From Ferroplasma sp. (GTDB lineage Archaea; Thermoplasmatota; Thermoplasmata; Thermoplasmatales; Thermoplasmataceae): a stretch of DNA of 64,000 nt. Location of the stretch: assembly GCF_031200575.1 (NCBI RefSeq), contig NZ_CP133597.1, positions 248,001 to 312,000 on the forward strand, in the 5' to 3' direction. Below, piece after piece: positions 1 to 64,000 of the stretch. Positions within the stretch are counted from its first letter, which is position 1; every line of letters begins with the position of its first letter. Position numbers and translations under genes: made by a program. The notes under the pieces are model-generated. The model worked only from the letters and a program-made list of their open reading frames with translations. It searched no databases and was not told the DNA's origin.

Positions 1-299
1 ACCACACCAGAGAAGATCATAGAGGCCTCGCAGATCAGCTCTATGCATCATATGCAAAGGGAAAGGATGCCAGGGCGCTGAGCGAGATTGTGGGGGAAGA
101 AGCATTGAGCGATTCGGATAAAAAATACCTTCAATTTGCTGAAGATTTTGAGAACAAATATGTGAATCAGGAAAATACAGACAGGTCAATTACAGAGACA
201 CTAAACCTTGGATGGGATATGCTTTCAATACTTCCAAAGGAGGAAATGAAAAAGGTAAAATCCGCTCATATACAGAAATATGGAAAGTGGGAGAACTAA
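1..299 (+). CDS. atpB: A-type ATP synthase subunit B, C-terminal end (partial)
   Basis: This is the C-terminal ~98 residues of the non-catalytic B subunit of the archaeal A1AO ATPase; the start lies before the window. The reading frame is open from base 3 and shows the family's C-terminal features: [17 protein letters not shown], an IVGEEALS stretch, and [14 protein letters not shown] followed by a basic tail. In the A1 head, B alternates with the catalytic A subunit in the hexamer. The stop overlaps the start of subunit D by one base (TAATG), indicating translational coupling. The frame, family signature and downstream ATPase genes make this call secure. Confidence 0.95.
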
Positions 300-931
300 T
301 GGCAAATAACATCAGATTGACCAGGATTGAATTAATAAATACGAAAAAAAGGGTAAAGGTAGCTTCTAGAGGACTTGAACTTCTTAAAATGAAAAGGCAA
401 TCCCTGGTTATGGAATTTTTCAAAATAAGCAATGAAATAAAGGGCCTTAAGGAAAATATCAAGAATGATATAAAAAATGGTTTAAATGCTATTAGAATGG
501 CTGAGGTTATTGATGGCACACTGGAAATTGAGAGGATATCATACATGTTCTCCTCACCGGAAATAAAAATAGGTGGAAAGAACATTATGGGTGTAAAAAT
601 TCCAGAAATGTCAGCAGAAATTGGAAAAAAAATAATGGACAGCCAGTATATGGCTACTTCTGTTCCCGCATCCATATATGATGCAATGATTATTTTCGAC
701 AGAATATTCAATGAACTTTTGGTAGTTGCACAGAAAGAATCATCCATGAGGAAACTGCTGAATGAAATAGACAAAACAAACAGGAGGTCCAATGCCATTG
801 AAAATATTATGATACCAAGATTCCGTTCAAATCTAAAAATAATAAGGGAACATCTTGATGAGATGGAAAGGGATTCGTTTTCAACACTTAAATTTGTGAA
901 AAACCATGTGGTGGCAGGGCAGGATGAATAA
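299..931 (+). CDS. atpD: A-type ATP synthase subunit D (central stalk)
   Basis: The product is 210 aa, normal for subunit D, which forms the rotating central stalk coiled coil in the A1 head. The N-terminus [20 protein letters not shown] and a long helical body with charged heptads match the family, including conserved LLKMKRQSLVMEFF. An in-frame ATG lies upstream at 212, but it falls inside subunit B. The start at 299 overlaps the B stop and gives the usual length, so it is preferred. The stop overlaps the start of the next small ORF (GATGAATAA). Confidence 0.95.
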   Translation: MANNIRLTRIELINTKKRVKVASRGLELLKMKRQSLVMEFFKISNEIKGLKENIKNDIKNGLNAIRMAEVIDGTLEIERISYMFSSPEIKIGGKNIMGVKIPEMSAEIGKKIMDSQYMATSVPASIYDAMIIFDRIFNELLVVAQKESSMRKLLNEIDKTNRRSNAIENIMIPRFRSNLKIIREHLDEMERDSFSTLKFVKNHVVAGQDE

Positions 932-1031
932 TATAGATAAATTTAAAAAAATTAGGAAAATCATGCTTATGGTTAATATAACAATGGCAATAGTATTTAT
1001 TGCCATAATTATTATGGTGATATATAAATGA
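924..1031 (+). CDS. 35-aa single-span membrane microprotein in the ATPase operon
   Basis: A 35-codon ORF sits between subunits D and H. It starts inside the end of atpD and stops inside the start of the next gene (ATGA at 1028-1031). The product has a basic N-terminus (MNNIDKFKKIRKIM) followed by about 20 uninterrupted hydrophobic residues rich in Ile, Val and Met, and ends IYK. This predicts one transmembrane helix with the basic end in the cytoplasm. Perfect overlap at both ends and its place among ATPase genes argue that it is translated. I do not recognise a family; it could be an AO assembly or accessory peptide, which is inference. Confidence 0.7.
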   Translation: MNNIDKFKKIRKIMLMVNITMAIVFIAIIIMVIYK

Positions 1032-1354
1032 CTGAGATAGATGAGTTAAAGGTAATCAGGGACAGGGAAAATGCCAAAAAGAAAGCTATTCAGGATTTAA
1101 AAAATGAAATGGAGAAACAGCTGGCAGAGAAGATTGCAGAGTGCAATGAAAAATCTAAAAATGTTGAAAATCAGATTATAAATGATTACAATAAGGGCCT
1201 TGAAGAAATAAAGGAGGCAGAAAATAAAAAAATGATAGATGCACTTGATACACAGAAAGCGAGGGCCCAGGTTATGAAGATAGACCTGAAGGAACGTGAA
1301 ATGGAAGAAATGGTATACGAAACAATATTAAAATATATCAAAAAAAGTGATTGA
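1028..1354 (+). CDS. atpH: A-type ATP synthase subunit H-like (peripheral stalk coiled coil)
   Basis: The product is 108 aa, almost wholly charged and helical, with repeating Lys/Glu/Ala heptads and no membrane segment. Size, composition and position directly before subunit I match subunit H (AhaH), which pairs with subunit E to make the peripheral stalks that hold the A1 head against subunit I. The start overlaps the stop of the 35-aa ORF, and the stop (1352-1354) abuts the atpI start. Coiled coils carry little sequence signature, so the call rests mostly on context. Confidence 0.75.
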   Translation: MTEIDELKVIRDRENAKKKAIQDLKNEMEKQLAEKIAECNEKSKNVENQIINDYNKGLEEIKEAENKKMIDALDTQKARAQVMKIDLKEREMEEMVYETILKYIKKSD

Positions 1355-3283
1355 ATGCTAAAGCCCGTAAAGATGGTAAAGATCAGGGTTATCGGCCTGA
1401 ATACATACAAAAGCACCATAATAGATGATATGCACGACCTGAATGTAATTCAGATTGAAAATACAGATCAGGAGGTTGCAAAAATATTCAACGTCCCAAT
1501 TTCAAACAGCAACTATAAAATGCTTGCTGATAATTTATCTAAATTCAGGGGATTTTTATCCATTCTTCCAGAAAGGCCTGTAAGGGAAAAAAAGTATTTT
1601 TCATCGCAGGAGGAACTTTTAGACAGCATATCAAAAATAACCATAGCTGGAGAACTTTCCAGGCTCAAGGATGATGATGACAGGTATAATTCCGTAATAA
1701 GGGAAAGCCAGACTATTTTAAAGCCACTTGAGATTATATCAGGATTCGGGGAAGACCTGTCCATACTCAACAATGATTATGTGGAAAGCTTCATTATAGA
1801 AAGCAACCAGGAGAATAATAACCTAAGAACTGATTATTCAGTTGTCACCGATATGGGAAATGGGTATTCCATTGTTACAATCAACAGGAAAAATGAACCT
1901 GAATTTCTTTCATTGATTTCTTCAAAAACATATGGAATTATGAAAGTTCCTGAATTAAATGGCACAGTAAAAGATAATATTGCGACACAAAATAAAATTA
2001 TAACAGAGGCAAGGGAATACCTCAGTGGAATAGCCTCTTCTTTAAATGCCCTTTCAGATAAATATTATGAAACCATAGCACAGATAACAGAACAGCTTGA
2101 AATATATGTCAAGGAGGAAGAAATACTTAGCAATATAGCATCATCTGAAAATGCATTTGCAATGGAAGGTTGGATTCCAGCATCAGAGTATGATAATGTT
2201 TCCAGTGTACTAAATAAGGATTCGAATAACACTGTGATGATAAAAGTTATAGAAACAAAAGAGGATCCGCCCACAAAGCTATCCAACCCAAAGCATTTCA
2301 AGATATTTGAATTCTTCATAAGATTTTATTCGCTCCCTGAGGAGTATGAATTTGATCCTACACTTATATTCGCACTCGTTTTCCCCGTCTTCTTTGGATT
2401 AATGGTTGGAGATGCTGGTTACGGCCTTGTGATATTGCTTGTATCACTTTTCATAATACACAGAATAGATCACCCACCGGCAAAAAGCCATATTCCTAAA
2501 AAAATATCCAGATTCGTGTTAATGATAATGGGCAAGAATTCCCTGAAAACGCTGGCAAAGGCATTGATACCTGCTTCTATTATAGCAATCATATTCGGGA
2601 TAGTATTCAATGAATTCTTTGGCTTTACAATATATCCTGTTCCTTTCCAGATAAGCCCCGCTCCGGTTCCTGTTACACATATAGGTTTATTGCTGGTTAT
2701 TTCTGGATACATAGGCCTGGCTTTCGTAACCTTCGGCTTTGTGCTTGGGATCATCAATAACTTCTACATCAACCACAGGAAAGCAGCCATAGCAAAGATA
2801 GGGTGGATACTTATGGCATGGGCTTTCGCAGTACTGGGACTCAACCTTATACATAAAATAAGCCTCAGCCCCACTGAGTTTTCATCACTTATAGGATACG
2901 TTATGCTTATTGTGGGATTCATTATGGTTGTAATATTTGAGGGAACCTTGAGCCTGATGGAAATTCCTTCAATCATCTCCCATGTACTATCATATACGAG
3001 GATTGTGGGCATATTGCTTGCGTCTGTTGTCCTTGCTCTGGTTATCAATACAGTGTTCAGGGCCACACTTACCGATCCTTTCTATTTCATCATATTAGGA
3101 GTTATTATACTTGTTGTGGGACAGCTGTTCAACCTTGTGATTGCAGTATTTGAGCCAGGAATACAGGGTGCAAGGCTTCTTTATGTGGAATTTTTCTCAA
3201 AGTTTTACTTTGGAAATGGCAAACAGTTCTCACCCTTTGGCAGTAACAGGCGTTTTACATTGAAGAAATTTGATAAAAAATAA
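1355..3283 (+). CDS. atpI: A-type ATP synthase subunit I (membrane stator)
   Basis: The product is 642 aa, typical for the a/I subunit of archaeal ATPases. Residues 1 to about 310 form the cytoplasmic arm with coiled-coil segments. The rest holds about seven or eight membrane helices, beginning near FDPTLIFALVFPVFFGLMVG and including SHVLSYTRIVGILLAS, the conserved helix carrying the Arg of the proton path. It starts immediately after the H stop. No proteolipid K gene follows; that gene must lie upstream of the window or elsewhere. It is the last ATPase gene seen here. Confidence 0.95.
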   Translation: MLKPVKMVKIRVIGLNTYKSTIIDDMHDLNVIQIENTDQEVAKIFNVPISNSNYKMLADNLSKFRGFLSILPERPVREKKYFSSQEELLDSISKITIAGELSRLKDDDDRYNSVIRESQTILKPLEIISGFGEDLSILNNDYVESFIIESNQENNNLRTDYSVVTDMGNGYSIVTINRKNEPEFLSLISSKTYGIMKVPELNGTVKDNIATQNKIITEAREYLSGIASSLNALSDKYYETIAQITEQLEIYVKEEEILSNIASSENAFAMEGWIPASEYDNVSSVLNKDSNNTVMIKVIETKEDPPTKLSNPKHFKIFEFFIRFYSLPEEYEFDPTLIFALVFPVFFGLMVGDAGYGLVILLVSLFIIHRIDHPPAKSHIPKKISRFVLMIMGKNSLKTLAKALIPASIIAIIFGIVFNEFFGFTIYPVPFQISPAPVPVTHIGLLLVISGYIGLAFVTFGFVLGIINNFYINHRKAAIAKIGWILMAWAFAVLGLNLIHKISLSPTEFSSLIGYVMLIVGFIMVVIFEGTLSLMEIPSIISHVLSYTRIVGILLASVVLALVINTVFRATLTDPFYFIILGVIILVVGQLFNLVIAVFEPGIQGARLLYVEFFSKFYFGNGKQFSPFGSNRRFTLKKFDKK

Positions 3284-3334
3284 TATTTTATCCATACTGA
3301 AAAGATTAATATTATATTCACTATTTATTAATTC

Positions 3335-4513
3335 ATGGAAACTATAAAAAATATTGAAATATTTGAACTTGGTTCTCCAGAGGAGAAATCATCACCGTGG
3401 AGCTCTACAATATTAATACTGAAATTAACATCTTCCGAGGGAAGAGTGGGATTTGGAGAGGCACCTACAACCATGATGACACTTCCTGTAAAGGAGAGCT
3501 TGAATGAGGTTGCAAGAATATTTCAGGATAAAAATTATTTTGATGTGGAAAGAAATATCCGTGAATATTACAGGAATGCATTTTATGTTACAAAATCTAT
3601 AGAGGAAACAGCCGCATTGAGTGCATTTGAGATAGCATCATGGGATCTTATAGGGAAGAACCTCGGGTCTCCTGTTTATAATTTGCTTGGAGGGGAATTC
3701 AATGATAAAATCAGGGCATATGCCAACGGGTGGTATTCTGACTGTCTTACCCCGGATGATTTTATAAATAAGGCAAAAAAACTGGTTTCAAAAGGATATA
3801 CAGCCTTCAAATTTGATCCTTTTGGAAATAGTTATGATAAAATTACAGTTGATTCTGTTAAAAAATCTGCTGCAATAGTTGGTGGAATGAGAAATGCATT
3901 AGGTGACAATGTAGATTTGCTGATTGAATGTCATGGAAGATTTGCACCGAAATACGCTGTTATGGCTGGAACTGCATTGGAAGAGTATAATCCATTATTC
4001 ATTGAAGAGCCAGTTCATCCAGAACTGGAGCATTTCCTGCCTGAATTCAGGGCAAGGGTAAATATACCTGTTGCCCTTGGTGAGAGACTTTTAAATAAGG
4101 AGGATTTTGCTAGGTATATTTCCGGTGGAATGGTTGATGTAATACAACCGGACATAACCAATTCAAAGGGGATTCTTGAGGCAAAGAAGATAGCGTCAAT
4201 AGCAGATTCCTTCGGTGTTCCTGTGGCGTATCATAATGCATTTGGACCTGTACAGACTGCAGCCACCCTTAATGTTGATTACACGCTTTCAAACTTCCTT
4301 ATTCAGGAAAGTTTCGAGGAGTCGTGGCCTGTATGGAAGAAAAGCCTGTTTACCGGATATTCTGTAGAGAATGGATATATGAAGCTATCAGGAAAACCTG
4401 GCCTGGGAATAGAGGTTAATGAGAAAATTTTGAATAATAGTGTTGTGTCTGGGATGGAACCTCTGGGAACAGAACCGCCATGGGTAGTTTCCGGGACATT
4501 TAAAAAATTATAA
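3335..4513 (+). CDS. Gluconate/galactonate-type dehydratase (enolase superfamily)
   Basis: This 392-aa enolase-superfamily protein has an N-terminal capping domain followed by the barrel. Visible motifs include the KFDPFG metal-side segment, LLIECHGRFAPKYA with Glu and His, FIEEPVHPE, PVALGERL, and VAYHNAFGP near the end. This pattern fits archaeal gluconate or galactonate dehydratases, which make 2-keto-3-deoxy acids in the non-phosphorylative Entner-Doudoroff pathway. Exact substrate cannot be read from sequence. It lies 51 bp after atpI with its own AT-rich upstream region. The SMP-30 lactonase at 52295-53125 could supply the substrate. Confidence 0.85.
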   Translation: METIKNIEIFELGSPEEKSSPWSSTILILKLTSSEGRVGFGEAPTTMMTLPVKESLNEVARIFQDKNYFDVERNIREYYRNAFYVTKSIEETAALSAFEIASWDLIGKNLGSPVYNLLGGEFNDKIRAYANGWYSDCLTPDDFINKAKKLVSKGYTAFKFDPFGNSYDKITVDSVKKSAAIVGGMRNALGDNVDLLIECHGRFAPKYAVMAGTALEEYNPLFIEEPVHPELEHFLPEFRARVNIPVALGERLLNKEDFARYISGGMVDVIQPDITNSKGILEAKKIASIADSFGVPVAYHNAFGPVQTAATLNVDYTLSNFLIQESFEESWPVWKKSLFTGYSVENGYMKLSGKPGLGIEVNEKILNNSVVSGMEPLGTEPPWVVSGTFKKL

Positions 4514-4515
4514 TT

Positions 4516-4809
4516 TTATTTATTAAAATGTTTTATTTTTCTCTCAACTGAATTTTCCACATCTGTTCTGTTATCAATCCTTAATATAGTTTCAATACGT
4601 GGAAATCCAAGATTCTCAAGGAACTTTTCAGCATCCTTCACGATATCAAACAGTATATCCAGATTATCGCCTTCTATTACAGTGGCCATGCTGTTTGGGT
4701 AGCATCTAACTGATTTGTTTTCTTCCATATGGTTGACTACTTTTTCTATAGCATCACCAACTGAAACTCCTTTTCCTATAGGATAAAATGTAACATCTGC
4801 GACTATCAT
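4516..4809 (-). CDS. MTH1187-family thiamine-binding protein (DUF77)
   Basis: A 97-aa protein of the YqgV/MTH1187 family, small ferredoxin-like folds that bind thiamine or related ligands. The N-terminus MIVADVTFYPIGKGVSVGDA and the segment VRCYPNSMATVIEGD are characteristic, followed by a DAEKFLENLGFPRIETILRID ending. It converges with the dehydratase gene, stopping 2 bp after it. Its physiological role in archaea is not established. Confidence 0.85.
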   Translation of the reverse strand: MIVADVTFYPIGKGVSVGDAIEKVVNHMEENKSVRCYPNSMATVIEGDNLDILFDIVKDAEKFLENLGFPRIETILRIDNRTDVENSVERKIKHFNK

Positions 4810-4893
4810 AACAATAAATCTAAAGTACGTATAAAAATTAATGGTTTATCTATCAATAGGATGATGTAGATATTATCATAATATTTGTAAAAA

Positions 4894-4919
4894 TTTATAT
4901 AATGTTTAAACGTAAACAT
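4894..4919 (+). promoter_or_regulatory. TATA box and palindromic operator of vapBC
   Basis: TTTATATA at 4894-4901 starts 31 bases before the vapB ATG, predicting a leaderless transcript. A perfect inverted repeat, ATGTTTA at 4902-4908 and TAAACAT at 4913-4919 around AACG, fills the space between box and start. This is where a VapBC complex would bind to repress its own operon; operator function is inferred. Confidence 0.6.
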
Positions 4920-4924
4920 ATGTT

Positions 4925-5122
4925 ATGCCTAAAACTATCACGATCAAACAGTCAGTATATGATGAATTAATGGGATTCAAAAAAGATAATGAAAGTTTCA
5001 TCGAACTTTTAGAAAGATTGATTAAGTCGCAGAGCAAGAAGGAGAGTCTTACATTATTAAGGGGAAGTATTGAATTTGAAGATAAAGAGGAACTTCTTAA
5101 GGAAATTGAAAAGAAAAGGTGA
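4925..5122 (+). CDS. vapB: VapB-type antitoxin
   Basis: A 65-aa antitoxin of the COG1753/DUF217 type. The N-terminus MPKTITIKQSVYDELMGFK forms the DNA-binding ribbon and helix, with SFIELLERLI as the second helix; the acidic-basic C-terminal half would wrap around the toxin. It precedes vapC by 11 bp. The start at 4925 is favoured by the TATA box 31 nt upstream. Autoregulation through the palindrome between box and start is likely. Confidence 0.85.
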   Translation: MPKTITIKQSVYDELMGFKKDNESFIELLERLIKSQSKKESLTLLRGSIEFEDKEELLKEIEKKR

Positions 5123-5133
5123 GAGGATAAGAA

Positions 5134-5511
5134 TTGATTCTACTGGATACAGACATCATCACCGAGATACTTGAAAAGAAATCAGAAAAATGGGAAATGC
5201 TTATGCTTAAAATTATTGAAAGTGAAGAAGAATATTGCACAACCCCGGTTAACATGCATGAGGTACTTTATGGTATAGAAAAATACTCCAAAGATGATCA
5301 TTTGGTTCTACAGATACCAATATTGGGATACAATGAGAATGACAACAAACTCTCTGCTGTTTTGGAGTTGAGCGCGGAAAGAAAAGGAAGAGCAGTTCCG
5401 AGAATGGATGCAATTATAGCATCAATAGCGATAAACAACGGGTGTTCACTCTATACATTGGATAAGCACTTCAAAGTTTTTAAAGAAAATGGACTTAAAC
5501 TGTTTGAATAG
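5134..5511 (+). CDS. vapC: VapC-type PIN-domain ribonuclease toxin
   Basis: A 125-aa PIN-domain toxin. Acidic metal-binding residues are visible in order: Asp5 in LLDTDII, Glu in MHEVLYGIE, Asp in PRMDAIIASIA, and Asp in YTLDKHFK. All four PIN positions are present, so the enzyme looks intact. It begins with TTG at 5134, 11 bp after vapB; GAGAGG at 5121-5126 acts as a weak ribosome site. VapC toxins cleave tRNA or rRNA; the target here cannot be deduced. A tRNA-Ala gene lies 139 bp downstream on the other strand. Confidence 0.85.
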   Translation: MILLDTDIITEILEKKSEKWEMLMLKIIESEEEYCTTPVNMHEVLYGIEKYSKDDHLVLQIPILGYNENDNKLSAVLELSAERKGRAVPRMDAIIASIAINNGCSLYTLDKHFKVFKENGLKLFE

Positions 5512-5649
5512 GAAGAAACATTTCCTTAGTAAAATAAATTACTACCTAATCCCATTTCTATCCATGAAATTAATTCCTGATAATTTTGACACAATATCAT
5601 AATAATATAATTATTATCAGAATACTAAGCATACAATTGACAAATTAAA

Positions 5650-5721
5650 TGGACCGGTCGGGATTTGGACCCGAGCCCTCCTGCTTGCAAAGCAGGCGAT
5701 CTACCGCTGATCTACCGGCCC
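5650..5721 (-). tRNA. tRNA-Ala(TGC)
   Basis: On the minus strand the acceptor arm GGGCCGG pairs with CCGGTCC (one G-U), discriminator A. The anticodon arm CTGCT/AGCAG presents TGC, and the T-arm CGGGT/ACCCG-type stem with GGTCCAAATC loop is standard. No intron, and CCA is not encoded. Confidence 0.95.
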
Positions 5722-5815
5722 AGTTAATGGAAATTAAACTACAATTATTAAATGTTTCTAAATAGATAGTATAAATAGGAAACCTAAACAGATATTTTTA
5801 GTAGAGGGAGGGAGA

Positions 5816-5848
5816 GGTACATTTCCACTGGAACTAAAAAATGGTATA
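5816..5848 (+). repeat. Inverted copy of the gcvT start region
   Basis: These 33 bases match 28 of 33 positions of the minus-strand sequence 7153 to 7121, which contains the gcvT start codon. The purine-rich stretch just before both copies is also similar. The copy lacks the gcvT ATG (ACTGG in place of TATGG). It sits beyond the 3' end of gcvT in opposite orientation. Confidence 0.6.
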
Positions 5849-5867
5849 GGTATGTAGAAGAAATTAG

Positions 5868-6034
5868 AATTATAATAATATATAATATAATAATAAAAGA
5901 ATGTAATATATAAATAAATATAAAAGTTTATATTATTATATTATAAAGCGACACACTTATTTTTATTTATATAATATATATGTAATAAACTAATAAATAA
6001 TATTTATATAAATATAATAAATAAAAAATAATTA
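5868..6034. other. Extremely AT-rich intergenic stretch
   Basis: About 165 bases made almost only of A and T, with long runs of TAA/TTA/ATA units, downstream of gcvT. The only GC cluster is AAGCGACACACTT near 5946. No ORF, tRNA or clear hairpin was found. Composition is far from the neighbouring genes and may mark an insertion boundary. Confidence 0.5.
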
Positions 6035-7141
6035 TTATGGTAAAATTTTAGGCTTTGAAACTTCTGCTTTTATTAACTTACCACGGATCTGGATATCAAC
6101 ATTATTTCCTGTTTTACTATATTTCCTATCTATATACCCCAATCCTATTCCTGTATCCAAAATTGGAGATACTGTTCCACTTGTTATATTCCCCACTTTT
6201 GATCCATTTACATATATACCAAAGCCATTTCTCGGTATATTCTTGTTTTCTAGTTTAAATCCTCTAAAAATATCTTTATATTCATTTTTTTGTTTCAACA
6301 ATTCTTTCTTCCCTATAAATTCATGGTCGAAATTTACAATAAACGAAATTGAAGCTTCATATGGATTTTTATTTTCATTAAAATCCTGTCCTGATAATAA
6401 CATTCCTTTTTCCATTCTTAAAGTATCTCTTGCTCCAAGTCCACATGGCATGCCTCCAATCTTTTTTATTTCTTTTAATACGGACTTCCACATTTCCTCT
6501 GCAATTTGATTTGGAACTACAAGTTCAACTCCTTTTTCACCAGTGTATCCAGTACCGGAGATTATAATATTATTATTGCCTGTTATTACATTTTGTACAT
6601 CCGCTTCATGATATAGGAATTTAAAAGTTTCCGGGAATTTCATCCCAAGATTGTTTACAATATTTATTGACTGAGGCCCCTGAATTGCAATATGGCTTAT
6701 TTGGTTTGAATAATTTTTAATATCCACTGCATAATTTTTCCTATTTTCAAGCATCCAGTTATATATCTTATCAATATTGGAAGCGTTTGGTATCAAGAAG
6801 AATTTATTATCAGATATTCTATATATTATTGTATCATCTATCATATTCCCTGATTCATTAAGAAAAGAAGTGTACATGCACTCATTTTCCTTTAACAATG
6901 AAACTTTGGATGGAAAAATATAATCAACATAATTATCTGCATCACTTCCTGAAATAACTATATCACCCATGTGAGAAATATCAAACATACCTACATTTTT
7001 TCTTACAGACATATGTTCATTTATTATGGAACTATATTCTAGAGGCATTTCCCATCCATGGAAATCTATCATCTTTGCTCCTAATTTTATATGTTCATCA
7101 TAAAGGGCTGTTCGCATGGGTATACCTTTTTTTACTTCCAT
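6035..7141 (-). CDS. gcvT: Glycine cleavage system T protein (aminomethyltransferase)
   Basis: A 368-aa GcvT, which transfers the methylene unit of the lipoyl-bound aminomethyl group to tetrahydrofolate and releases ammonia. Conserved segments include FHGWEMPLEYSS, GMFDISHMGDI, IQGPQS, GTGYTGEKGVEL, and GARDTLRMEKGMLLSGQD. Alternative starts are M1 at 7141 and M9 at 7117 (MRTALYDEHIKLGAKM), where most family members begin. It is alone: no gcvP or gcvH is in the window. Codon use is markedly more AT-rich than flanking genes, which may reflect its AT-rich surroundings or transfer. Confidence 0.93.
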   Translation of the reverse strand: MEVKKGIPMRTALYDEHIKLGAKMIDFHGWEMPLEYSSIINEHMSVRKNVGMFDISHMGDIVISGSDADNYVDYIFPSKVSLLKENECMYTSFLNESGNMIDDTIIYRISDNKFFLIPNASNIDKIYNWMLENRKNYAVDIKNYSNQISHIAIQGPQSINIVNNLGMKFPETFKFLYHEADVQNVITGNNNIIISGTGYTGEKGVELVVPNQIAEEMWKSVLKEIKKIGGMPCGLGARDTLRMEKGMLLSGQDFNENKNPYEASISFIVNFDHEFIGKKELLKQKNEYKDIFRGFKLENKNIPRNGFGIYVNGSKVGNITSGTVSPILDTGIGLGYIDRKYSKTGNNVDIQIRGKLIKAEVSKPKILP

Positions 7142-7153
7142 AGGAAATGCACC
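7121..7153 (-). repeat. Repeat motif over the gcvT start
   Basis: Minus-strand sequence from GGTGCATTTCCT through the gcvT ATG to AAAAAGGTATA. It is nearly repeated at 5816-5848 on the plus strand, and its first 12 bases recur at 7244-7255. Confidence 0.6.
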
Positions 7154-7305
7154 CCTCTCTCCCCCTTAAATAAGGCCATATTATACAAACTTTCATATAT
7201 TACTTTTTTCACGTCAAAACCCTTTAAAACATACATTCTCCTAAGGAAATGCACCTCTGTTATGTCTATTTCCTTAAACTCTTTCACTCTTTTGCTGTTT
7301 AGCAT
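7132..7305 (-). CDS. Possible 57-aa small protein upstream of gcvT
   Basis: An open frame of 57 codons begins at ATG 7305 and overlaps the gcvT start by 10 bases. The product is basic and aromatic (segments MLNSKRVKEFKEIDITEVHF and FKGERGVHFLWK) with no membrane span. The VHFL tetrapeptide occurs twice because the DNA motif GGTGCATTTCCT is repeated. AT-rich sequence about 30 nt upstream could be a promoter. I do not recognise it; it may instead be a regulatory leader of gcvT that is open by chance. Confidence 0.35.
   Translation of the reverse strand: MLNSKRVKEFKEIDITEVHFLRRMYVLKGFDVKKVIYESLYNMALFKGERGVHFLWK
7240..7255 (-). repeat. Upstream copy of the GGTGCATTTCC motif
   Basis: GGTGCATTTCCTTAGG on the minus strand, 102 bases upstream of the copy that overlaps the gcvT start. 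The 12 bases GGTGCATTTCCT are identical in the two. A third, one-mismatch core lies at 5816-5826. Confidence 0.5.
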
Positions 7306-7399
7306 GATATAACAATAAAATCCCTTATTTCTATTTATGCATAAACTGAAAATATAGAATTTTTAAACAATATAAAATTAAACATTAAACTAAAAATTA

Positions 7400-7627
7400 T
7401 TATTTCTTTACCAATTTCCTTGCTTCTTTTTCCTTTTCATTGGCAAGCCATAATGTAAGCAGACCAAGAAGTATCAGAGGAACAACAAAGGATATAAGTC
7501 CAGAATCTTTCCATCCTGAATATTCTATTCCCCAGAAAAGATAAAAGATTAAACCACTAAGTAGTAAAATCATCCCTGCTAATCTGTAAAAGAAGAATAC
7601 ATTAAGGTATTCTGAGAGTTTTTTCAT
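7400..7627 (-). CDS. Small two-span membrane protein, unknown
   Basis: A 75-aa protein with two predicted membrane helices: residues about 12-33 (FFFYRLAGMILLLSGLIFYL) and 45-62 (LISFVVPLILLGLLTLWLA). The ends are charged, KEKEARKLVKK at the C-terminus. I do not recognise a family. It stands alone between gcvT and tRNA-Phe, transcribed leftward. The hydrophobic layout and clean ATG start suggest a real gene. Confidence 0.6.
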   Translation of the reverse strand: MKKLSEYLNVFFFYRLAGMILLLSGLIFYLFWGIEYSGWKDSGLISFVVPLILLGLLTLWLANEKEKEARKLVKK

Positions 7628-7742
7628 TGTTTTAATGAATAAATCAACCTATAAATAGTTTCACAAATTTATTTTCAAATATCAAGTATAAAGTTAATTA
7701 CGATAAAAACATTTTAATAAAGATTCGCAATATGCCATTACC

Positions 7743-7815
7743 GCCGTGATAGCTCAGTTGGGAGAGCGCCAGACTGAAGATCTGGAGGTCGCTGGTTCAA
7801 TCCCGGCTCACGGCA
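7743..7815 (+). tRNA. tRNA-Phe(GAA)
   Basis: Acceptor GCCGTGA pairs with TCACGGC, discriminator A. The anticodon arm CCAGA/TCTGG carries loop CTGAAGA, giving GAA. D-loop AGTTGGGA and T-arm GCTGG TTCAATC CCGGC are standard. No intron; CCA is not encoded. Confidence 0.96.
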
Positions 7816-7997
7816 TACACTATTAAAGAGTAAATGTGTTAACCTGTAAGGCATTGAAAATTTTTATTGACTTATATACCTCGGATCATGTTTTTATAAT
7901 ATAAAAATTATATTATATACTTAATCGATTATTTTAGCATTAGGTAACTGACTATTTCTTTACATAAGATTTATATGCTACAATGTTTTTTGTTTTA

Positions 7998-9269
7998 ATG
8001 AATCCGGCGGCTGAGGTTGAAGATTTAAAATGGGGCCCTGTTCATACTCTCTTATTTATTGCATTTTCAATAGGTACGGCGGTTGAAGCATATATATATT
8101 CTCTATCATATATAGCCACTTCTTGGGTTGCCATGCCTCGTGCATTGTTGGGGTTACTGGCGATCTGGCCGCCTTTATGGCTTCTGCTTGGGGGTGCAGT
8201 ATCAGGGCCGCTGGCTGATGAAATCGGCAGGAAAAAAACCTTATTCATCACACTGGCCATATACGCTGTTGGTGCTACAGGCCTAATCTTCAGCTTTACA
8301 TATGTAACAATCCTGATCTTTATCGGTATGCTTCTATTTGCCGCCGGTGGTGAATATAACACCATTCTTACAGCAACACATGAGTTGTTTCCCAGGAAAT
8401 ACCGCAGCAGGTCATTATTTCTTGAACTTAATTTTACCAATATAGGCGGGTCAATAGCAGCTATACTGGCACTTCTGGCTATATCATCAATATTTGCACA
8501 GAGAGCTGTGCTTGGAATAACCTTGCTGATATCACTATTTGTAATGTATGTTATCAGGTTGAGGTTGCCCGAATCTGTTATGTGGCTTGAGTCAAAGGGT
8601 AGATTCAACAGTGCCAATAAAGAACTCGAAAAATATTACGGGGCATCTCCAGAACAGGACCATCTACAGAAACCGGGAAAACTGCCCTCCCTCTATTTCA
8701 GAATAGCTGTAGGCGGGATAATTGGATGGGCCTATACTGCAGGATTCAGCCTGATTGTGCTGACACTGGGCCCTTACTTTTTCCCGGAACTTACTGACTG
8801 GTTAATTTTTATATTCGGGATCGTAGCATTCCTTGCAGGATTTCTTGGGATTGTTGCTGACAGATTCAGCAGGAAACGTTTTCTGCTGATTTCTGCAATA
8901 CTGGTTGTTGTATTTGCATACCTGTTCATACCAACATTAAAAATATGGATAACAAACACATTTATCTTCTGGTTTTTATTTATAGGTGTTTCGGTTTTCA
9001 TAAATATATATTTCCTTGCAGAGGATACATTGAAGTCTGAAATGTGGGCTACCAAAAGAAGAGGGCTTTACTCTGCAATTGTAAGGGTTATCTCCCTGGG
9101 TGGGTCTATTCCGGTTATATTCCTGGCGGTTAATTTACCTATAGTATCATATATGTGGCTGGGAATCGGAATTTTCAGTGCAGGCCTGGCAGCATCAGTT
9201 GCCTGGTATATATGGGGGATAGAAACCAGTAAGGGCAGAAGCGTAAGAATATGGGATGATACGAAATGA
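7998..9269 (+). CDS. MFS transporter, sugar-porter-like
   Basis: A major facilitator with about 12 membrane spans. The loop between helices 2 and 3 carries the MFS motif SGPLADEIGRKKT, and a repeat of it occurs mid-protein as LGIVADRFSRKRF. The start at 7998 (MNPAAEV) is preferred over ATG 7983 because TTTATATG at 7970-7977 lies 28 nt before it, the leaderless spacing seen elsewhere in the window. The stop overlaps the next gene (ATGA), making a three-gene operon with an ADP-ribosylglycohydrolase and a PfkB kinase. This context suggests uptake of a ribosyl compound or nucleoside; substrate is unproven. Confidence 0.85.
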   Translation: MNPAAEVEDLKWGPVHTLLFIAFSIGTAVEAYIYSLSYIATSWVAMPRALLGLLAIWPPLWLLLGGAVSGPLADEIGRKKTLFITLAIYAVGATGLIFSFTYVTILIFIGMLLFAAGGEYNTILTATHELFPRKYRSRSLFLELNFTNIGGSIAAILALLAISSIFAQRAVLGITLLISLFVMYVIRLRLPESVMWLESKGRFNSANKELEKYYGASPEQDHLQKPGKLPSLYFRIAVGGIIGWAYTAGFSLIVLTLGPYFFPELTDWLIFIFGIVAFLAGFLGIVADRFSRKRFLLISAILVVVFAYLFIPTLKIWITNTFIFWFLFIGVSVFINIYFLAEDTLKSEMWATKRRGLYSAIVRVISLGGSIPVIFLAVNLPIVSYMWLGIGIFSAGLAASVAWYIWGIETSKGRSVRIWDDTK

Positions 9270-10279
9270 ATATTGATAAAAACTATTTAATGAATAAAAT
9301 ACTAGGTGTGCTTTATGGAGTTGCAATAGGCGATGCAATGGGAATGCCTACCACTTTTATGAGCAGAGACCAGATAAAGGCTAAATACGGGAAGGTAACA
9401 AACTTTCTGGAAGCTCCTATGGAGGGTTCTGTGCATTCCAAACTTGTCCGTGGAGAATATACCGATGATACCGAACTCACATATATGGTTGCAGATTCTA
9501 TTATTTCCAGAAGGCAGGTAGACCCTGAAGACATGGCAAACAGGCTTGTAAAATGGGCAGATGACAACGATATATTGAATACAACCCTCATAGGACCGAG
9601 TACAAGAAGTGCCATTAAAAATTTAAAATCCGGAGTCCCTTACAGCCTGACCGGAAAAAATGGTACCACAAATGGTTGTGCCATGAAAATCAGTCCCGTC
9701 GGAATTTTCGATGCTTTTTCCGATGGCGAAAAGACCGTACAGGATGTAATAAATGCATGTTTATGTACCCATAATACTGCTCTGGCAATTTCAGGGGCTG
9801 CGGCTATCAGTTTCGCTGTGAAAAAAGCTGTTTCAGTTGGGCAAGACACTCAAGCTGTTTATGAAGCATCACTGGAAGGTGCCGACATGGGGGCACAATT
9901 AATGGGCGATCCAGCTAAATCAATTTCCCTCAGGATAAAGGAAGCTATAGGTATTGCAAATAGTGGCAATAATTTTGATTCTTTCCTCAACAATCTTTAT
10001 AACTTTATATTGAAACCTCAGTGGGCTCTTACTGAAGATTCGGTTCCTGCAGCCATATCAATATTCTTATATTCAGGGGGTAATTTCAGGAATTCAATAT
10101 TACTGGCATGCAATCTCGGGGCTGACTCTGACACTATTGGGGGAATGGTGGGAGCAATGGCTGGATCCTATGCAGGATTTAATAACATTCCAAATGAATG
10201 GGTAAAAACTATTGACAATTCTTCCAAACGTGATATAAGAGATCTAGGAGGTAAATTTTTGGATGCCATGCAATTATGA
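9266..10279 (+). CDS. ADP-ribosylglycohydrolase family protein
   Basis: A 337-aa DraG/ARH-type hydrolase. The binuclear magnesium-site motifs are present: GDAMGMPTTF near the N-terminus, GEYTDDTELT (residues about 70-80), and GADSDTIGGMVGAMAG near the C-terminus. The family cleaves N- or O-glycosidic bonds of ADP-ribose on proteins or small molecules, and some members act on free nucleosides. Start overlaps the transporter stop by four bases and the end overlaps the kinase by 17. Paired with a transporter and a sugar kinase, a catabolic role on an imported riboside is more likely than protein de-modification. Confidence 0.88.
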   Translation: MNIDKNYLMNKILGVLYGVAIGDAMGMPTTFMSRDQIKAKYGKVTNFLEAPMEGSVHSKLVRGEYTDDTELTYMVADSIISRRQVDPEDMANRLVKWADDNDILNTTLIGPSTRSAIKNLKSGVPYSLTGKNGTTNGCAMKISPVGIFDAFSDGEKTVQDVINACLCTHNTALAISGAAAISFAVKKAVSVGQDTQAVYEASLEGADMGAQLMGDPAKSISLRIKEAIGIANSGNNFDSFLNNLYNFILKPQWALTEDSVPAAISIFLYSGGNFRNSILLACNLGADSDTIGGMVGAMAGSYAGFNNIPNEWVKTIDNSSKRDIRDLGGKFLDAMQL

Positions 10280-11180
10280 CCTACTAATAATCGGGGATGC
10301 TGTTGTGGATATATCCCTTAATATAAAAAATTTTCCCATTATGGCCGGGACCACTCATATTTCAGAGGATATGGAAATATACCCGGGTGGACCTGCCGCC
10401 ATGGCAATTATCGCTTCGAGGCTTGGGTTAAAAGTTGCATTTGCAGATAAGATAGGAACAGATATAATTGGGGATCATCTAGTGAAAGAGCTCGAAGCCA
10501 GTGGGGTAAATACAGAACACATAATAAGAGAAAATGGTATGTCAACCGCAACTTCCATTAATGTTGTCGATTCAATGAAGAACCATTCGTTCCTTGGATA
10601 CCTCGGGGCGGGCACAATGCTGGATAGCATTGATAACAAACTGATATCAGATTCAAAATCGATTTTTTTTGAAGGTTATAATCTTGTGCATACGGGAAGG
10701 ACATATTATACAATCCTAGATACTGCAAGGAAGGCAAATTTGCAGAAAAAACAGGTGTTCTTTGACGTAGGTCCGCTTATATCAGAAATTGTGGGGCTAG
10801 ATTTATTTATTGATTATTCTAGTACAGTATTTTTGAACAGAGATGAAGCCATGGCGTATTCAAAAATGAATCTGGAAAATACAATAGCCATGTTAGGAAA
10901 AAAAGGCAATGCAGATTATATATTGAAACTTGACCGGGAAGGATCAGTGATCATAAAGAATAAACAGACAATTCCATGCATGGCATTAAAAACCTACGGA
11001 ATTAAAAATACTATAGGGGCAGGCGATGCATTTGATGCCGGTTATATAGCCGCTTTGCTTTCTGGCTATAAAGAGGAAATTGCATGCATGGCTGGAAATA
11101 TGGTAGCTTCCCTGAGAATCTCTTCATGTATCAGATCAATACCGCCTATAAATGAAATCATAGGCAGGATAATTCCATAG
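10263..11180 (+). CDS. PfkB-family carbohydrate/nucleoside kinase
   Basis: A 305-aa ribokinase-superfamily kinase. N-terminal DLLIIGDAVVDISLNI and YPGGPAAMAIIASRLG match PfkB signature 1, and NTIGAGDAFDAGY near residue 260 is the catalytic motif with the Asp base. The ATP anion-hole Gly-Ala-Gly-Asp is intact. It overlaps the glycohydrolase by 17 bases, so both are translated from one mRNA. Likely phosphorylates the sugar or nucleoside released by the neighbour; ribose or a nucleoside is a guess. A second PfkB gene lies at 37015-37911. Confidence 0.88.
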   Translation: MPCNYDLLIIGDAVVDISLNIKNFPIMAGTTHISEDMEIYPGGPAAMAIIASRLGLKVAFADKIGTDIIGDHLVKELEASGVNTEHIIRENGMSTATSINVVDSMKNHSFLGYLGAGTMLDSIDNKLISDSKSIFFEGYNLVHTGRTYYTILDTARKANLQKKQVFFDVGPLISEIVGLDLFIDYSSTVFLNRDEAMAYSKMNLENTIAMLGKKGNADYILKLDREGSVIIKNKQTIPCMALKTYGIKNTIGAGDAFDAGYIAALLSGYKEEIACMAGNMVASLRISSCIRSIPPINEIIGRIIP

Positions 11181-11269
11181 CTATTTAATTGAAACGGAGG
11201 GGAAATTAAGATTATAGCACCAAAGCTGAATTATATTGATCCTGAAGTAGGGAAATTTCTATTAATATA

Positions 11270-11760
11270 TTATGCCTTTTCCATTTTATTTGCGATCTCG
11301 GACGCAAATTCAGAGCACTTTGCAGGGGGATATGTCGTGCCTGCTATCATATCTCTGGGATTTTTCCATCAAGAAACGCAGCCGAAAGAGCTTTCTCCAC
11401 CATATTTGCTACCACATACCATTCAATACGGTGGGTCATTGAGTGGCCGGAAAGAATAAAATAAAATGGGCCAGCAACATCGTATCCAGCTTCCAGCTGG
11501 GGAGAAGACTGAACCACCTCAAATAGCTAACATTCATCTTCCATATTTGCACTGTGCTCTGTATTGATAGACCTGGCAATGAAATCCAGTGTAAACCTGC
11601 TTGGAACAGTATCCATCATTGATAATATCTATGATTTCAGGCTCTGCCAATAATTTCTTGTAAACACTCTAGTTTTAACCATTTCATAATCAACGTTATC
11701 ATATTTACCTAATTTTTCATAGCATCACTGGTAAAATTCTAGATTTTTTCTATCATCTAT
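11270..11760 (-). pseudogene. Decayed protein-coding gene, family not recognised
   Basis: A minus-strand frame reads as convincing protein but is broken by in-frame stops near 11725, 11632, 11527 and 11347. Good stretches include YDNVDYEMVKTRVFTRNYW, RFTLDFIARSINTEHSANM and SGHSMTHRIEWYVVANMVEK. After the last stop a shifted frame continues with AGTTYPPAKCSEFASEI to a stop at 11270. This is the pattern of a gene with several nonsense mutations and a frameshift. I cannot name the family. It fills most of the 790-base gap before the leu promoter. Confidence 0.5.
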
Positions 11761-11942
11761 AATTGTTATCTATTTATGGGCCTATTTTTATGATTTAAAA
11801 AATAGCTTGCAACCAGAGTGTTTGCGAAAGAAATCTATAACAAAAATATCAAAAGAAATTAAAGGAAAATAATTAGAGATTTATTTTTATGGCTCTCAGA
11901 TATAAATTCGGGATAACATAATTAGAAAATTCAATAACAAAA

Positions 11943-11950
11943 TTTATATA
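11943..11950 (+). promoter_or_regulatory. TATA box of the leu operon
   Basis: TTTATATA starts exactly 31 bases before the ATG of the short leader ORF at 11974, the same box and spacing as the vapB promoter. It predicts transcription starting at or near 11974, about 87 nt before leuA. Confidence 0.65.
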
Positions 11951-11973
11951 ATATCATGTATATTAACTTATCA

Positions 11974-12024
11974 ATGAATTCCATAACGTTCATCAGGCAG
12001 TTATACTTTTTGTTGCTTGAGTAA
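11974..12024 (+). CDS. Candidate leucine-rich leader peptide of the leu operon
   Basis: A 16-codon ORF, MNSITFIRQLYFLLLE, sits in the leader of leuA, ending at TAA 12022-12024. Four of 16 residues are Leu, three in a row (TTG TTG CTT) just before the stop, preceded by TTA. Its ATG is at the predicted transcription start, so it could be translated as a leaderless ORF. The arrangement resembles bacterial leu attenuator peptides. Whether it is translated or controls leuA is inference. Confidence 0.5.
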   Translation: MNSITFIRQLYFLLLE

Positions 12025-12031
12025 ACGTTAT
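11983..12031 (+). repeat. Inverted repeat spanning the leu leader ORF
   Basis: ATAACGTT at 11983-11990 is the exact reverse complement of AACGTTAT at 12024-12031, separated by 33 bases that hold all the Leu codons. In RNA this gives an 8-bp stem whose 3' arm starts at the last base of the leader stop codon. A ribosome paused on the Leu codons would cover the 3' arm. Confidence 0.55.
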
Positions 12032-12048
12032 CTTCATTAGAAATTTTT

Positions 12049-12054
12049 GGAGGT
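12049..12054 (+). promoter_or_regulatory. Shine-Dalgarno site of leuA
   Basis: GGAGGT lies 6 bases before the leuA ATG at 12061, directly after a T5 run (12044-12048). A strong ribosome site is unusual here, where first genes often look leaderless, and it fits leuA being an internal cistron behind a leader ORF. Confidence 0.65.
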
Positions 12055-12060
12055 AATAAG

Positions 12061-13224
12061 ATGTATTTTTATGATAGTAGAGGCTATGGCGATTTTTTCA
12101 ATATGGGAGAGTATAGCAGGATGGGATATGATCAGATAAAAAAGAAGATAAGCATATTTGACACAACACTACGCGACGGTGAACAGACACCGGGTGTTTC
12201 ATTTTCCATGAACCAAAAGTATGAGATTGCCACAAAATTAAACGATGCGGGAGTAAATATAATCGAGGCAGGCTTCCCTGCAGTTTCACCGGACGAGCTA
12301 AAAACTGTGAAGCACATTAATAGAGATATAGGAAATATATGTTCACTGGCAAGATGCAACAGGAACGATATTGATCGTGTCATAGAATCAGGCTCTGGAA
12401 TAATACATTTATTCATCGCAACATCAGACATTCATATGCAGTATAAACTGGCAATGTCACGGGAGCAGGTTTTTGATAAGATAATAGAATCTGTTGAATA
12501 TGCAAAATCTCATGGACTGAATGTGATATTTTCTCCTGAAGATGCCACAAGAACTAACATGGACTTTATGGAAAGAATAATAAGGGCAATTGACGTTGAT
12601 ACTGTAAATTTTCCGGATACTATTGGTATAATGAATCCAATGTCTATGTATTATTTTATAATGAAAATAAAAGAATTTACCCACAAGAAAATTAGCGTTC
12701 ACTGCCACAACGATTTCGGCATGGCAACGGCAAACACATTAGCAGGAATTATGGCAGGTGCTGATGAAGTTCAGGTAACCATCAATGGAATAGGCGAGAG
12801 AGCAGGAAATGCATCACTGGAGGAGGTTGTATCTGCTATTTATGGTTTTTCTGATTCCTATACAGATATAAAAATGGAAAAACTATACAGCATATCTGAG
12901 TATGTTGCCTGTGCCAGCGGGGTGATTCCGCAGAAAAACAAGGCAATAACAGGGGAAAATGCGTTTTCCCACGAAGCAGGAATACATGTACATGGCATAA
13001 TAAACAATCCAAAAACCTATGAGGCTATAAATCCTGAAATTTTTGGGGTAAAAAGAAGAATTGTTATAGGAAAGCACTCAGGAAAGGCAGCAGTGAAGTA
13101 TATACTTGAGAGCAGGGGCATATACAAAACAGAGGATGAAATAAATAATATATTAAAAATAATAAAAAATGAGAACAGGACAGTTGATGATGAATATTTA
13201 TTACAGGTGGTAAATAATGAGTAA
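12061..13224 (+). CDS. leuA: 2-isopropylmalate synthase-type enzyme
   Basis: A 387-aa DRE-TIM metallolyase condensing acetyl-CoA with a 2-oxo acid. Key motifs: FDTTLRDGEQTPGVSF (metal Asp and catalytic Arg), HCHNDFGMATANTLAG (metal His residues), and NGIGERAGNASLEEV. The C-terminal allosteric domain of classical LeuA (~120 aa) is absent, so feedback by leucine binding is unlikely. An N-terminal extension of about 25 residues precedes the barrel; the ribosome site supports start 12061. Homocitrate or citramalate synthase cannot be excluded, but leuCDB downstream and the Leu-rich leader favour leucine synthesis. It overlaps leuC by 8 bases. Confidence 0.85.
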   Translation: MYFYDSRGYGDFFNMGEYSRMGYDQIKKKISIFDTTLRDGEQTPGVSFSMNQKYEIATKLNDAGVNIIEAGFPAVSPDELKTVKHINRDIGNICSLARCNRNDIDRVIESGSGIIHLFIATSDIHMQYKLAMSREQVFDKIIESVEYAKSHGLNVIFSPEDATRTNMDFMERIIRAIDVDTVNFPDTIGIMNPMSMYYFIMKIKEFTHKKISVHCHNDFGMATANTLAGIMAGADEVQVTINGIGERAGNASLEEVVSAIYGFSDSYTDIKMEKLYSISEYVACASGVIPQKNKAITGENAFSHEAGIHVHGIINNPKTYEAINPEIFGVKRRIVIGKHSGKAAVKYILESRGIYKTEDEINNILKIIKNENRTVDDEYLLQVVNNE

Positions 13225-14458
13225 AACAGCAGTAGAAAAAATATTTTCAGAAAAAAGTGGAACAGATTCCAGAGCCGGAGACTATGTGGTGGCTAATATA
13301 GACTATGTTATGGCTAATGATATAACAGCACCCATAGCCATTGATGCATTCAATGACCTTGGAATGAGTGCAAAAAGCGATAAAATTATAATTATTCCAG
13401 ATCATTTTATACCTCCAAAGGATATAAATTCTGCAAAGCAATACAAAAAATCAAAAGATTTTGCACTGGATAATGGAACCTGGTTCTATGATATAGGAAG
13501 CGGAGGTGTTTGCCACCAGGTTATGATGGAAAAAGGTTTTGCCGCACCTGGCAGGCTTATAGCTGGCGCAGATTCTCACACCAATACATACGGTGCTCTT
13601 TCTGCTATATCAACCGGAATCGGCAGCACAGAGGCCGGTGTAATATTTGCCACCGGGAAAATGTGGTTCAAAATCCCTGAGACCATTAAAATAAATCTTA
13701 AGGGCAAACCTTCTAAAGGGGTGGAGGGAAAGGACATAATCCTTTATATCTTATCAATAATAAAAAATGGAGGTGCTGCCTACAAATGCATGGAATTTTC
13801 AGGGGATATCAAATATATAGACATCAATGAAAGGATGACAATGGCAAATATGACCACCGAGGCAGGGGCCAAGTGTTCATTCTTTGACACTGATGAAAAA
13901 ACAATAGAATACCTGAAACAGCGCAACACCGGAGAATATAAAATAGTAAAATCCGACGATAATGCTGATTTCGAGCAAACTATAGAGATAAATATGGCAG
14001 AAATAGAGCCTTCAGTGGCGGTACCTAATTCTCCGGATAATGTTAGGCATGTTTCAGAAATACATGAAAGGATCGACCAGGCGTATATAGGTTCATGCAC
14101 CAACGGTAGAATAGAAGATATTAGAAAAGCAGCATCAATATTAAAGGGTAGAAAGGTTGACAGAAGGGTCAGGCTGATGGTTGTCCCTGCAAGTCAGGAG
14201 GTTTACAACCAGGCCCTAAGGGAAGGCCTTATAAATACCATCGTAGAATCAGGGGGTTATTTCTCAGGCACAACATGTGGCGCATGCCTGGGCGGTTATA
14301 TGGGAGTTTTAGGGCCGGATGAAGTATGCATATCATCCACAAACAGGAACTTTATCGGCAGAATGGGTGATAAAACATCTAAGGTATACCTGGCAAACCC
14401 ATCAATAGTGGCTGCGTCTGCAATACTTGGAAGAATAGGGACACCGGAGGAGATATAA
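13217..14458 (+). CDS. leuC: 3-isopropylmalate dehydratase large subunit
   Basis: A 413-aa aconitase-family large subunit, the usual archaeal size. The [4Fe-4S] cysteines appear as YIGSCTNGRIEDI (residue about 294) and TTCGACLGGYMG (about 354-357), with GADSHTNTYGA upstream for substrate binding. With LeuD it isomerises 2- to 3-isopropylmalate. It starts within the leuA end and its stop abuts the leuD start, so the subunits are translationally coupled. Archaeal paralogues can act on homoaconitate or citraconate; the leuB neighbour favours isopropylmalate. Confidence 0.92.
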   Translation: MSKTAVEKIFSEKSGTDSRAGDYVVANIDYVMANDITAPIAIDAFNDLGMSAKSDKIIIIPDHFIPPKDINSAKQYKKSKDFALDNGTWFYDIGSGGVCHQVMMEKGFAAPGRLIAGADSHTNTYGALSAISTGIGSTEAGVIFATGKMWFKIPETIKINLKGKPSKGVEGKDIILYILSIIKNGGAAYKCMEFSGDIKYIDINERMTMANMTTEAGAKCSFFDTDEKTIEYLKQRNTGEYKIVKSDDNADFEQTIEINMAEIEPSVAVPNSPDNVRHVSEIHERIDQAYIGSCTNGRIEDIRKAASILKGRKVDRRVRLMVVPASQEVYNQALREGLINTIVESGGYFSGTTCGACLGGYMGVLGPDEVCISSTNRNFIGRMGDKTSKVYLANPSIVAASAILGRIGTPEEI

Positions 14459-14941
14459 ATGATGGAAGAAATAAGCGGAAGGGCAATAATATTAGGAGAT
14501 AACGTGGACACAGATCAGATTATACCTGCCAAATATCTGAATACGTCAGAGCCGGATAAACTTGCACCACATTTCATGGAAAATGAATATCCTGACCTTG
14601 CCGGATCTATTCAAAAGGGGGATATAATAGTTGCAGGCAAAAACTTTGGGTCGGGCTCAAGCAGGGAACATGCGGTAATAACCATAAAGGGGCTTGGGAT
14701 TTCATGCATCATTGCTGAAAGTTTTGCAAGAATATTCTTCAGAAACGCCATAAATACAGGAATACCGGTTATAGAGGCAAAGGTCAGTGCAAACAGCCTT
14801 GAAAAAATTACAGTTGATTTCAGGAACAGCAGGATATTTTGCGGTGGAAAAGAGGTTGAATTCAAAGAATACCCAGAATTTCTGAAGAATATAATAGAAA
14901 GCAACGGCCTTATCAACTACGTGAGGTCAGGCAAATGGTAG
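14459..14941 (+). CDS. leuD: 3-isopropylmalate dehydratase small subunit
   Basis: A 160-aa swivel-domain subunit. GDNVDTDQIIPAKYLN at the N-terminus and GKNFGSGSSREHAV are the diagnostic motifs of the small subunit, the second carrying the substrate-binding Ser-Arg. It forms the active heteromer with LeuC. It begins directly after the leuC stop and overlaps leuB by 7 bases. Confidence 0.93.
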   Translation: MMEEISGRAIILGDNVDTDQIIPAKYLNTSEPDKLAPHFMENEYPDLAGSIQKGDIIVAGKNFGSGSSREHAVITIKGLGISCIIAESFARIFFRNAINTGIPVIEAKVSANSLEKITVDFRNSRIFCGGKEVEFKEYPEFLKNIIESNGLINYVRSGKW

Positions 14942-16005
14942 ATATAGCAGTCATACCGGGTGATGGCATTGGTAAGGAAATAATCCCTCAGGTATGCAGG
15001 ATGCTGCATTCGGTGGACCAGTCTCTTAATTTTGTCTATTATGACATATCATCTGAACGTTATATTAACAGAGGTATAACAGTAACAGATAATGAGATAG
15101 AGGAATTCAAGAGCTATAAATCCATATTTTTTGGGGCTATAGGGGATTTTCGCGTTAAGCCAGGAGTAATGGAACAGAATGTCATATTAAAGCTAAGAAA
15201 AGACCTTGATCTGTACATGAATATACGGCCGGCCATTTCATTTAAACGAATAACGGGGAACGAAATTAATATTACCATACTGAGGGAAAATACTGAGGAT
15301 TTTTACTCCGGAATTTCAGGCACGCTTCCTGGTAAACAAACCTTTGAAATGGGGAAAGGCATATGCAATTATAATGTTGATATTTCTGGAGATTCCGACA
15401 GTGCAATATTTTATACAATGGGCATACTTTCAGAGAGAAATCTGACTAGGTTTTTTAAAAAGGCATACGAAATTGCAGGTTCAGACAATATTACTGTTAC
15501 AGATAAGGCAAACGCTGTGCAAATGTACTCAATCTGGAGGGATATCGCACGTAGGCAGTCAGAAATATATAATAAGGAAATAAAATTCGAATATGCAGAT
15601 TCTCTTGCATATAACATTATAAAAAATCCGTTGAAATATAAATATATTATTGCACCAAACCTTTATGGAGATATTATATCAGACATGACAAGTTCACTGG
15701 CAGGTGGCCTTGGTTACGCACCTAGCGGAAATATAGGAGATAAAAATTCTATGTTCGAGCCTGTACACGGAAGTGCACCGGATATTGCAGGCCGGAATAT
15801 CGCCAATCCAGTGGCATCAATACTATCATCCATAATGATGCTGAAGCACATAGGAATGGATGACACGGCATCTGTTATAGAAAAATCATTGAAAAATATA
15901 ATAAATAAGGGCATAATACCTATGGAATCAGGTGGTTCATATACCACATCCAGATTCATAGAAGAGGTTACAAAAATATCACAACTTCCAAAAAATGAAA
16001 TATAA
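14935..16005 (+). CDS. leuB: 3-isopropylmalate dehydrogenase
   Basis: A 356-aa member of the isocitrate/isopropylmalate dehydrogenase family, which oxidises and decarboxylates 3-isopropylmalate with NAD. MVDIAVIPGDGIGKEI is the N-terminal signature; ITILRENTEDFYSGI carries substrate-contact residues; and NLYGDIISDMTSSLAGGLG holds the metal-binding Asp residues. GSAPDIAGRNIANPVA follows. It is the last gene of the leuACDB operon. Isocitrate or homoisocitrate activity is an alternative; position favours leucine. Confidence 0.9.
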   Translation: MVDIAVIPGDGIGKEIIPQVCRMLHSVDQSLNFVYYDISSERYINRGITVTDNEIEEFKSYKSIFFGAIGDFRVKPGVMEQNVILKLRKDLDLYMNIRPAISFKRITGNEINITILRENTEDFYSGISGTLPGKQTFEMGKGICNYNVDISGDSDSAIFYTMGILSERNLTRFFKKAYEIAGSDNITVTDKANAVQMYSIWRDIARRQSEIYNKEIKFEYADSLAYNIIKNPLKYKYIIAPNLYGDIISDMTSSLAGGLGYAPSGNIGDKNSMFEPVHGSAPDIAGRNIANPVASILSSIMMLKHIGMDDTASVIEKSLKNIINKGIIPMESGGSYTTSRFIEEVTKISQLPKNEI

Positions 16006-16187
16006 TAATTGATTATTTATTTTTTATGACGTGTTCAATCATAATAATATTTATTCAATCTCTATATATAAACATATTTATTGTATATATAAAGTATCTA
16101 CACATTTTTTTACCAAAAAAGCATTTTTCTTCATAATTGTGATAAAAAAGTTAATATATAACTGTAATATTATAACACTAGTGATGA

Positions 16188-17426
<1,239 letters not shown>

Positions 17427-17432
17427 TTAATC

Positions 17433-18080
17433 ATGATGTCAGAAGATGAACAGTTAGAAAAATTGATGAAACCGGAATATATTTCCAGTTTGACCAGGGC
17501 AGTAGAGCTTATTAGAAAGCTCGATAACCTGGGATTTCTGGATGTAATATCCGGCATATTGAGTGACGATGAAACATTAAAAACAATCTTTACCCTACTG
17601 ACAAGCGATGACGTACTCTCTCTTACAACAAAGACTGACTCCGTCATGGTATTATTGAAGATAATGTCAGAGGAAAAGAACGTCAAGGCACTGAGCAACC
17701 TGCTTGAAATGGTTACTGTAATACAGAACAAAGGCCTGCTGGATCCTGTAATGGGAATACTAAACGACGATGGTGCAATGGGTATGGTTATGGGCCTGTT
17801 ATCCAATGACTTTACCATGAACCTGATCATGAACGAGAAACCCATTCTTGATTCTCTTGGAAAACTGGATCTGAGCGTTGCCCCACACTATGTTAATATG
17901 GTGAAGGCTGTAGAAAACGCCATCAAGAATGATACAGTTACACCTGTAGGGGGAATGATGGGGACACTTCGTGCCATGAAGGATGAGGATGCACAGAAGG
18001 GTCTGGGTATTGTTTTCTCAATACTAAGAAGCCTTGGCAAAACATGCAGTGATGAATTCAACTGCTCAGCCAAAAAATAA
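17433..18080 (+). CDS. DUF1641 protein, SQR partner
   Basis: A 215-aa mostly helical protein of the DUF1641 family, which is often encoded next to SQR in archaea and bacteria. Repeated segments such as GFLDVISGILSDDETLK and GLLDPVMGILNDDGAM suggest internal duplication. Two Cys occur near the C-terminus (TCSDEFNCSAKK). It starts 6 bp after sqr, so the two are co-transcribed. Function is unknown; membrane association or a role in SQR activity is inferred from gene linkage. Confidence 0.85.
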   Translation: MMSEDEQLEKLMKPEYISSLTRAVELIRKLDNLGFLDVISGILSDDETLKTIFTLLTSDDVLSLTTKTDSVMVLLKIMSEEKNVKALSNLLEMVTVIQNKGLLDPVMGILNDDGAMGMVMGLLSNDFTMNLIMNEKPILDSLGKLDLSVAPHYVNMVKAVENAIKNDTVTPVGGMMGTLRAMKDEDAQKGLGIVFSILRSLGKTCSDEFNCSAKK

Positions 18081-18149
18081 TTTTATTTTTATTATATCAT
18101 ATACATTCTCAACACATTTTAATATCCATTTATTATTATGATTAATTAT

Positions 18150-18222
18150 AGCTCCGTGGTGTAGTGGACAAGCATTCCGGACTTTGGATCCGATGACGGC
18201 AGTTCGAATCTGCCCGGAGCTG
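18150..18222 (+). tRNA. tRNA-Gln(TTG)
   Basis: Acceptor AGCTCCG pairs with CGGAGCT, discriminator G. The anticodon loop CTTTGGA gives TTG. T-arm GGCAG TTCGAAT CTGCC is perfect. TTTAATAT near 18117, about 33 nt upstream, is a likely promoter box. The next gene begins 2 bases after the discriminator. Confidence 0.94.
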
Positions 18223-18224
18223 TC

Positions 18225-18419
18225 ATGATAGAAGTAGTGGGAAGGAAAAAAGAAAAAATTAGGATAGAAAAGCCTGTGAGGCTATCAGAACTATACGATT
18301 CCATGGGAATCAATGAGGATGGATTTGTAGCCATACTTAACGGTGTACCTGCAACATCGGATCATATAATAAATCCTGATGACAACCTTATTCTCCTGGA
18401 GATATTTTCAGGCGGATAG
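18225..18419 (+). CDS. Ubiquitin-like sulfur carrier (ThiS/MoaD/SAMP family)
   Basis: A 64-aa beta-grasp protein ending in Gly-Gly (IFSGG), the site activated by an E1-like enzyme. VRLSELYDSMGINEDGFVAILNGVPA and the LLEIFSGG tail match ThiS/MoaD/SAMP2. Such carriers supply sulfur for thiamine, molybdopterin or tRNA 2-thiouridine, or modify proteins. Its ATG is only 2 bases after tRNA-Gln, leaving no room for a separate upstream promoter. The E1-like gene at 57363-58136 is the likely activator. Which sulfur pathway it serves is not decidable from sequence. Confidence 0.85.
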   Translation: MIEVVGRKKEKIRIEKPVRLSELYDSMGINEDGFVAILNGVPATSDHIINPDDNLILLEIFSGG

Positions 18420-18420
18420 G

Positions 18421-19701
18421 TCAGTTGAAAAGATACTTTGAAAAGAATTTACGCACAACTTCAAGATCAGCATCCTCTCCATTTATGATCTTTATTTCAT
18501 CCCTGAACTCATTCAAATTTTTCCCTATGTCAGAGTTTCTCAGTTCTTTTCTGATAATCCCCTCCATATCCCTCTGTTCGGTTCTTACATCCACATAAAC
18601 CCTGTTTTTTAAGATATAAGGCCCACGCATTAACCTTGGATTTCCGTTCCACATGTCAATGAACCTGATACTCTCATTTGACTCAACAGGCGGACCCATA
18701 TGCACTTTTGTTCCTGGCAATTTTTCCAGTTTACATTCAATTAAAATTTCTATATCGTTACCCATATATATTTCTGAGGCAACAGGCATGAAACCATTAT
18801 TATGAAGTATATCCCATATCCTGTTTTTTAATCTCACCGCCTGCGGATATATAATATCGTCTATAATATCCGGTTTTTTTATAACAAAAACCCTTATGTG
18901 TGTTCCTCTCTCCCTGTTGACCGAAGGTGTGTGGTTAAGAATATCAAGCCTTCCGGATATGTATATTTTAGAGGCGAGTTTAAGCCTTGAAAGGTTTTCC
19001 TCACTGACTGCAGCACCGGCATTCCTGGAAGGGTCTACCGGATCTATTATTATTACAGGTTCAGCGAATTTATCTTCAGCATCTTCAGGAACGATCAACT
19101 TGCCTCTAAGGTTTGCCATATGCTTCATAAGCCGGTCAAAATTTTTAAAATGTATTATAAGAAGCTCACAGAGATACCCTGAGAATCCGGATCTGGCTAT
19201 CTCAGAACCATATACGTTGATCCTCTTCATGAATACCTTTAAAAGCCTTATATCATGAATCATTGCTTCATTGGTGTTACTGTTGACGTAAAGGGTATGC
19301 AGTGGTGTTCTATCCACAGTAGAAACTATCTTTTCACCATTGTTTATTTTAAATGCAGGGACAATATCTACCTTTATTCCCTTAACATAACCTGAAACAT
19401 ATGGGTGTTCAGCATATTTTTCTGTGCCGTTTTTCAGCACCCGGTGCCCTATTTCAAGCCCCTTCTTCTCTATATAATCTACAGGATACGCTTTATCAAA
19501 GGTGATAAATATGTCTATATCACTTGATTTTAAATTTGTATTCTTTGATACGGACCCTACCTCTGTGCAGGACGCATTTATATTATTTGCCCTACATATA
19601 TCATTTATTTCCCTGATAATTGCAGAGGAAATTTCGCCTAGCTTTTCTGTTTCCTCACTGGTAGGGATCTGTTCAGAAAGAAGGTCTTCTAGATAATCCA
19701 T
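18421..19701 (-). CDS. cca: CCA-adding tRNA nucleotidyltransferase (archaeal class I)
   Basis: A 426-aa archaeal CCA-adding enzyme. The nucleotidyltransferase signature GSVSKNTNLKSSDIDIFITF carries the two catalytic Asp residues (DID), and VDIVPAF supplies the third. An upstream ATG-like extension to 19785 would run through the NAC gene, so ATG 19701, 2 bases after the NAC stop, is chosen. It completes the 3' CCA of tRNAs; none of the tRNA genes here encode CCA. It converges with the sulfur-carrier gene, 1 base apart. Confidence 0.93.
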   Translation of the reverse strand: MDYLEDLLSEQIPTSEETEKLGEISSAIIREINDICRANNINASCTEVGSVSKNTNLKSSDIDIFITFDKAYPVDYIEKKGLEIGHRVLKNGTEKYAEHPYVSGYVKGIKVDIVPAFKINNGEKIVSTVDRTPLHTLYVNSNTNEAMIHDIRLLKVFMKRINVYGSEIARSGFSGYLCELLIIHFKNFDRLMKHMANLRGKLIVPEDAEDKFAEPVIIIDPVDPSRNAGAAVSEENLSRLKLASKIYISGRLDILNHTPSVNRERGTHIRVFVIKKPDIIDDIIYPQAVRLKNRIWDILHNNGFMPVASEIYMGNDIEILIECKLEKLPGTKVHMGPPVESNESIRFIDMWNGNPRLMRGPYILKNRVYVDVRTEQRDMEGIIRKELRNSDIGKNLNEFRDEIKIINGEDADLEVVRKFFSKYLFN

Positions 19702-19702
19702 T

Positions 19703-20035
19703 TCAATTTCCCAGGTCAAGAATTGCCTGTGCGGGTTCTCCTCCTGCTTTTTTAAGTGCCTCCATGGCCTTTTCCCTGGAAACATTGCACTGCTCCATTA
19801 CAAGCTTTATATCCTCATCGTTAAACTCTTCTTCCTGCTGCACCTTTGCCTTCTCCTTAAATGTGCCCATTACCTGGAATGTTTTCTGCCCCTGCGCTTC
19901 AATCATGGTAACTGAGGCATTTTCTATTACGTAATCTTTGTCCCTGCCCTTTAGTATAACTTCTTTAACATCAGGCATTTCTGTGGATTTTATTCCCATC
20001 TGGTTCATCATTCTTCTTACATCTCTCGGATTCAT
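19703..20035 (-). CDS. nac: Nascent polypeptide-associated complex protein
   Basis: A 110-aa archaeal NAC. MNPRDVRRMMNQMGIKSTE and VILKGRDKDYVIENASVTMI form the NAC domain; the C-terminal NDEDIKLVMEQCNVSREKAM is the UBA domain. It binds nascent chains at the ribosome exit. First gene of a two-gene operon with the CCA enzyme. Confidence 0.95.
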   Translation of the reverse strand: MNPRDVRRMMNQMGIKSTEMPDVKEVILKGRDKDYVIENASVTMIEAQGQKTFQVMGTFKEKAKVQQEEEFNDEDIKLVMEQCNVSREKAMEALKKAGGEPAQAILDLGN

Positions 20036-20059
20036 AAGGATTAATTATTACTTCTTTTA

Positions 20060-21181
20060 TTAATTTTTATGTTTTTTTGTCCATATTATTTCTGGATAGT
20101 TTGTGAATTTAAGTATCATTATCAGGCCTGCCATGGATGCTATTAGTTCTATGACTATGGTGTATACTGGTATACGGAGGAATTCCAGCACTATAAACGG
20201 TACCGGCAGTATAAATATCCATGAAAAAAAATTTGCAAACTTATTTGCATAATAAATCTCACTCCCGGGGAATTTCCTTGTAAAATATTTCCTGTAGCCA
20301 GGGAAGAATAATGCTACTGCAGGAAACATTAAAAAGCCAGTGATAAGATTGAATTCTGTGTTTTTTATAGAAATGAGAAATCCCATGATCAGCAAAAACG
20401 GGAATATCGCCAGGAAAGATATCCCACTAAACACTCGTGAATTTATTGAGCTTCCCAGTGAAATTGCCAGAAACGATAGTGCTGCAATTCCCAGGAATGC
20501 ATTAATTGTGGCAGATCCTCCATGACCCAGTGCAAGCAATGGGACAGTCACCAGGGCAATGGCCACCGATATGAACAGGAGTACATTTATCATTATGGCA
20601 TACATCAAAGTCCAGCCGTTTCTAACCCTTCTAATGTCACCTAATGAAATTATATATCTCTTCAGTTTTTTAATCAGTGTGGTTTTTCTGTAATTTATTT
20701 CCATATGCCCGGAAAGGTAGAATGCCAGTGAAAAAGCCATAATTAAACCTGCTATTATGTAAAATATATAAATAATTTTGAGTACACTATAATGCTCTGC
20801 AAGGAAAACGACCCCTATTATAAAAGCAGAATATAGATAGGATCTGGTTTCATTCCCCCCATGCCCGCTTCTGCTGTAATCGATGATGGCGCTGCCGAGG
20901 GACAGCATTATGGTCATTATCAGGAATACTGGCAGGGCACGTGTATAAAAGATAAAAATAATAGCAGGCATAATAATTATGCCAGCAAGAAGAACCGATC
21001 CCTTTCCAAGTAACTGCATAATTGCCCCTGACATAATATAAGATATAAAATACACAACCCCGAAACAGATAAGAAGTACCGGATAAATAACAATTTTCAT
21101 GGATTCCAGATTAATATGTAAAGGAAGTAAGAATAACAATAGAAGTAATACGGAATTTTTCAGTGAGTTGATTATATCCAT
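20060..21181 (-). CDS. Polytopic membrane protein, MFS-like, unknown
   Basis: About 373 aa with roughly 11-12 hydrophobic spans and short loops; charged loops IDYSRSGHGGNETRS and YRKYFTRKFPG separate them. The layout resembles a major facilitator but no family motif is clear. ATG 21181 is used; a TTG at 21208 lies 30 nt after a TTTAATAT box and could be the true start. It is divergent from glnA and ends 25 bp before NAC. Substrate unknown. Confidence 0.65.
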   Translation of the reverse strand: MDIINSLKNSVLLLLLFLLPLHINLESMKIVIYPVLLICFGVVYFISYIMSGAIMQLLGKGSVLLAGIIIMPAIIFIFYTRALPVFLIMTIMLSLGSAIIDYSRSGHGGNETRSYLYSAFIIGVVFLAEHYSVLKIIYIFYIIAGLIMAFSLAFYLSGHMEINYRKTTLIKKLKRYIISLGDIRRVRNGWTLMYAIMINVLLFISVAIALVTVPLLALGHGGSATINAFLGIAALSFLAISLGSSINSRVFSGISFLAIFPFLLIMGFLISIKNTEFNLITGFLMFPAVALFFPGYRKYFTRKFPGSEIYYANKFANFFSWIFILPVPFIVLEFLRIPVYTIVIELIASMAGLIMILKFTNYPEIIWTKKHKN

Positions 21182-21375
21182 TAAAGTATTTCTTTCTAAA
21201 ATTCTCAATGTAACCGATTATCATAGCTCCATATTAAATATTTCCGTATATTAATGGCATTTTATCAGGTTCCATAATTATATGATTATCAATAGCACGG
21301 TCAATCAAGTTAAAATAATTCAAATATCTCTTTTGCTGCCATAAAAGTTTTTATTACTCGCTTGTATTATGTTAT

Positions 21376-22701
21376 ATGCAGGATGAAGAATCCTATATTG
21401 AAAAATTAAAGGAAGATAAAGTAGAGTTTTTGCAATTACAGTTTACAGATATTATTGGATCTGTAAAATCATTGACAATACCGCACAACAGGTTTGAGGA
21501 TGTAATTTATAACGGCGTTATGTTCGATGGGAGCTCAATTGTTGGATACAAACAGATTGAGAACTCTGATATGAAAGCGGTACCGGAGTTATCATCCTAT
21601 ACAATACTCACAAACGAAAATTATGCGGGAAAAACGGTGAGATTTATCTGTAAAATATTTAATCCTGATGGGACACGATTTGAGGGTGATCCCAGATACA
21701 TTCTTGAAAGGCAGGTTGAAAGGCTTTCAAAGGAAAATAAGAGGATCAATATCGGGCCTGAACTTGAATATTTTATTTTCAATCAGGACGAGGAGGGCGA
21801 AGCTACCATTGAGCCCAGCGATTATGGGGGGTATTTTGATAAGGAGCCACTGGACAGATCTTTCACCGTAAAGCAGGAAATAATAAGAAAGCTGGAGGGC
21901 TTAAATTATTTCCCAGAAGCATCACATCACGAGGTTGCATACGGGCAGCATGAAATAGATGTGAAATATTCAGATGCCATAACAATGGCTGATAGAATAA
22001 TAATGATAAAAAGCGTTGTAAAGGAAACTGCGAATGAGTACGGCTACTATGCCACTTTTATGCCAAAGCCCATAAAGGGAGTTAATGGCAATGGCATGCA
22101 TGTACACCAGAGCATATTCTCAGGAGATGAAAATCTATTTTACAAGGAATCAACAAAACACGGGCTAAGTGACTATGCTATGCACTATCTGGGCGGGTTG
22201 CTGAAGAATGTAAAATCCTCCTCACTTGTACTTGCTTCTACTGTTAATTCATATAAAAGATTGATTCCCGGATATGAGGCTCCTGTATACATTGCATGGG
22301 CAAATAGGAATAGGAGTGCACTGGTAAGAATCCCCTCGGCTGCACCTAAGGGAAAGAGGCTTGAGCTGAGATATCCTGATTCTGCTGGAAATCAGTATCT
22401 CCAGTTTGCAGCAATAATTGGCATGGGCCTGGATGGCATTGAGAATAAAATAGACCCGCCAGATTCTATTGAGAAAAATATATTTGAGATGAATGAGGAG
22501 GAAAGGAAAAAATACGGAATAGAATCAATGCCAGCATCCCTGGGGCAGGCCATAGCAGCCTTCAAGGAAAGCAGCCTAATGAAAGAAATATTTGGGGATT
22601 ATATTTATAATAATCTTATCAGGATCAAGGAAAACGAATGGGCTAACTTCAGGCAGTATGTAACTGACTGGGAGATTAATAGATATCTGGATATCTATTA
22701 A
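21376..22701 (+). CDS. glnA: Glutamine synthetase type I
   Basis: A 441-aa GSI enzyme making glutamine from glutamate, ammonia and ATP. Signatures: MFDGSSIVGYKQIENSDM, NGNGMHVHQSIF (ATP and metal site), YEAPVYIAWANRNRSALVRI with the conserved Arg residues. Length fits the alpha subtype without adenylylation insert. A TTTTATTA box lies about 27 nt before the ATG, suggesting a leaderless mRNA. It converges with valS, overlapping by 4 bases. Confidence 0.95.
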   Translation: MQDEESYIEKLKEDKVEFLQLQFTDIIGSVKSLTIPHNRFEDVIYNGVMFDGSSIVGYKQIENSDMKAVPELSSYTILTNENYAGKTVRFICKIFNPDGTRFEGDPRYILERQVERLSKENKRINIGPELEYFIFNQDEEGEATIEPSDYGGYFDKEPLDRSFTVKQEIIRKLEGLNYFPEASHHEVAYGQHEIDVKYSDAITMADRIIMIKSVVKETANEYGYYATFMPKPIKGVNGNGMHVHQSIFSGDENLFYKESTKHGLSDYAMHYLGGLLKNVKSSSLVLASTVNSYKRLIPGYEAPVYIAWANRNRSALVRIPSAAPKGKRLELRYPDSAGNQYLQFAAIIGMGLDGIENKIDPPDSIEKNIFEMNEEERKKYGIESMPASLGQAIAAFKESSLMKEIFGDYIYNNLIRIKENEWANFRQYVTDWEINRYLDIY

Positions 22702-25010
22702 TTATCTATAAAAATTTCATCAGAATTTATTATTCCCATTTTGCCTATATGCATTATACCGCTGATCAGGTAGCCATACTTTTCTATTAAATCCGCATTT
22801 CCATGTATCCTTACGCTCTCCAGCGGTGCCGCCATTGAGAGTTTTTTCTGACTTTTCAGGTTCCTTACCCTGTCTATTATCCCTATAATATAATCTATAT
22901 CCTCTTCTCCATACAGCTGATCTGGATCAAATTCTGGATACCTCTCCAGGGCAATACTGGAGACCTCCGGATTCATCTGGTGATATAACTCCTCGGTTAT
23001 GAATGGCATGATGGGGGAGTACATTTTCAGTACATTTTCCATAACATAAAAAGCTGTGTAAAGTGTTTCATTTCTCCTGTCCTCCTTTGATGCCTCACTT
23101 TTTATTATTTCCAGATAATTGTCACAGTAGAGATTCCAGAAAAATTTATCCAGGGCTATCCTTGCCTTCATAACCTCACTGCCTTCCATGTACTCTGTTA
23201 CCTCCTTCACTGTATGTTGCATTTTGGATATTATCCATTTATTCACTGGAAACTGTACATCAACCTTTGCAGGTTTTTTGCCATCCGACAGTAGCATTAT
23301 GAGTTTTAAAGAATTTTCCAGTTTTATGACGGTTTTCCTGCCACGCATGAGGTCCTGTTCTCTCAGCTTTATGTTTTCACCCTGCATTGTTGTTGATGCC
23401 CAGTATCTCAGGGCGTCTGCACCGTAGTTGTCTATTATTACCTTCGGCTCCACTATGTTGCCCTTGCTCTTGCTCATTTTCTGTCCGAATGGATCATAAA
23501 CATTGCCGCTTATGATTATTTTCTTCCATGGTATTTTCCCGTAATGCAGGTATGACCTGAGTATTGTTGTGAATGCCCATGATGTTATAATGTCATGTCC
23601 CTGGAACCTTGCATCCATGGGATACATGTCCATCTCATCTATATGTGACAGATACAGCGTTGGGCTGAGAGACGATGTCGCCCAGGTATCCATGACATCC
23701 GTTTCGGGGGATAAATCCGTGGATCCGCATTTCATGCATTTCCTTTTTTTGTCATCAATTCTGGGGTCTACCGGCAAATCCTTTCTGTCTGCAAAAATGA
23801 TTTCACCACATTGATTGCAGTACCATACCGGAAAAGGAACGCCGAAATACCTCTGCCTGGATATGCACCAGTCCCATTTTAGCCCGGTTACCCAGTTGTT
23901 ATATCTTGTTTTCATATGTGCAGGAACCCATTCAATTTTACTTCCGAATTCGATCAGCTCATCCTTTATATCAAGGTCCTTTATATACCACTGTTTGCTG
24001 ATGCCTATTTCAATTGGTGTACCGCATCTTTCATGGGTATTTACTGAGTGTTTTATTTTTTCTATTTTTATAATATACCCATTATCCTTCAGCATGTCAA
24101 TAATAGTTTTCCTGGCATCCCTGATTGAAAGATTGTTTATTATGCTGCCATCATTTATCCTGTTATTTTTAAGAATAATACGGGCTTTAAGGCCATATTT
24201 TTTCAAGAGTGACAGGTCGTTCTGATCACCGAATGTGCAGAGCATTTCGGCACCTGTACCGAAATCTCTATCTATGGATTCGTCAGCCATGACCTCTACC
24301 TTATATCCATACAGTGGAATCTCAACTTTCTTTCCGATCATGCTGCTGTACCTTTCATCCTGTGGATTTACGAATATGGCAATACATGCACCAAGCATTT
24401 CCGGCCTGGTTGTGGCTATCTCAATCCCGTTGAAATTAATATAAACAAGGTCTGTGTTTATTATGGCATCTTTCATCTCTATCTGGGAAATTGCTGTACG
24501 GCACGTAGGACATGTTATGTAAGGGGCCTCATCCCTGTATGCCCTCTGCTTTTCCGCCAGGTCCATGAACAGTTCCTGTGATAATTTTATGGAAAAGTCC
24601 GATGATGTGTCTATATAATTTTTGAAATCAGCGCTTAATCCTGTATCATACCATGCCTGGTACAGGTCCTTCTCTGCCTCCCTGCTCACCTCCCTGCATA
24701 TCTGTATATACTCTTTCAATGGTGTGTTATCTATTGTTACCTTCCTCTCCTTTTCCACAAATCTCTCAGTCGGAAGCCCATTATCATCGAATCCCCAGGG
24801 ATAAAACACGTTAAATCCCTTCATTCTCTTGTATCTTGCAATAAAATCCTGCTGTGGATATGAAAATGCATGGCCTACATGCATTTTTCCGGATACTGTG
24901 GGAGGCGGGGTGTCTATAGTATAATTCTTATCCCCTTTTTTGAATTTAAAAATATCATTGCTGTACCAGTACTCCTTCCACTTTTTTTCCATGGCCCCCG
25001 TGTCAATCAT
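22698..25010 (-). CDS. valS: Valyl-tRNA synthetase
   Basis: A 770-aa class I synthetase. PPPTVSGKMHVGHAFSYP carries the HIGH motif and FGQKMSKSKGNIVEP the KMSKS motif. A zinc-knuckle pair is visible in the editing-domain region (CPTCRT and CNQCGE ... CMKCGS). The C-terminal anticodon domain is present and short, with no extra coiled coil, as in archaeal ValRS. Start at 25010; M7 is an alternative. Confidence 0.95.
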   Translation of the reverse strand: MIDTGAMEKKWKEYWYSNDIFKFKKGDKNYTIDTPPPTVSGKMHVGHAFSYPQQDFIARYKRMKGFNVFYPWGFDDNGLPTERFVEKERKVTIDNTPLKEYIQICREVSREAEKDLYQAWYDTGLSADFKNYIDTSSDFSIKLSQELFMDLAEKQRAYRDEAPYITCPTCRTAISQIEMKDAIINTDLVYINFNGIEIATTRPEMLGACIAIFVNPQDERYSSMIGKKVEIPLYGYKVEVMADESIDRDFGTGAEMLCTFGDQNDLSLLKKYGLKARIILKNNRINDGSIINNLSIRDARKTIIDMLKDNGYIIKIEKIKHSVNTHERCGTPIEIGISKQWYIKDLDIKDELIEFGSKIEWVPAHMKTRYNNWVTGLKWDWCISRQRYFGVPFPVWYCNQCGEIIFADRKDLPVDPRIDDKKRKCMKCGSTDLSPETDVMDTWATSSLSPTLYLSHIDEMDMYPMDARFQGHDIITSWAFTTILRSYLHYGKIPWKKIIISGNVYDPFGQKMSKSKGNIVEPKVIIDNYGADALRYWASTTMQGENIKLREQDLMRGRKTVIKLENSLKLIMLLSDGKKPAKVDVQFPVNKWIISKMQHTVKEVTEYMEGSEVMKARIALDKFFWNLYCDNYLEIIKSEASKEDRRNETLYTAFYVMENVLKMYSPIMPFITEELYHQMNPEVSSIALERYPEFDPDQLYGEEDIDYIIGIIDRVRNLKSQKKLSMAAPLESVRIHGNADLIEKYGYLISGIMHIGKMGIINSDEIFIDN

Positions 25011-25176
25011 ATATCATCTTAATGTGTCATCCAATTATATATTTTTTTATGCTGATTTCATTCTTCCAGTGGTTATAATTCAATGTTCATATACTGCTGT
25101 TTTCTTTGAATGGCATACTCTATAATACTTGGGACAAAAAGTGTGTATTAATACTGATTTATTAATTTTATAATTT

Positions 25177-26496
25177 TTATACTATATCCCTTACAATATC
25201 CCCTATCGTATCCAGGAGCCTTTTCCTGCTGGTTTCTAAGTATGAGGTATTCCCATCCACAATCTGTTTAATAAAATTGAAATCCCTGTAGGTTATTACA
25301 TCTGCAGGCACATAGGATTTTAACCGGTTTCCAGATTTTATCTTATCGCCCACCATCCTGTATGATTCTTTCCAGTTTCCCGTGGAATTGAAATTTAATT
25401 TTGAATTGTAGGTTGCATATATGGAATTGCCAAGTATTTTCTCTGATGTGGCACCATTAAATTTTATCCCCGAAAAAAGATCTGGGAAACCGCCCAGTAT
25501 TGATTTTAACTCTACCATAAATGGAATAATCTCATCCTTCAGCACCTGAAAATCCCTGTGATAACCTGTGGTTTTGTTTATAATACCTGAATAAAGAAGG
25601 TTCATTATGGATACTGATTTTGCCGCGTAGCCCTGAAATATTTCCATAAAATCGGGATTTACCTTATTAGGCATCAATGAACTTCCCGTAACATAACCTG
25701 GCGGCAGTTCCAGAATTTTCATTTCATCGCCGCTGAAAATTATCATATCCTGGAATATTCTTGATATGTCGATAAGAAAGGAATTTATGATGGACATTAC
25801 CATTATATAATTATCAGGGTACAGCATAAAAGAAAATAATGGATTTTTAATATTTTTCTCCATTCCAATATAGGATGCAACCTCTGTAAAATCAACATCT
25901 GACATTGAGCCGAACCCTGAACCATACCCAAGAGGCAGTTCTTTCAATTCACCTATAGCATTATTGATCTTATTAAAATTATATACAAATATATTTTTTA
26001 TAAAGTCCATGTACGTCTGGAAGGTAACTGGCATCCCCTGCCTGTAGTGTGTGTATCCTGGCATGATGCCATTCTGCCTGATCTTATTTATCTCCTGGAG
26101 CGTACTGTATATAATCTTTTCATAATCAATCAGGGTATCAACAAGGAAAAAATCAACATCTGTATGTACCTGTTCATTTCTTGACAGGAACATCCTCATA
26201 TTTTTAGCACTTCCATCTGTTTCTTCCATTGCTATACTTTCTATATTCCCGTGTACATCCTCCAGTTCCGGGTCAAGATCCAATTTCCTGCTGTACAGGC
26301 CATACAGTTCCTTCAAGGTCTTCAGTGTATCTTCTTTCCTGCCTATGCCCTTTCTGTAAATATTCAGGTTATATGCCAAAAGTGAAAGTATCTCATAGGG
26401 TATCAGGTGCCTGTCAACCTCTATATCCTTCTCAAGCATTATCCTGTATGCCTTATTACCAGCCTCGGGGGATGCGCTTCCAGACCATATTTTCAT
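25177..26496 (-). CDS. argH: Argininosuccinate lyase
   Basis: A 439-aa fumarase/aspartase superfamily lyase that releases arginine and fumarate. The signature GSSLMPNKVNPDFMEI with its catalytic Ser is intact, as is PGYTHYRQGMPVTF. The N-terminus KIWSGSASPEAG is shorter than bacterial ArgH but typical of this lineage. It follows argG by 21 bp in one operon. Confidence 0.94.
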   Translation of the reverse strand: MKIWSGSASPEAGNKAYRIMLEKDIEVDRHLIPYEILSLLAYNLNIYRKGIGRKEDTLKTLKELYGLYSRKLDLDPELEDVHGNIESIAMEETDGSAKNMRMFLSRNEQVHTDVDFFLVDTLIDYEKIIYSTLQEINKIRQNGIMPGYTHYRQGMPVTFQTYMDFIKNIFVYNFNKINNAIGELKELPLGYGSGFGSMSDVDFTEVASYIGMEKNIKNPLFSFMLYPDNYIMVMSIINSFLIDISRIFQDMIIFSGDEMKILELPPGYVTGSSLMPNKVNPDFMEIFQGYAAKSVSIMNLLYSGIINKTTGYHRDFQVLKDEIIPFMVELKSILGGFPDLFSGIKFNGATSEKILGNSIYATYNSKLNFNSTGNWKESYRMVGDKIKSGNRLKSYVPADVITYRDFNFIKQIVDGNTSYLETSRKRLLDTIGDIVRDIV

Positions 26497-26517
26497 TTTA
26501 ATTACCTGTAATATAGT

Positions 26518-27708
26518 TTACTGCATAACACTAATTTTTTGCTTCCTTGCATTATTTGTATATACAGTGTTGTTCTTGTATATATCTATGAATCCCCTAG
26601 CGGAATCCTGGTTGAAATTGCTGTTATCATAACTGATTTTTTCATAGTTATATATGGAATTGTCGCTTTCTATGGATTTCATTATCATATTGCCCTTGTA
26701 CAGCTTAAGTTTAATTTTCCCGTTGACGTATTTATTTACACTGCACTCAAAATCGTTTATGTGCTCCATAACAGGGTCATGCCATAATCCATTATAGGTA
26801 AAATTGGACCACTGTGAATCCATATACTCCTTGAGATCGATCTCATACTTATTCAATGTAAGCGATTCAATCATCTTATGGGCATGCAGGATTGCCATAG
26901 CCCCGGGCACCTCATATACTTCATGGCTCTTAATTCCTGTTACCCTGTCTTCCATATGGTTTATCAGGCCTATCCCATTCCTTCCAGCAATAATATTCAT
27001 TTTTTCAACTATCTCCTCCAGGCTGAATTCATTACCGTTGATAGCATGTGGAATCCCATTTACAAACTCGAGGTCAACTGTTTCGCCGTTTCCGGTTTCC
27101 TCCAGCGGTGATACCCACTCATAAACATCATCTTCAAGTGGATTTGATATGTTTTCTATGGTTGATCCTTCTGCAGACCTTCCCCATATATTTTCATCCA
27201 CTGAATATTTCCCATCCTTTGGTATTTTTATCCCATTCTTTTTGGCATAACTTATTTCATCAGGCCTGTTCATGTTCCAGTCCCTTACAGGGGCGATAAC
27301 GTTGATATTCTCATCTATCGCCTTTACAGTAACCTCAAACCTCACCTGATCATTTCCCTTCCCTGTGGATCCGTGGGCAATTGTATTACAGCCGTATTCC
27401 CTGGCATAATACACAGCCTTTTCTGCCATGAGCGGCCTGGCGATTGCCGTGGAAAGCGGGTATCCCTCGTACATGCCATCGGCAAAAATTTCCTTTTTAA
27501 TATAATTATCAGCAAACTCATTTTTAACATCCATGACTATTGCATCTGAAACTCCAAGGGAGATAGCCTTTTCCTTAATTTCCTCAAGATTGCTGTTTCC
27601 TATATTGAGTGTTAATGTTACAACCTCTTTTTTCATTTCTTTCTGAATCCATTTAACCATAACAGAGGTATCAAGGCCTCCTGAATACAGTAATAATACC
27701 TTATCCAT
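26518..27708 (-). CDS. argG: Argininosuccinate synthase
   Basis: About 396 aa; joins citrulline and aspartate with ATP. MDKVLLLYSGGLDTSVMVKW is the N-terminal ATP pyrophosphatase loop and GSTGKGNDQVRFE the citrulline/Asp site. The frame extends up to ATG 27777, adding 23 residues whose sequence (IHKKYH, IHKKYD) comes from an 18-bp tandem DNA repeat; family alignments begin at the ATG 27708, so that start is chosen. Leads the argGH operon; likely controlled by the repeats and the divergent regulator. Confidence 0.92.
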   Translation of the reverse strand: MDKVLLLYSGGLDTSVMVKWIQKEMKKEVVTLTLNIGNSNLEEIKEKAISLGVSDAIVMDVKNEFADNYIKKEIFADGMYEGYPLSTAIARPLMAEKAVYYAREYGCNTIAHGSTGKGNDQVRFEVTVKAIDENINVIAPVRDWNMNRPDEISYAKKNGIKIPKDGKYSVDENIWGRSAEGSTIENISNPLEDDVYEWVSPLEETGNGETVDLEFVNGIPHAINGNEFSLEEIVEKMNIIAGRNGIGLINHMEDRVTGIKSHEVYEVPGAMAILHAHKMIESLTLNKYEIDLKEYMDSQWSNFTYNGLWHDPVMEHINDFECSVNKYVNGKIKLKLYKGNMIMKSIESDNSIYNYEKISYDNSNFNQDSARGFIDIYKNNTVYTNNARKQKISVMQ

Positions 27709-27714
27709 AGACAA

Positions 27715-27750
27715 ATCATATTTTTTGTGTATATGATATTTTTTGTGAAT
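27715..27750. repeat. Tandem 18-bp repeats in the argG leader
   Basis: Two 18-bp units (27715-27732 and 27733-27750), 16 of 18 bases identical, share the core ATATTTTTTGTG. They lie just upstream of the argG ATG 27708, in the predicted 5' leader or at the transcription start, a natural place for repressor binding. Confidence 0.6.
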
Positions 27751-27790
27751 ATTTACTATATTAGTGGAATTAATCATATAAAATATGTAT

Positions 27791-27810
27791 TAATATAAAA
27801 TTTTATATTA
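27791..27810. promoter_or_regulatory. Bidirectional promoter palindrome, argG / regulator
   Basis: A perfect 20-bp palindrome TAATATAAAATTTTATATTA contains back-to-back TTTTATAT boxes. The plus-strand box is 29 nt before the regulator ATG at 27830. A further minus-strand box TTTTATAT at 27776-27783 would start transcription near 27752, just before the tandem repeats. Confidence 0.55.
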
Positions 27811-27829
27811 TAATTACATATATCATATT

Positions 27830-28420
27830 ATGGAAAGAATAGCCAGGGGAAATGTTGAGACTATGGTCAGGGATTATATCAAAAAAAATCCAGAGCTCAT
27901 AATCTCAATGAGGATGGGAATATTGAATGTCAGTAAGCTATCACGAAGAATATCAATGGAAGAGAAAGGATACAATATAATTTCCATAAGGTCTGCTCTG
28001 AATAAAATTTTCATGGAAAATTCCGCAGCAGACACAACACATATTGATAAGCTGCTGTCAGAGAGCAAAATAACGCTTCAGGATAAAATAATGGTAATAA
28101 CCGTGGATAAAAGGATAGACTCTCTAAATTTCCTCTCAGCCACATATCTGACAGATTCCATTGTTTACATTGTAGACGAAACGAAAAATAAAAAAATTGA
28201 TCTGCCAAAAAGTGCTGTTGTTGAAAGGAATGTTAGTTCACTTCATATTTTTTCTTCCATGGAAATAGTCAAGACACCAGGTTTTGTGATGAAAATAAAT
28301 GAAAGGCTTTTTTCCTATGAAATCAATGTACTGCAACTTATTTCCTGCTCAAATGAAACAATAATAATTATAAACAGAAAAGATGCAATCAGGGCATATG
28401 AAGCCCTTATGAACCAATAA
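27830..28420 (+). CDS. Predicted HTH/ACT-type regulator divergent from argG
   Basis: A 196-aa protein of the archaeal COG2061-like type, as far as can be judged. Residues 1-60 look like a winged-helix or HTH region (ILNVSKLSRRISMEEKGYNI followed by ISIRSALNKIF). Residues about 85-190 alternate beta and alpha as in ACT domains, which bind amino acids (KIMVITVDKR and NETIIIINRKDAIRAYEAL). Its promoter shares a palindrome with argG. A role as an arginine-responsive regulator of argGH is inferred from layout only. Confidence 0.6.
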   Translation: MERIARGNVETMVRDYIKKNPELIISMRMGILNVSKLSRRISMEEKGYNIISIRSALNKIFMENSAADTTHIDKLLSESKITLQDKIMVITVDKRIDSLNFLSATYLTDSIVYIVDETKNKKIDLPKSAVVERNVSSLHIFSSMEIVKTPGFVMKINERLFSYEINVLQLISCSNETIIIINRKDAIRAYEALMNQ

Positions 28421-28432
28421 AAATTAATTTAT

Positions 28433-28876
28433 TTATTCGTTGTTAACTTTTATTACACTCCACGGGCAGGCTGTAACACATGCCATGCAGAATATGCACT
28501 CAGTTTCCCTTACAGGATTTGATTTATCTGTTCTGTACTTTTCCCATTCAGGAGTTCCCTTCTCTACCTTCTTATCATTTCCAGTTCCTGAGTTTCCGGG
28601 ATTGAGTTTCCACTCAAAGAGGTCAACAGGGCAGACATCCATGCAAGCTCCATCGGCAATGCACCCGTCCCAATCAATAGCAACAGTTGTTCCGTGTATG
28701 CCTAATTTTGTTGGATAGGGTTTTCCATTATCATCCATTCTCTGCATTCCACCAGCCCTAACCTTAAGTCCGTCCTCTTCACCAGTTACGGGGTAATTCT
28801 TCTCGTCGCTAAGGAAATTCTCATCTATATGCTTTGGATCAAAATCCACGTCTTCTCTCTGTACCATTAATGTCAC
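28433..28876 (-). CDS. Zinc-containing ferredoxin
   Basis: A 147-aa archaeal zinc-ferredoxin. A ~45-residue N-terminal extension with GLKVRAGGMQR leads into two cluster motifs: CIADGACMDVCPVDLFEW and CIFCMACVTACPWSVI. The first has the spacing that often yields a 3Fe cluster. These soluble proteins accept electrons from 2-oxoacid:ferredoxin oxidoreductases. Monocistronic, convergent with the regulator. Confidence 0.92.
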   Translation of the reverse strand: MTLMVQREDVDFDPKHIDENFLSDEKNYPVTGEEDGLKVRAGGMQRMDDNGKPYPTKLGIHGTTVAIDWDGCIADGACMDVCPVDLFEWKLNPGNSGTGNDKKVEKGTPEWEKYRTDKSNPVRETECIFCMACVTACPWSVIKVNNE

Positions 28877-29012
28877 CTTTAAAGAGTAATGCTTTATCTC
28901 TTTAAAAGATTTTTCATTTTCTATTAAGTCAAAACAAAAAAATCAAAAAAATACTGCCTTAAATTTAATATAAAAATATATAAACTTTTAATTAATAATG
29001 TAATTGTTATAC

Positions 29013-30020
29013 ATGGAAAGGAAGATTATTGACAGAAAGTCACAGGGAGAATTCGTTTCCACTTTTTTGAGGCAGATAAAGTTCAGAAGGTCTGAATTCA
29101 AGACTATCAATCCACTTGGTGGATTCACTTCTCTAATTGATCTGGGAAACTTTGCAGTTTCTTTTAATAACGACGGTGTAGGAACAAAAACAATAATAGC
29201 TGAAGAGGCAAACAAATACAATACAATAGGGATAGACTGTGTTGCCATGAATGTAAACGATGCCATTACAGTTGGTGCTGAGCCTATTGCCATGCTTGAT
29301 TATTTGTCCCTGAAGGATATGGATAATGAGGTTGCCAGACAGCTCGGCATAGGGTTTAATGTTGGGGCCCAGATAGCAAATGTCAATATAGTTGGCGGGG
29401 AGACTGCCATAGTTCCAGATCTGGTTAAAAATATAGATATTTCAGCAACCACTCTGGGCATCATACAGAAAGATCAGATAATTACCGGAGAAAAAATTTC
29501 GGAAGGTGACCTGATTTTTGCCCTGAAAAGCAGCGGATTGCATTCCAACGGGTTCACAACTGTTAGGCAGATAATAAAAGATAATAATATCAGCTACGAG
29601 GAAACTTTCCCTGGGGAAAATAAAACGGTAGCTGACGTACTTCTGGAGCCAACGAGGATATACGTAAGGGAAATCCTAGATGCAATGAGCATCGTCCCAC
29701 TTAAGGGCCTTGCAAACATCACCGGCGGGGGCATCAAAAATATCGCCAGGATGAAGGATATGAAATACGTTATAGACAGCCCATTTGAACCTGAGAATGT
29801 TTTTTCACGGCTGATGGACATGGGTAATCTTTCATTCAGTGAGATGTTTGAAATTTTCAATATGGGCATGGGATTTATTGTTATTATAGATCCGGAAAAT
29901 AAAACTGATTTTCTCAATATAATCAGAAACAGGGTACCTGTAAAGGAAGTTGGCCATGTTGAAAATGGTAGTGGGATAATTATACCAGAATACTCCGTAG
30001 AAATGCACGGGTATTACTAA
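29013..30020 (+). CDS. purM: Phosphoribosylformylglycinamidine cyclo-ligase
   Basis: A 335-aa AIR synthetase of purine synthesis, converting FGAM to AIR with ATP. Motifs: NNDGVGTKTIIAEEANKY, GIDCVAMNVNDAITVGAEPI, GGETAIVPDL and GLHSNGFTTVRQ. ATG 29013 is used; a TTG three codons earlier is possible. TATA-like ATATAAAAATATATA lies about 30-40 nt upstream. No other pur genes in the window. Confidence 0.94.
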   Translation: MERKIIDRKSQGEFVSTFLRQIKFRRSEFKTINPLGGFTSLIDLGNFAVSFNNDGVGTKTIIAEEANKYNTIGIDCVAMNVNDAITVGAEPIAMLDYLSLKDMDNEVARQLGIGFNVGAQIANVNIVGGETAIVPDLVKNIDISATTLGIIQKDQIITGEKISEGDLIFALKSSGLHSNGFTTVRQIIKDNNISYEETFPGENKTVADVLLEPTRIYVREILDAMSIVPLKGLANITGGGIKNIARMKDMKYVIDSPFEPENVFSRLMDMGNLSFSEMFEIFNMGMGFIVIIDPENKTDFLNIIRNRVPVKEVGHVENGSGIIIPEYSVEMHGYY

Positions 30021-30078
30021 TTTTTTTAGTTTTAGATTATACAATTACCTTAAATTTTTAGTTATCTTATACTATATC

Positions 30079-30432
30079 ATGAAAGTAGCATGTGTAGTAG
30101 ATGAAGATAATATGTTGAGCCCTCTGGAATATGGTAATTCAATATTCCTGATAGATGACGAAACAAACAAGATAGAAGAGTATGAAAACCCTGGATTCGG
30201 CAGGACACATGGGGGAAGGGAGGTTGCAATGGCAGGCATCCTTTCACTGAAGCCTGACATGTTTGTTGTGACTGAAAACTCTCTTTGCCCGGGTTCTTAC
30301 AATATGTCCCTGGGAAGGGTAAAATATGTTGTAACCGAAGAAAAACCAATTTCTGACGTAATAAAAAATATAAAAGAACTTGAAAGCAAGGCAGTGGAAG
30401 AACTTGAGCCTGTGCTTTACAGGGAACATTAA
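30079..30432 (+). CDS. Dinitrogenase iron-molybdenum cofactor-like protein
   Basis: A 117-aa protein with the COG1433-type ribonuclease H-like fold: a first strand MKVACVVDED, then NSIFLIDDETNKIEEYENPG, then HGGREVAMAGILSLKPDMFVV. The family includes NifX/NafY/MTH1175-type metal-cluster carriers; non-diazotrophic archaea often have small members of unknown function. Two Cys (ACVVD, SLCPG) are present. Family assignment is moderate. It overlaps the end of the opposing AhpD-like gene by 4 bases. Confidence 0.55.
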   Translation: MKVACVVDEDNMLSPLEYGNSIFLIDDETNKIEEYENPGFGRTHGGREVAMAGILSLKPDMFVVTENSLCPGSYNMSLGRVKYVVTEEKPISDVIKNIKELESKAVEELEPVLYREH

Positions 30433-30776
30433 TTTTTCATTTTTTTATCAAACTTTTCGATGGCGTCAATCAGGCTGTTCATCTCCATGAGCGCCTGAGA
30501 TCCATACATGAGAACGGTTACATAACCGGTTTCCATTAACTCTTTTTTGGTTGCACCGGCATCCAGGGCACTTTTTACATGATATGAAATGCACCATTCA
30601 CATCTTGCCGCCATACTCAATGCAAGTGCTATTAACTCTTTATGCTTTAAAGACAGAGATCCCGGCATCATTGTATTCTGCACCAGGCCCATGAAAGAGT
30701 TCATAAACTCTTTATTGTCTTTAGTGGCTTCCTGCATTACCCTGCTGACCTCTTCCATTTTCTTTTCAGGATCCAT
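30429..30776 (-). CDS. AhpD-like carboxymuconolactone decarboxylase family protein
   Basis: A 115-aa helical protein with the redox motif CEWC followed by ISYHVKSALDAGATKKEL, typical of AhpD-like alkylhydroperoxidases. It starts directly at the base after the peroxiredoxin stop (ATG 30774-30776), so both are made from one mRNA. The CXXC plus conserved His could reduce the neighbouring peroxiredoxin; this partnership is inferred from linkage. Confidence 0.88.
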   Translation of the reverse strand: MDPEKKMEEVSRVMQEATKDNKEFMNSFMGLVQNTMMPGSLSLKHKELIALALSMAARCEWCISYHVKSALDAGATKKELMETGYVTVLMYGSQALMEMNSLIDAIEKFDKKMKN

Positions 30777-31391
30777 TCAATTCACCTGCTCGAACTTAAG
30801 ATACCATGTTTTATTTCCTGATTTCTCCCTGGCTATGGCCTCTTCCAGTGTTCCAGGCGCCAACACAATTCCATCTTCTCCTGGTTTCCAGTTGACAGGC
30901 GTTGCGAGCTTCCTGTTCCAGTTAATCTGCAATGCTCTGACAGTACGAATTATTTCTTCTATGTTTCTTCCAGTTTCTGCCGGATAATAAATCATAAGCC
31001 TTACGATCTGGTTTGGGTCTATGATGAATACTCCACGCACGGTTGAACCAGTTTTTTCATCCATCATGTTATATGCCCTTGCAACATCTTTATTTATATC
31101 TGCTATGACCGGGAATGGAATTTCTATGCCGAATTTGTCTTTAATATCTTTCATCCATTCTATATGGCTGTAAATACTATCAACACTTAACCCGACCAGC
31201 TCAACATTTAGTTTTTTGAATTCCTCATATTTCCTGGCAAATTCCATAAACTCTGTTGTACACACTGGCGTAAAATCTGCCGGATGTGAAAACAGAATTA
31301 CCCATTTTCCCTTATAATCCTCAAGAGACACAGGACCTTTTGTTGTATTCACAAAAAATTCCGGTGCTTTCTGTCCTAAATAAACTGACAT
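30777..31391 (-). CDS. 1-Cys peroxiredoxin (Prx6 type)
   Basis: A 204-aa peroxiredoxin that reduces peroxides. PADFTPVCTTEF holds the peroxidatic Cys with the conserved Thr/Pro; the Prx6-like arm (NWKPGEDGIVLAP) is present. This is the only cysteine in the protein, so there is no resolving Cys, unlike many archaeal Prx6 members with two C-terminal Cys. An external thiol partner is needed; the adjacent CEWC protein is a candidate. Confidence 0.92.
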   Translation of the reverse strand: MSVYLGQKAPEFFVNTTKGPVSLEDYKGKWVILFSHPADFTPVCTTEFMEFARKYEEFKKLNVELVGLSVDSIYSHIEWMKDIKDKFGIEIPFPVIADINKDVARAYNMMDEKTGSTVRGVFIIDPNQIVRLMIYYPAETGRNIEEIIRTVRALQINWNRKLATPVNWKPGEDGIVLAPGTLEEAIAREKSGNKTWYLKFEQVN

Positions 31392-31457
31392 GTTATTACC
31401 TCTTACCTAACATATAAAAATTCTATAATATCATTGTTTAAGATGCAAATTTTGCAC

Positions 31458-31682
31458 CTATTCGTTTATTTTTATACAGTAAAACCTCTGCCTGGTATCT
31501 GAAAGGCATATGTTAATCTCTATTAGTCCCATGGCGCTCAATTTTTTTACAGAATATAGAACAGATCTCTTTGATAGTCCTGTACTTTCAATGATCTGGC
31601 ACAGCCTTGCAACCTTAAACTGCCTCAATGTGATTAAAACCAGCCTTGTAGAGGGGGTAAGCGTTTTGAGTTCCTGTTCCAT
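31458..31682 (-). CDS. Small winged-helix transcription regulator (MarR/TrmB-like)
   Basis: A 74-aa single-domain winged helix. LTPSTRLVLITLRQFKVARLCQIIE and LSKRSVLYSVKKLSAMGLIE give helix, recognition helix and wing. It has no ligand domain. Divergent from the 31768 gene and upstream of the peroxiredoxin operon (66 bp), so redox or sulfur genes on either side are plausible targets. Confidence 0.8.
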   Translation of the reverse strand: MEQELKTLTPSTRLVLITLRQFKVARLCQIIESTGLSKRSVLYSVKKLSAMGLIEINICLSDTRQRFYCIKINE

Positions 31683-31767
31683 AGAGTTATAGCAATAACA
31701 GTGTTATTATTTTTTTGTTAGGTGCAAGTTTACCTATAGTTTAATTTTTGAAATATAATATGACGTT

Positions 31768-32013
31768 ATGCTGGAAGAGGATTACAGAAACATCAGCTGT
31801 GGCGGTGACCCATTTAATTTTTTACTCTCTACAATGAAATCTATTGGGATAACCATGGAAGAGAAAAATACAGTTAAGCTTATGGTAATGGATGCGAAAT
31901 TCAGGTACTCTGACGAAATATTTAAGAAAATGGCCAGATATTCACAACTGGAAATAGAAAGCATTGTAAGAGAGAACGGTGAGATATACTTATTTTTACG
32001 TAAAATTCGGTAA
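31768..32013 (+). CDS. TusA-like small protein
   Basis: An 81-aa protein whose predicted strand-helix-strand-helix-strand order matches TusA/SirA sulfur carriers: ISCGGDPFNFLLSTMKSIGI (Cys11 then helix), VKLMVMDAKF, helix IFKKMARYSQLEI, and ENGEIYLFLRKI. The family CPxP motif is altered to CGGDP, though the Cys remains. Sulfur-transfer role is therefore tentative. Confidence 0.5.
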   Translation: MLEEDYRNISCGGDPFNFLLSTMKSIGITMEEKNTVKLMVMDAKFRYSDEIFKKMARYSQLEIESIVRENGEIYLFLRKIR

Positions 32014-32310
32014 CAACAGGCCAATGCCAACATTTAGTTGTGTGTTAAATTATGCGGAAAGGTTTCCGTATATCACTGTTTTTGAATGCATTTATAAAAA
32101 TCCAATTTCCTACTGGAATTAAAATATAATTATTAAAATATTCAGTTATTATATTAACTAATAATATATTATATTTAGGATTTCTTGATTATACAACGTT
32201 TTTAATGGTTTCATGGCAATTTTGATATTTTTATAAATTTAACATTAAAAAACTGGTTATTTTATTCGTATAATGCCATATTTTTACAACGCCGGGCTAT
32301 TATCAAAACG
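32014..32310. other. Intergenic region before the 23S promoter
   Basis: About 300 AT-rich bases without a gene. A short hairpin CGGAAA-GG-TTTCCG lies at 32055-32068. No ORF with protein-like character or tRNA was found. Confidence 0.4.
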
Positions 32311-32318
32311 TTTATATC
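32311..32318 (+). promoter_or_regulatory. Promoter box of the 23S rRNA gene
   Basis: TTTATATC preceded by AAAACG, which resembles a BRE. With the ~31-nt spacing seen elsewhere, transcription would begin near 32342, about 95 nt before the mature RNA. Confidence 0.55.
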
Positions 32319-32408
32319 ACAGTTTGTAATATCAATTATACCAATAAATGAATGCACTTATTAATTCATAATTAATAAGGAAGGGCGAGGTTAGAAATAA
32401 CCCATGAT

Positions 32409-32435
32409 ACCGGATAATAAATGAGATATAGATTG
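32409..32435 (+). repeat. 5' strand of the pre-23S processing stem
   Basis: ACCGGATAATA (32409-32419) and ATATAGATTG (32426-32435) pair with TATTATCCGGT (35349-35359) and CAATCTAT (35336-35343). The unpaired 5-6 bases on each side between the two helices are where an archaeal bulge-helix-bulge cut would fall; the exact motif is not resolved. Confidence 0.75.
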
Positions 32436-32436
32436 T

Positions 32437-35335
32437 GTATCATACAAACTGCTTGGGGAATGGTTTTGGTTTGAGAACCGATGAAGGACGTGCCAAGCTG
32501 CGATATGCTTTGGGGAGGTGCATGGAGCCGTTGATCCAAAGATCTCCGAATGGGACTTCCTGTTCATACACTCCGAAAGGAGAGGGAACCCCGGGAATTG
32601 AAACATCTTAGTACCGGGAGGAAGAGAAATCAATAGAGATACCGTGAGTAAAGGCGATCGAAAGCGGTAGAGGGCAAACCGAATCTTTTCTGAAAAGAAA
32701 TAGATATGTGGAGTACGGATCTTTCTCAATGCCTCCTTTAGGAATTTTAAAAAGCTGGAAAGCTTTACCATAGAGGGTGATAGTCCCCTGAAAGTAACTA
32801 AAGTGGCTACGAGGAAAGATATCCTGAGTACCATGCGTCGTTATTCGCGTGGGAATATGGGTGGCATGAACATCCAACCCTAAATATTACTCAAGTCCGA
32901 TAGCAAAGAAGTACCGTGAGGGAAAACTGAAAAGCAACCCGGAAGGGCTGTCAAAAGAGCCTGAAACCAAGCAGTGAAAACTTTATAGGGCACTAAAGGA
33001 ATGATCTCGAAAGAGGGACCGGTGTTCTATTGTCCGTGTTGAAGAACGGGCCAGGGAGTTGTGATGGATGGCGAGGCTAATTCTAAAAGAAGCAGCCGTA
33101 GCGAAAGCGATTACTCGCACAGCAATGGAGGAGTAACGTAATAAATGCGTTTAGTCATCTGTGGCAGACCCGAAGCCACTCGATCTATACCTGAGCAGGT
33201 TGAAGTTTAGCGAAAGCTAGATGGAGGACCGAACCAGTTCTGATGTGCAAATCGTTTGGATGACTTGGGTATAGGGGTTAAAGGCTAATCTAGAGTGGCA
33301 ATAGCGGGTTCCCCCCAATACTACCCGCAGGTAGACCTTGGTGGAGATTTCTGGTGAGGTAGAGCGACCGATTGGGTGGCCAGCAGTAGAAATACTGCAC
33401 CACCTTGTCAAACTCCGAACTTGCTAGAATCGTAGAGACCAGGTGCTAGGGCGTAGGGATAAGCTTTACGCCCGTGACGGAAACAACCGAGACTAATGTT
33501 AAGGTCTCTAAAATTGGCTAAGTGCGATTTAAAGAGGTTAATGACCAAAGACAGTGTGGAGGTTAGCTTAGAAGCAGCTATCCTTTAAAGAGTGCGTAAC
33601 AGCTCACTCACCGAGGTTATTTGCCTCCAAGATGGAAGAGGCTAAAGCCAGTTACCGATACATTAGACCACCGAAAGGTGATGTGGTAGGGGGGCGTGCT
33701 ATATGGATAGAAGTTTCTTCGAGAGGAGGGATGGACCGTATAGTATCGCGGATCCTGGTAAAAGTAGCAGAATAGAATGGTGAAAATCCATTCCGCCGAA
33801 AGGGCAAAGGTTCCTTGGCAATGTTCGTCAGCCGAGGGTTAGCCGATCCTAAGGTCACCCCTAACAGGAAGTGATCGAATGGGAAGCTGGTCAATATTCC
33901 AGCGCCTCAGGTGTTTTGCCATGTATATATGCTTTGGGATAGGGAGTGTACGCCTGTCTACGTATGGGTATTTATAAGCAAATGGAGAGTTGTAATGACG
34001 AGAAGTTTGCAAAGTAATATTCGTTCCCGTATGGGAATTTTTTCGAGTCCTGGAGTCTGTGAAAAATATACATGGGTCAAGCCTGAGTTCGTACCAAGAA
34101 CCGACACAGGTGCCCCTAGATGAATAGTCTAAGGCGTTTGGGAATAATGGATGTGAGGGAACTCGGCCAAATAGTCCCGTATCTTAGGTAGAAGGGATGC
34201 CTATCCAGAAAGAGGATAGGTCGCAGTGGCAAGGGGACCCCGACTGTTTACCAAAAACACAGACCGCTGCTAGTCCGTAAGAATGTGTATAGCGGTCGAA
34301 ACCTGCCCAGTGTTGGTACCTGAAAGCTCTGTTCAAGGAGAAGAAGGGCCAATAAACGGCGGGGGTAACTATGACCCTCTCAAGGTAGCGTAATACCTAG
34401 CCGCTTAATTGGCGGCTCGCATGAAGGTTCAACGAGAGTCCCACTGTCCCCACATTCAGCCCCGTGAAATTAATGTACTGGTGCACAATCCAGTCTCTCC
34501 CACATGAAAGCGAAGTCCCCGTGGAGCTTTACTGCAGCCTGTGGCTGTGACGCGATTCTCAATGCGTAGGGTAGGAAGGAGTCGTAGATATTCCGGTCGT
34601 GGCCGGAATGGAGACAACGATGAAACACTTCCCTTTGAAAGTTGCGTCACTAACCTTGAATAAAGGGACAACTATTGGTAGGCAGTTTGGGTGGGGCGCC
34701 ACGCCTCTAAGAAGAAAACAGAGGTCTCCAATGGTTAGCTCAGAAGGGTCAGAAATCCTTCAAAGAGTATAAGGGTAAAAGCTAGCTTGACTGTGTTCCA
34801 GCCAATAGGGAACGCAGATGCGAAAGCAGGGCCTAACGAACCACCTAGTACCCTCTTTATGAGGGCAGGTGATAAGAGAGAAGTTACCCCAGGGATAACT
34901 GAGTTGTCCTCGGTAAGAGTACACATCGACCCGAGGGTTTGCTACTTCGATGTCGTCTGTTCCTATCCTGGTGCTGCATAAGACACCAAGGGTGGGGCTG
35001 TTCGCCCATTAAAAGGGATCCTGAGATGGGTTCACTACGTCGCGAGACAGTAGGGTTGCTTCTCTGTGGGAGTGTTCAATGTCTGAAGGGAAGGAGCCTT
35101 TAGTACGAGAGGAACGGGGGTTCGTGACCTCTAGTTTATCGGTTGTCCGACAGGGCAGTTGCCGAGTAGCCACGTCATACGCGAATAAAAGCTGAAAGCA
35201 TCTAAGCTTGAAGTCGCCCCTGAAAATAGACATTGTCTGAAACCACTCTTAAAAGAAGAGGTTGATAGAGTCGGGATATAAGTATCAAGCTTTTGCGAGG
35301 TATTAAGTCCACGACTACTAACTGGTTGAAAATTG
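32437..35335 (+). rRNA. rrl: 23S ribosomal RNA, stand-alone gene
   Basis: About 2.9 kb. Universal landmarks are present in order: GATGAAGGACGTGCC near 32483, GTACCGTGAGGGAAAA near 32911, TAACAGCTCACTCACCGAGG near 33597, ATGACCCTCTCAAGGTAGCG near 34371, and the sarcin-ricin loop AGTACGAGAGGAAC at 35102. Ends are approximate, set by the processing stem. No 16S gene precedes it and no 5S or tRNA follows, as known for Thermoplasma, whose rRNA genes are unlinked. No intron or intervening sequence was noticed. Confidence 0.95.
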
Positions 35336-35359
35336 CAATCTATAAATCTATTATCCGGT
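35336..35359 (+). repeat. 3' strand of the pre-23S processing stem
   Basis: Complement of the 5' strand at 32409-32435: CAATCTAT then, after AAATC, TATTATCCGGT. The outer 11 bp pair perfectly. Confidence 0.75.
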
Positions 35360-35458
35360 ATTGCCATTTCATTGGTATTATTTTAAATTTTATTTATTGA
35401 TTCTTTATATTAGTTCTATATTTCATAAATATTATATATGCTATAAAATTGTTACAGC

Positions 35459-36037
35459 ATGGCAGTAGATTTTGGTACATATCATCATTCCACATATGAA
35501 GAATCAGAAAAATTACGAACAATAATTTATAACAAATTTCATGAAGCATTTAAATCCATATCTCTTGATAGGAATTCCGCAATAAAAATACTTGATATAG
35601 GATGCGGCCTGGGGTTCACCATTAAGGTAGCTGCGGATTTTTATACAAATGCTATAATTACGGGCATAGATAATTTTTCCGGTAGCCTAATAAACTCCTC
35701 ACTGAATAAGGCCAGAACCAATATTGAAAAACTTGGAATAAAGAAACGATGCACTGTTGAAGAGGCAGACATTCTGGATTTTAAAGGAAAATTTGATCTT
35801 GTAATATCCAATCTTGTTTTCCACAATATGGGAAGTGCAAGATTTCAGGCATACAAAAAAGTATATTCCCTTAGGCCGGATTATTTCATAACAGGGGATA
35901 TATTTTTTGCCGGAAACTATGAAAATCCTGTTGATTTTGAACTTTCAAAAATTTCAGATATGTTTCTCCCTGTAACCGTGAAAAATGTAGATGAAATTTC
36001 AAATAGTTTCAAAATTTTGATCCTAAAGAGAATATAA
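35459..36037 (+). CDS. Class I SAM-dependent methyltransferase
   Basis: A 192-aa Rossmann-fold methyltransferase. IKILDIGCGLGFTIKVA is motif I binding SAM, TGIDNFSGSL motif II, and FDLVISNLVFHNMG motif IV. Substrate unknown; the NLVFHN loop resembles small-molecule methyltransferases of the UbiE type more than rRNA enzymes, although it directly follows 23S rRNA. TTATATAT about 27 nt upstream is a likely promoter. Confidence 0.8.
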   Translation: MAVDFGTYHHSTYEESEKLRTIIYNKFHEAFKSISLDRNSAIKILDIGCGLGFTIKVAADFYTNAIITGIDNFSGSLINSSLNKARTNIEKLGIKKRCTVEEADILDFKGKFDLVISNLVFHNMGSARFQAYKKVYSLRPDYFITGDIFFAGNYENPVDFELSKISDMFLPVTVKNVDEISNSFKILILKRI

Positions 36038-36140
36038 ATTAAAACTCATGGCTCACATTGGGTATACGTTTCCATAGTTACCATGAATATTTATTTAAAA
36101 ATATCCCTTCAATAAAAATAAGAAAATTAATTTTCCATGC

Positions 36141-36971
36141 TTATTTTTTTAAATTCTTTATGAGATTATCCGCTACTGTATCAAAGAATTTTTTGATATA
36201 GTCATTGTTGGAGACAGCCGGAATGCCAGAATCAGAGTCCTGGACTATTTCAGGCATAATAGGTATATTGCCTAGATAGGGGATGCCATACTCCTTTGCT
36301 ATCTGCTCGGTTCCCCCTTTCTTGAATATATCTGTTTCCTGGCCACAGTGCGGGCATACAAATCCACTCATATTCTCTATTATTCCCAGAACGGGCATGT
36401 TGACCTTTTTCGCAAAATTTATCGCCTTTTTAGCGTCCAGCAGTGCAACATCCTGGGGAGTTATTACTATTACAATCCCATCGGCATCAGGCACCAGCTG
36501 GCATATGCTGAGTGGCTCATCGCCTGTTCCTGGTGGCAGGTCAATGACAAGGAGGTCCTTGTCACCCCATGATGTATCCTCCAGAAACTGCTGAACAGCC
36601 TTATGCCTTATGGCACCCCTCCATATTACTGGCGTGTCATGGGCCGGGAGAGCCATTTCCATTGAAATTACGTCCACGCCGTATTTTGTTTTTGCAGGTT
36701 CTATTTTTCCTTCCTCATTGCCAAAGGCTTTTTCCTCCTCAACGCCGAGCATCTTCGGATCATCCGGACCGTTTATATCTGCATCCAGTAGCCCCACCTT
36801 AAACTGCTTCTGTGCCAGTGTAACGGCCAGATTGGTTGCAACAGTGGATTTTCCAACTCCTCCCTTTCCGCTCATGATCATTATGGTGTGCTTTACATTA
36901 TACTTTAAAGATTTCCCGGGTTGCAGGGAAGCCCTCGGTGGCGGGTCATTCATTTTTATTGTTCCTGTCAT
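36141..36971 (-). CDS. Mrp/NBP35-type Fe-S carrier ATPase
   Basis: A 276-aa P-loop protein that carries and transfers Fe-S clusters. IMSGKGGVGKSTVATNLA is the deviant Walker A with two Lys; DLPPGTGDEPLSICQ is the Mrp signature; and GFVCPHCGQETDIF holds the CXXC bridging a cluster at the dimer interface. The N-terminal extension lacks the four-Cys motif of eukaryotic NBP35. Monocistronic. Confidence 0.92.
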   Translation of the reverse strand: MTGTIKMNDPPPRASLQPGKSLKYNVKHTIMIMSGKGGVGKSTVATNLAVTLAQKQFKVGLLDADINGPDDPKMLGVEEEKAFGNEEGKIEPAKTKYGVDVISMEMALPAHDTPVIWRGAIRHKAVQQFLEDTSWGDKDLLVIDLPPGTGDEPLSICQLVPDADGIVIVITPQDVALLDAKKAINFAKKVNMPVLGIIENMSGFVCPHCGQETDIFKKGGTEQIAKEYGIPYLGNIPIMPEIVQDSDSGIPAVSNNDYIKKFFDTVADNLIKNLKK

Positions 36972-37014
36972 AATCTCATATTTTATATTGATATATAATA
37001 TTACCCGGATTAAC

Positions 37015-37911
37015 TCAATTGCCTTCCTGGATTCTAATCACCTGATTCTGGTAGGGAAATGATGGGAACGCACCGTATCCTGTTGTCGAAAGAGCAGCAG
37101 CAATATTTGCAAATTCAACGCTTTTATCAACATCTCCTGTCCTGAGGAATTCAGATGCGAATGCACCATTAAAACAGTCTCCGGCGCCTGTTGTGTCAAC
37201 TGCCTTTACGGCATAGGCTCTGAAATATTTTATTTCGCCGTTGTAATTTACCAGAGAACCCCTTGATCCAAGTTTTATAATAACATTATTCCTGTATTTT
37301 CCCCTTATAATTTCTGAAGCTTTTCTAGCATCTTCAATACTGTTTATATCACACCCGGCCAGCAACTGTGCTTCAGTCTGGTTTGGGGTCAGGATGTCTG
37401 AATTTTCAAGTATGTATTTATCTGCACTGTACGGGCTTGGGTCAGTAATAATGAAATTGCCATCTTCCCTTAATTTTGTTATAAAATCCCTTATGGTTTT
37501 AAGGGGTATTTCCTGCTGAAACAGTACTATAGAGTTCTTTATCCTGACATCAGGGAAATCATCTATGGACATGTTTCCATTCGAACCGGGATACACAGTG
37601 ATCATATTCCTTCCAGAAGCCTCTACATTTATCATTGCAATGCCGGTATTCTGCCCGTATTTAATTGCAATATCAATATTTTCTTTTTTTAAATAATTAA
37701 TTATTATCTCGGCAAAGTAATCATTGCCCAGCTTTCCGAAAAATTCTGGTCTTACTCCAGTACGTGAAACGGCAACAGCCTGGTTGGCACCCTTGCCGCC
37801 TGGATACAAATAATATTTGTCAGCCTTTACAGTTTCACCTGTTGTGGGCAATTTCTGGGAGGACATTATTATATCAATGTTTACACTGCCTATAACCTTT
37901 ATATCCTTCAT
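37015..37911 (-). CDS. Ribokinase-like PfkB kinase
   Basis: A 298-aa PfkB kinase. The N-terminus IKVIGSVNIDIIM with YPGGKGANQAVAVSRTG, and the catalytic VDTTGAGDCFNGAFAS, match ribokinase closely. It phosphorylates ribose or a related sugar with ATP; 2-keto-3-deoxygluconate kinase is less likely because of the GGKGANQA motif. It stands alone downstream of a 250-bp gap. Confidence 0.85.
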   Translation of the reverse strand: MKDIKVIGSVNIDIIMSSQKLPTTGETVKADKYYLYPGGKGANQAVAVSRTGVRPEFFGKLGNDYFAEIIINYLKKENIDIAIKYGQNTGIAMINVEASGRNMITVYPGSNGNMSIDDFPDVRIKNSIVLFQQEIPLKTIRDFITKLREDGNFIITDPSPYSADKYILENSDILTPNQTEAQLLAGCDINSIEDARKASEIIRGKYRNNVIIKLGSRGSLVNYNGEIKYFRAYAVKAVDTTGAGDCFNGAFASEFLRTGDVDKSVEFANIAAALSTTGYGAFPSFPYQNQVIRIQEGN

Positions 37912-38159
37912 TCCTGATTATATTGATTTAACTTATATATTTAACTGGAAAGCCGGAAGACTCCTGCATTATCTGTATGTAGGCTCTACCTATTTTATAT
38001 AAAATAAAGGATATTTATGAATATGCCGGTATTATTCAGAGATGTGGTGCCGGCTGTTTTAAGCAAAAACATACTCTGCAAACTTTAATTATTCAGTTTT
38101 AATGGCTCAATAGATACGTAAACGGAAATATTTTTTATAGTGTATATAATATACTTTAA

Positions 38160-38585
38160 ATGTACGATGAAACATGCATTTTCTGCAGGGAAATAGCGGT
38201 CAAGGAAAACGCTGCATTTGTTTACAGAAGTTCAAACATACTGGCCTTTATGGATAATGCCCCCATTGAGGAGGGGCATGTTCTTGTAATACCAAGAAAC
38301 CATTATGAAAATATATTTGATATTGATAAGGAAATATATATGGAATTGCAGCTTGTGGTTAAACGCATAGCAATAGCCGTAAAGGAAACACTGAAAACAG
38401 ATGGCCTGAACATAGGGCAGAATAACGGCCGGGTTGCAAACCAGGTAGTGATGCATTACCATGTACACATCATACCGAGATATTACCGAAAAAAGATAAA
38501 TTGGGAAAGGGAAACTGCAAGCGTTGACGACCTTGAAATTGTTGCAGCCAGGATAAGGGAAGGCATTAAAGAGGTAAGATTATGA
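38160..38585 (+). CDS. HIT-family nucleotide hydrolase
   Basis: A 141-aa histidine triad protein. [17 protein letters not shown] and the triad [12 protein letters not shown] are intact. HIT proteins hydrolyse AMP-linked compounds such as adenylated amines or aminoacyl-AMP. First of a tight HIT-gfcR-lysS operon (ATGA overlap at 38582). A role clearing lysyl-AMP side products is possible, given LysRS downstream, but is speculation. Confidence 0.92.
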
Positions 38586-39163
38586 AAAGTCTTGAAGAAT
38601 TATACAGCCGGGCAATGGAATTGAAGAATAAGGGCATGTCGGATAAGGAAATTTCTACAGAGCTTCATCTTTCGGTGAATACAATAACGTGGCTTTTAAG
38701 CAAGGATCTTAAGGGAAGCAGAATATCTGATACAAAGATCGGGTGGAGAAGCATTGGTGTATTCGGCAACAGGATAGAGAAAATTGCGGAGATAATGTCG
38801 GATATAGTTACGGAGGAGGTGCCGGATGATGAATTCACATCCATTATGGGAATTACAATAAATGGGATTCCATATGCCACAATGATGTCAGATCTCCTGG
38901 ATAGGGAGTTAATAGTATACAGGCCACACCCATCAAGAAAGGAAGGGCTTTTCAGCAGTAATTTTGCAGGTGTAAGTGGAAAGAAAATCGTTATTGTGGA
39001 TGATGTAATCAGCACTGGTGAAACCATGAAAAGAACCATTGACGATGTAAGGAATAAGGGTGGAGAGGTATCATTATGCGTTGTACTTGTTTCAAAATTG
39101 AGTACTGATGAAATCAACGGTGTTCGTGTAAGGTCCCTCATAAGGGCCACAATGGTGGGATAA
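38582..39163 (+). CDS. gfcR: GfcR-type regulator: HTH plus phosphoribosyltransferase domain
   Basis: A 193-aa protein with an N-terminal HTH ([23 protein letters not shown]) and a type I PRT domain with the PRPP loop [16 protein letters not shown]. It was long annotated as an orotate phosphoribosyltransferase-like protein; in haloarchaea GfcR is a regulator of sugar degradation genes. By analogy it might sense PRPP or a nucleotide and control sugar-acid catabolism. Starts 4 bases inside the HIT gene, ends 2 bp before lysS. Confidence 0.85.
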
Positions 39164-39165
39164 TA

Positions 39166-40680
39166 ATGTACTGGGCTGACGCCTTGGTTGAAAACCTGAA
39201 AGGAAAACAGACAGTATCAACAGGGATATCACCATCAGGCCCCATTCATGTGGGAAACATGAGGGAAATCCTCACCGGTGATATAATAAACAGGGCTTTG
39301 CAGGATAAAAAACTGGAAACAAGATTTATCTATCTGTGCGATGACCTTGACCCTTTGAGAAAGGTATATCCATTTCTTGATAGCAGTTATTCCCAGTATG
39401 TTGGAATGCCCCTCAGTTATATACCGGCTCCTGACGGCAACGGGAAATACTCAGATTACTTTTTGAAGCCATTCCTGGAGACCCTTGCAAAAATAAATGT
39501 CAATGTTGAAGTAATAAGCACAACAGGACTTTACCGTGATGGAAAACTTGCAAATGCAATAAATATTGCAATGGACCACAGGCAGGAAATTGCAAAAATT
39601 ATGCATGACATTGCCGGCTATGATCTGGACGAAAACTGGTATCCATATGAACCAAGGTGTTCAAAGTGCGGTAAAATTAACTCATCAACTGTCACAAAAT
39701 ATGAAGAGCCGTATGCCTATTACAGATGCCGTGCATGTGGGAATGAAGATAGGGCTGACATAAGAAAGGATGACGGAAAAATGCCATGGCGTGTTGAATG
39801 GCCTGCAAAATGGTTCACCCTGGGGGTAACTGTAGAACCCTTCGGAAAAGACCATGCTGCTGCAGGTGGATCATACGACACAGGAAAGGAAATAGCTGAG
39901 AAGATCTATAAAATCTCGCCCCCTGTTCCCCTTATGTATGAGAGGATACTTTTGAAAGGTGTCGGGGTAATGCACTCATCTACCGGTGTCGCAATAACTG
40001 CCTCAGAAGTGACAACATTCGCACCGCCGGAAATATTAAGATTTCTCATAGCGAAGAATGATCCTGGAAGGCATATAGACTTCGATCCGGGTATGGGGTT
40101 GCTTAACCTTATAGATGATTATGAAAAAATGGAGCGGGCATACTTTGGGCTGGACGAATCTAACAATGAGAATTTTAAACGCATCTATGAAATGTCCAGA
40201 ATAAAAATCCTGGATGCCCCTGAGAAAATAAATTTCAGGCATATTGTAACACTGGTTCAGATATACAGCAATGATTCCTCCCTTCTATCTGCACTGAAAA
40301 GAAGTGGCTATGATAAGGACGAAATAGACGATTATCTTAAAAATGAGATTACAATAGCAAAATACTGGCTGTCCAAATACGCACCTGATAACATCAAATT
40401 TGCGCTTACAGATAAGGAATTTCTCCTTACAGAGGCACAGAAATCCATAATGCAGGAATTCCTGGATAAAATAAACAGGTCTGACTGGACATCTGAATCA
40501 ATACACTCTATAATTTACAGTATAATAGGCGAAAGAAATCTAACACCAAAAGATATATTCACATTATTTTACAGGATTTTTATAGATAAAGATAGGGGCC
40601 CCAGGCTGGGGTATTTTCTTTCCAGCATGGATAAAAGCTATGTCGTCAACCGTATAGAAAGCCTTATTCAAGAGAAATAA
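39166..40680 (+). CDS. lysS: Lysyl-tRNA synthetase, class I
   Basis: A 504-aa class I LysRS, the archaeal form. GISPSGPIHVGNMREI is the HIGH-type motif, VMHSSTGVAITASE the KMSKS-like region, and two zinc knuckles are seen (CSKCGKIN and CRACGNED). The C-terminal helical cage for the anticodon is present. Third gene of the HIT-gfcR-lysS operon. Confidence 0.95.
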   Translation: MYWADALVENLKGKQTVSTGISPSGPIHVGNMREILTGDIINRALQDKKLETRFIYLCDDLDPLRKVYPFLDSSYSQYVGMPLSYIPAPDGNGKYSDYFLKPFLETLAKINVNVEVISTTGLYRDGKLANAINIAMDHRQEIAKIMHDIAGYDLDENWYPYEPRCSKCGKINSSTVTKYEEPYAYYRCRACGNEDRADIRKDDGKMPWRVEWPAKWFTLGVTVEPFGKDHAAAGGSYDTGKEIAEKIYKISPPVPLMYERILLKGVGVMHSSTGVAITASEVTTFAPPEILRFLIAKNDPGRHIDFDPGMGLLNLIDDYEKMERAYFGLDESNNENFKRIYEMSRIKILDAPEKINFRHIVTLVQIYSNDSSLLSALKRSGYDKDEIDDYLKNEITIAKYWLSKYAPDNIKFALTDKEFLLTEAQKSIMQEFLDKINRSDWTSESIHSIIYSIIGERNLTPKDIFTLFYRIFIDKDRGPRLGYFLSSMDKSYVVNRIESLIQEK

Positions 40681-40731
40681 CAATTTATTTTTATTAATCT
40701 GGAAGCCAGATATTTAGAAGGGATGCCACTA

Positions 40732-42168
40732 TTATTCTGATTCCATGTCAAATTTATCATAATCAACCTTTTTTTCGCTATCATGTTTTTCTGTTTCACT
40801 GGCACTGAAATGGTAAATAACTGCATAAATCAGCAACCCTACCAGGGACCCAAAAAGTGCTTCCGGGAAATATGCAAATATATAGTCGTATGGGCCTATC
40901 CCAAATATCGCTATAACTGTGCCTATTATTGCAGGAATTAATGCACCTGATCTTACGTTATTTTTCAAAGTTCTTGGTATTTTATAATAATCGTTTATTT
41001 TTGTTGTATGCCTCAGGCGCATAAACCAGTCAAAAATTAGTATAAACGTGAATGGGAATATGATAGCTTCCAGTATATCTATAAAAGATGATATGCGTGC
41101 GAGAATGCCTGCTATTGCCAGCACTATTCCGCCTATGCCAAGAAGAAGTGTTGCCACCGGCTGAGCCCATTTTCCATATACGCTTTTCCCGAATAGTGGC
41201 TGGAGGGACGTTAGAAGGTCTGCCGTTGCTGGATAAAGATTCATGGCATTTGGATGTATCAGTGAAAGTGCAAGAAGTACAGCAGCTATAATTATTATAA
41301 TCCTGTTAATCCCATGAATGCCTGGAAATGCCAGTACTGCCACATTCCATCCTGTTCCCGGATCAACGCTGTTGCCGAAAAATCCAACTATTCCCATAAG
41401 CAGAACAGGTAGCATTATCCCCAGCGGGCTTGCAACAAAGTAGCCAGCCCTTGTTTTTACTTTTTCCCTGCCGGAGAATGGAACTCCGAATCTTGTCTGT
41501 GTAGATATTTTATAGGTCCATGCCAGTATGGAAAAACCCAGCAGGAAATCCAGTGCAGCACCCCAGGTAAATGGCCCTATGGGGGAAAGCAACGATGCAG
41601 TGTTTATCCTGTATGTGGTGAAAAGGAAATAGGTCAGTATTCCGAAGCTTATTATTAGAAGAGGTGCGGTGTACCTGAAAAAATATTCAAGCCATCTGGC
41701 TCCCAGCAGAACAAGCAGTATCTGTATGCCGCCCATAATAATGTACCAGTCAATTATTGATGTGTGGGTGAGGCTGCTAATTATAAGGGCCCCCACACTA
41801 TCGTTAAGCCCAAAATACCCCAGATTCAAAAATGTGAATATAAGCGAATAGCCACCAGATGACATATACCCGTACGTTTTCCTGGCCACCACCAGGGATG
41901 GTACAGGTATCTGCCTTCCCATATCTGATATCAGGCCTGCAGGTATTAGTCCTATTCCTGTTGCCAGAAGAATGGCTATAATTGCATATATCAATCCCAT
42001 GTTGTAAAGCTTTTCACCGGCTATGGGAACAAGTGCTGCGCCACTGGCCATTGCCCAGAATATAAAAAATTTCCACGAAGTCATGTTTCTTTCTTTTTTA
42101 GGTATTGGATTGACACCTATTACTTCAAATCCATCCATTATTACATTATCACTATCTTCCTCTGGCAT
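40732..42168 (-). CDS. NCS1-family nucleobase permease
   Basis: A 478-aa transporter with about 12 spans in the NCS1 cytosine/purine-hydantoin symporter family. FIFWAMASGAALVPIAGEKL is typical of helix 1, and the GLIPAGLISDMGRQIPVPSLVVARKTYG segment matches the family loop 2-3. Both termini are charged. Transports a nucleobase or hydantoin with H+ or Na+; the precise substrate is unknown. The hydantoinase-type gene at 63121 may be related metabolically. Confidence 0.82.
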   Translation of the reverse strand: MPEEDSDNVIMDGFEVIGVNPIPKKERNMTSWKFFIFWAMASGAALVPIAGEKLYNMGLIYAIIAILLATGIGLIPAGLISDMGRQIPVPSLVVARKTYGYMSSGGYSLIFTFLNLGYFGLNDSVGALIISSLTHTSIIDWYIIMGGIQILLVLLGARWLEYFFRYTAPLLIISFGILTYFLFTTYRINTASLLSPIGPFTWGAALDFLLGFSILAWTYKISTQTRFGVPFSGREKVKTRAGYFVASPLGIMLPVLLMGIVGFFGNSVDPGTGWNVAVLAFPGIHGINRIIIIIAAVLLALSLIHPNAMNLYPATADLLTSLQPLFGKSVYGKWAQPVATLLLGIGGIVLAIAGILARISSFIDILEAIIFPFTFILIFDWFMRLRHTTKINDYYKIPRTLKNNVRSGALIPAIIGTVIAIFGIGPYDYIFAYFPEALFGSLVGLLIYAVIYHFSASETEKHDSEKKVDYDKFDMESE

Positions 42169-42448
42169 TGAATGATAAGACTACCAAAATACTTAAATAT
42201 TTATCTCATAAAAAACATAATATATTAATATAAATATTCAGTATACATAAAATTTATGCTTTATTTATTAAAGATTTACACATATTATTTGATAATGGTA
42301 TGGGCATATATACTAATATAGTAATAAACATACCTGTTTGCAGGCATATTTTTATTTATGAATTCTGGAAAAGCAGCATCCGTATAAATCAGCATTTTTA
42401 GTATATATTTAACAGGAAAATTTATAATCTGTTTAAAACTCATTTATC
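42169..42448. other. AT-rich gap upstream of orc1/cdc6
   Basis: About 280 bases between divergent permease and orc1/cdc6 genes. It is strongly AT-rich and contains an inverted repeat CCTG-TTTG-CAGG near 42333. Archaeal origins often flank orc1/cdc6, but I could not find repeated origin-recognition boxes, so origin function is only a possibility. Confidence 0.3.
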
Positions 42449-43537
42449 ATGATCGTTTCAAATCCTGTACCACTTGACATTTCATATGTTCCACAAAAAT
42501 TATTCTTCAGGGATGATAAGATTGCAGCCATACGATCATCTGTTCTGGCCCCTTCCAGTAGCGGGATATCAAACAACATAATAATACATGGGGATTCAGG
42601 AACCGGGAAGACATCAACAGTAAAATTCCTTATGCGGGACAGCAAATCCATTATCTATGAAAATGCCCTTTCATTTAAAAATGTCAAGGCCCTGCTTGAA
42701 CACGTCCTATCAAGACTTGGAAAGCCAGTATCATACCGTGGCCTGTCCTTTCCAGACATTTTTTCAACACTGAATTCAGTAATATCATTTCGTGGAAATA
42801 CTGTACTTGTGATAGATGAGGCAACCAACCTTCTGAAAAGCGATACAGATGGTTTATATAATCTGTTCCGTGCATCTGAAATTTACGGCACATCACTGAG
42901 CACCATACTGATATCAATGGAAAACCCCTTCAGTTACATGGACAGGAAATATGGTACTGTCGTTGAGCTAAAATTCAATAAATACAGTGGCAGTGAAATA
43001 TACAGGATCATATCTGAAAGGGCCGCACTATCCCTTGAAGATGGAGCATATACTGATTCCATACTCAAATATATTTCGGAGATATCCGCCCCTGTGGGCA
43101 GTGCAAGATTCGCCATAGAGCTTCTGCAGAAAGCAGCATATATGGCTGAATACCGTTTATCAGATTCAATAGAAAACGACGATGTGCGTTCAGCTGTTTC
43201 CCTTATCAATCCGTATATAACCGAAAGCAAACTATCGCTTCTGGACAGAAGAGAGCTTCTTGTTCTGCTATCAATATGTAGCCTCCTATCTGACAAACTT
43301 TCAGTGGATGTCCACACAGTAGAAAATCAGGTCAAACTAACTGGAGAATCGTATAGCATTGATATAAAAAAGGCAGAAATGTACAGAATAATAAGAAAAC
43401 TTGAGAGCATGGACATTGTGTCATCCACTATCCAGGGCCGTGGAAATCGTTCCGGCGTTTCAAAACATGTATCAATAAATGATGTTCCTGTTTCCATCCT
43501 TTCAATTAAAATAAGGGACATTATTGCGAGACTTTGA
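42449..43537 (+). CDS. cdc6: Orc1/Cdc6 replication initiator
   Basis: A 362-aa AAA+ initiator. Walker A HGDSGTGKTSTV (residues 47-58), Walker B TVLVIDEATNLL (118-129), sensor region LSTILISMENPF, and a C-terminal winged helix (SYSIDIKKAEMYRIIRKLE). These proteins bind origins and load MCM. Convergent with the polB-like gene, overlapping its end by 36 bases. Confidence 0.9.
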   Translation: MIVSNPVPLDISYVPQKLFFRDDKIAAIRSSVLAPSSSGISNNIIIHGDSGTGKTSTVKFLMRDSKSIIYENALSFKNVKALLEHVLSRLGKPVSYRGLSFPDIFSTLNSVISFRGNTVLVIDEATNLLKSDTDGLYNLFRASEIYGTSLSTILISMENPFSYMDRKYGTVVELKFNKYSGSEIYRIISERAALSLEDGAYTDSILKYISEISAPVGSARFAIELLQKAAYMAEYRLSDSIENDDVRSAVSLINPYITESKLSLLDRRELLVLLSICSLLSDKLSVDVHTVENQVKLTGESYSIDIKKAEMYRIIRKLESMDIVSSTIQGRGNRSGVSKHVSINDVPVSILSIKIRDIIARL

Positions 43538-45421
43538 AATAATAAAATCAAATGGCCTAGAGGCCCTCTCAAGGAGATCGGAATAGTATTTCCTGTCAAA
43601 AAATTCTGTCCTGTCCAGTATAATGTTGTGCGCCTTATCAATTATAATTCCTGAGATTAACATGCCAGGATATAATTCCTGCTTATATCCAGCAGTTTTC
43701 ATAAGATGGTATGTAATATTCTTTACCCTGTACTCCTCTATATGCCTGTTTATGCCAAGCTGTATCCTGAAATCATCCATGTTAAACCCCTCAAGTTTCA
43801 TATATCTTTTTTTCAGCCTATGGAGATCCTCTAATCTATCCTGCAACTCATGGAATTCACATTTTAAAACATTAAGCGCATCCTCCTGGAATTTTTTGAC
43901 CAGCGGGGGCGAATCTCTCCGGCGCATTTCTATGCCCCTGACCTTGAACGTATTATCGGTGCGCAGCCCTATGTACCTGTTTGCAGACCCTATCCCATTA
44001 TTCTGTGGCATGAATGCAATCCATTTGTAATGTGAATCCAGGACAATGGGTATACAGGTTTTTTCACATATGTCGTTTATGGTTTTTGTTATGCTGCCAT
44101 TGCCAGAGAGCCATAGGGAATCCACAACCCCGTGCAAAACCCTAAAATTATTATCTTCTGCAATCCTCATTGCTGTCTCTATTATTGTCCTGCCAGTATG
44201 CGTTATTTTTTCGTGTGCATCTATCCTGCCGAATTTTGCATTTTTGTAACCTGTATACCCGAATGAGTTGAGCAGGAGTGTTTTTAATGCCTTATTCCTC
44301 CTAGAGTATGTATCAGACCTATCACTTATGGCCTTGTAAAACAATCTCCTTTCCAGGAGACCACGCAAAAAGGATGAGAGAAAAGAGGTTTTTTGTCCGG
44401 AAATATTTTCGGGGGATACACCGTAATTGACTATTATGCCAGGATACATTGATGAAAAATCTATTTCATATACATTTTCATATATGCCTGGTTCGGGATT
44501 GAAAATGATTCCTCCTGTATCTGCACTGAAAAATTCATGGGGTGTTTTTGGTATTTCATAGTCATCCTTTCTGAACGGAATCAGTATTTTTCTTTTCAAT
44601 GCCTCCTTTATTTCAACTGCAGATACCACCGTTCCCGGTGTTACCGTGGATACCGTCTCTGCAGGCAGCAGGGATGCCCTGGAAAGTTCAAATATTCCTG
44701 AAAGCCCTGATTCCCTGTAAATTAATGAATCGGCATCTATGCATATTTTGTTTTTAATCCTTACAGTTCCTGGCATATAGGAATGCCTGCCATAGGATTC
44801 AAATGATTTTTCACGGTTAAATGTGCTGCTTATTATATAACCATGCCTATTCATATCTTTCAGCAGTGTTATGAACTCCCTGGAATAATTTCTGTACACA
44901 ATGATATCATTATCCTGTATGCAGCTGTAAACCTCCCTGTATATATCGTTGCTGTATTTACGCCCGTTAATTATAACATACCTTATTCTTCTGTTTTCTG
45001 CAACAGGGCATATTTCAGCGCTGCTGATATCCATATCATCCTCATATAAATTTTTCAGGCCGTAGAATTCCAGATTTCTTGTTGCCATGAACCGTAAAAT
45101 AACGTTTATATCTGCATTGTATATTTTTAGCCTGTATCCGAATGCCTGTTCTATTCTTCCAGCAATATCAGGGATTTTAGATGGTCTCAGGTATATCTGT
45201 ATTCCATCGCGTGTGCCATAAATATCATTCATCTGTGTATGCCGGTAAATATAACTGGTTGCATCCAGACTTTTTTCAAGAATGCCCAGATCATAGCTAT
45301 CTCCGGAAACAAATATCCATGTACGGTTATTGAAAGCTTTTTTTACTATTTTCCCTGATCTGTAGTACCAGAGATATATGGTATCAGAACCAGTTGCGTT
45401 TATTATCCTGTCCATACTCAT
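43502..45421 (-). CDS. Atypical family B DNA polymerase
   Basis: A 639-aa PolB-fold protein, shorter than the usual ~780. Motif A is intact (EIDFSSMYPGIIVNYG, Asp321), motif B is present (RRNKALKTLLLNSFGYTGY), and the thumb motif IEMRRRDSPPLVK is present. Motif C reads HGVVDSLWLS (430-439) in place of YGDTDS, so the first Asp is lost while the second (Asp434) remains. The N-terminal ~290 residues show no recognisable Exo I DxE or Exo II Asp, so proofreading is probably absent. Reduced or specialised activity is likely. It follows two small genes. Confidence 0.8.
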   Translation of the reverse strand: MSMDRIINATGSDTIYLWYYRSGKIVKKAFNNRTWIFVSGDSYDLGILEKSLDATSYIYRHTQMNDIYGTRDGIQIYLRPSKIPDIAGRIEQAFGYRLKIYNADINVILRFMATRNLEFYGLKNLYEDDMDISSAEICPVAENRRIRYVIINGRKYSNDIYREVYSCIQDNDIIVYRNYSREFITLLKDMNRHGYIISSTFNREKSFESYGRHSYMPGTVRIKNKICIDADSLIYRESGLSGIFELSRASLLPAETVSTVTPGTVVSAVEIKEALKRKILIPFRKDDYEIPKTPHEFFSADTGGIIFNPEPGIYENVYEIDFSSMYPGIIVNYGVSPENISGQKTSFLSSFLRGLLERRLFYKAISDRSDTYSRRNKALKTLLLNSFGYTGYKNAKFGRIDAHEKITHTGRTIIETAMRIAEDNNFRVLHGVVDSLWLSGNGSITKTINDICEKTCIPIVLDSHYKWIAFMPQNNGIGSANRYIGLRTDNTFKVRGIEMRRRDSPPLVKKFQEDALNVLKCEFHELQDRLEDLHRLKKRYMKLEGFNMDDFRIQLGINRHIEEYRVKNITYHLMKTAGYKQELYPGMLISGIIIDKAHNIILDRTEFFDRKYYSDLLERASRPFDFIISKSRNNVPYFN

Positions 45422-45620
45422 CTATCTTTTTGTACAGCTCCAGAATAATGGCAATAAAAAATTGATCCCTCTCATGTATACTATTTGAGTGCTTTTCAGC
45501 CATGGATAGAACCGTTTTCAGGATTTCAATATCCTCCCTCTTCATATATGCACGCATGTTAAGTATTTCCTCTTCAATAGATTTCACATACTCACGGGAA
45601 GATTGTGTGTTTCTGCCCAT
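45384..45620 (-). CDS. Small helical protein upstream of the polymerase
   Basis: A 78-aa, highly charged, helical protein (SIEEEILNMRAYMKREDIEI and FFIAIILELYKKIDEYGQD). It overlaps the polymerase start by 38 bases and begins 3 bp after the preceding gene, so the three are one operon. No family recognised; a polymerase accessory subunit is plausible from position only. Confidence 0.65.
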   Translation of the reverse strand: MGRNTQSSREYVKSIEEEILNMRAYMKREDIEILKTVLSMAEKHSNSIHERDQFFIAIILELYKKIDEYGQDNKRNWF

Positions 45621-45623
45621 AGA

Positions 45624-45974
45624 TTACACCATTATCGTTCCGTTGACTGTTTCTCCACCTACAATTTCCAGTACTATGGTACTGCCATTGTATGCAGATT
45701 TTTCAATAACTGTTTGTATATCATCTACCACATTCAGGCTCCACGAATCAAATATAGCCGATGATATTATTATAACGTACCTTTCCATGCTATTCTTTGC
45801 TATTATTCTTTCCAGCTGGTACGGCGTTAAAATACGCTGAATTTTCACACTGTACTTTAAAATTCCGCGGTCAACTCTTATCCCATCTGATATCAGTATT
45901 CTGGTCGCACTGTATTTCTCAATTTCCCTATTTATGTCTATATCTCTCCTGTTTATTACCCTGAAATGCCTCAT
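45624..45974 (-). CDS. Unknown 116-aa protein, first gene of the polymerase operon
   Basis: About 116 aa from ATG 45974 (MRHFRVINRRDIDIN); a TTG at 46043 would add 23 hydrophobic residues. It has alternating strands and helices (YVIIISSAIFDSW, GSTIVLEIVGGETVNGTIMV). I do not recognise a family. Its stop is 3 bp before the next gene of the operon leading to the polymerase. Confidence 0.6.
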   Translation of the reverse strand: MRHFRVINRRDIDINREIEKYSATRILISDGIRVDRGILKYSVKIQRILTPYQLERIIAKNSMERYVIIISSAIFDSWSLNVVDDIQTVIEKSAYNGSTIVLEIVGGETVNGTIMV

Positions 45975-46086
45975 AGAGTAAAAATAATATTTACTGAAAA
46001 ATAGTTTTGGCATCTGCTGATAAAATGAGAAAATGAAAATCAATTGATTGCATAAGTTATAATAAATATATTTAATGGAAATAATG

Positions 46087-46542
46087 TTACTTTATAAATG
46101 CTTTCTTTATTACAATTTTTTCCAGTGGTTTATCGTTCCTGTCTCTCTTAGCCTTGCTGATCTTATCCGCAACATCCATGCCACTGACAACCTTTCCAAA
46201 GACGGGGTGCATTTTGTCAAGGTAATTATTGTCCACCACATTTATGAAAAACTGTGAACCACCGGTGTTAGGGCCTGCATTTGCCATTGCTATGGTACCT
46301 CTATTGTTTTTGTTATTTTTTGTGAATTCATCCTTAATTTTATACCCTGGGCCACCCATGCCGGTTCCAGTTGGGTCGCCACCCTGTATCATGAAATCAG
46401 GTATTACTCTATGGAATATGGTATTGTTATAAAACCCCTGTTCAACCAGTTTCTTAAAATTGCCTGCAGTAACAGGCATATCCTTATCGAATAGCTCTAT
46501 TTCTATTGTTCCCATAGTTGTTTCCAGTACTGCCACTGTCAT
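46087..46542 (-). CDS. Cyclophilin-type peptidyl-prolyl isomerase
   Basis: A 151-aa single-domain cyclophilin. [22 protein letters not shown] contains the catalytic Arg and Phe, and [19 protein letters not shown] the proline-binding pocket. No signal peptide, so cytoplasmic. An ACTATATAA box lies about 28 nt before the ATG on the minus strand, just next to the inverted repeat at 46574-46593. Confidence 0.95.
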
Positions 46543-46573
46543 ATTATGGAATATTACCAGTAGTTATATAGTT

Positions 46574-46593
46574 TTCCACAGGAAACTGTGGGA
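46574..46593. repeat. 8-bp hairpin repeat at the cyclophilin promoter
   Basis: TTCCACAG-GAAA-CTGTGGGA forms an 8-bp stem (one G-T pair). It abuts the upstream side of the cyclophilin promoter box, where an operator would sit; the plus-strand loop GAAA is also a stable RNA tetraloop, but no transcript through it is evident. Confidence 0.45.
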
Positions 46594-46782
46594 TTATTTT
46601 TACATAATTAATGTCGTATAAATTAATATTATATACCAATAAAAAAATCTACGGCGTATACCATAAACATTATAATATCATCAGGGCAAATTACAAAAAA
46701 TATCAATTTATATGCATTATAATATTTAGATATTATTCATAAATATGAATTACGTTTAAATATAATGACGTAATGTAAAACT

Positions 46783-48192
46783 ATGATAGGAAGTGACACA
46801 TATTCAGTTCTGGATAATGCAAAGGTGGGAAAGTTCCAGAGACGGCTTGCTGTTACTGCTGCACTTGGCCCATTTACGGATGCGTTCAATGAGTTCGGTG
46901 CATCCATATCCCTTATAGCTGTAGGAATACTGTTTCACCTTCCCGCAGTTCTGGTAGCCGCTGCAACGGCAGCATACTGGGTCGGTGTAGCCGGTGGAGC
47001 AATATTTGGCGGTATAGCGTCAGATGCAATAGGCAGGAAGCAAATATTCCTGTACGATACCATCGGTATGGCTGTTTTCGCCGTCCTTAGTGCGGTTTCC
47101 ACTGGATATATAATGTACTTTCTTACGAGGCTTGCACTGGGAATATTCATTGGTATGGATTATGCTGCCGCAGTTCCACTTCTGGCAGAGTATTCACCCT
47201 CTAAAAGAAGGGGCGGACTTCTATCAACAGAAAAGTTATTCTTCATGTTCGGGACAATTGCCACTGTGGTAATAGGAATGGCGTTTACATATTACGTGGG
47301 GGTCCTTCTCGCATGGAGATATGACTTCCTTATAGCTGCTGTTCCTGCGATAATCCTGTTCGGTTTAAGGTTTGATATGCCCGCATCACTGAGATGGGCA
47401 AAGGCATCCGGAAGGAAGGACCTTATACCGAAAATATTGAAAAAACTCCATAAGGAGGGCATAGATATAGATCCGGATACCATAAAAGTTGACAAACCCC
47501 AGACCATAAAGGAAAATATGCATGAATTTTTCAACTCCAGAAATAAAAAGACAATCGCTTATATATTCTGGATCGGTGCAGCATATGCCCTTACAGTAAA
47601 TCTGGTAAGCGTGTATGCCAGTGTTGTACTTGAAAATCTTGGCGCATCGTCCTTCTTTGCAGAGGAAGGAACCCTGATAATTGATATAATAGGAACATTC
47701 GGTGTTATACTTACACTGATTGTTGTAGACAGGATAGGGAGGCGTTTAATGGGGCTTTTCGGTTTCGTGCTCGGTGCTATTCCACTTATGGTGCTGATAA
47801 TTGCCGATGTATACCATGTGATGACCATACCCCTTGTAATAGCCATGTTCGGTTTATTCTTCTTCATCAACGTGGGTCTGGTGGGTACTTTACAGTACTT
47901 ACCCGCCGCAGAGGTGTCAACAACAAAGTCAAGAGGACTTGCAGTGGGATGGGAAAAACTCTTTGAATTCGGATTGGCACTGCCTGCGCTGACACTTTAC
48001 GCGTATATCGGATTATTCTACTCTTTTATATACGACACGATAATGGTTATAATAGGGGGAATAGTGCTGTACCTGCTATCATTCGAGACAAAGAATAAAA
48101 CACTGGAGGCAAATGCGATGCGTGCTGAGAGTAAAACACAAATGAAAAAAACCTCACAGGGGCCTGTGGAGGAAACCAAAAAAGCAGATTAA
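46783..48192 (+). CDS. MFS transporter, phosphate/sugar-porter-like
   Basis: A 469-aa transporter with about 12 spans. GAIFGGIASDAIGRKQIF is MFS motif A and VDRIGRRLMGLFG its second-half copy; RLALGIFIGMDYAAAVPLLAEY resembles phosphate:H+ and sugar porters. The C-terminus is a long charged tail. TTTAAATA at 46755 is 28 nt before the ATG. Substrate not determinable. Confidence 0.82.
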   Translation: MIGSDTYSVLDNAKVGKFQRRLAVTAALGPFTDAFNEFGASISLIAVGILFHLPAVLVAAATAAYWVGVAGGAIFGGIASDAIGRKQIFLYDTIGMAVFAVLSAVSTGYIMYFLTRLALGIFIGMDYAAAVPLLAEYSPSKRRGGLLSTEKLFFMFGTIATVVIGMAFTYYVGVLLAWRYDFLIAAVPAIILFGLRFDMPASLRWAKASGRKDLIPKILKKLHKEGIDIDPDTIKVDKPQTIKENMHEFFNSRNKKTIAYIFWIGAAYALTVNLVSVYASVVLENLGASSFFAEEGTLIIDIIGTFGVILTLIVVDRIGRRLMGLFGFVLGAIPLMVLIIADVYHVMTIPLVIAMFGLFFFINVGLVGTLQYLPAAEVSTTKSRGLAVGWEKLFEFGLALPALTLYAYIGLFYSFIYDTIMVIIGGIVLYLLSFETKNKTLEANAMRAESKTQMKKTSQGPVEETKKAD

Positions 48193-48255
48193 TTTATTTT
48201 TTAAATCCTTTATGCATGTTAATAATTTTTAAATATATATTACGCATTTTAACAG

Positions 48256-49269
48256 ATGAAAGCGGGATTTCTGGATAAATTGAATTCTGATATTGTATTG
48301 CGTGATTATGATCCTCCAGAGCCAGAAGATGATCAGGTTACAGTGGAACAGACATACACAGGTGTATGTTTCCGTGATATACTTACACAGCAGGGATTTT
48401 TTCCAAGAGTTTCATTGCCAGTAATACCCGGGCACGAAATTGGTGGGAAAATTGTTAAAATAGGGAAGAATGTAGAGAATTTCCATGTTGGTGATCGTGT
48501 TTCCAGCCTGATATATATACCATGTGGGAAATGCAGATACTGCCTCTCAGGCAATGAAAACCTCTGCACTGAGAAAATTGCCTACGGTGAAAAAATAAAC
48601 GGCGGTTATTCCCGTTATGTAAATGTTAGCGAACGATCACTTGTAAAGGTTCCACCGGAGGTCGCGGAGGAAGCAGTTCCAATAGCCGCCTGTGTTATAG
48701 GGATGCTCTACCATGCCATAGCAAAAATGGGAAAGATACAAAAAGGCGATTACGTTCTAATCACCGGAGCCGGAGGAGGTGTAGGTGTGCACGCAATTCA
48801 AATGGTTAAGGCACTGGGAGGCCACCCAATTGCAGAATCCGGGTCAAAATGGAAGGAGGAGGAACTGTACCGCCTCGGTGCAGAGCACATTGTAAGCCCT
48901 GAAAACGATTATAGCAAAGAGGTTAAGGAAATTACCGGGGGCGGTGCTGACATAGTCCTGGAAGATGTGGGCATGGCAACCTTTTCAAAAAGTTTGAGGA
49001 GTATTAGAACAGGCGGAAGAATGGTTGTGATAGGAAATCTGAAGCCTGAACCTGTAGAATTGCCGCTGGGATTAATAATACTTAAGGGAAACAGCATAAA
49101 GGGCAGCATAAGTTCAACCCGTGACGATCTAAAAATGGGGCTTGATCTGTTAAGGTCAAAAATACATCCGGAAATCGGGGGCAAAATTAACCTGGAGTCC
49201 ATAAACGATGGATACAGGGAAATGCTGGACAGAAAGATACTGGGAAGGCTTTTGATAAAATATAGATAA
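48256..49269 (+). CDS. Zinc-dependent alcohol dehydrogenase family protein
   Basis: A 337-aa medium-chain dehydrogenase. Catalytic zinc ligands appear in TGVCFRDIL (Cys38) and IPGHEIGG (His, Glu); the structural zinc loop is CGKCRYCLSGNENLC. GAGGGVGVHAIQMVKALGG binds NAD(P). Similar archaeal enzymes act on alcohols, sugars or acryloyl-CoA-like substrates. TTTAAATAT starts 28 nt before the ATG. Confidence 0.9.
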   Translation: MKAGFLDKLNSDIVLRDYDPPEPEDDQVTVEQTYTGVCFRDILTQQGFFPRVSLPVIPGHEIGGKIVKIGKNVENFHVGDRVSSLIYIPCGKCRYCLSGNENLCTEKIAYGEKINGGYSRYVNVSERSLVKVPPEVAEEAVPIAACVIGMLYHAIAKMGKIQKGDYVLITGAGGGVGVHAIQMVKALGGHPIAESGSKWKEEELYRLGAEHIVSPENDYSKEVKEITGGGADIVLEDVGMATFSKSLRSIRTGGRMVVIGNLKPEPVELPLGLIILKGNSIKGSISSTRDDLKMGLDLLRSKIHPEIGGKINLESINDGYREMLDRKILGRLLIKYR

Positions 49270-49361
49270 TTTATTCTATTTTTATGTGCCATATTGCAAT
49301 ATTAAATTTAAAATAAACAAAAACCTTTTTTAAAAGTTAATAATAAAGAATAGATATAAAA

Positions 49362-50225
49362 ATGTATATTGTCCCCTCATCTACCGCTTACAATGTGTCA
49401 AGGAAGCTGGCAAATATTTTTTCATGCAATGTTTCCGGTGTGGTCAGAAAGAGATTCCCAGATAATGAGATGTACCTCAAAATAATTGATGATGTCCGTG
49501 GAGAGGACGTTCTTCTGGTTGGCAATACAAGAAGCGATTCTGATATTATAGAGTACCTCCTGCTTCTGGATGCCATAAAGGAAGAGGATCCTAAGAGCAT
49601 AACAGCCATAATACCATTTTTTGGATATGCAAGGCAGCATATGAGGTATAACAACGGCGAGCCCGTGTCATCAAAGGTATTCACAAAGGCAATAAATCAG
49701 TACGCGGACAGGATTATTACGGTGGAACTGCATGATGAGCAGACACTGGATTATTCTGACGTGCCATTTGAAAATATAAAAATCATCAGCCCTGTATACA
49801 ATTATTTTAAAAACAAAAATATAGACTTTGTAATGTCACCTGATGATGGCGGGTATGAACGGGCCAAAATAATGGGCAATAAGCTGGGTATTCCGGCGTA
49901 TTATATAGATAAAAAGAGAATAGATTCAACAACGGTTAAAATGATCCTCCCGGAAGAGGATTATATGAATAAAAACGTTCTAATACTTGATGATATAATA
50001 TCCACCGGCGGCACAATAATAAAGGCGTCAAACCTCATAAGGGAACACGGTGCAAGGAACATATATGCCTGTGCAATACACGGTGTGTTTGCCAACAACA
50101 GCAATGAAAAGATAGAGAGATATGTAAACGAACTTGCCGTTACAGATACAATAGAAACAAAATACAGCAATATTACAGTTTCTGAAGAAATAGCAGCTTC
50201 ACTGAAAAGCAAGATAAGCATATGA
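49362..50225 (+). CDS. prs: Ribose-phosphate pyrophosphokinase
   Basis: A 287-aa PRPP synthase. RKRFPDNEMYLKI, the ATP loop PFFGYARQHMRY with PVSSKVF, and the PRPP loop VLILDDIISTGGTIIKAS are intact. Short form as in Thermoplasma-type enzymes. Makes PRPP for purines, pyrimidines and histidine. Overlaps the DUF99 gene by 4 bases. Confidence 0.95.
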   Translation: MYIVPSSTAYNVSRKLANIFSCNVSGVVRKRFPDNEMYLKIIDDVRGEDVLLVGNTRSDSDIIEYLLLLDAIKEEDPKSITAIIPFFGYARQHMRYNNGEPVSSKVFTKAINQYADRIITVELHDEQTLDYSDVPFENIKIISPVYNYFKNKNIDFVMSPDDGGYERAKIMGNKLGIPAYYIDKKRIDSTTVKMILPEEDYMNKNVLILDDIISTGGTIIKASNLIREHGARNIYACAIHGVFANNSNEKIERYVNELAVTDTIETKYSNITVSEEIAASLKSKISI

Positions 50226-50794
50226 AACATGGACTCAGGGTCCTGGGCCTGGACGATGGCCCATTTAATAAATTTACAGATATTAAAACAGTTATTGTGG
50301 GGGTAATCATGCGTTTGAATTACCCTGTTGAGGGTATCTCTGTAAGGGAAATCACAGTAGATGGCATGGACTCCACTGAAATAGTTATGTCAATGATCCG
50401 GGGCAGGTTCAGGGGCGACATAGATTTTGTAATGTGCAATGGGATAACGTTTGCAGGTTTCAATATTCTGGACATCCAGAAGGTATACAGCAAGACCGGC
50501 ATACCTGTTATAGCAGTAACAAGAAAAAATCCATCAATAGAAAAGATTTCCCGTGCACTTTTACTTCATTTCAAGGATAGTGAGGAAAGAATAAAAATTA
50601 TAACAGAAACTCCTGTGGATAAAATAGGATATGGGGACAGAATACTGTATATAAACAGGGCAGGCATTGAATTGAACCGTGCCGTGGAGCTTATAAAAAA
50701 TACAGTAAATACAGGCAACATTCCAGAACCTGTAAGAATGGCGCATTTAATTGCAACTGCAATAATAAATAAGGAAAGCCATGGAAGAGTATAA
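50222..50794 (+). CDS. DUF99 family protein (endonuclease V-like fold)
   Basis: A 190-aa archaeal UPF0215/DUF99 protein. LRVLGLDDGPF at the N-terminus, MCNGITFAGFNILDI and IPVIAVTRKNPS are family segments. The family is distantly related to endonuclease V, but its function is not established. Translationally coupled to prs (ATGA). Confidence 0.85.
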   Translation: MKHGLRVLGLDDGPFNKFTDIKTVIVGVIMRLNYPVEGISVREITVDGMDSTEIVMSMIRGRFRGDIDFVMCNGITFAGFNILDIQKVYSKTGIPVIAVTRKNPSIEKISRALLLHFKDSEERIKIITETPVDKIGYGDRILYINRAGIELNRAVELIKNTVNTGNIPEPVRMAHLIATAIINKESHGRV

Positions 50795-50805
50795 AATATT
50801 AAAAA

Positions 50806-52203
50806 TTATTTCCCGCCAGCAACAGTGATATCGCCCATTTCCCCTATTTCACCGGTGGCCTTTTCCAGTGAGCCTTTAGTTTCAGGTATGAATATCAGGG
50901 TTACTACAGATGCGGCTATTGCAAGGCCTGCAAGGTAATAAAATGCGAATGATTCTCCCAGTACCAGGAAAAGGGCCGGGAATACAAAGGATGAAAGAGC
51001 TGCACCACTTCTTCCTGCTGCAACTGTATATGACTGTATCTGTGACCTGATCTTGGTAGGTGCCAGTTCAACACCGTACATTCCGGAAGCAGTTATTGAA
51101 CCCGGGCCCGCCTGGTTGAAAAATTGCATCCCTATTCCATATACCATCATTCCGGCTATTGGAAGCGCTGCAACAATCCCCACTTTGCTGATTCCATCGA
51201 ATATGAGAAGGAACACTCCCATACCAAGGAATCCAACAATCTGAAGCAGTTTTCTGCCCTTTCTGTCAATAAGTGCAAGCATGACAATTCCACCTGCTAT
51301 TGTAAATACTTCCATTAGATATGTCCACGCATCAGGTGAAAGCCCCATCTTGGAAGCAATCAGGGTTGGCCCGAATAGTATGCCTGCATATGCTACCTGG
51401 TCATAGAAGAACCACAGAACCATAGCGGAAATATATTCCCTTTTGTATTTATGGAAATAGTATTTGAAATTGTGCTTATCCTGTATATCCCCCTGTATTC
51501 TTACACTTCTGTGGGCTACGTACTTCACCTCATCCTCGAAACTCTTCTTGTCCCCTGCTATCCTTGCTATGAACCTTGGCGTTTCCGGCATTTTCCTTCT
51601 AAGGTAAACCACTGCGAGTGCAGGTACAGCACCCATTGCAAGGACTACCCTCCAGAGTATTGCATCGGAAACTCCAAGAACAGGGCCGAAGATCATATAA
51701 GTAAAAGCGGCCAGTATCGCGCCGAAGCCCCACATCATACCGAACCCGAAGCCTATTGTCTTACCCCTGTCCTTTGCATTTGAATGCTCCCCCATTATCA
51801 TTGGCGACATTACATAATCAGCGCCAACTCCTATTCCCAGTATCAGCCTTATTGCTATAAGTAGATAGACATTTATGGCAAAGATCTGCATTATGGCAGC
51901 AACGCCCAGTATCAATACATCAACGCCGTAGAACTTTTTCCTCCCTCTTTTTGCCAGTTCACCGAAAATTATTGCACCCACTGCTGCCCCAATCAGTGCA
52001 GAACCGGCTATAAGGCTGGTAAAGACCACATAATTGGGGTTGCTTTTTGTAATTCCGTAGGCGCTTAATATTATTGCAAGAACTATCCCGACTGATGAAA
52101 GGTCGTAACCATCGGTAAAAGCACCCATGCCTGTAGTCAGTATTGACCTTGCATGAAACCATCCAAATTTCTGTTTATCAAGATCTTCAAATATATCTGC
52201 CAT
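50806..52203 (-). CDS. MFS transporter
   Basis: A 465-aa transporter with about 12 spans. AIIFGELAKRGRKKFYGVD is motif A and LALIDRKGRKLLQIVG the second-half copy; IRLILGIGVGADYVMSPMIMGEH resembles phosphate and organic-acid porters. It lies downstream of the SMP-30 lactonase on the same strand (91 bp apart), so a sugar or sugar-acid substrate is conceivable. Confidence 0.82.
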   Translation of the reverse strand: MADIFEDLDKQKFGWFHARSILTTGMGAFTDGYDLSSVGIVLAIILSAYGITKSNPNYVVFTSLIAGSALIGAAVGAIIFGELAKRGRKKFYGVDVLILGVAAIMQIFAINVYLLIAIRLILGIGVGADYVMSPMIMGEHSNAKDRGKTIGFGFGMMWGFGAILAAFTYMIFGPVLGVSDAILWRVVLAMGAVPALAVVYLRRKMPETPRFIARIAGDKKSFEDEVKYVAHRSVRIQGDIQDKHNFKYYFHKYKREYISAMVLWFFYDQVAYAGILFGPTLIASKMGLSPDAWTYLMEVFTIAGGIVMLALIDRKGRKLLQIVGFLGMGVFLLIFDGISKVGIVAALPIAGMMVYGIGMQFFNQAGPGSITASGMYGVELAPTKIRSQIQSYTVAAGRSGAALSSFVFPALFLVLGESFAFYYLAGLAIAASVVTLIFIPETKGSLEKATGEIGEMGDITVAGGK

Positions 52204-52294
52204 TATCCTCAGAAAATTATAATGTAATTATATATATAATTAATCGATATACTATATATTTTAATATATAAAATATATAGAAATGTTAGACTCT

Positions 52295-53125
52295 CTATTG
52301 ATGTAAAAATTTAAACTCATCTGATGGGATGCCAGGTATATCATTTCTGAACTTGTATAAATGGCCTCCCCTGTTGATTTTGTCACTTGCGGTGGTTATG
52401 TAAAGTGTTTTCATGTCATCATCTCCAAATATGCACGATGTTACATTTTTTGTTCCCACAAAAATTTTTTTGACAGCCTCCCCTGACCTGTTGAATTTTA
52501 TTATGCCATTGCCACCATAAAAGGCAACATATAGATTCCCCTGGGAGTCAAGGGTCATCCCATCCGGCACACCTGCGAAGGATGAAACGTCAAAGCTTTT
52601 CCTTTCTGAGATTATTGCAGATTTATTCATATCGTAATCAAAAACCCTGATCTTTCTAGTGGGTGAATCTATATAATACATAGTTTCAATATCAGGATCC
52701 CATATTGTCCCGTTGGAAATTGTTATGCTCTCCAGCACTGTTTCCTCTTCTGAGCCAAACCTGTATAGTTTTCCTGAAGGCATTTTTTCATTCATGTCCA
52801 TTGTTCCTGCAAAAAGAAAACCATTTTTGTCGCATTTCCCATCGTTGAACCTCACATTTTCAGGGAGCTGTAATGTAAACAATGTTTCAACCTCCATCCG
52901 GGTTAATGAGAGATGCCTTATTGAATCCCTGGTCCCAAAAACCAGTCCGTCATTGCACGGTACTATAAATGGTATAATCTTATCACTATAAAGTGTTTTC
53001 ACAGACCCATTATAGGAATGAATTTTGCCACCGAGTATATCAACGTAGTACAGCACTCCGTTCAGCCATACCGGGGATTCCCCCAGTTTTAACTGTGTGG
53101 ACGATCTTATTAGTTTAGCCTTCAT
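52295..53125 (-). CDS. SMP-30/gluconolactonase-like lactonase
   Basis: A 276-aa six-bladed propeller of the SMP-30 family. LGESPVWLNGVLYYVDILGG carries the first metal Glu; RFNDGKCDKNGFLFAGTMD and PDGMTLDSQGNLYVAFYGG supply further metal-site Asn/Asp. It opens sugar lactones to aldonic acids, feeding a gluconate/galactonate dehydratase like the one at 3335. Divergent from the Rieske gene. Confidence 0.88.
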   Translation of the reverse strand: MKAKLIRSSTQLKLGESPVWLNGVLYYVDILGGKIHSYNGSVKTLYSDKIIPFIVPCNDGLVFGTRDSIRHLSLTRMEVETLFTLQLPENVRFNDGKCDKNGFLFAGTMDMNEKMPSGKLYRFGSEEETVLESITISNGTIWDPDIETMYYIDSPTRKIRVFDYDMNKSAIISERKSFDVSSFAGVPDGMTLDSQGNLYVAFYGGNGIIKFNRSGEAVKKIFVGTKNVTSCIFGDDDMKTLYITTASDKINRGGHLYKFRNDIPGIPSDEFKFLHQ

Positions 53126-53201
53126 CTGTAATTATTAGTTTATACATATATATAAGTTGCTAATATATATTAATTAAAAGCTGCTTTGATAGACCATGAT
53201 A

Positions 53202-53246
53202 CCCACAATCTAAATATCCCATAACCAATCCTGAAATTGTGGGATA
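53202..53246. repeat. Overlapping alternative inverted repeats
   Basis: CCCACAAT (53202-53209) pairs with ATTGTGGG (53236-53243), while TATCCCA (53215-53221) pairs with TGGGATA (53240-53246). The two stems share bases, so only one could form. The site is in the 286-base gap between lactonase and Rieske genes and upstream of both predicted promoters; otherwise I see nothing in that gap. Confidence 0.45.
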
Positions 53247-53411
53247 CTATTTATCATAAGATGATTCAAGGGGTCGTTGAACTGCAGGATAGCTCAAAAT
53301 AAATAATGAAAATCTTCACTTGCCAGGATGTTTTGAATCATAACATCACATGGTAATTTTATTGAACTGTCAGATGCACAATATTTATAATCAGATTAAA
53401 TATTTATAACC

Positions 53412-53732
53412 ATGTGGGAGACTGTGTTTAAAATAGATCAAATTAATGACAATTCCCTGAAGGCCGTTACAGTTAAGGGCACTCCCCTGCTTATTGCAAA
53501 TATAAAAGGGAAAATATACGCAATCGGCCTTTACTGTACACATGAGCAGACAGATCTGTCAGAAGGTTTTATAGAAAAGTGCAACGTAATATGCCCTGCG
53601 CATTTTGCCTCCTTTGATATAAAGACAGGCAATGTTGTTTCAGGGCCAGAGGATGAGAGTGCACCCATTGACAACCTTAAAACATACCCTACAAAGGTAG
53701 AAAACGGGATGATACTGGTGGAGCTACCATGA
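53412..53732 (+). CDS. Rieske-type [2Fe-2S] ferredoxin
   Basis: A 106-aa soluble Rieske protein. Cluster ligands are in YCTHEQTDLSEG (Cys-x-His) and ICPAHFASFD (Cys-x2-His). No membrane anchor. TTTATAAT at 53384 is 28 nt before the ATG, giving a leaderless mRNA. Overlaps the Etf gene by 4 bases, so it probably exchanges electrons with it. Confidence 0.93.
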   Translation: MWETVFKIDQINDNSLKAVTVKGTPLLIANIKGKIYAIGLYCTHEQTDLSEGFIEKCNVICPAHFASFDIKTGNVVSGPEDESAPIDNLKTYPTKVENGMILVELP

Positions 53733-55402
53733 AAATCCTGGTTCTTGTTAAGCAAATCCCGGATATAAGCGCAATCAAATTTGATCAAAAGACAAAGAGA
53801 ATAATAAGGAGCGGGGTAAAACTCTTATTTAATTCATATGACAAAAAGGCGGTTGAGGCTGCTGTGCAGTTATCAGAAAAATATGGATATGAGACCTATG
53901 CTGCATCCATGGGCCCACCAGATGCCGCTGAAATCCTTAAAGATTCAATGCGTATGGGGATAAACCATGGAATTTTATTAAGTGACCGCAATTTCGCTGG
54001 CTCTGATACATTTGTAACATCGCACATACTATCGGCCCTTGTGAACATTATAAATCCAGATATTGTGCTTACAGGAAAATCTTCGCTGGATGGGGAAACG
54101 TCACAGGTACCCCCTGAAACAGCATGGATGTCCGGTTATAATTTTCTCTCTGGTGTATCAGGAATAGAGATTATGGAAAAAAGTGTTGAGGTGACCCGGG
54201 ATGAGGATGATGGCATCTCAAAATATGAGGTACCGCTTCCGGCATTTTTTTCAGTCAGCGAAAAGATCAATAGGGCAAGGCAGATAGATCCTTCAGTTAA
54301 AATAGAGGATGTTGAGGTATATGATTCAGATATTACACCATGGAAGGGAAGCCAATCGCCCACTGAGGTAGTAGATACCTTTCCACTCAACAGCTCCAGG
54401 AATAACAAATTCATAGATTTCAATAAGTTTATAGAGATCCTGCATGAGGCAGGTCAAGGCCCTTCAGATCCCCACAGGGAATATATCAGTGAACCAGAAA
54501 CTGGAGATATATTCCTGGGACTTGCCGTGGATGACCCTAAAATCTCCATGGAGATCTCTTCCAAAATAGCCGAAAGCACAAATGACAAAATTACAGTGAT
54601 CGGGAACATAGATCCAGTACAGCTTCAGGGAATGGCCTGTCATCAGTACGTATACCTGGAGGATTATAGCAGTGTTTCTATGGCGAAATATGTGGCAAAG
54701 TATATACAGGACAACCCGGTAAGGCATGTTCTCGCCCCATCGAATCTAAATGGCCGTGATATAATGTCATTTGTTGCAGCATCCATGGGACTGGGTTTAA
54801 CTGCGGACTGTGTTGACATAAAAATGGAAAATGGAAAAATGATACAGTACAAGCCATCATTCGGAGGAGGAATAATTGCTGTTATAAAATCAAAAACAGA
54901 TCCTGATATGGCAACTGTCAGGAAGGGCATGTTTCAGGTACGGTTTATGAGCAGATCCTTTGAAACCACTAAAATTAGGTCCAGGGCTGCTCCGGAATAC
55001 AGGATTATTGAAAGAAAGAAGCTGGACAGCGGACTGCGCCCGCTGGATACCCCTGTTATATTCGGTATAGGAACAGGGGTCATGGCAGATGACATACCTA
55101 AAATATATGATATAGCAGATAAAATAGGGGCATCTGTGGGAGCAACAAGAAGGGTGGTGGACATGGGAAGAATTCCCAGGCAGTTCCAGATCGGGCTTAC
55201 GGGTGTTTCAGTATCCCCCGAACTTTATATTGCTATAGGCGTATCCGGATCTGATAACCATGTAGTTGGAACAAGGTATGCAGGCAGGGTTATGGCTGTA
55301 AATAAAAATCCTGATGCGCCAATATTCCGGCACTCAGATTTTGGGATAGTTATGGATTCGCATGAATTTATAGGTGAACTGTATTCAAATATTAACCATT
55401 AA
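53729..55402 (+). CDS. Electron transfer flavoprotein, fused beta and alpha subunits
   Basis: A 557-aa fusion. The first ~260 residues are EtfB-like (MKILVLVKQIPDISAIKFD; GKSSLDGETSQVPPETAWM); the rest is EtfA with the FAD domain (VGATRRVVDMGRIPRQFQIG, VSPELYIAIGVSGSDNH, DAPIFRHSDFGIV). Fused Etf occurs in Thermoplasmatales and Sulfolobales. Usual FixC-like quinone reductase and FixX genes are not adjacent; the Rieske protein takes that place. It moves electrons from dehydrogenases toward quinone. Confidence 0.92.
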   Translation: MKILVLVKQIPDISAIKFDQKTKRIIRSGVKLLFNSYDKKAVEAAVQLSEKYGYETYAASMGPPDAAEILKDSMRMGINHGILLSDRNFAGSDTFVTSHILSALVNIINPDIVLTGKSSLDGETSQVPPETAWMSGYNFLSGVSGIEIMEKSVEVTRDEDDGISKYEVPLPAFFSVSEKINRARQIDPSVKIEDVEVYDSDITPWKGSQSPTEVVDTFPLNSSRNNKFIDFNKFIEILHEAGQGPSDPHREYISEPETGDIFLGLAVDDPKISMEISSKIAESTNDKITVIGNIDPVQLQGMACHQYVYLEDYSSVSMAKYVAKYIQDNPVRHVLAPSNLNGRDIMSFVAASMGLGLTADCVDIKMENGKMIQYKPSFGGGIIAVIKSKTDPDMATVRKGMFQVRFMSRSFETTKIRSRAAPEYRIIERKKLDSGLRPLDTPVIFGIGTGVMADDIPKIYDIADKIGASVGATRRVVDMGRIPRQFQIGLTGVSVSPELYIAIGVSGSDNHVVGTRYAGRVMAVNKNPDAPIFRHSDFGIVMDSHEFIGELYSNINH

Positions 55403-55442
55403 TCTGTGAAAAATATAATTTACTACCTTTATATAAACTATA

Positions 55443-56024
55443 ATGGAGGTTAATAATATAACTGTAAAATTCCCAAAGGAAATAGTTCTTGAGGACGGAA
55501 GTAAAATTACAGTGGATAAGGATAAAATTTCTGACGAGTCATTATTTTCACTTTTATATCCTGAAAAACATACAGATGATATCGCAGTTGCCCTGATAAA
55601 GCACGGTTTCCATGACGCAACGCCCAGTTTTTTCAAGGGAGAGGTATTCAGCCTTGCAAAGGAAATATCATTTCCCTGGGAACTGCATTTGAGGCTTTTC
55701 AACAACGGTGAAAAATACAGTAAAATATTTGCCCATATTGAAATTTCAAGAAGATATTTCGAGCATCTCTTCATTATCCAGCCGGCAGTTTACGAACCAT
55801 TCGATTTTTATAAAAATATATACAAACAGTTCAGGGTAATGTACGGGCCTTCTGGAAAAACAGTAAAGGAATTCAAGAGCAATTATGAAATTACACTGAT
55901 GCCACCTGAAAATCTCATTGAATGGATGCCTGTGGTTGTAAATCTCTACGATAGCCTATCCAGGTATAAGGAAAATATCAGGGAAATCATAGATATGCTG
56001 GATTACGAGCTCCACAGAAGATAG
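55443..56024 (+). CDS. Conserved-looking protein, unknown function
   Basis: A 193-aa soluble protein with no recognised family. It starts with strand-rich NNITVKFPKEIVLEDGSKITV, has a mid section EISFPWELHLRLFNNGEKYSK, and ends in helices (LYDSLSRYKENIREIIDML). No Cys and no membrane span. It lies 40 bp after etf and converges with nob1 (1 bp gap). Confidence 0.6.
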   Translation: MEVNNITVKFPKEIVLEDGSKITVDKDKISDESLFSLLYPEKHTDDIAVALIKHGFHDATPSFFKGEVFSLAKEISFPWELHLRLFNNGEKYSKIFAHIEISRRYFEHLFIIQPAVYEPFDFYKNIYKQFRVMYGPSGKTVKEFKSNYEITLMPPENLIEWMPVVVNLYDSLSRYKENIREIIDMLDYELHRR

Positions 56025-56025
56025 A

Positions 56026-56508
56026 TTACTTCCTGGAATAACGTTTCACTGTATGGCCGCAAACGGGGCATATATCCATGTATTTATCATATATTCTATG
56101 GCATCCTGTGCACCTGTATTTCCATACTATGCTTTTTTTTATGGGTTCAATGCCACTTCCAGAATACTCTATGCCGCATTGCCTGGCCACATTCTGGATG
56201 GCATAGTCGTCAGTAACTATTGTTCCATTGTATTCCATTGCAAGTGCAAGCACATCAATGTCTGTATTGCTGAGGACATTGTAATCCCCGGTTTTCGTTG
56301 CAGCATTTACTGCCATTTCCACATATTTTTTTTCAGGAGCCTGGATATTTATATCCGCCACGCCAAGAATCTTTTCCAGGGAACCATTTTTGATTTCATT
56401 TATTACAGAATCCGGATAAATATAATTGCTGGTTGAAATGTTAATTCTTCCGGACAGTATTGCCGATGTGTCTATTATATACTTTTTGACCTTATCCACA
56501 TGGTTCAA
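56026..56508 (-). CDS. nob1: Nob1-type ribosome maturation endonuclease
   Basis: A 160-aa PIN domain plus zinc ribbon. Acidic residues: Asp in KKYIIDTSAILSG, Glu in SVINEIKNG, Asp pair in LSNTDIDVLALA and IVTDDYAIQNVA. The zinc ribbon is CTGCHRIYDKYMDICPVCG. Archaeal Nob1 trims the 3' end of 16S rRNA. Divergent from the permease gene. Confidence 0.93.
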   Translation of the reverse strand: MNHVDKVKKYIIDTSAILSGRINISTSNYIYPDSVINEIKNGSLEKILGVADINIQAPEKKYVEMAVNAATKTGDYNVLSNTDIDVLALAMEYNGTIVTDDYAIQNVARQCGIEYSGSGIEPIKKSIVWKYRCTGCHRIYDKYMDICPVCGHTVKRYSRK

Positions 56509-56597
56509 TATTATTAACAGTAATAAACGTAACTGGATTAGTATAAAGATATTGCCATTTTTGATATGATATTTTAGGGAGGCTGCAATTCACCAGT

Positions 56598-57368
56598 ATG
56601 TACCTGCTTCTCTTAATACTCTTAATCGTTGGAATCGCTGTTGGCGCCCTCACTGGCATAACAGGCAGCAGTGGTGTCCTTGTTGTTGTTCCGGTTTTAT
56701 CATATATGGGCATAGATTTTAAAACTTCAATAGGAACAAGCCTGCTGGTTGATGTTATTACAACAACCATAGTTATATACGTTTACCTTAAAAAGAAGAC
56801 CCTTGATATAGGAATCGGGTTGATCCTTGGCATGGGTGCCATAGTCGGTGCCCAGATAGGGGCCTTCGTTGCACATATAGTGCCCGTACTCCCACTGGAG
56901 ATCGCCTTCACGGCTATGGCGGCATATATGAGTTATTATGTCATAAAAAAATCCTACAGGGCAGAGGAAAAGGGGATCAGAAAAATCAATCTCAAAAGGC
57001 CTGTTGCACTTTTGCTGGGGTTCCTCCTGAGCATACCCATAGGGACATTGACCGGGATAATTGGCACCAGCGGGGGAATAATGTTTATCCTTGTCATTAT
57101 TCTGCTTTTCTCCATGAAGGCACAGAATATGGTAGGTACAGCCACACTGGCGATGTTCCTTTCTGCCTTCAGTGGCTCTGTTGGCTACTTCAGGATAGGG
57201 CATATAGACTTTTTCGCTGCAATTGTGATAGGATTGATAGCACTTATCTCAGGATACTATTTTTCTATACTGGCGCATAAACTGGATCAGAAGGTTATCT
57301 ACCGTTTCCTGGGAGTGGTGTTTATAATAGTGGTAATCAGTGAAATTGTGAAAATTACTGTGTTATAA
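56598..57368 (+). CDS. TSUP-family permease (TauE/SafE)
   Basis: A 256-aa membrane protein with about 8 spans in two repeats: GALTGITGSSGVLVVVPVL and GTLTGIIGTSGGIMFILVI are the paired TSUP motifs. The family exports sulfite or organosulfonates or moves other anions. With SQR in the genome a sulfur-anion role is attractive but unproven. It overlaps the end of the E1-like gene by 6 bases. Confidence 0.9.
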   Translation: MYLLLLILLIVGIAVGALTGITGSSGVLVVVPVLSYMGIDFKTSIGTSLLVDVITTTIVIYVYLKKKTLDIGIGLILGMGAIVGAQIGAFVAHIVPVLPLEIAFTAMAAYMSYYVIKKSYRAEEKGIRKINLKRPVALLLGFLLSIPIGTLTGIIGTSGGIMFILVIILLFSMKAQNMVGTATLAMFLSAFSGSVGYFRIGHIDFFAAIVIGLIALISGYYFSILAHKLDQKVIYRFLGVVFIIVVISEIVKITVL

Positions 57369-58136
57369 TAAAATTGATTTTCCAATTCCTGAATACTCCC
57401 TGCCCAGATACATATAGTTTTTATCATGGCAGCATCTGCAACCTATATTTTTTTCTATGCCTATCCTGTTTATTTCAAAGGCAAACCCATCAATGAAATA
57501 CAGGCTCCCATCAATTTCATAATTAAGAAGCACCTTAACTGCCATGTTTACCCCGTACATTGCAACAATTGCCGGAATTGTGCTCATGACACCGGAAACC
57601 TCACATGATGGTAGTTCAGCCGGGTCCTTATTGAAACATGCATAGCACGAGGTTTTCCCCGGGATCACTGCCTTGAATTCCCCGTACGTTTCTATTGCAG
57701 ATGTAAATATCCAGGGTATTCCGTACTTATCGCATGCGTCGTTTATTATAAACCGGGTGGTCATATTATCTGTTCCGTCGAAAACAAGGTCTACTGCGCC
57801 AACCAGGTACGCCATATCAGCATCAAAAGCCCTGTTATAAAATTCAACATCTATATCAGGATTAACCTCCCTTATCTTGCCTGCAGCCGCTTCAGCCTTA
57901 TATTTTTTCAGATCATTCATGCTGTAAAGAATCTGCCTGTTCAGGTTTGTAATCTCTATTTTATCCCTGTCTATTAAAACCAATTTTTTAACGCCCAGAC
58001 GGGAAAACATTTCAGCAGCTGCGCTGCCTGTACCCCCAAGCCCAACAATCAACACTGATTTTTCCAGCAATTTCTCCTGGTTTTCCCTCCCAATCTGCTT
58101 CAGTACCATCTGCCTGGCATATCTGGTCATATCCAT
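57363..58136 (-). CDS. E1-like activating enzyme (ThiF/MoeB/UbaA family)
   Basis: A 257-aa adenylyltransferase that activates the C-terminal Gly of ubiquitin-like sulfur carriers. VLIVGLGGTGSAAAEMF is the ATP loop; IDRDKIEITNLNRQILY follows; zinc ligands are SCYACF and GCRCCH. The SCEVSGV Cys is a candidate for the catalytic site. The likely partner is the 64-aa carrier at 18225. No rhodanese domain is fused. Confidence 0.92.
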   Translation of the reverse strand: MDMTRYARQMVLKQIGRENQEKLLEKSVLIVGLGGTGSAAAEMFSRLGVKKLVLIDRDKIEITNLNRQILYSMNDLKKYKAEAAAGKIREVNPDIDVEFYNRAFDADMAYLVGAVDLVFDGTDNMTTRFIINDACDKYGIPWIFTSAIETYGEFKAVIPGKTSCYACFNKDPAELPSCEVSGVMSTIPAIVAMYGVNMAVKVLLNYEIDGSLYFIDGFAFEINRIGIEKNIGCRCCHDKNYMYLGREYSGIGKSILL

Positions 58137-58253
58137 GGTATGGATATCAACAGCATGGTTAAAATAATTTTATACATGCCTTTTTTAAGGGCATTCCTAA
58201 TTGTTATAGTTTGATTAGAACAAAATTTAAATACAACTGCAGTATCCTTTTTT

Positions 58254-58781
58254 ATGGGTAAGGCAGGTACAGGGGCAAAGGCAGGAATTGTTGCGGGGCT
58301 TGTGTATGGCATATTTTCAGGCATTTTCAGTTACGTAACACTTACAGTTTTTAAGGCTGATGTGATGAAAGTACTCGCAAAGGAGGCGGCTGCTGAGTCG
58401 GCAATTAATTCCAGCATTCACATCACTGCGGCTGAACTGTACGCAACAGCTGTTGATCTTTCCATTGCTGAGGGCATAATAGGCGGCTTGATCGTAGGGT
58501 TGATCCTCGGAATAATATTTGCTTACGTGCACGGAAAACTGCCTGGCAAAAATATGATAGTAAAGGGCGAGATTTTTGGATTAATTCTGTGGTTAATATT
58601 CGATCTCCTAATCGGTGCCTTTGATATAAGTTCCTATGGGATTCTTTACTATGTGGTAACGCTCGGGCTTGGGATAATATCACTTCTGGTATTCGGTTAC
58701 CTGCTCGGAACACTATATAGCAGATGGGCAGAGAAAGAAACACCAATGACCGATGAACAGTTCAACGCAGGAAAATTATAA
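58254..58781 (+). CDS. Four-span membrane protein, unknown
   Basis: A 175-aa protein with four predicted helices: residues about 10-30, 70-92, 102-122 and 130-152, many Gly and Ala. Lys-rich start and charged end. I do not recognise a family. Its own promoter is suggested by AT-rich sequence before the ATG. Not linked to neighbours. Confidence 0.65.
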   Translation: MGKAGTGAKAGIVAGLVYGIFSGIFSYVTLTVFKADVMKVLAKEAAAESAINSSIHITAAELYATAVDLSIAEGIIGGLIVGLILGIIFAYVHGKLPGKNMIVKGEIFGLILWLIFDLLIGAFDISSYGILYYVVTLGLGIISLLVFGYLLGTLYSRWAEKETPMTDEQFNAGKL

Positions 58782-58838
58782 AAATCCTAACTTTTAGGTT
58801 AAGTTAATGTTAAATGAAGAAATAAATGTATGATATTT

Positions 58839-59714
58839 ATGGATCATGAAATAAAGGAAAAATACATGCTTGCCGGAAAAATCGGAAGGGATGCACTGGA
58901 ATACGCACAAACACTCATAGAACCTGGGGCCCTTTTTTATGATGTCGCTGAAAAGGCAGAGCAGTATATACGGGATAGGGGAGCACTGCCATCATTTCCG
59001 GTCAATTTATCTATCAATAACGAGGCGGCCCATTACACTCCATTTGAGGGCGATAAAAAGAAATTTCATACAGGAGACCTTGTCAAGGTAGACCTGGGTG
59101 CCATGGTGGATGGGTATATGTCAGATAATGCCGCCACCATGGAGGTTGGGAATACAGGAAATTACAGTGATTTAATAGATGCAACAAGGGAGGCGCTCAA
59201 CGCTGCCATAAAAATACTGAGGCCCATGATCAGCATTTACAGAATCGGAGAGGAAATAGGCAATGTCATCACCTCGCATGGGTTCAAGCCTGTAAAAAAT
59301 CTGGGTGGGCATGGAATTAACCGTTATGATCTTCATTCAGAAATTTTCATACCGAATTACGACGATGGCAATGGAGAAACCATTCAAACAGATAAGGTAA
59401 TAGCAATAGAGCCATTTGCCAGCACCGGCTTAGGGATGATCCACAACGGGCAGCTTGGAAATATATACATAATTGACCAGCCCAGAAAGCAGGACAGGGA
59501 AGAAATCCTCTATAAAAACTTCAACACTGCCCCATTCGCTGAAAGATGGGTATCAAAGATAATGGATAATGACCAGGAATATTTAAGAAAGAAAATGTCA
59601 AGCAAATACATATCCGGGTTTGCAGTGCTGAAAGAGCATAGCAAGGCAATGATCGCACAGTCAGAGCATACGATAATGGTACTTGGGGACGAAATAATTG
59701 TAACAACAGCCTGA
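58839..59714 (+). CDS. map: Methionine aminopeptidase, type 2-like
   Basis: About 291 aa. Metal ligands are seen: Asp in VKVDLGAMVDGYMSDNAAT, His in GGHGINRYDLH, Glu in VIAIEPFAS, and a final Glu/His region SEHTIMVLGDEIIV. Removes initiator Met. ATG 58839 fits archaeal N-termini (MDHEIKEKY); ATG 58830 is possible. Confidence 0.93.
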   Translation: MDHEIKEKYMLAGKIGRDALEYAQTLIEPGALFYDVAEKAEQYIRDRGALPSFPVNLSINNEAAHYTPFEGDKKKFHTGDLVKVDLGAMVDGYMSDNAATMEVGNTGNYSDLIDATREALNAAIKILRPMISIYRIGEEIGNVITSHGFKPVKNLGGHGINRYDLHSEIFIPNYDDGNGETIQTDKVIAIEPFASTGLGMIHNGQLGNIYIIDQPRKQDREEILYKNFNTAPFAERWVSKIMDNDQEYLRKKMSSKYISGFAVLKEHSKAMIAQSEHTIMVLGDEIIVTTA

Positions 59715-60326
59715 TTAAATGGATTCTATTATTTTCCGTGCCTGTTCAAGAACCAGTTCTGCGGGATCATTACCATTTATCTTTATTACATCAACCGGTT
59801 TTTCAATGAATTCTGATATATTATCCAGAAAATAGTTGTAATACTCTTTTATGCGGGAAAGTCCCTGCCTTTCCTCCAGTATTGATAACTGCCTTCCCCG
59901 GAAATTAAGGTTTTTCCTGCTGGCCCTTATTCTGTCCACTGCTGTATCTATATCAACATCAAGATAAATAATAATATCAGGCATCATCATCATTTTAGAT
60001 ACATTTACCATCCAGCGTACCGTTTCCTTTTGGTCGCCCATCAACTTTTCAATCATTGGGCCTTCATAGGCTATGGAGGATGCAAGGTAACGATCACATA
60101 TTATTTTCTTATTGCTTTTGAGTTCCTCCTGGTGGTTTAGCCTGTCATATGTAAAAAGAAAGAAGTTGTAAAAGGAATTCTCCGGGCTGCTGAGTTTTTT
60201 GAGTTCGCCGAATTGAAATGCATCAGTTGGCTCTTTTGTGTAATGAAAATCAGGGAATGCCGGCTTCAGTGAGTTTATCAGTGTGGTCTTTCCTGACCCA
60301 TCTATCCCTTCCATGGTTACGAACAT
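59715..60326 (-). CDS. tmk: Thymidylate kinase
   Basis: A 203-aa dTMP kinase. MEGIDGSGKTTLINSL is the P-loop, ICDRYLASSIAYEGP the DR[YH] motif, and the lid RASRKNLNFRGRQLS is Arg-rich. Ends adjacent to map in convergent orientation. Confidence 0.94.
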   Translation of the reverse strand: MFVTMEGIDGSGKTTLINSLKPAFPDFHYTKEPTDAFQFGELKKLSSPENSFYNFFLFTYDRLNHQEELKSNKKIICDRYLASSIAYEGPMIEKLMGDQKETVRWMVNVSKMMMMPDIIIYLDVDIDTAVDRIRASRKNLNFRGRQLSILEERQGLSRIKEYYNYFLDNISEFIEKPVDVIKINGNDPAELVLEQARKIIESI

Positions 60327-60420
60327 TATATGGGTATATTCAGGGCTTATAAATTATTATTTATGATAATTGAGCATGGAATTTAAATAATTATTAATAG
60401 TAATTAATTATATCAATTAA

Positions 60421-60999
60421 ATGCTTCCGAGTATTGAAGAATTGAGGAAAATGCGCAAATCACTGGGTATTAGCCAGAAGGAACTGGCACGGATCAGTGG
60501 TGTAAGCCAGTCATACATTGCCAGGCTGGAAAAGGGAGAAATAAACCCTGCTTACGATAAGGTCAGGAAGATATTTGAATATCTGAACACCTCCGGAAAC
60601 CGCGCACGGGATATAGATATTAAAGCCGAATTTATAATGACAAAGGATGTTGATACATGCGAAATGAACGATTCTATAATATCCGCATTGAACAAAATGA
60701 GGGAAAAAGGCTATTCACAGCTTCCGGTTGTAACCTCTGATAAACGGATCATCGGGACAATTACCGAGTCTGACATCAATGACATGCTTATAAAGGGCAC
60801 AAGCATAGAATCATTGAAGCTTTTGACAGTGAAAAAGGTAATGGGGAAAGTCCTGCCGCAGCTGGATAAAAATAGCCCCATATCAATGATATATCCACTT
60901 TTAAAATACTCCAACGCTGTGCTGATAGTAGATGGTGCTGAGCTCAAGGGAATAATTACAAAGGCTGATGTACTAAAGGCAGTTGAAACTTATGGGTAA
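60421..60999 (+). CDS. XRE-type HTH regulator with CBS pair
   Basis: A 192-aa protein: N-terminal Cro/C1-type HTH (LRKMRKSLGISQKELARISGVSQ, recognition helix SYIARLEKGE) and two CBS domains (residues about 78-190; MREKGYSQLPVVTSDKRIIGT and YSNAVLIVDGAELKGIITKA). CBS pairs bind adenine nucleotides or SAM. It overlaps carS by 8 bases and may regulate that operon. Confidence 0.9.
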   Translation: MLPSIEELRKMRKSLGISQKELARISGVSQSYIARLEKGEINPAYDKVRKIFEYLNTSGNRARDIDIKAEFIMTKDVDTCEMNDSIISALNKMREKGYSQLPVVTSDKRIIGTITESDINDMLIKGTSIESLKLLTVKKVMGKVLPQLDKNSPISMIYPLLKYSNAVLIVDGAELKGIITKADVLKAVETYG

Positions 61000-61549
61000 T
61001 ATCATACTGTTCACAATATACGGGATAATACTTTTTGCACCGGCATTTATAGCAAATCCAGGGGCGGTGATTACTGGCGGTCATTTTGTAATGGACATGG
61101 GCAAAACATACAGGGGCAAGAGAATTCTTGGGGATGGAAAATCATGGTCCGGATTCATCGGTGGCTCCCTTATCGGCGTTCTATCCGGCATTATAATTTA
61201 CTATGCTGTCCATATTCTGAATATACCGTATCCTGATTATGGCAAAAATCTCCTTGATGCCGTGCTGGTTCTCATCCCAATGAGTTTTGGGTCGCTTCTG
61301 GGGGATATAACAGGGTCATTCGTAAAAAGAAGGATCGGCATGAAGCGTGGTGCCAAAGGCTCTATACTGGACCAGTGGCCATTTGTTCTGGTGTCATTTT
61401 TCATGGTCTTTATATTTGCAAGACCTTTTTTTATTTCCGTTTACGGTGACCTGCTGCCTGTGATTGTAATACTTGTTATAACCCCACCAATACACAGGGG
61501 CGTGAATATACTGGCGTACAAATTTAAAATGAAGGATGTTCCATGGTAA
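60992..61549 (+). CDS. carS: CDP-archaeol synthase
   Basis: About 185 aa with five membrane helices. Family segments: GHFVMDMGKTYRGKRILGDGKSW, SFGSLLGDITGSFVKRRIGMKRGAKG. It activates the unsaturated archaeol core with CTP for polar head addition. ATG 60992 is taken, inside the end of the CBS regulator; a TTG at 60983 also exists. Overlaps pth2 by 7 bases. Confidence 0.92.
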   Translation: MGNIILFTIYGIILFAPAFIANPGAVITGGHFVMDMGKTYRGKRILGDGKSWSGFIGGSLIGVLSGIIIYYAVHILNIPYPDYGKNLLDAVLVLIPMSFGSLLGDITGSFVKRRIGMKRGAKGSILDQWPFVLVSFFMVFIFARPFFISVYGDLLPVIVILVITPPIHRGVNILAYKFKMKDVPW

Positions 61550-61893
61550 AAATGGTTATTGCTGTAAGAAAGGATATTTCAATGGGAAAGGGGAAAATTG
61601 CTGCACAGGTGGCACATGCTGCAGTTGCATGCACCCTTATCTCAATGAAAAAAAACAAGAAAACGTTCAATGAATGGTATGCAACCGGCCAGAAGAAGGT
61701 TGTGGTAAAGGTGGATAGCCTCCAGGAAATATATAAAATAAAGGAGGAATGCAAAATCCGCGGTGTTATCAGTGAAATAATAACAGACGCAGGCTTTACA
61801 CAGATTATCCCTGGAACTGTTACATGCATAGGCGTCGGCCCTGATGAGGATGATCTGCTGGATCAGATAACCGGAGATTACGGCTTACTCTGA
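61543..61893 (+). CDS. pth2: Peptidyl-tRNA hydrolase, archaeal Pth2
   Basis: A 116-aa Pth2. KMVIAVRKDISMGKGKIAAQVAHAAVA contains the catalytic Lys and His, and TDAGFTQIIPGTVTCIGVGP the Asp/Thr. Releases tRNA from stalled peptidyl-tRNA. In a tight operon between carS and the DUF763 gene. Confidence 0.95.
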   Translation: MVKMVIAVRKDISMGKGKIAAQVAHAAVACTLISMKKNKKTFNEWYATGQKKVVVKVDSLQEIYKIKEECKIRGVISEIITDAGFTQIIPGTVTCIGVGPDEDDLLDQITGDYGLL

Positions 61894-61914
61894 TTAAACA
61901 GTACAGCGCTTCCC

Positions 61915-63009
61915 GTGAGAAAAACATATATATCTTTCTTAAAATATCATGATGTGGAAAACCACGGTTCTTCTATACTGCCCCTGCATTACGGCCATCC
62001 TCCAGAATATCTGTACAGAAGAATGGTAAAGCTTGGCGGTATAATTTCTGATATAATAATAGGGAATTACGGTGAGGATTTTTATCTGAACAGGCTTGCA
62101 GATCCATTCTGGTTCCATTCCCTGTCCCTGGCCATTGGCTTTGACTGGAATTCCAGTGGAACCACCACTGCAACCCTTGGCGCCCTGAAGGAATACATAA
62201 ATAAGGGAGACAGCCTGAAAATACTGGGCGGGAAGGGCAGGCATATGGGGACAATAAAGGATGAATTTGATTCACTTGAAGCGGAAGGAAACATACCATC
62301 CGGGAAAATAGATAGAATAAGAAAGGATGCAAAATTGATAGGAAGGGTTGATGAAAAACTACTGCAGGATGGGTTCAACCTGTATATGCAGTTCATAATA
62401 ATGGATTATCATGGAAATTATACAATCGTGAACCAGGGAATGAATTCAGAATCGCATTTGGCGAGAAGGTACCACTGGAAGAACAGCAGCAGGGACCTGT
62501 ATAATGATGCCAGAAACGGTATTTCTGGGTTTGAGAACATGATAAAGCTGGATCTGTCCACCAGGAAAAGTGATAGAAATAGGTCTGATATTATTGATAT
62601 AATTAAAGATAATCCCCTAAAATACAGCAGGCAGAGGTCGCTGGATAATTTTATGGAATCAGCACCGGCTCTGGATTTGAATTATAGAATTGACTGGAAC
62701 AGGATGAGGGAACTTTATGAGTATAATCCAGGGACTTTTCAGGAATTGATGGAGATTCCTGGGCTGGAAAAGTCCACCATAAGGGCCCTTTCATACCTCG
62801 CAGAAATTATATACGGGGATGCGCCATCATTTTCAGATCCTGTAAAATATTCTTTCTGCCTTGGCGGGAAGGACGGGGTGCCAAAGCCGGTAAATGTCCA
62901 CGATTACGATGTGGCCATAAATTTTTACAGGGAAATCCTCCACGGGAACCGGTATTATGGGGGAATAACAAGGAGGCTGTCAAGGATGATCCATGAAGGT
63001 TCACCATGA
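61915..63009 (+). CDS. DUF763 family protein
   Basis: A 364-aa DUF763 protein, starting GTG at 61915. Family segments: LPLHYGHPPEYLYRRMVKLG, DPFWFHSLSLAIGFDWNSSG, LKILGGKGRHMGTI and NSESHLARRYHW. These resemble a nuclease or DNA-processing fold, but the function is not established. A helix-hairpin-helix-like ELMEIPGLEKSTIRAL lies near residue 285. Follows pth2 by 21 bp. Confidence 0.85.
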   Translation: MRKTYISFLKYHDVENHGSSILPLHYGHPPEYLYRRMVKLGGIISDIIIGNYGEDFYLNRLADPFWFHSLSLAIGFDWNSSGTTTATLGALKEYINKGDSLKILGGKGRHMGTIKDEFDSLEAEGNIPSGKIDRIRKDAKLIGRVDEKLLQDGFNLYMQFIIMDYHGNYTIVNQGMNSESHLARRYHWKNSSRDLYNDARNGISGFENMIKLDLSTRKSDRNRSDIIDIIKDNPLKYSRQRSLDNFMESAPALDLNYRIDWNRMRELYEYNPGTFQELMEIPGLEKSTIRALSYLAEIIYGDAPSFSDPVKYSFCLGGKDGVPKPVNVHDYDVAINFYREILHGNRYYGGITRRLSRMIHEGSP

Positions 63010-63120
63010 TAATTATTAATTTCCGGGCAGATGGCATTTATTGGAAATTTTTATCCATGGCCTCAAAAATTCTTAGGTTTTCGGGAAAATGTTAATAACG
63101 TAAAAACCAATCCCAATAGC

Positions 63121-64000
63121 ATGGTTACAGTATCTATAGATATTGGCGGGACATTTACTGATATCATAATAATAGATGGGGAAATACACTATTATAAGGT
63201 GCCGACAACACCCGCCAATCCTGAGCAGGCAGTTTTGGAAGGGCTGGGTAAATACCTCCATAATAATATTGATGAGTTTATACACGCCACGACGATTGCC
63301 ACAAATTCTCTTCTTGGCCAGTACGGGCTTGAGCTCCCGCGGACAGCACTTATTACAACAAAGGGCTTCAGGGATGTAATTGAGATAGGCAGGCAGAACC
63401 GGCCTGAATTATACAATCTTGACTTCCACAGGCCGAAAACGCTCATACCATCAAAATTCAGGTACGAGGCAGATGAACGTACGGATGTCAATGGGCACAT
63501 AATTAAGAAGCTGGATACCGATAGCATGGAAAACGTTAAAAATTCCCTTATAAAAAATAAGGTAAAATCTGTTGCAATATGCTTTTTACACTCATATATG
63601 AATCCAGAAAATGAGGTTAACCTCAAAAATTATCTTTCAGAATATTTTGACAATATATCAATATCATATGGCGTATCTCCCGAGCCCAGGGAGTATGAAA
63701 GGACGTCAACTACTGTTGTCAATTCAGTATTGATGCCCGTGGTGTCAGGATATCTCAAGAGATTGAAATCGGTTCTGGATAAATTCGGATCTCCTGAAAT
63801 AAATATGATGTCAAATGCCGGTGGCCTGGTATCAGTAGATGAGGTAATTAAAAAACCGGTCAATATAATAGAATCCGGCCCTGCTGCAGGTGTCATAGCA
63901 GCCAGTGAATTCTCATCCATACTGGGTATCGACAAAGTTATCAGCTTTGACATGGGAGGAACAACTTCCAAGGCCGGAACTGTGATAAATCATAATGTTG
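63121..64000 (+). CDS. hyuA: Hydantoinase/oxoprolinase subunit A (HyuA), N-terminal part
   Basis: The frame starts at ATG 63121 and is still open at the window end (about 293 codons). VSIDIGGTFTDIIIIDG is the ATP-binding ASKHA phosphate-1 loop; HATTIATNSLLGQYG and IESGPAAGVIAAS, then SFDMGGTTSKAG, follow the HyuA order. Such subunits with HyuB hydrolyse hydantoins, 5-oxoproline or carboxylate acetone using ATP. Substrate cannot be assigned; HyuB should follow outside the window. Confidence 0.92.
   Translation, partial: MVTVSIDIGGTFTDIIIIDGEIHYYKVPTTPANPEQAVLEGLGKYLHNNIDEFIHATTIATNSLLGQYGLELPRTALITTKGFRDVIEIGRQNRPELYNLDFHRPKTLIPSKFRYEADERTDVNGHIIKKLDTDSMENVKNSLIKNKVKSVAICFLHSYMNPENEVNLKNYLSEYFDNISISYGVSPEPREYERTSTTVVNSVLMPVVSGYLKRLKSVLDKFGSPEINMMSNAGGLVSVDEVIKKPVNIIESGPAAGVIAASEFSSILGIDKVISFDMGGTTSKAGTVINHNV

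Follow-up and report, generated by a model that had tools for sequence, protein, structure and literature searches.

The sequence upstream of leuA in a Ferroplasma genome is likely to encode a leucine-sensing leader-peptide attenuator of an archaeal leuACDB operon. The conserved features of the leader lead us to think that the leader peptide very probably senses leucine through the position of the ribosome that translates it.

Organization of the leuA locus

The window, i.e. the whole 64-kb stretch of DNA that was analysed, comes from a genome consisting of one 1.86-Mb contig; all of the features described for it here lie on the plus strand. A TATA box, TTTATATA (11943–11950), is found 31 nt upstream of the ATG (11974) of a leader ORF of 16 codons plus stop, MNSITFIRQLYFLLLE (11974–12024, with the TAA at 12022–12024). 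The TATA box predicts a transcription start at or very near this ATG, and the ORF is thus probably leaderless. A short ORF lies between the promoter and the first structural gene, as in an attenuator. An in-frame ATG further upstream (11956) was considered as the leader start and rejected; it is placed past the TATA box but ahead of the predicted start and is probably unused. The Leu codons span 12001–12018: a TTA (12001–12003) three codons ahead of the Leu run, and then TTG (12010–12012), TTG (12013–12015) and CTT (12016–12018).

Segment 1 comprises the outer 5' arm of helix P1, AATGAA (11973–11978), which includes the leader start codon, and the inner 5' arm of helix P2, ATAACGTT (11983–11990). 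Segment 2 (12024–12038) overlaps the leader stop and contains the corresponding 3' arms, AACGTTAT (12024–12031) and TTCATT (12033–12038), the outer helix flanking the 8-bp repeat of P2. Inside segment 2 is an anti-SD, TTATCTTC (12028–12035), which is the complement of the leuA Shine–Dalgarno (SD) region, GGAGGTAA (12049–12056), our segment 3. A T5 tract, possibly a weak archaeal terminator or an unstructured spacer, precedes the SD (12044–12048), and six bases separate GGAGGT (12049–12054) from the leuA ATG at 12061. The original prediction had placed a promoter box 31 nt before a Leu-rich ORF of 16 codons, a perfect 8-bp inverted repeat, a T5 run and GGAGGT six bases before leuA; a direct reading of the sequence confirms all of these at the coordinates given. 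The outer helix and the complementarity of the anti-SD to the SD were not part of that prediction.

The leader is followed by genes in the order leuA–leuC–leuD–leuB: leuA, encoding a 2-isopropylmalate synthase-like protein (12061–13224), and leuC-like (isopropylmalate dehydratase large subunit; 13217–14458), leuD-like (small subunit; 14459–14941) and leuB-like (isopropylmalate dehydrogenase; 14935–16005) genes. LeuA has HMGL-like and HCS_D2 domains and lacks the LeuA_dimer domain, in agreement with the predicted absence of a C-terminal allosteric domain. The closest named species that was found is Ferroplasma acidarmanus Fer1, the LeuA of which is 77% identical. The LeuA encoded in the window is extended at its N-terminus by ∼28 residues, among them a motif like FFNMGEYSRxG (window positions 12061–12140); the extension is kept in neighbouring genera and does not align with LeuA of other phyla. 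The leader exceeds chance expectation: the 64-kb window holds only 13 ATG ORFs of 8–35 codons with LLL near the end, and a TATA-like box is suitably spaced in only two of them.

Two predicted RNA folds that exclude each other

Ten related leaders, in which the ORF and the arms are kept, were aligned, and slid versions of each helix were used as controls. Hairpin 1:2 has 96.9% of its cells paired, compared with 32–48% for the slid controls. Within it, P1 (AATGAA/TTCATT) is paired in 98.3% of the cells and P2, counted as ten pairs, in 96%, with double-sided compensatory changes at four pairs. Helix 2:3 (anti-SD:SD) is paired in 100% of the cells (slid controls 43–64%); its covariation within the genus is thin, amounting to one double change. 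In eight divergent lineages, comparison with dinucleotide shuffles gave combined p values of 2e-12 for the complementarity of 1:2 and 3e-9 for that of 2:3, values that treat sequences of shared ancestry as independent and to that extent overstate the case. The strongest evidence in favour of helix 2:3 is that its sequence is wholly different between lineages (TTATCTTC/GGAGGTAA, ACTATCTCC/GGAGGTAGT, CACTA-A-CCTTAAAA/TTTTAAGGTGGTG, TCACCC/GGGTGA and CAGGCACCA/TGGTGTCTG). As both 1:2 (the leader hairpin) and 2:3 (SD sequestration) use segment 2, the two folds exclude each other; at the level of sequence, the leader has the pair of exclusive folds sharing a segment that characterizes an attenuator.

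Leaders at leuA of related genomes

The upstream regions of orthologous leuA genes were compared across the genus and neighbouring genera. A leader device is found at each orthologous leuA with a readable upstream region (MNSITFIRQLYFLLLE, MDSIMFIEQLFFLLLE, MNTIIFTQQLFFLLLQ, MNGMVFTQLLFLLAE, MFNIVSNNANVLFLGLHSGH and MFGKVSNAATMLFFLGLQSGH), and the leaders of more distant genera include MLTLVLHEVLLLNESTLSPVVL, (GTG)LTLLVPEFLLLGQSTLSPVVL and (GTG)LPTVTEEVSCVLLLHSGRHHPVP. At each of the 14 leuA loci closest to that of the window, a TATA-like box lies 30 or 31 nt ahead of the leader ATG, which predicts a transcript beginning at the start codon, i.e. a leaderless one. The same 14 loci have a Leu-rich ORF of 15–21 codons in which the Leu run is kept; codons near the beginning of the ORF pair with a segment located at this run or immediately past it. 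The Leu-rich short ORF and the paired arms are present in all 14. Differences in leader length among the closest genera are multiples of three. Loci L012–L014 show a different form, with no TATA-like box at the −30/−31 distance. In L012 and L014 an intact 2:3 hairpin follows downstream of the Leu cluster; this counts against the mechanism proposed below, as does the early Leu codon (12001–12003) that stands apart from the run in the window. The 5' UTR of L012 has one more perfect hairpin, TGTCATGG/CCATGACA, located past the likely promoter and ahead of the leader ORF.

Codons were compared within groups of related leaders of equal length. Synonymous variants make up 24 of the 79 codon variants, compared with 12.1 expected (p 6e-4), and at Leu codons Leu is retained in eight of 15 variants (2.4 expected; p 9e-4). 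As in an attenuator, the cluster of codons for the pathway product is kept by selection. Nascent-peptide arrest was considered and is thought to be unlikely, as the peptide sequences differ widely and it is the Leu content alone that is kept.

Leaders at other amino-acid operons

In five genomes a leader ORF with a run of His lies ahead of the his operon (L214–L218 in G000, G026, G052, G019 and G018, respectively; the G000 leader has its ATG at 1729679 on the minus strand). The leader in the Ferroplasma genome of the window contains METEMYIKPNASFSVFTVNVRHIHHHGRTGIK, and those elsewhere HIHHHSE, IHHHRD, VHHHHNL and MHHHSHQ. These ORFs mostly overlap the start of the first his gene, and two of the five have, past the His run, a stretch that could pair with the beginning of this gene (AATAACCAC/GTGGTTATT).

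Leaders with runs of Ile, Leu and Val, such as GVVVVI and GVVVVLIR, are found at ilvB, both within the order (VSLTASTTELNFSVVGILQIIIGL and MRPNPTASNVILNTISGIIGLVIR) and in other orders (MSNVRTSVPVVLLGLGVVVVI, MTTTNRATVSLLLGVVVVLIR and MRTSITCSERSVVLLGSTVIVVLG); Ile/Leu/Val-rich ORFs lie upstream of ilvB at L186, L187 and L289–L308 in other genera and orders. The Ferroplasma-type ilvB (L144–L152 and L189–L191) has a very short ORF of the MxSVxxFI or MENYMKRFI type, followed by the near-invariant TTTATCTAACATCTGTGGCG and usually by a T5–T7 tract. This upstream stretch resembles a structured regulatory RNA of its own. The trp operon of the genus (L183–L185) was examined as a further case and discarded: it has a TATA-like box close to the first start codon and no leader ORF, showing that not all amino-acid operons use the device. 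In three pathways the codon run matches the pathway, and this is the best reason to think that amino-acid supply is what the leaders sense.

Distribution across the class

LeuA was searched for class-wide and the upstream regions were read, using shuffles that move two-base blocks as controls. A Leu-run leader is present at 46 of the 69 scanned leuA-like loci, compared with 12.0 in the shuffles. Such leaders occur in other families and orders, for example MICNAFIGLLLLLE, MIFAQHIGLLLIE, MRHTSIISLLLLLH, MSESGFDFILLLRSAPVSLL and MKKESTGLLLTLPLGLLILA, and inspection by eye of loci that had been scored negative (L221, L222, L225, L232, L254, L256 and L257) showed mixed Leu/Ile/Val leaders. The hairpin around the ORF beats the shuffles with a combined p of 6e-17 over related sequences, and 20 of 43 leaders do so individually at 0.05. 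No Leu-run leader was seen at the 12 loci of the short second LeuA-like copies of the class (L236–L245, L247 and L248), a consistent Leu-run leader was not found among the Nitrososphaeria and bacterial LeuA relatives (L040–L111), and a search of viral contigs found nothing.

An mcrA-family match above the cut-off was obtained in 14 of the 18 tested genomes of the class outside the order, with a fragment in one and none in three; the mcrA-positive genomes are probably Methanomassiliicoccales. The methanogen leaders have an apparent 5' UTR. At methanogen locus L230, which has a leader, LeuA retains the LeuA_dimer domain, and the idea that the leader stands in for a lost LeuA allostery was therefore rejected; at most of the other methanogen leader loci the leuA open frames are ∼530–580 codons long.

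We consider there to be a good probability that across the class of Ferroplasma, from acidophiles to mcrA-bearing methanogens, ribosome-sensing leader peptides generally control leu, ilv and his; near the window they would do so through leaderless first cistrons, the translation of which would toggle a mimic of the 16S anti-SD. If this is true, ribosome-mediated attenuation would be an established, possibly old, regulatory layer in Archaea, and the coupling of tRNA charging to operon expression by short ORFs would work with archaeal ribosomes and promoters. It would also account for short unannotated ORFs before archaeal biosynthetic operons, allow the sensing of amino acids in Archaea to be tested directly by genetics and pose the question of whether the device was inherited, transferred or reinvented.

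The leaders of L220–L235, from other orders, share TTGCTTTTGCG and then CATTGCT near the end of the ORF. This shared sequence goes beyond coding and hints at a common RNA fold.

Relation to known systems

Leader-peptide attenuation is textbook bacterial regulation, and the leucine and branched-chain attenuators of the enterobacterial leuL/ilvL type belong to it. The ilvB leaders of actinobacteria are likewise branched-chain leader-peptide attenuators (PMC1262725). The archaeal leader resembles these bacterial leu/ilv attenuators in having a short ORF with a cognate codon run before a biosynthetic operon and alternative RNA folds. Unlike them, it has a TATA-box basal promoter and no GC-rich terminator, its output is probably SD sequestration and, near the window, it is probably leaderless.

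The nearest functional analogue is the leaderless polycysteine attenuator of mycobacteria, in which short ORFs regulate the downstream operon through the speed of elongation (PMC9031893, summarising Canestrari et al. 2020); these ORFs are also predicted in PMC4633059. They share with the archaeal leader the leaderless short ORF and a cognate amino-acid run near its end, and differ in being bacterial and in using cysteine. In the translational attenuators of the erm type, macrolide-induced stalling on a leader shifts the RNA between folds in which the start further down is concealed and folds in which it is accessible (PMC5118997). The likeness lies in leader stalling, here proposed, that alters alternative folds at a downstream start, whereas the archaeal signal would be tRNA charging rather than a drug and the peptide varies, with the Leu content alone kept. 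The actinobacterial LEU element, a conserved pseudoknot before leuA with a candidate protein partner (PMC1262725), is also an RNA element upstream of leuA operons; it was compared by its description and by an Rfam scan. No Rfam family (Leu_leader, T-box and others) was matched: the scan gave only two chance-level hits in 11800–12200, and nothing but tRNAs in 16 related loci.

The original prediction knew of no archaeal leucine case and none was found here, nor any other case of archaeal leader-peptide attenuation, in the full-text literature searched; subscription papers fall mostly outside this literature, and novelty is not thereby proven. Regulation by uORFs in archaea is stated in passing in a tool paper (PMC10219788), a Ribo-seq study of Methanosarcina mazei lists short ORFs located in 5' UTRs that may be uORFs, giving no mechanism (PMC11456600), and, according to a review, leaderless mRNAs are widely used by Thermoplasma (PMC7531240). 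The principle is known from bacteria; what is new is that it would operate in Archaea, in a leaderless form and with an anti-SD as its output.

Mechanism and alternative explanations

We propose that transcription from or adjacent to the ATG at 11974 would let a ribosome load on the leaderless ORF and reach the Leu-codon run just ahead of the stop, where its position would select fold 1:2 or fold 2:3. When leucyl-tRNA is short, the ribosome would dwell over the run of Leu codons, its leading edge at the start of the anti-SD, the pairing of the anti-SD would be disturbed and initiation at leuA would rise; when leucine is ample, it would clear the run quickly and leuA would be repressed. In bacterial ribosomes the leading edge lies ∼12 nt past the first nucleotide of the codon in the A site. 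The anti-SD of the closer lineages starts 9–14 nt past the last Leu codon, so that the leading edge of a waiting ribosome would touch its first bases. The original interpretation is right in part. Conservation, covariation and the cognate leaders at other amino-acid operons strongly support a leucine leader-peptide attenuator, but the SD-sequestering partner had been missed. Given this partner, what is controlled is probably the translation of leuA and not the hairpin plus T5 alone, and the control may well act mainly there. We also think it rather likely that leucine starvation raises leuA expression, a sign that is preferred because of the logic of biosynthetic control.

Ensemble folding with masked ribosome footprints was used to follow the accessibility of the SD, in an equilibrium treatment that excludes kinetics, tRNA-specific stalling and 30S competition. 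With standard footprints the SD is hidden with the ribosome at nearly all sense-codon positions and opens in part when the ribosome is at the stop codon or absent. When the A site holds the last Leu codon, accessibilities of ∼0.3–0.7 are reached in several Ferroplasma-type leaders only if the coverage extends to A+17 to A+23, and L011, L012 and L014 show no rise even then; an exposed SD is unfavoured in the static model unless the covered stretch extends well past A+15. That a stalled ribosome would cover the 3' arm, as was claimed earlier, is only marginally true, and with a normal footprint the folding keeps the SD sequestered. Taken literally, the calculations would predict the reverse sign and do not support the textbook view in which starvation gives ON. 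They were uninformative for the methanogen leaders.

Transcription attenuation is a possible but doubtful alternative. Here, hairpin 1:2 together with the T5 would serve as a weak archaeal terminator ahead of the SD. A ribosome halted at the Leu codons would block 1:2, and RNA polymerase would read through; on the full-length mRNA, 1:2 would leave the SD free. This gives the expected sign without special assumptions about the footprint, T4–T5 lies immediately 5' of the SD in 11 of the 12 order-level leaders and a T5–T7 tract follows the conserved motif in the Ferroplasma-type ilvB leaders. However, within the genus the T4–T5 tract lies 4–11 nt past the end of the stem, T5 is short, L013 and several methanogen leaders, among them L228, L230 and L235, have no T tract before the SD, and the conserved anti-SD complementarity would be left unexplained.

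We regard it as improbable that the leader acts as a positive gate, in which only a ribosome at the leader stop would open the anti-SD, so that leucine sufficiency would turn leuA on or leuA would simply be coupled to leader translation. The folding, in which the SD is most accessible with the ribosome at the leader stop and hidden on codons 1–15, fits such a gate, as does the position of the SD, which begins 10–30 nt past the stop. Positive feedback by an end product would nevertheless be physiologically odd for a biosynthetic operon, and the runs of cognate codons found at the leu, his and ilv operons match the starvation sensing of bacterial attenuators.

A DNA operator, in which the inverted repeat, palindromic at its AACGTT core, would bind a transcription factor and the ORF would be incidental, is very improbable and was rejected. 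The perfect 8-mer arms do lie beside the promoter, but they vary by species with the pairing kept (ATAACGTT/AACGTTAT, ATAATATT/AATATTAT, GTATTCAC/GTGAATAC, AGTGTC/GACACT and GTTGAC/GTCAAC), as would suit paired RNA but not a fixed operator, and the leader ORF has a synonymous excess. That a short AT-rich ORF with Leu codons arose before leuA by chance is scarcely credible: a shuffled locus of the class carries a Leu-rich short ORF in ∼17% of cases (12.0/69), but chance is contradicted by the conservation across genera and orders, the count of such leaders among the real loci, the compensatory pairs and the cognate runs at other operons.
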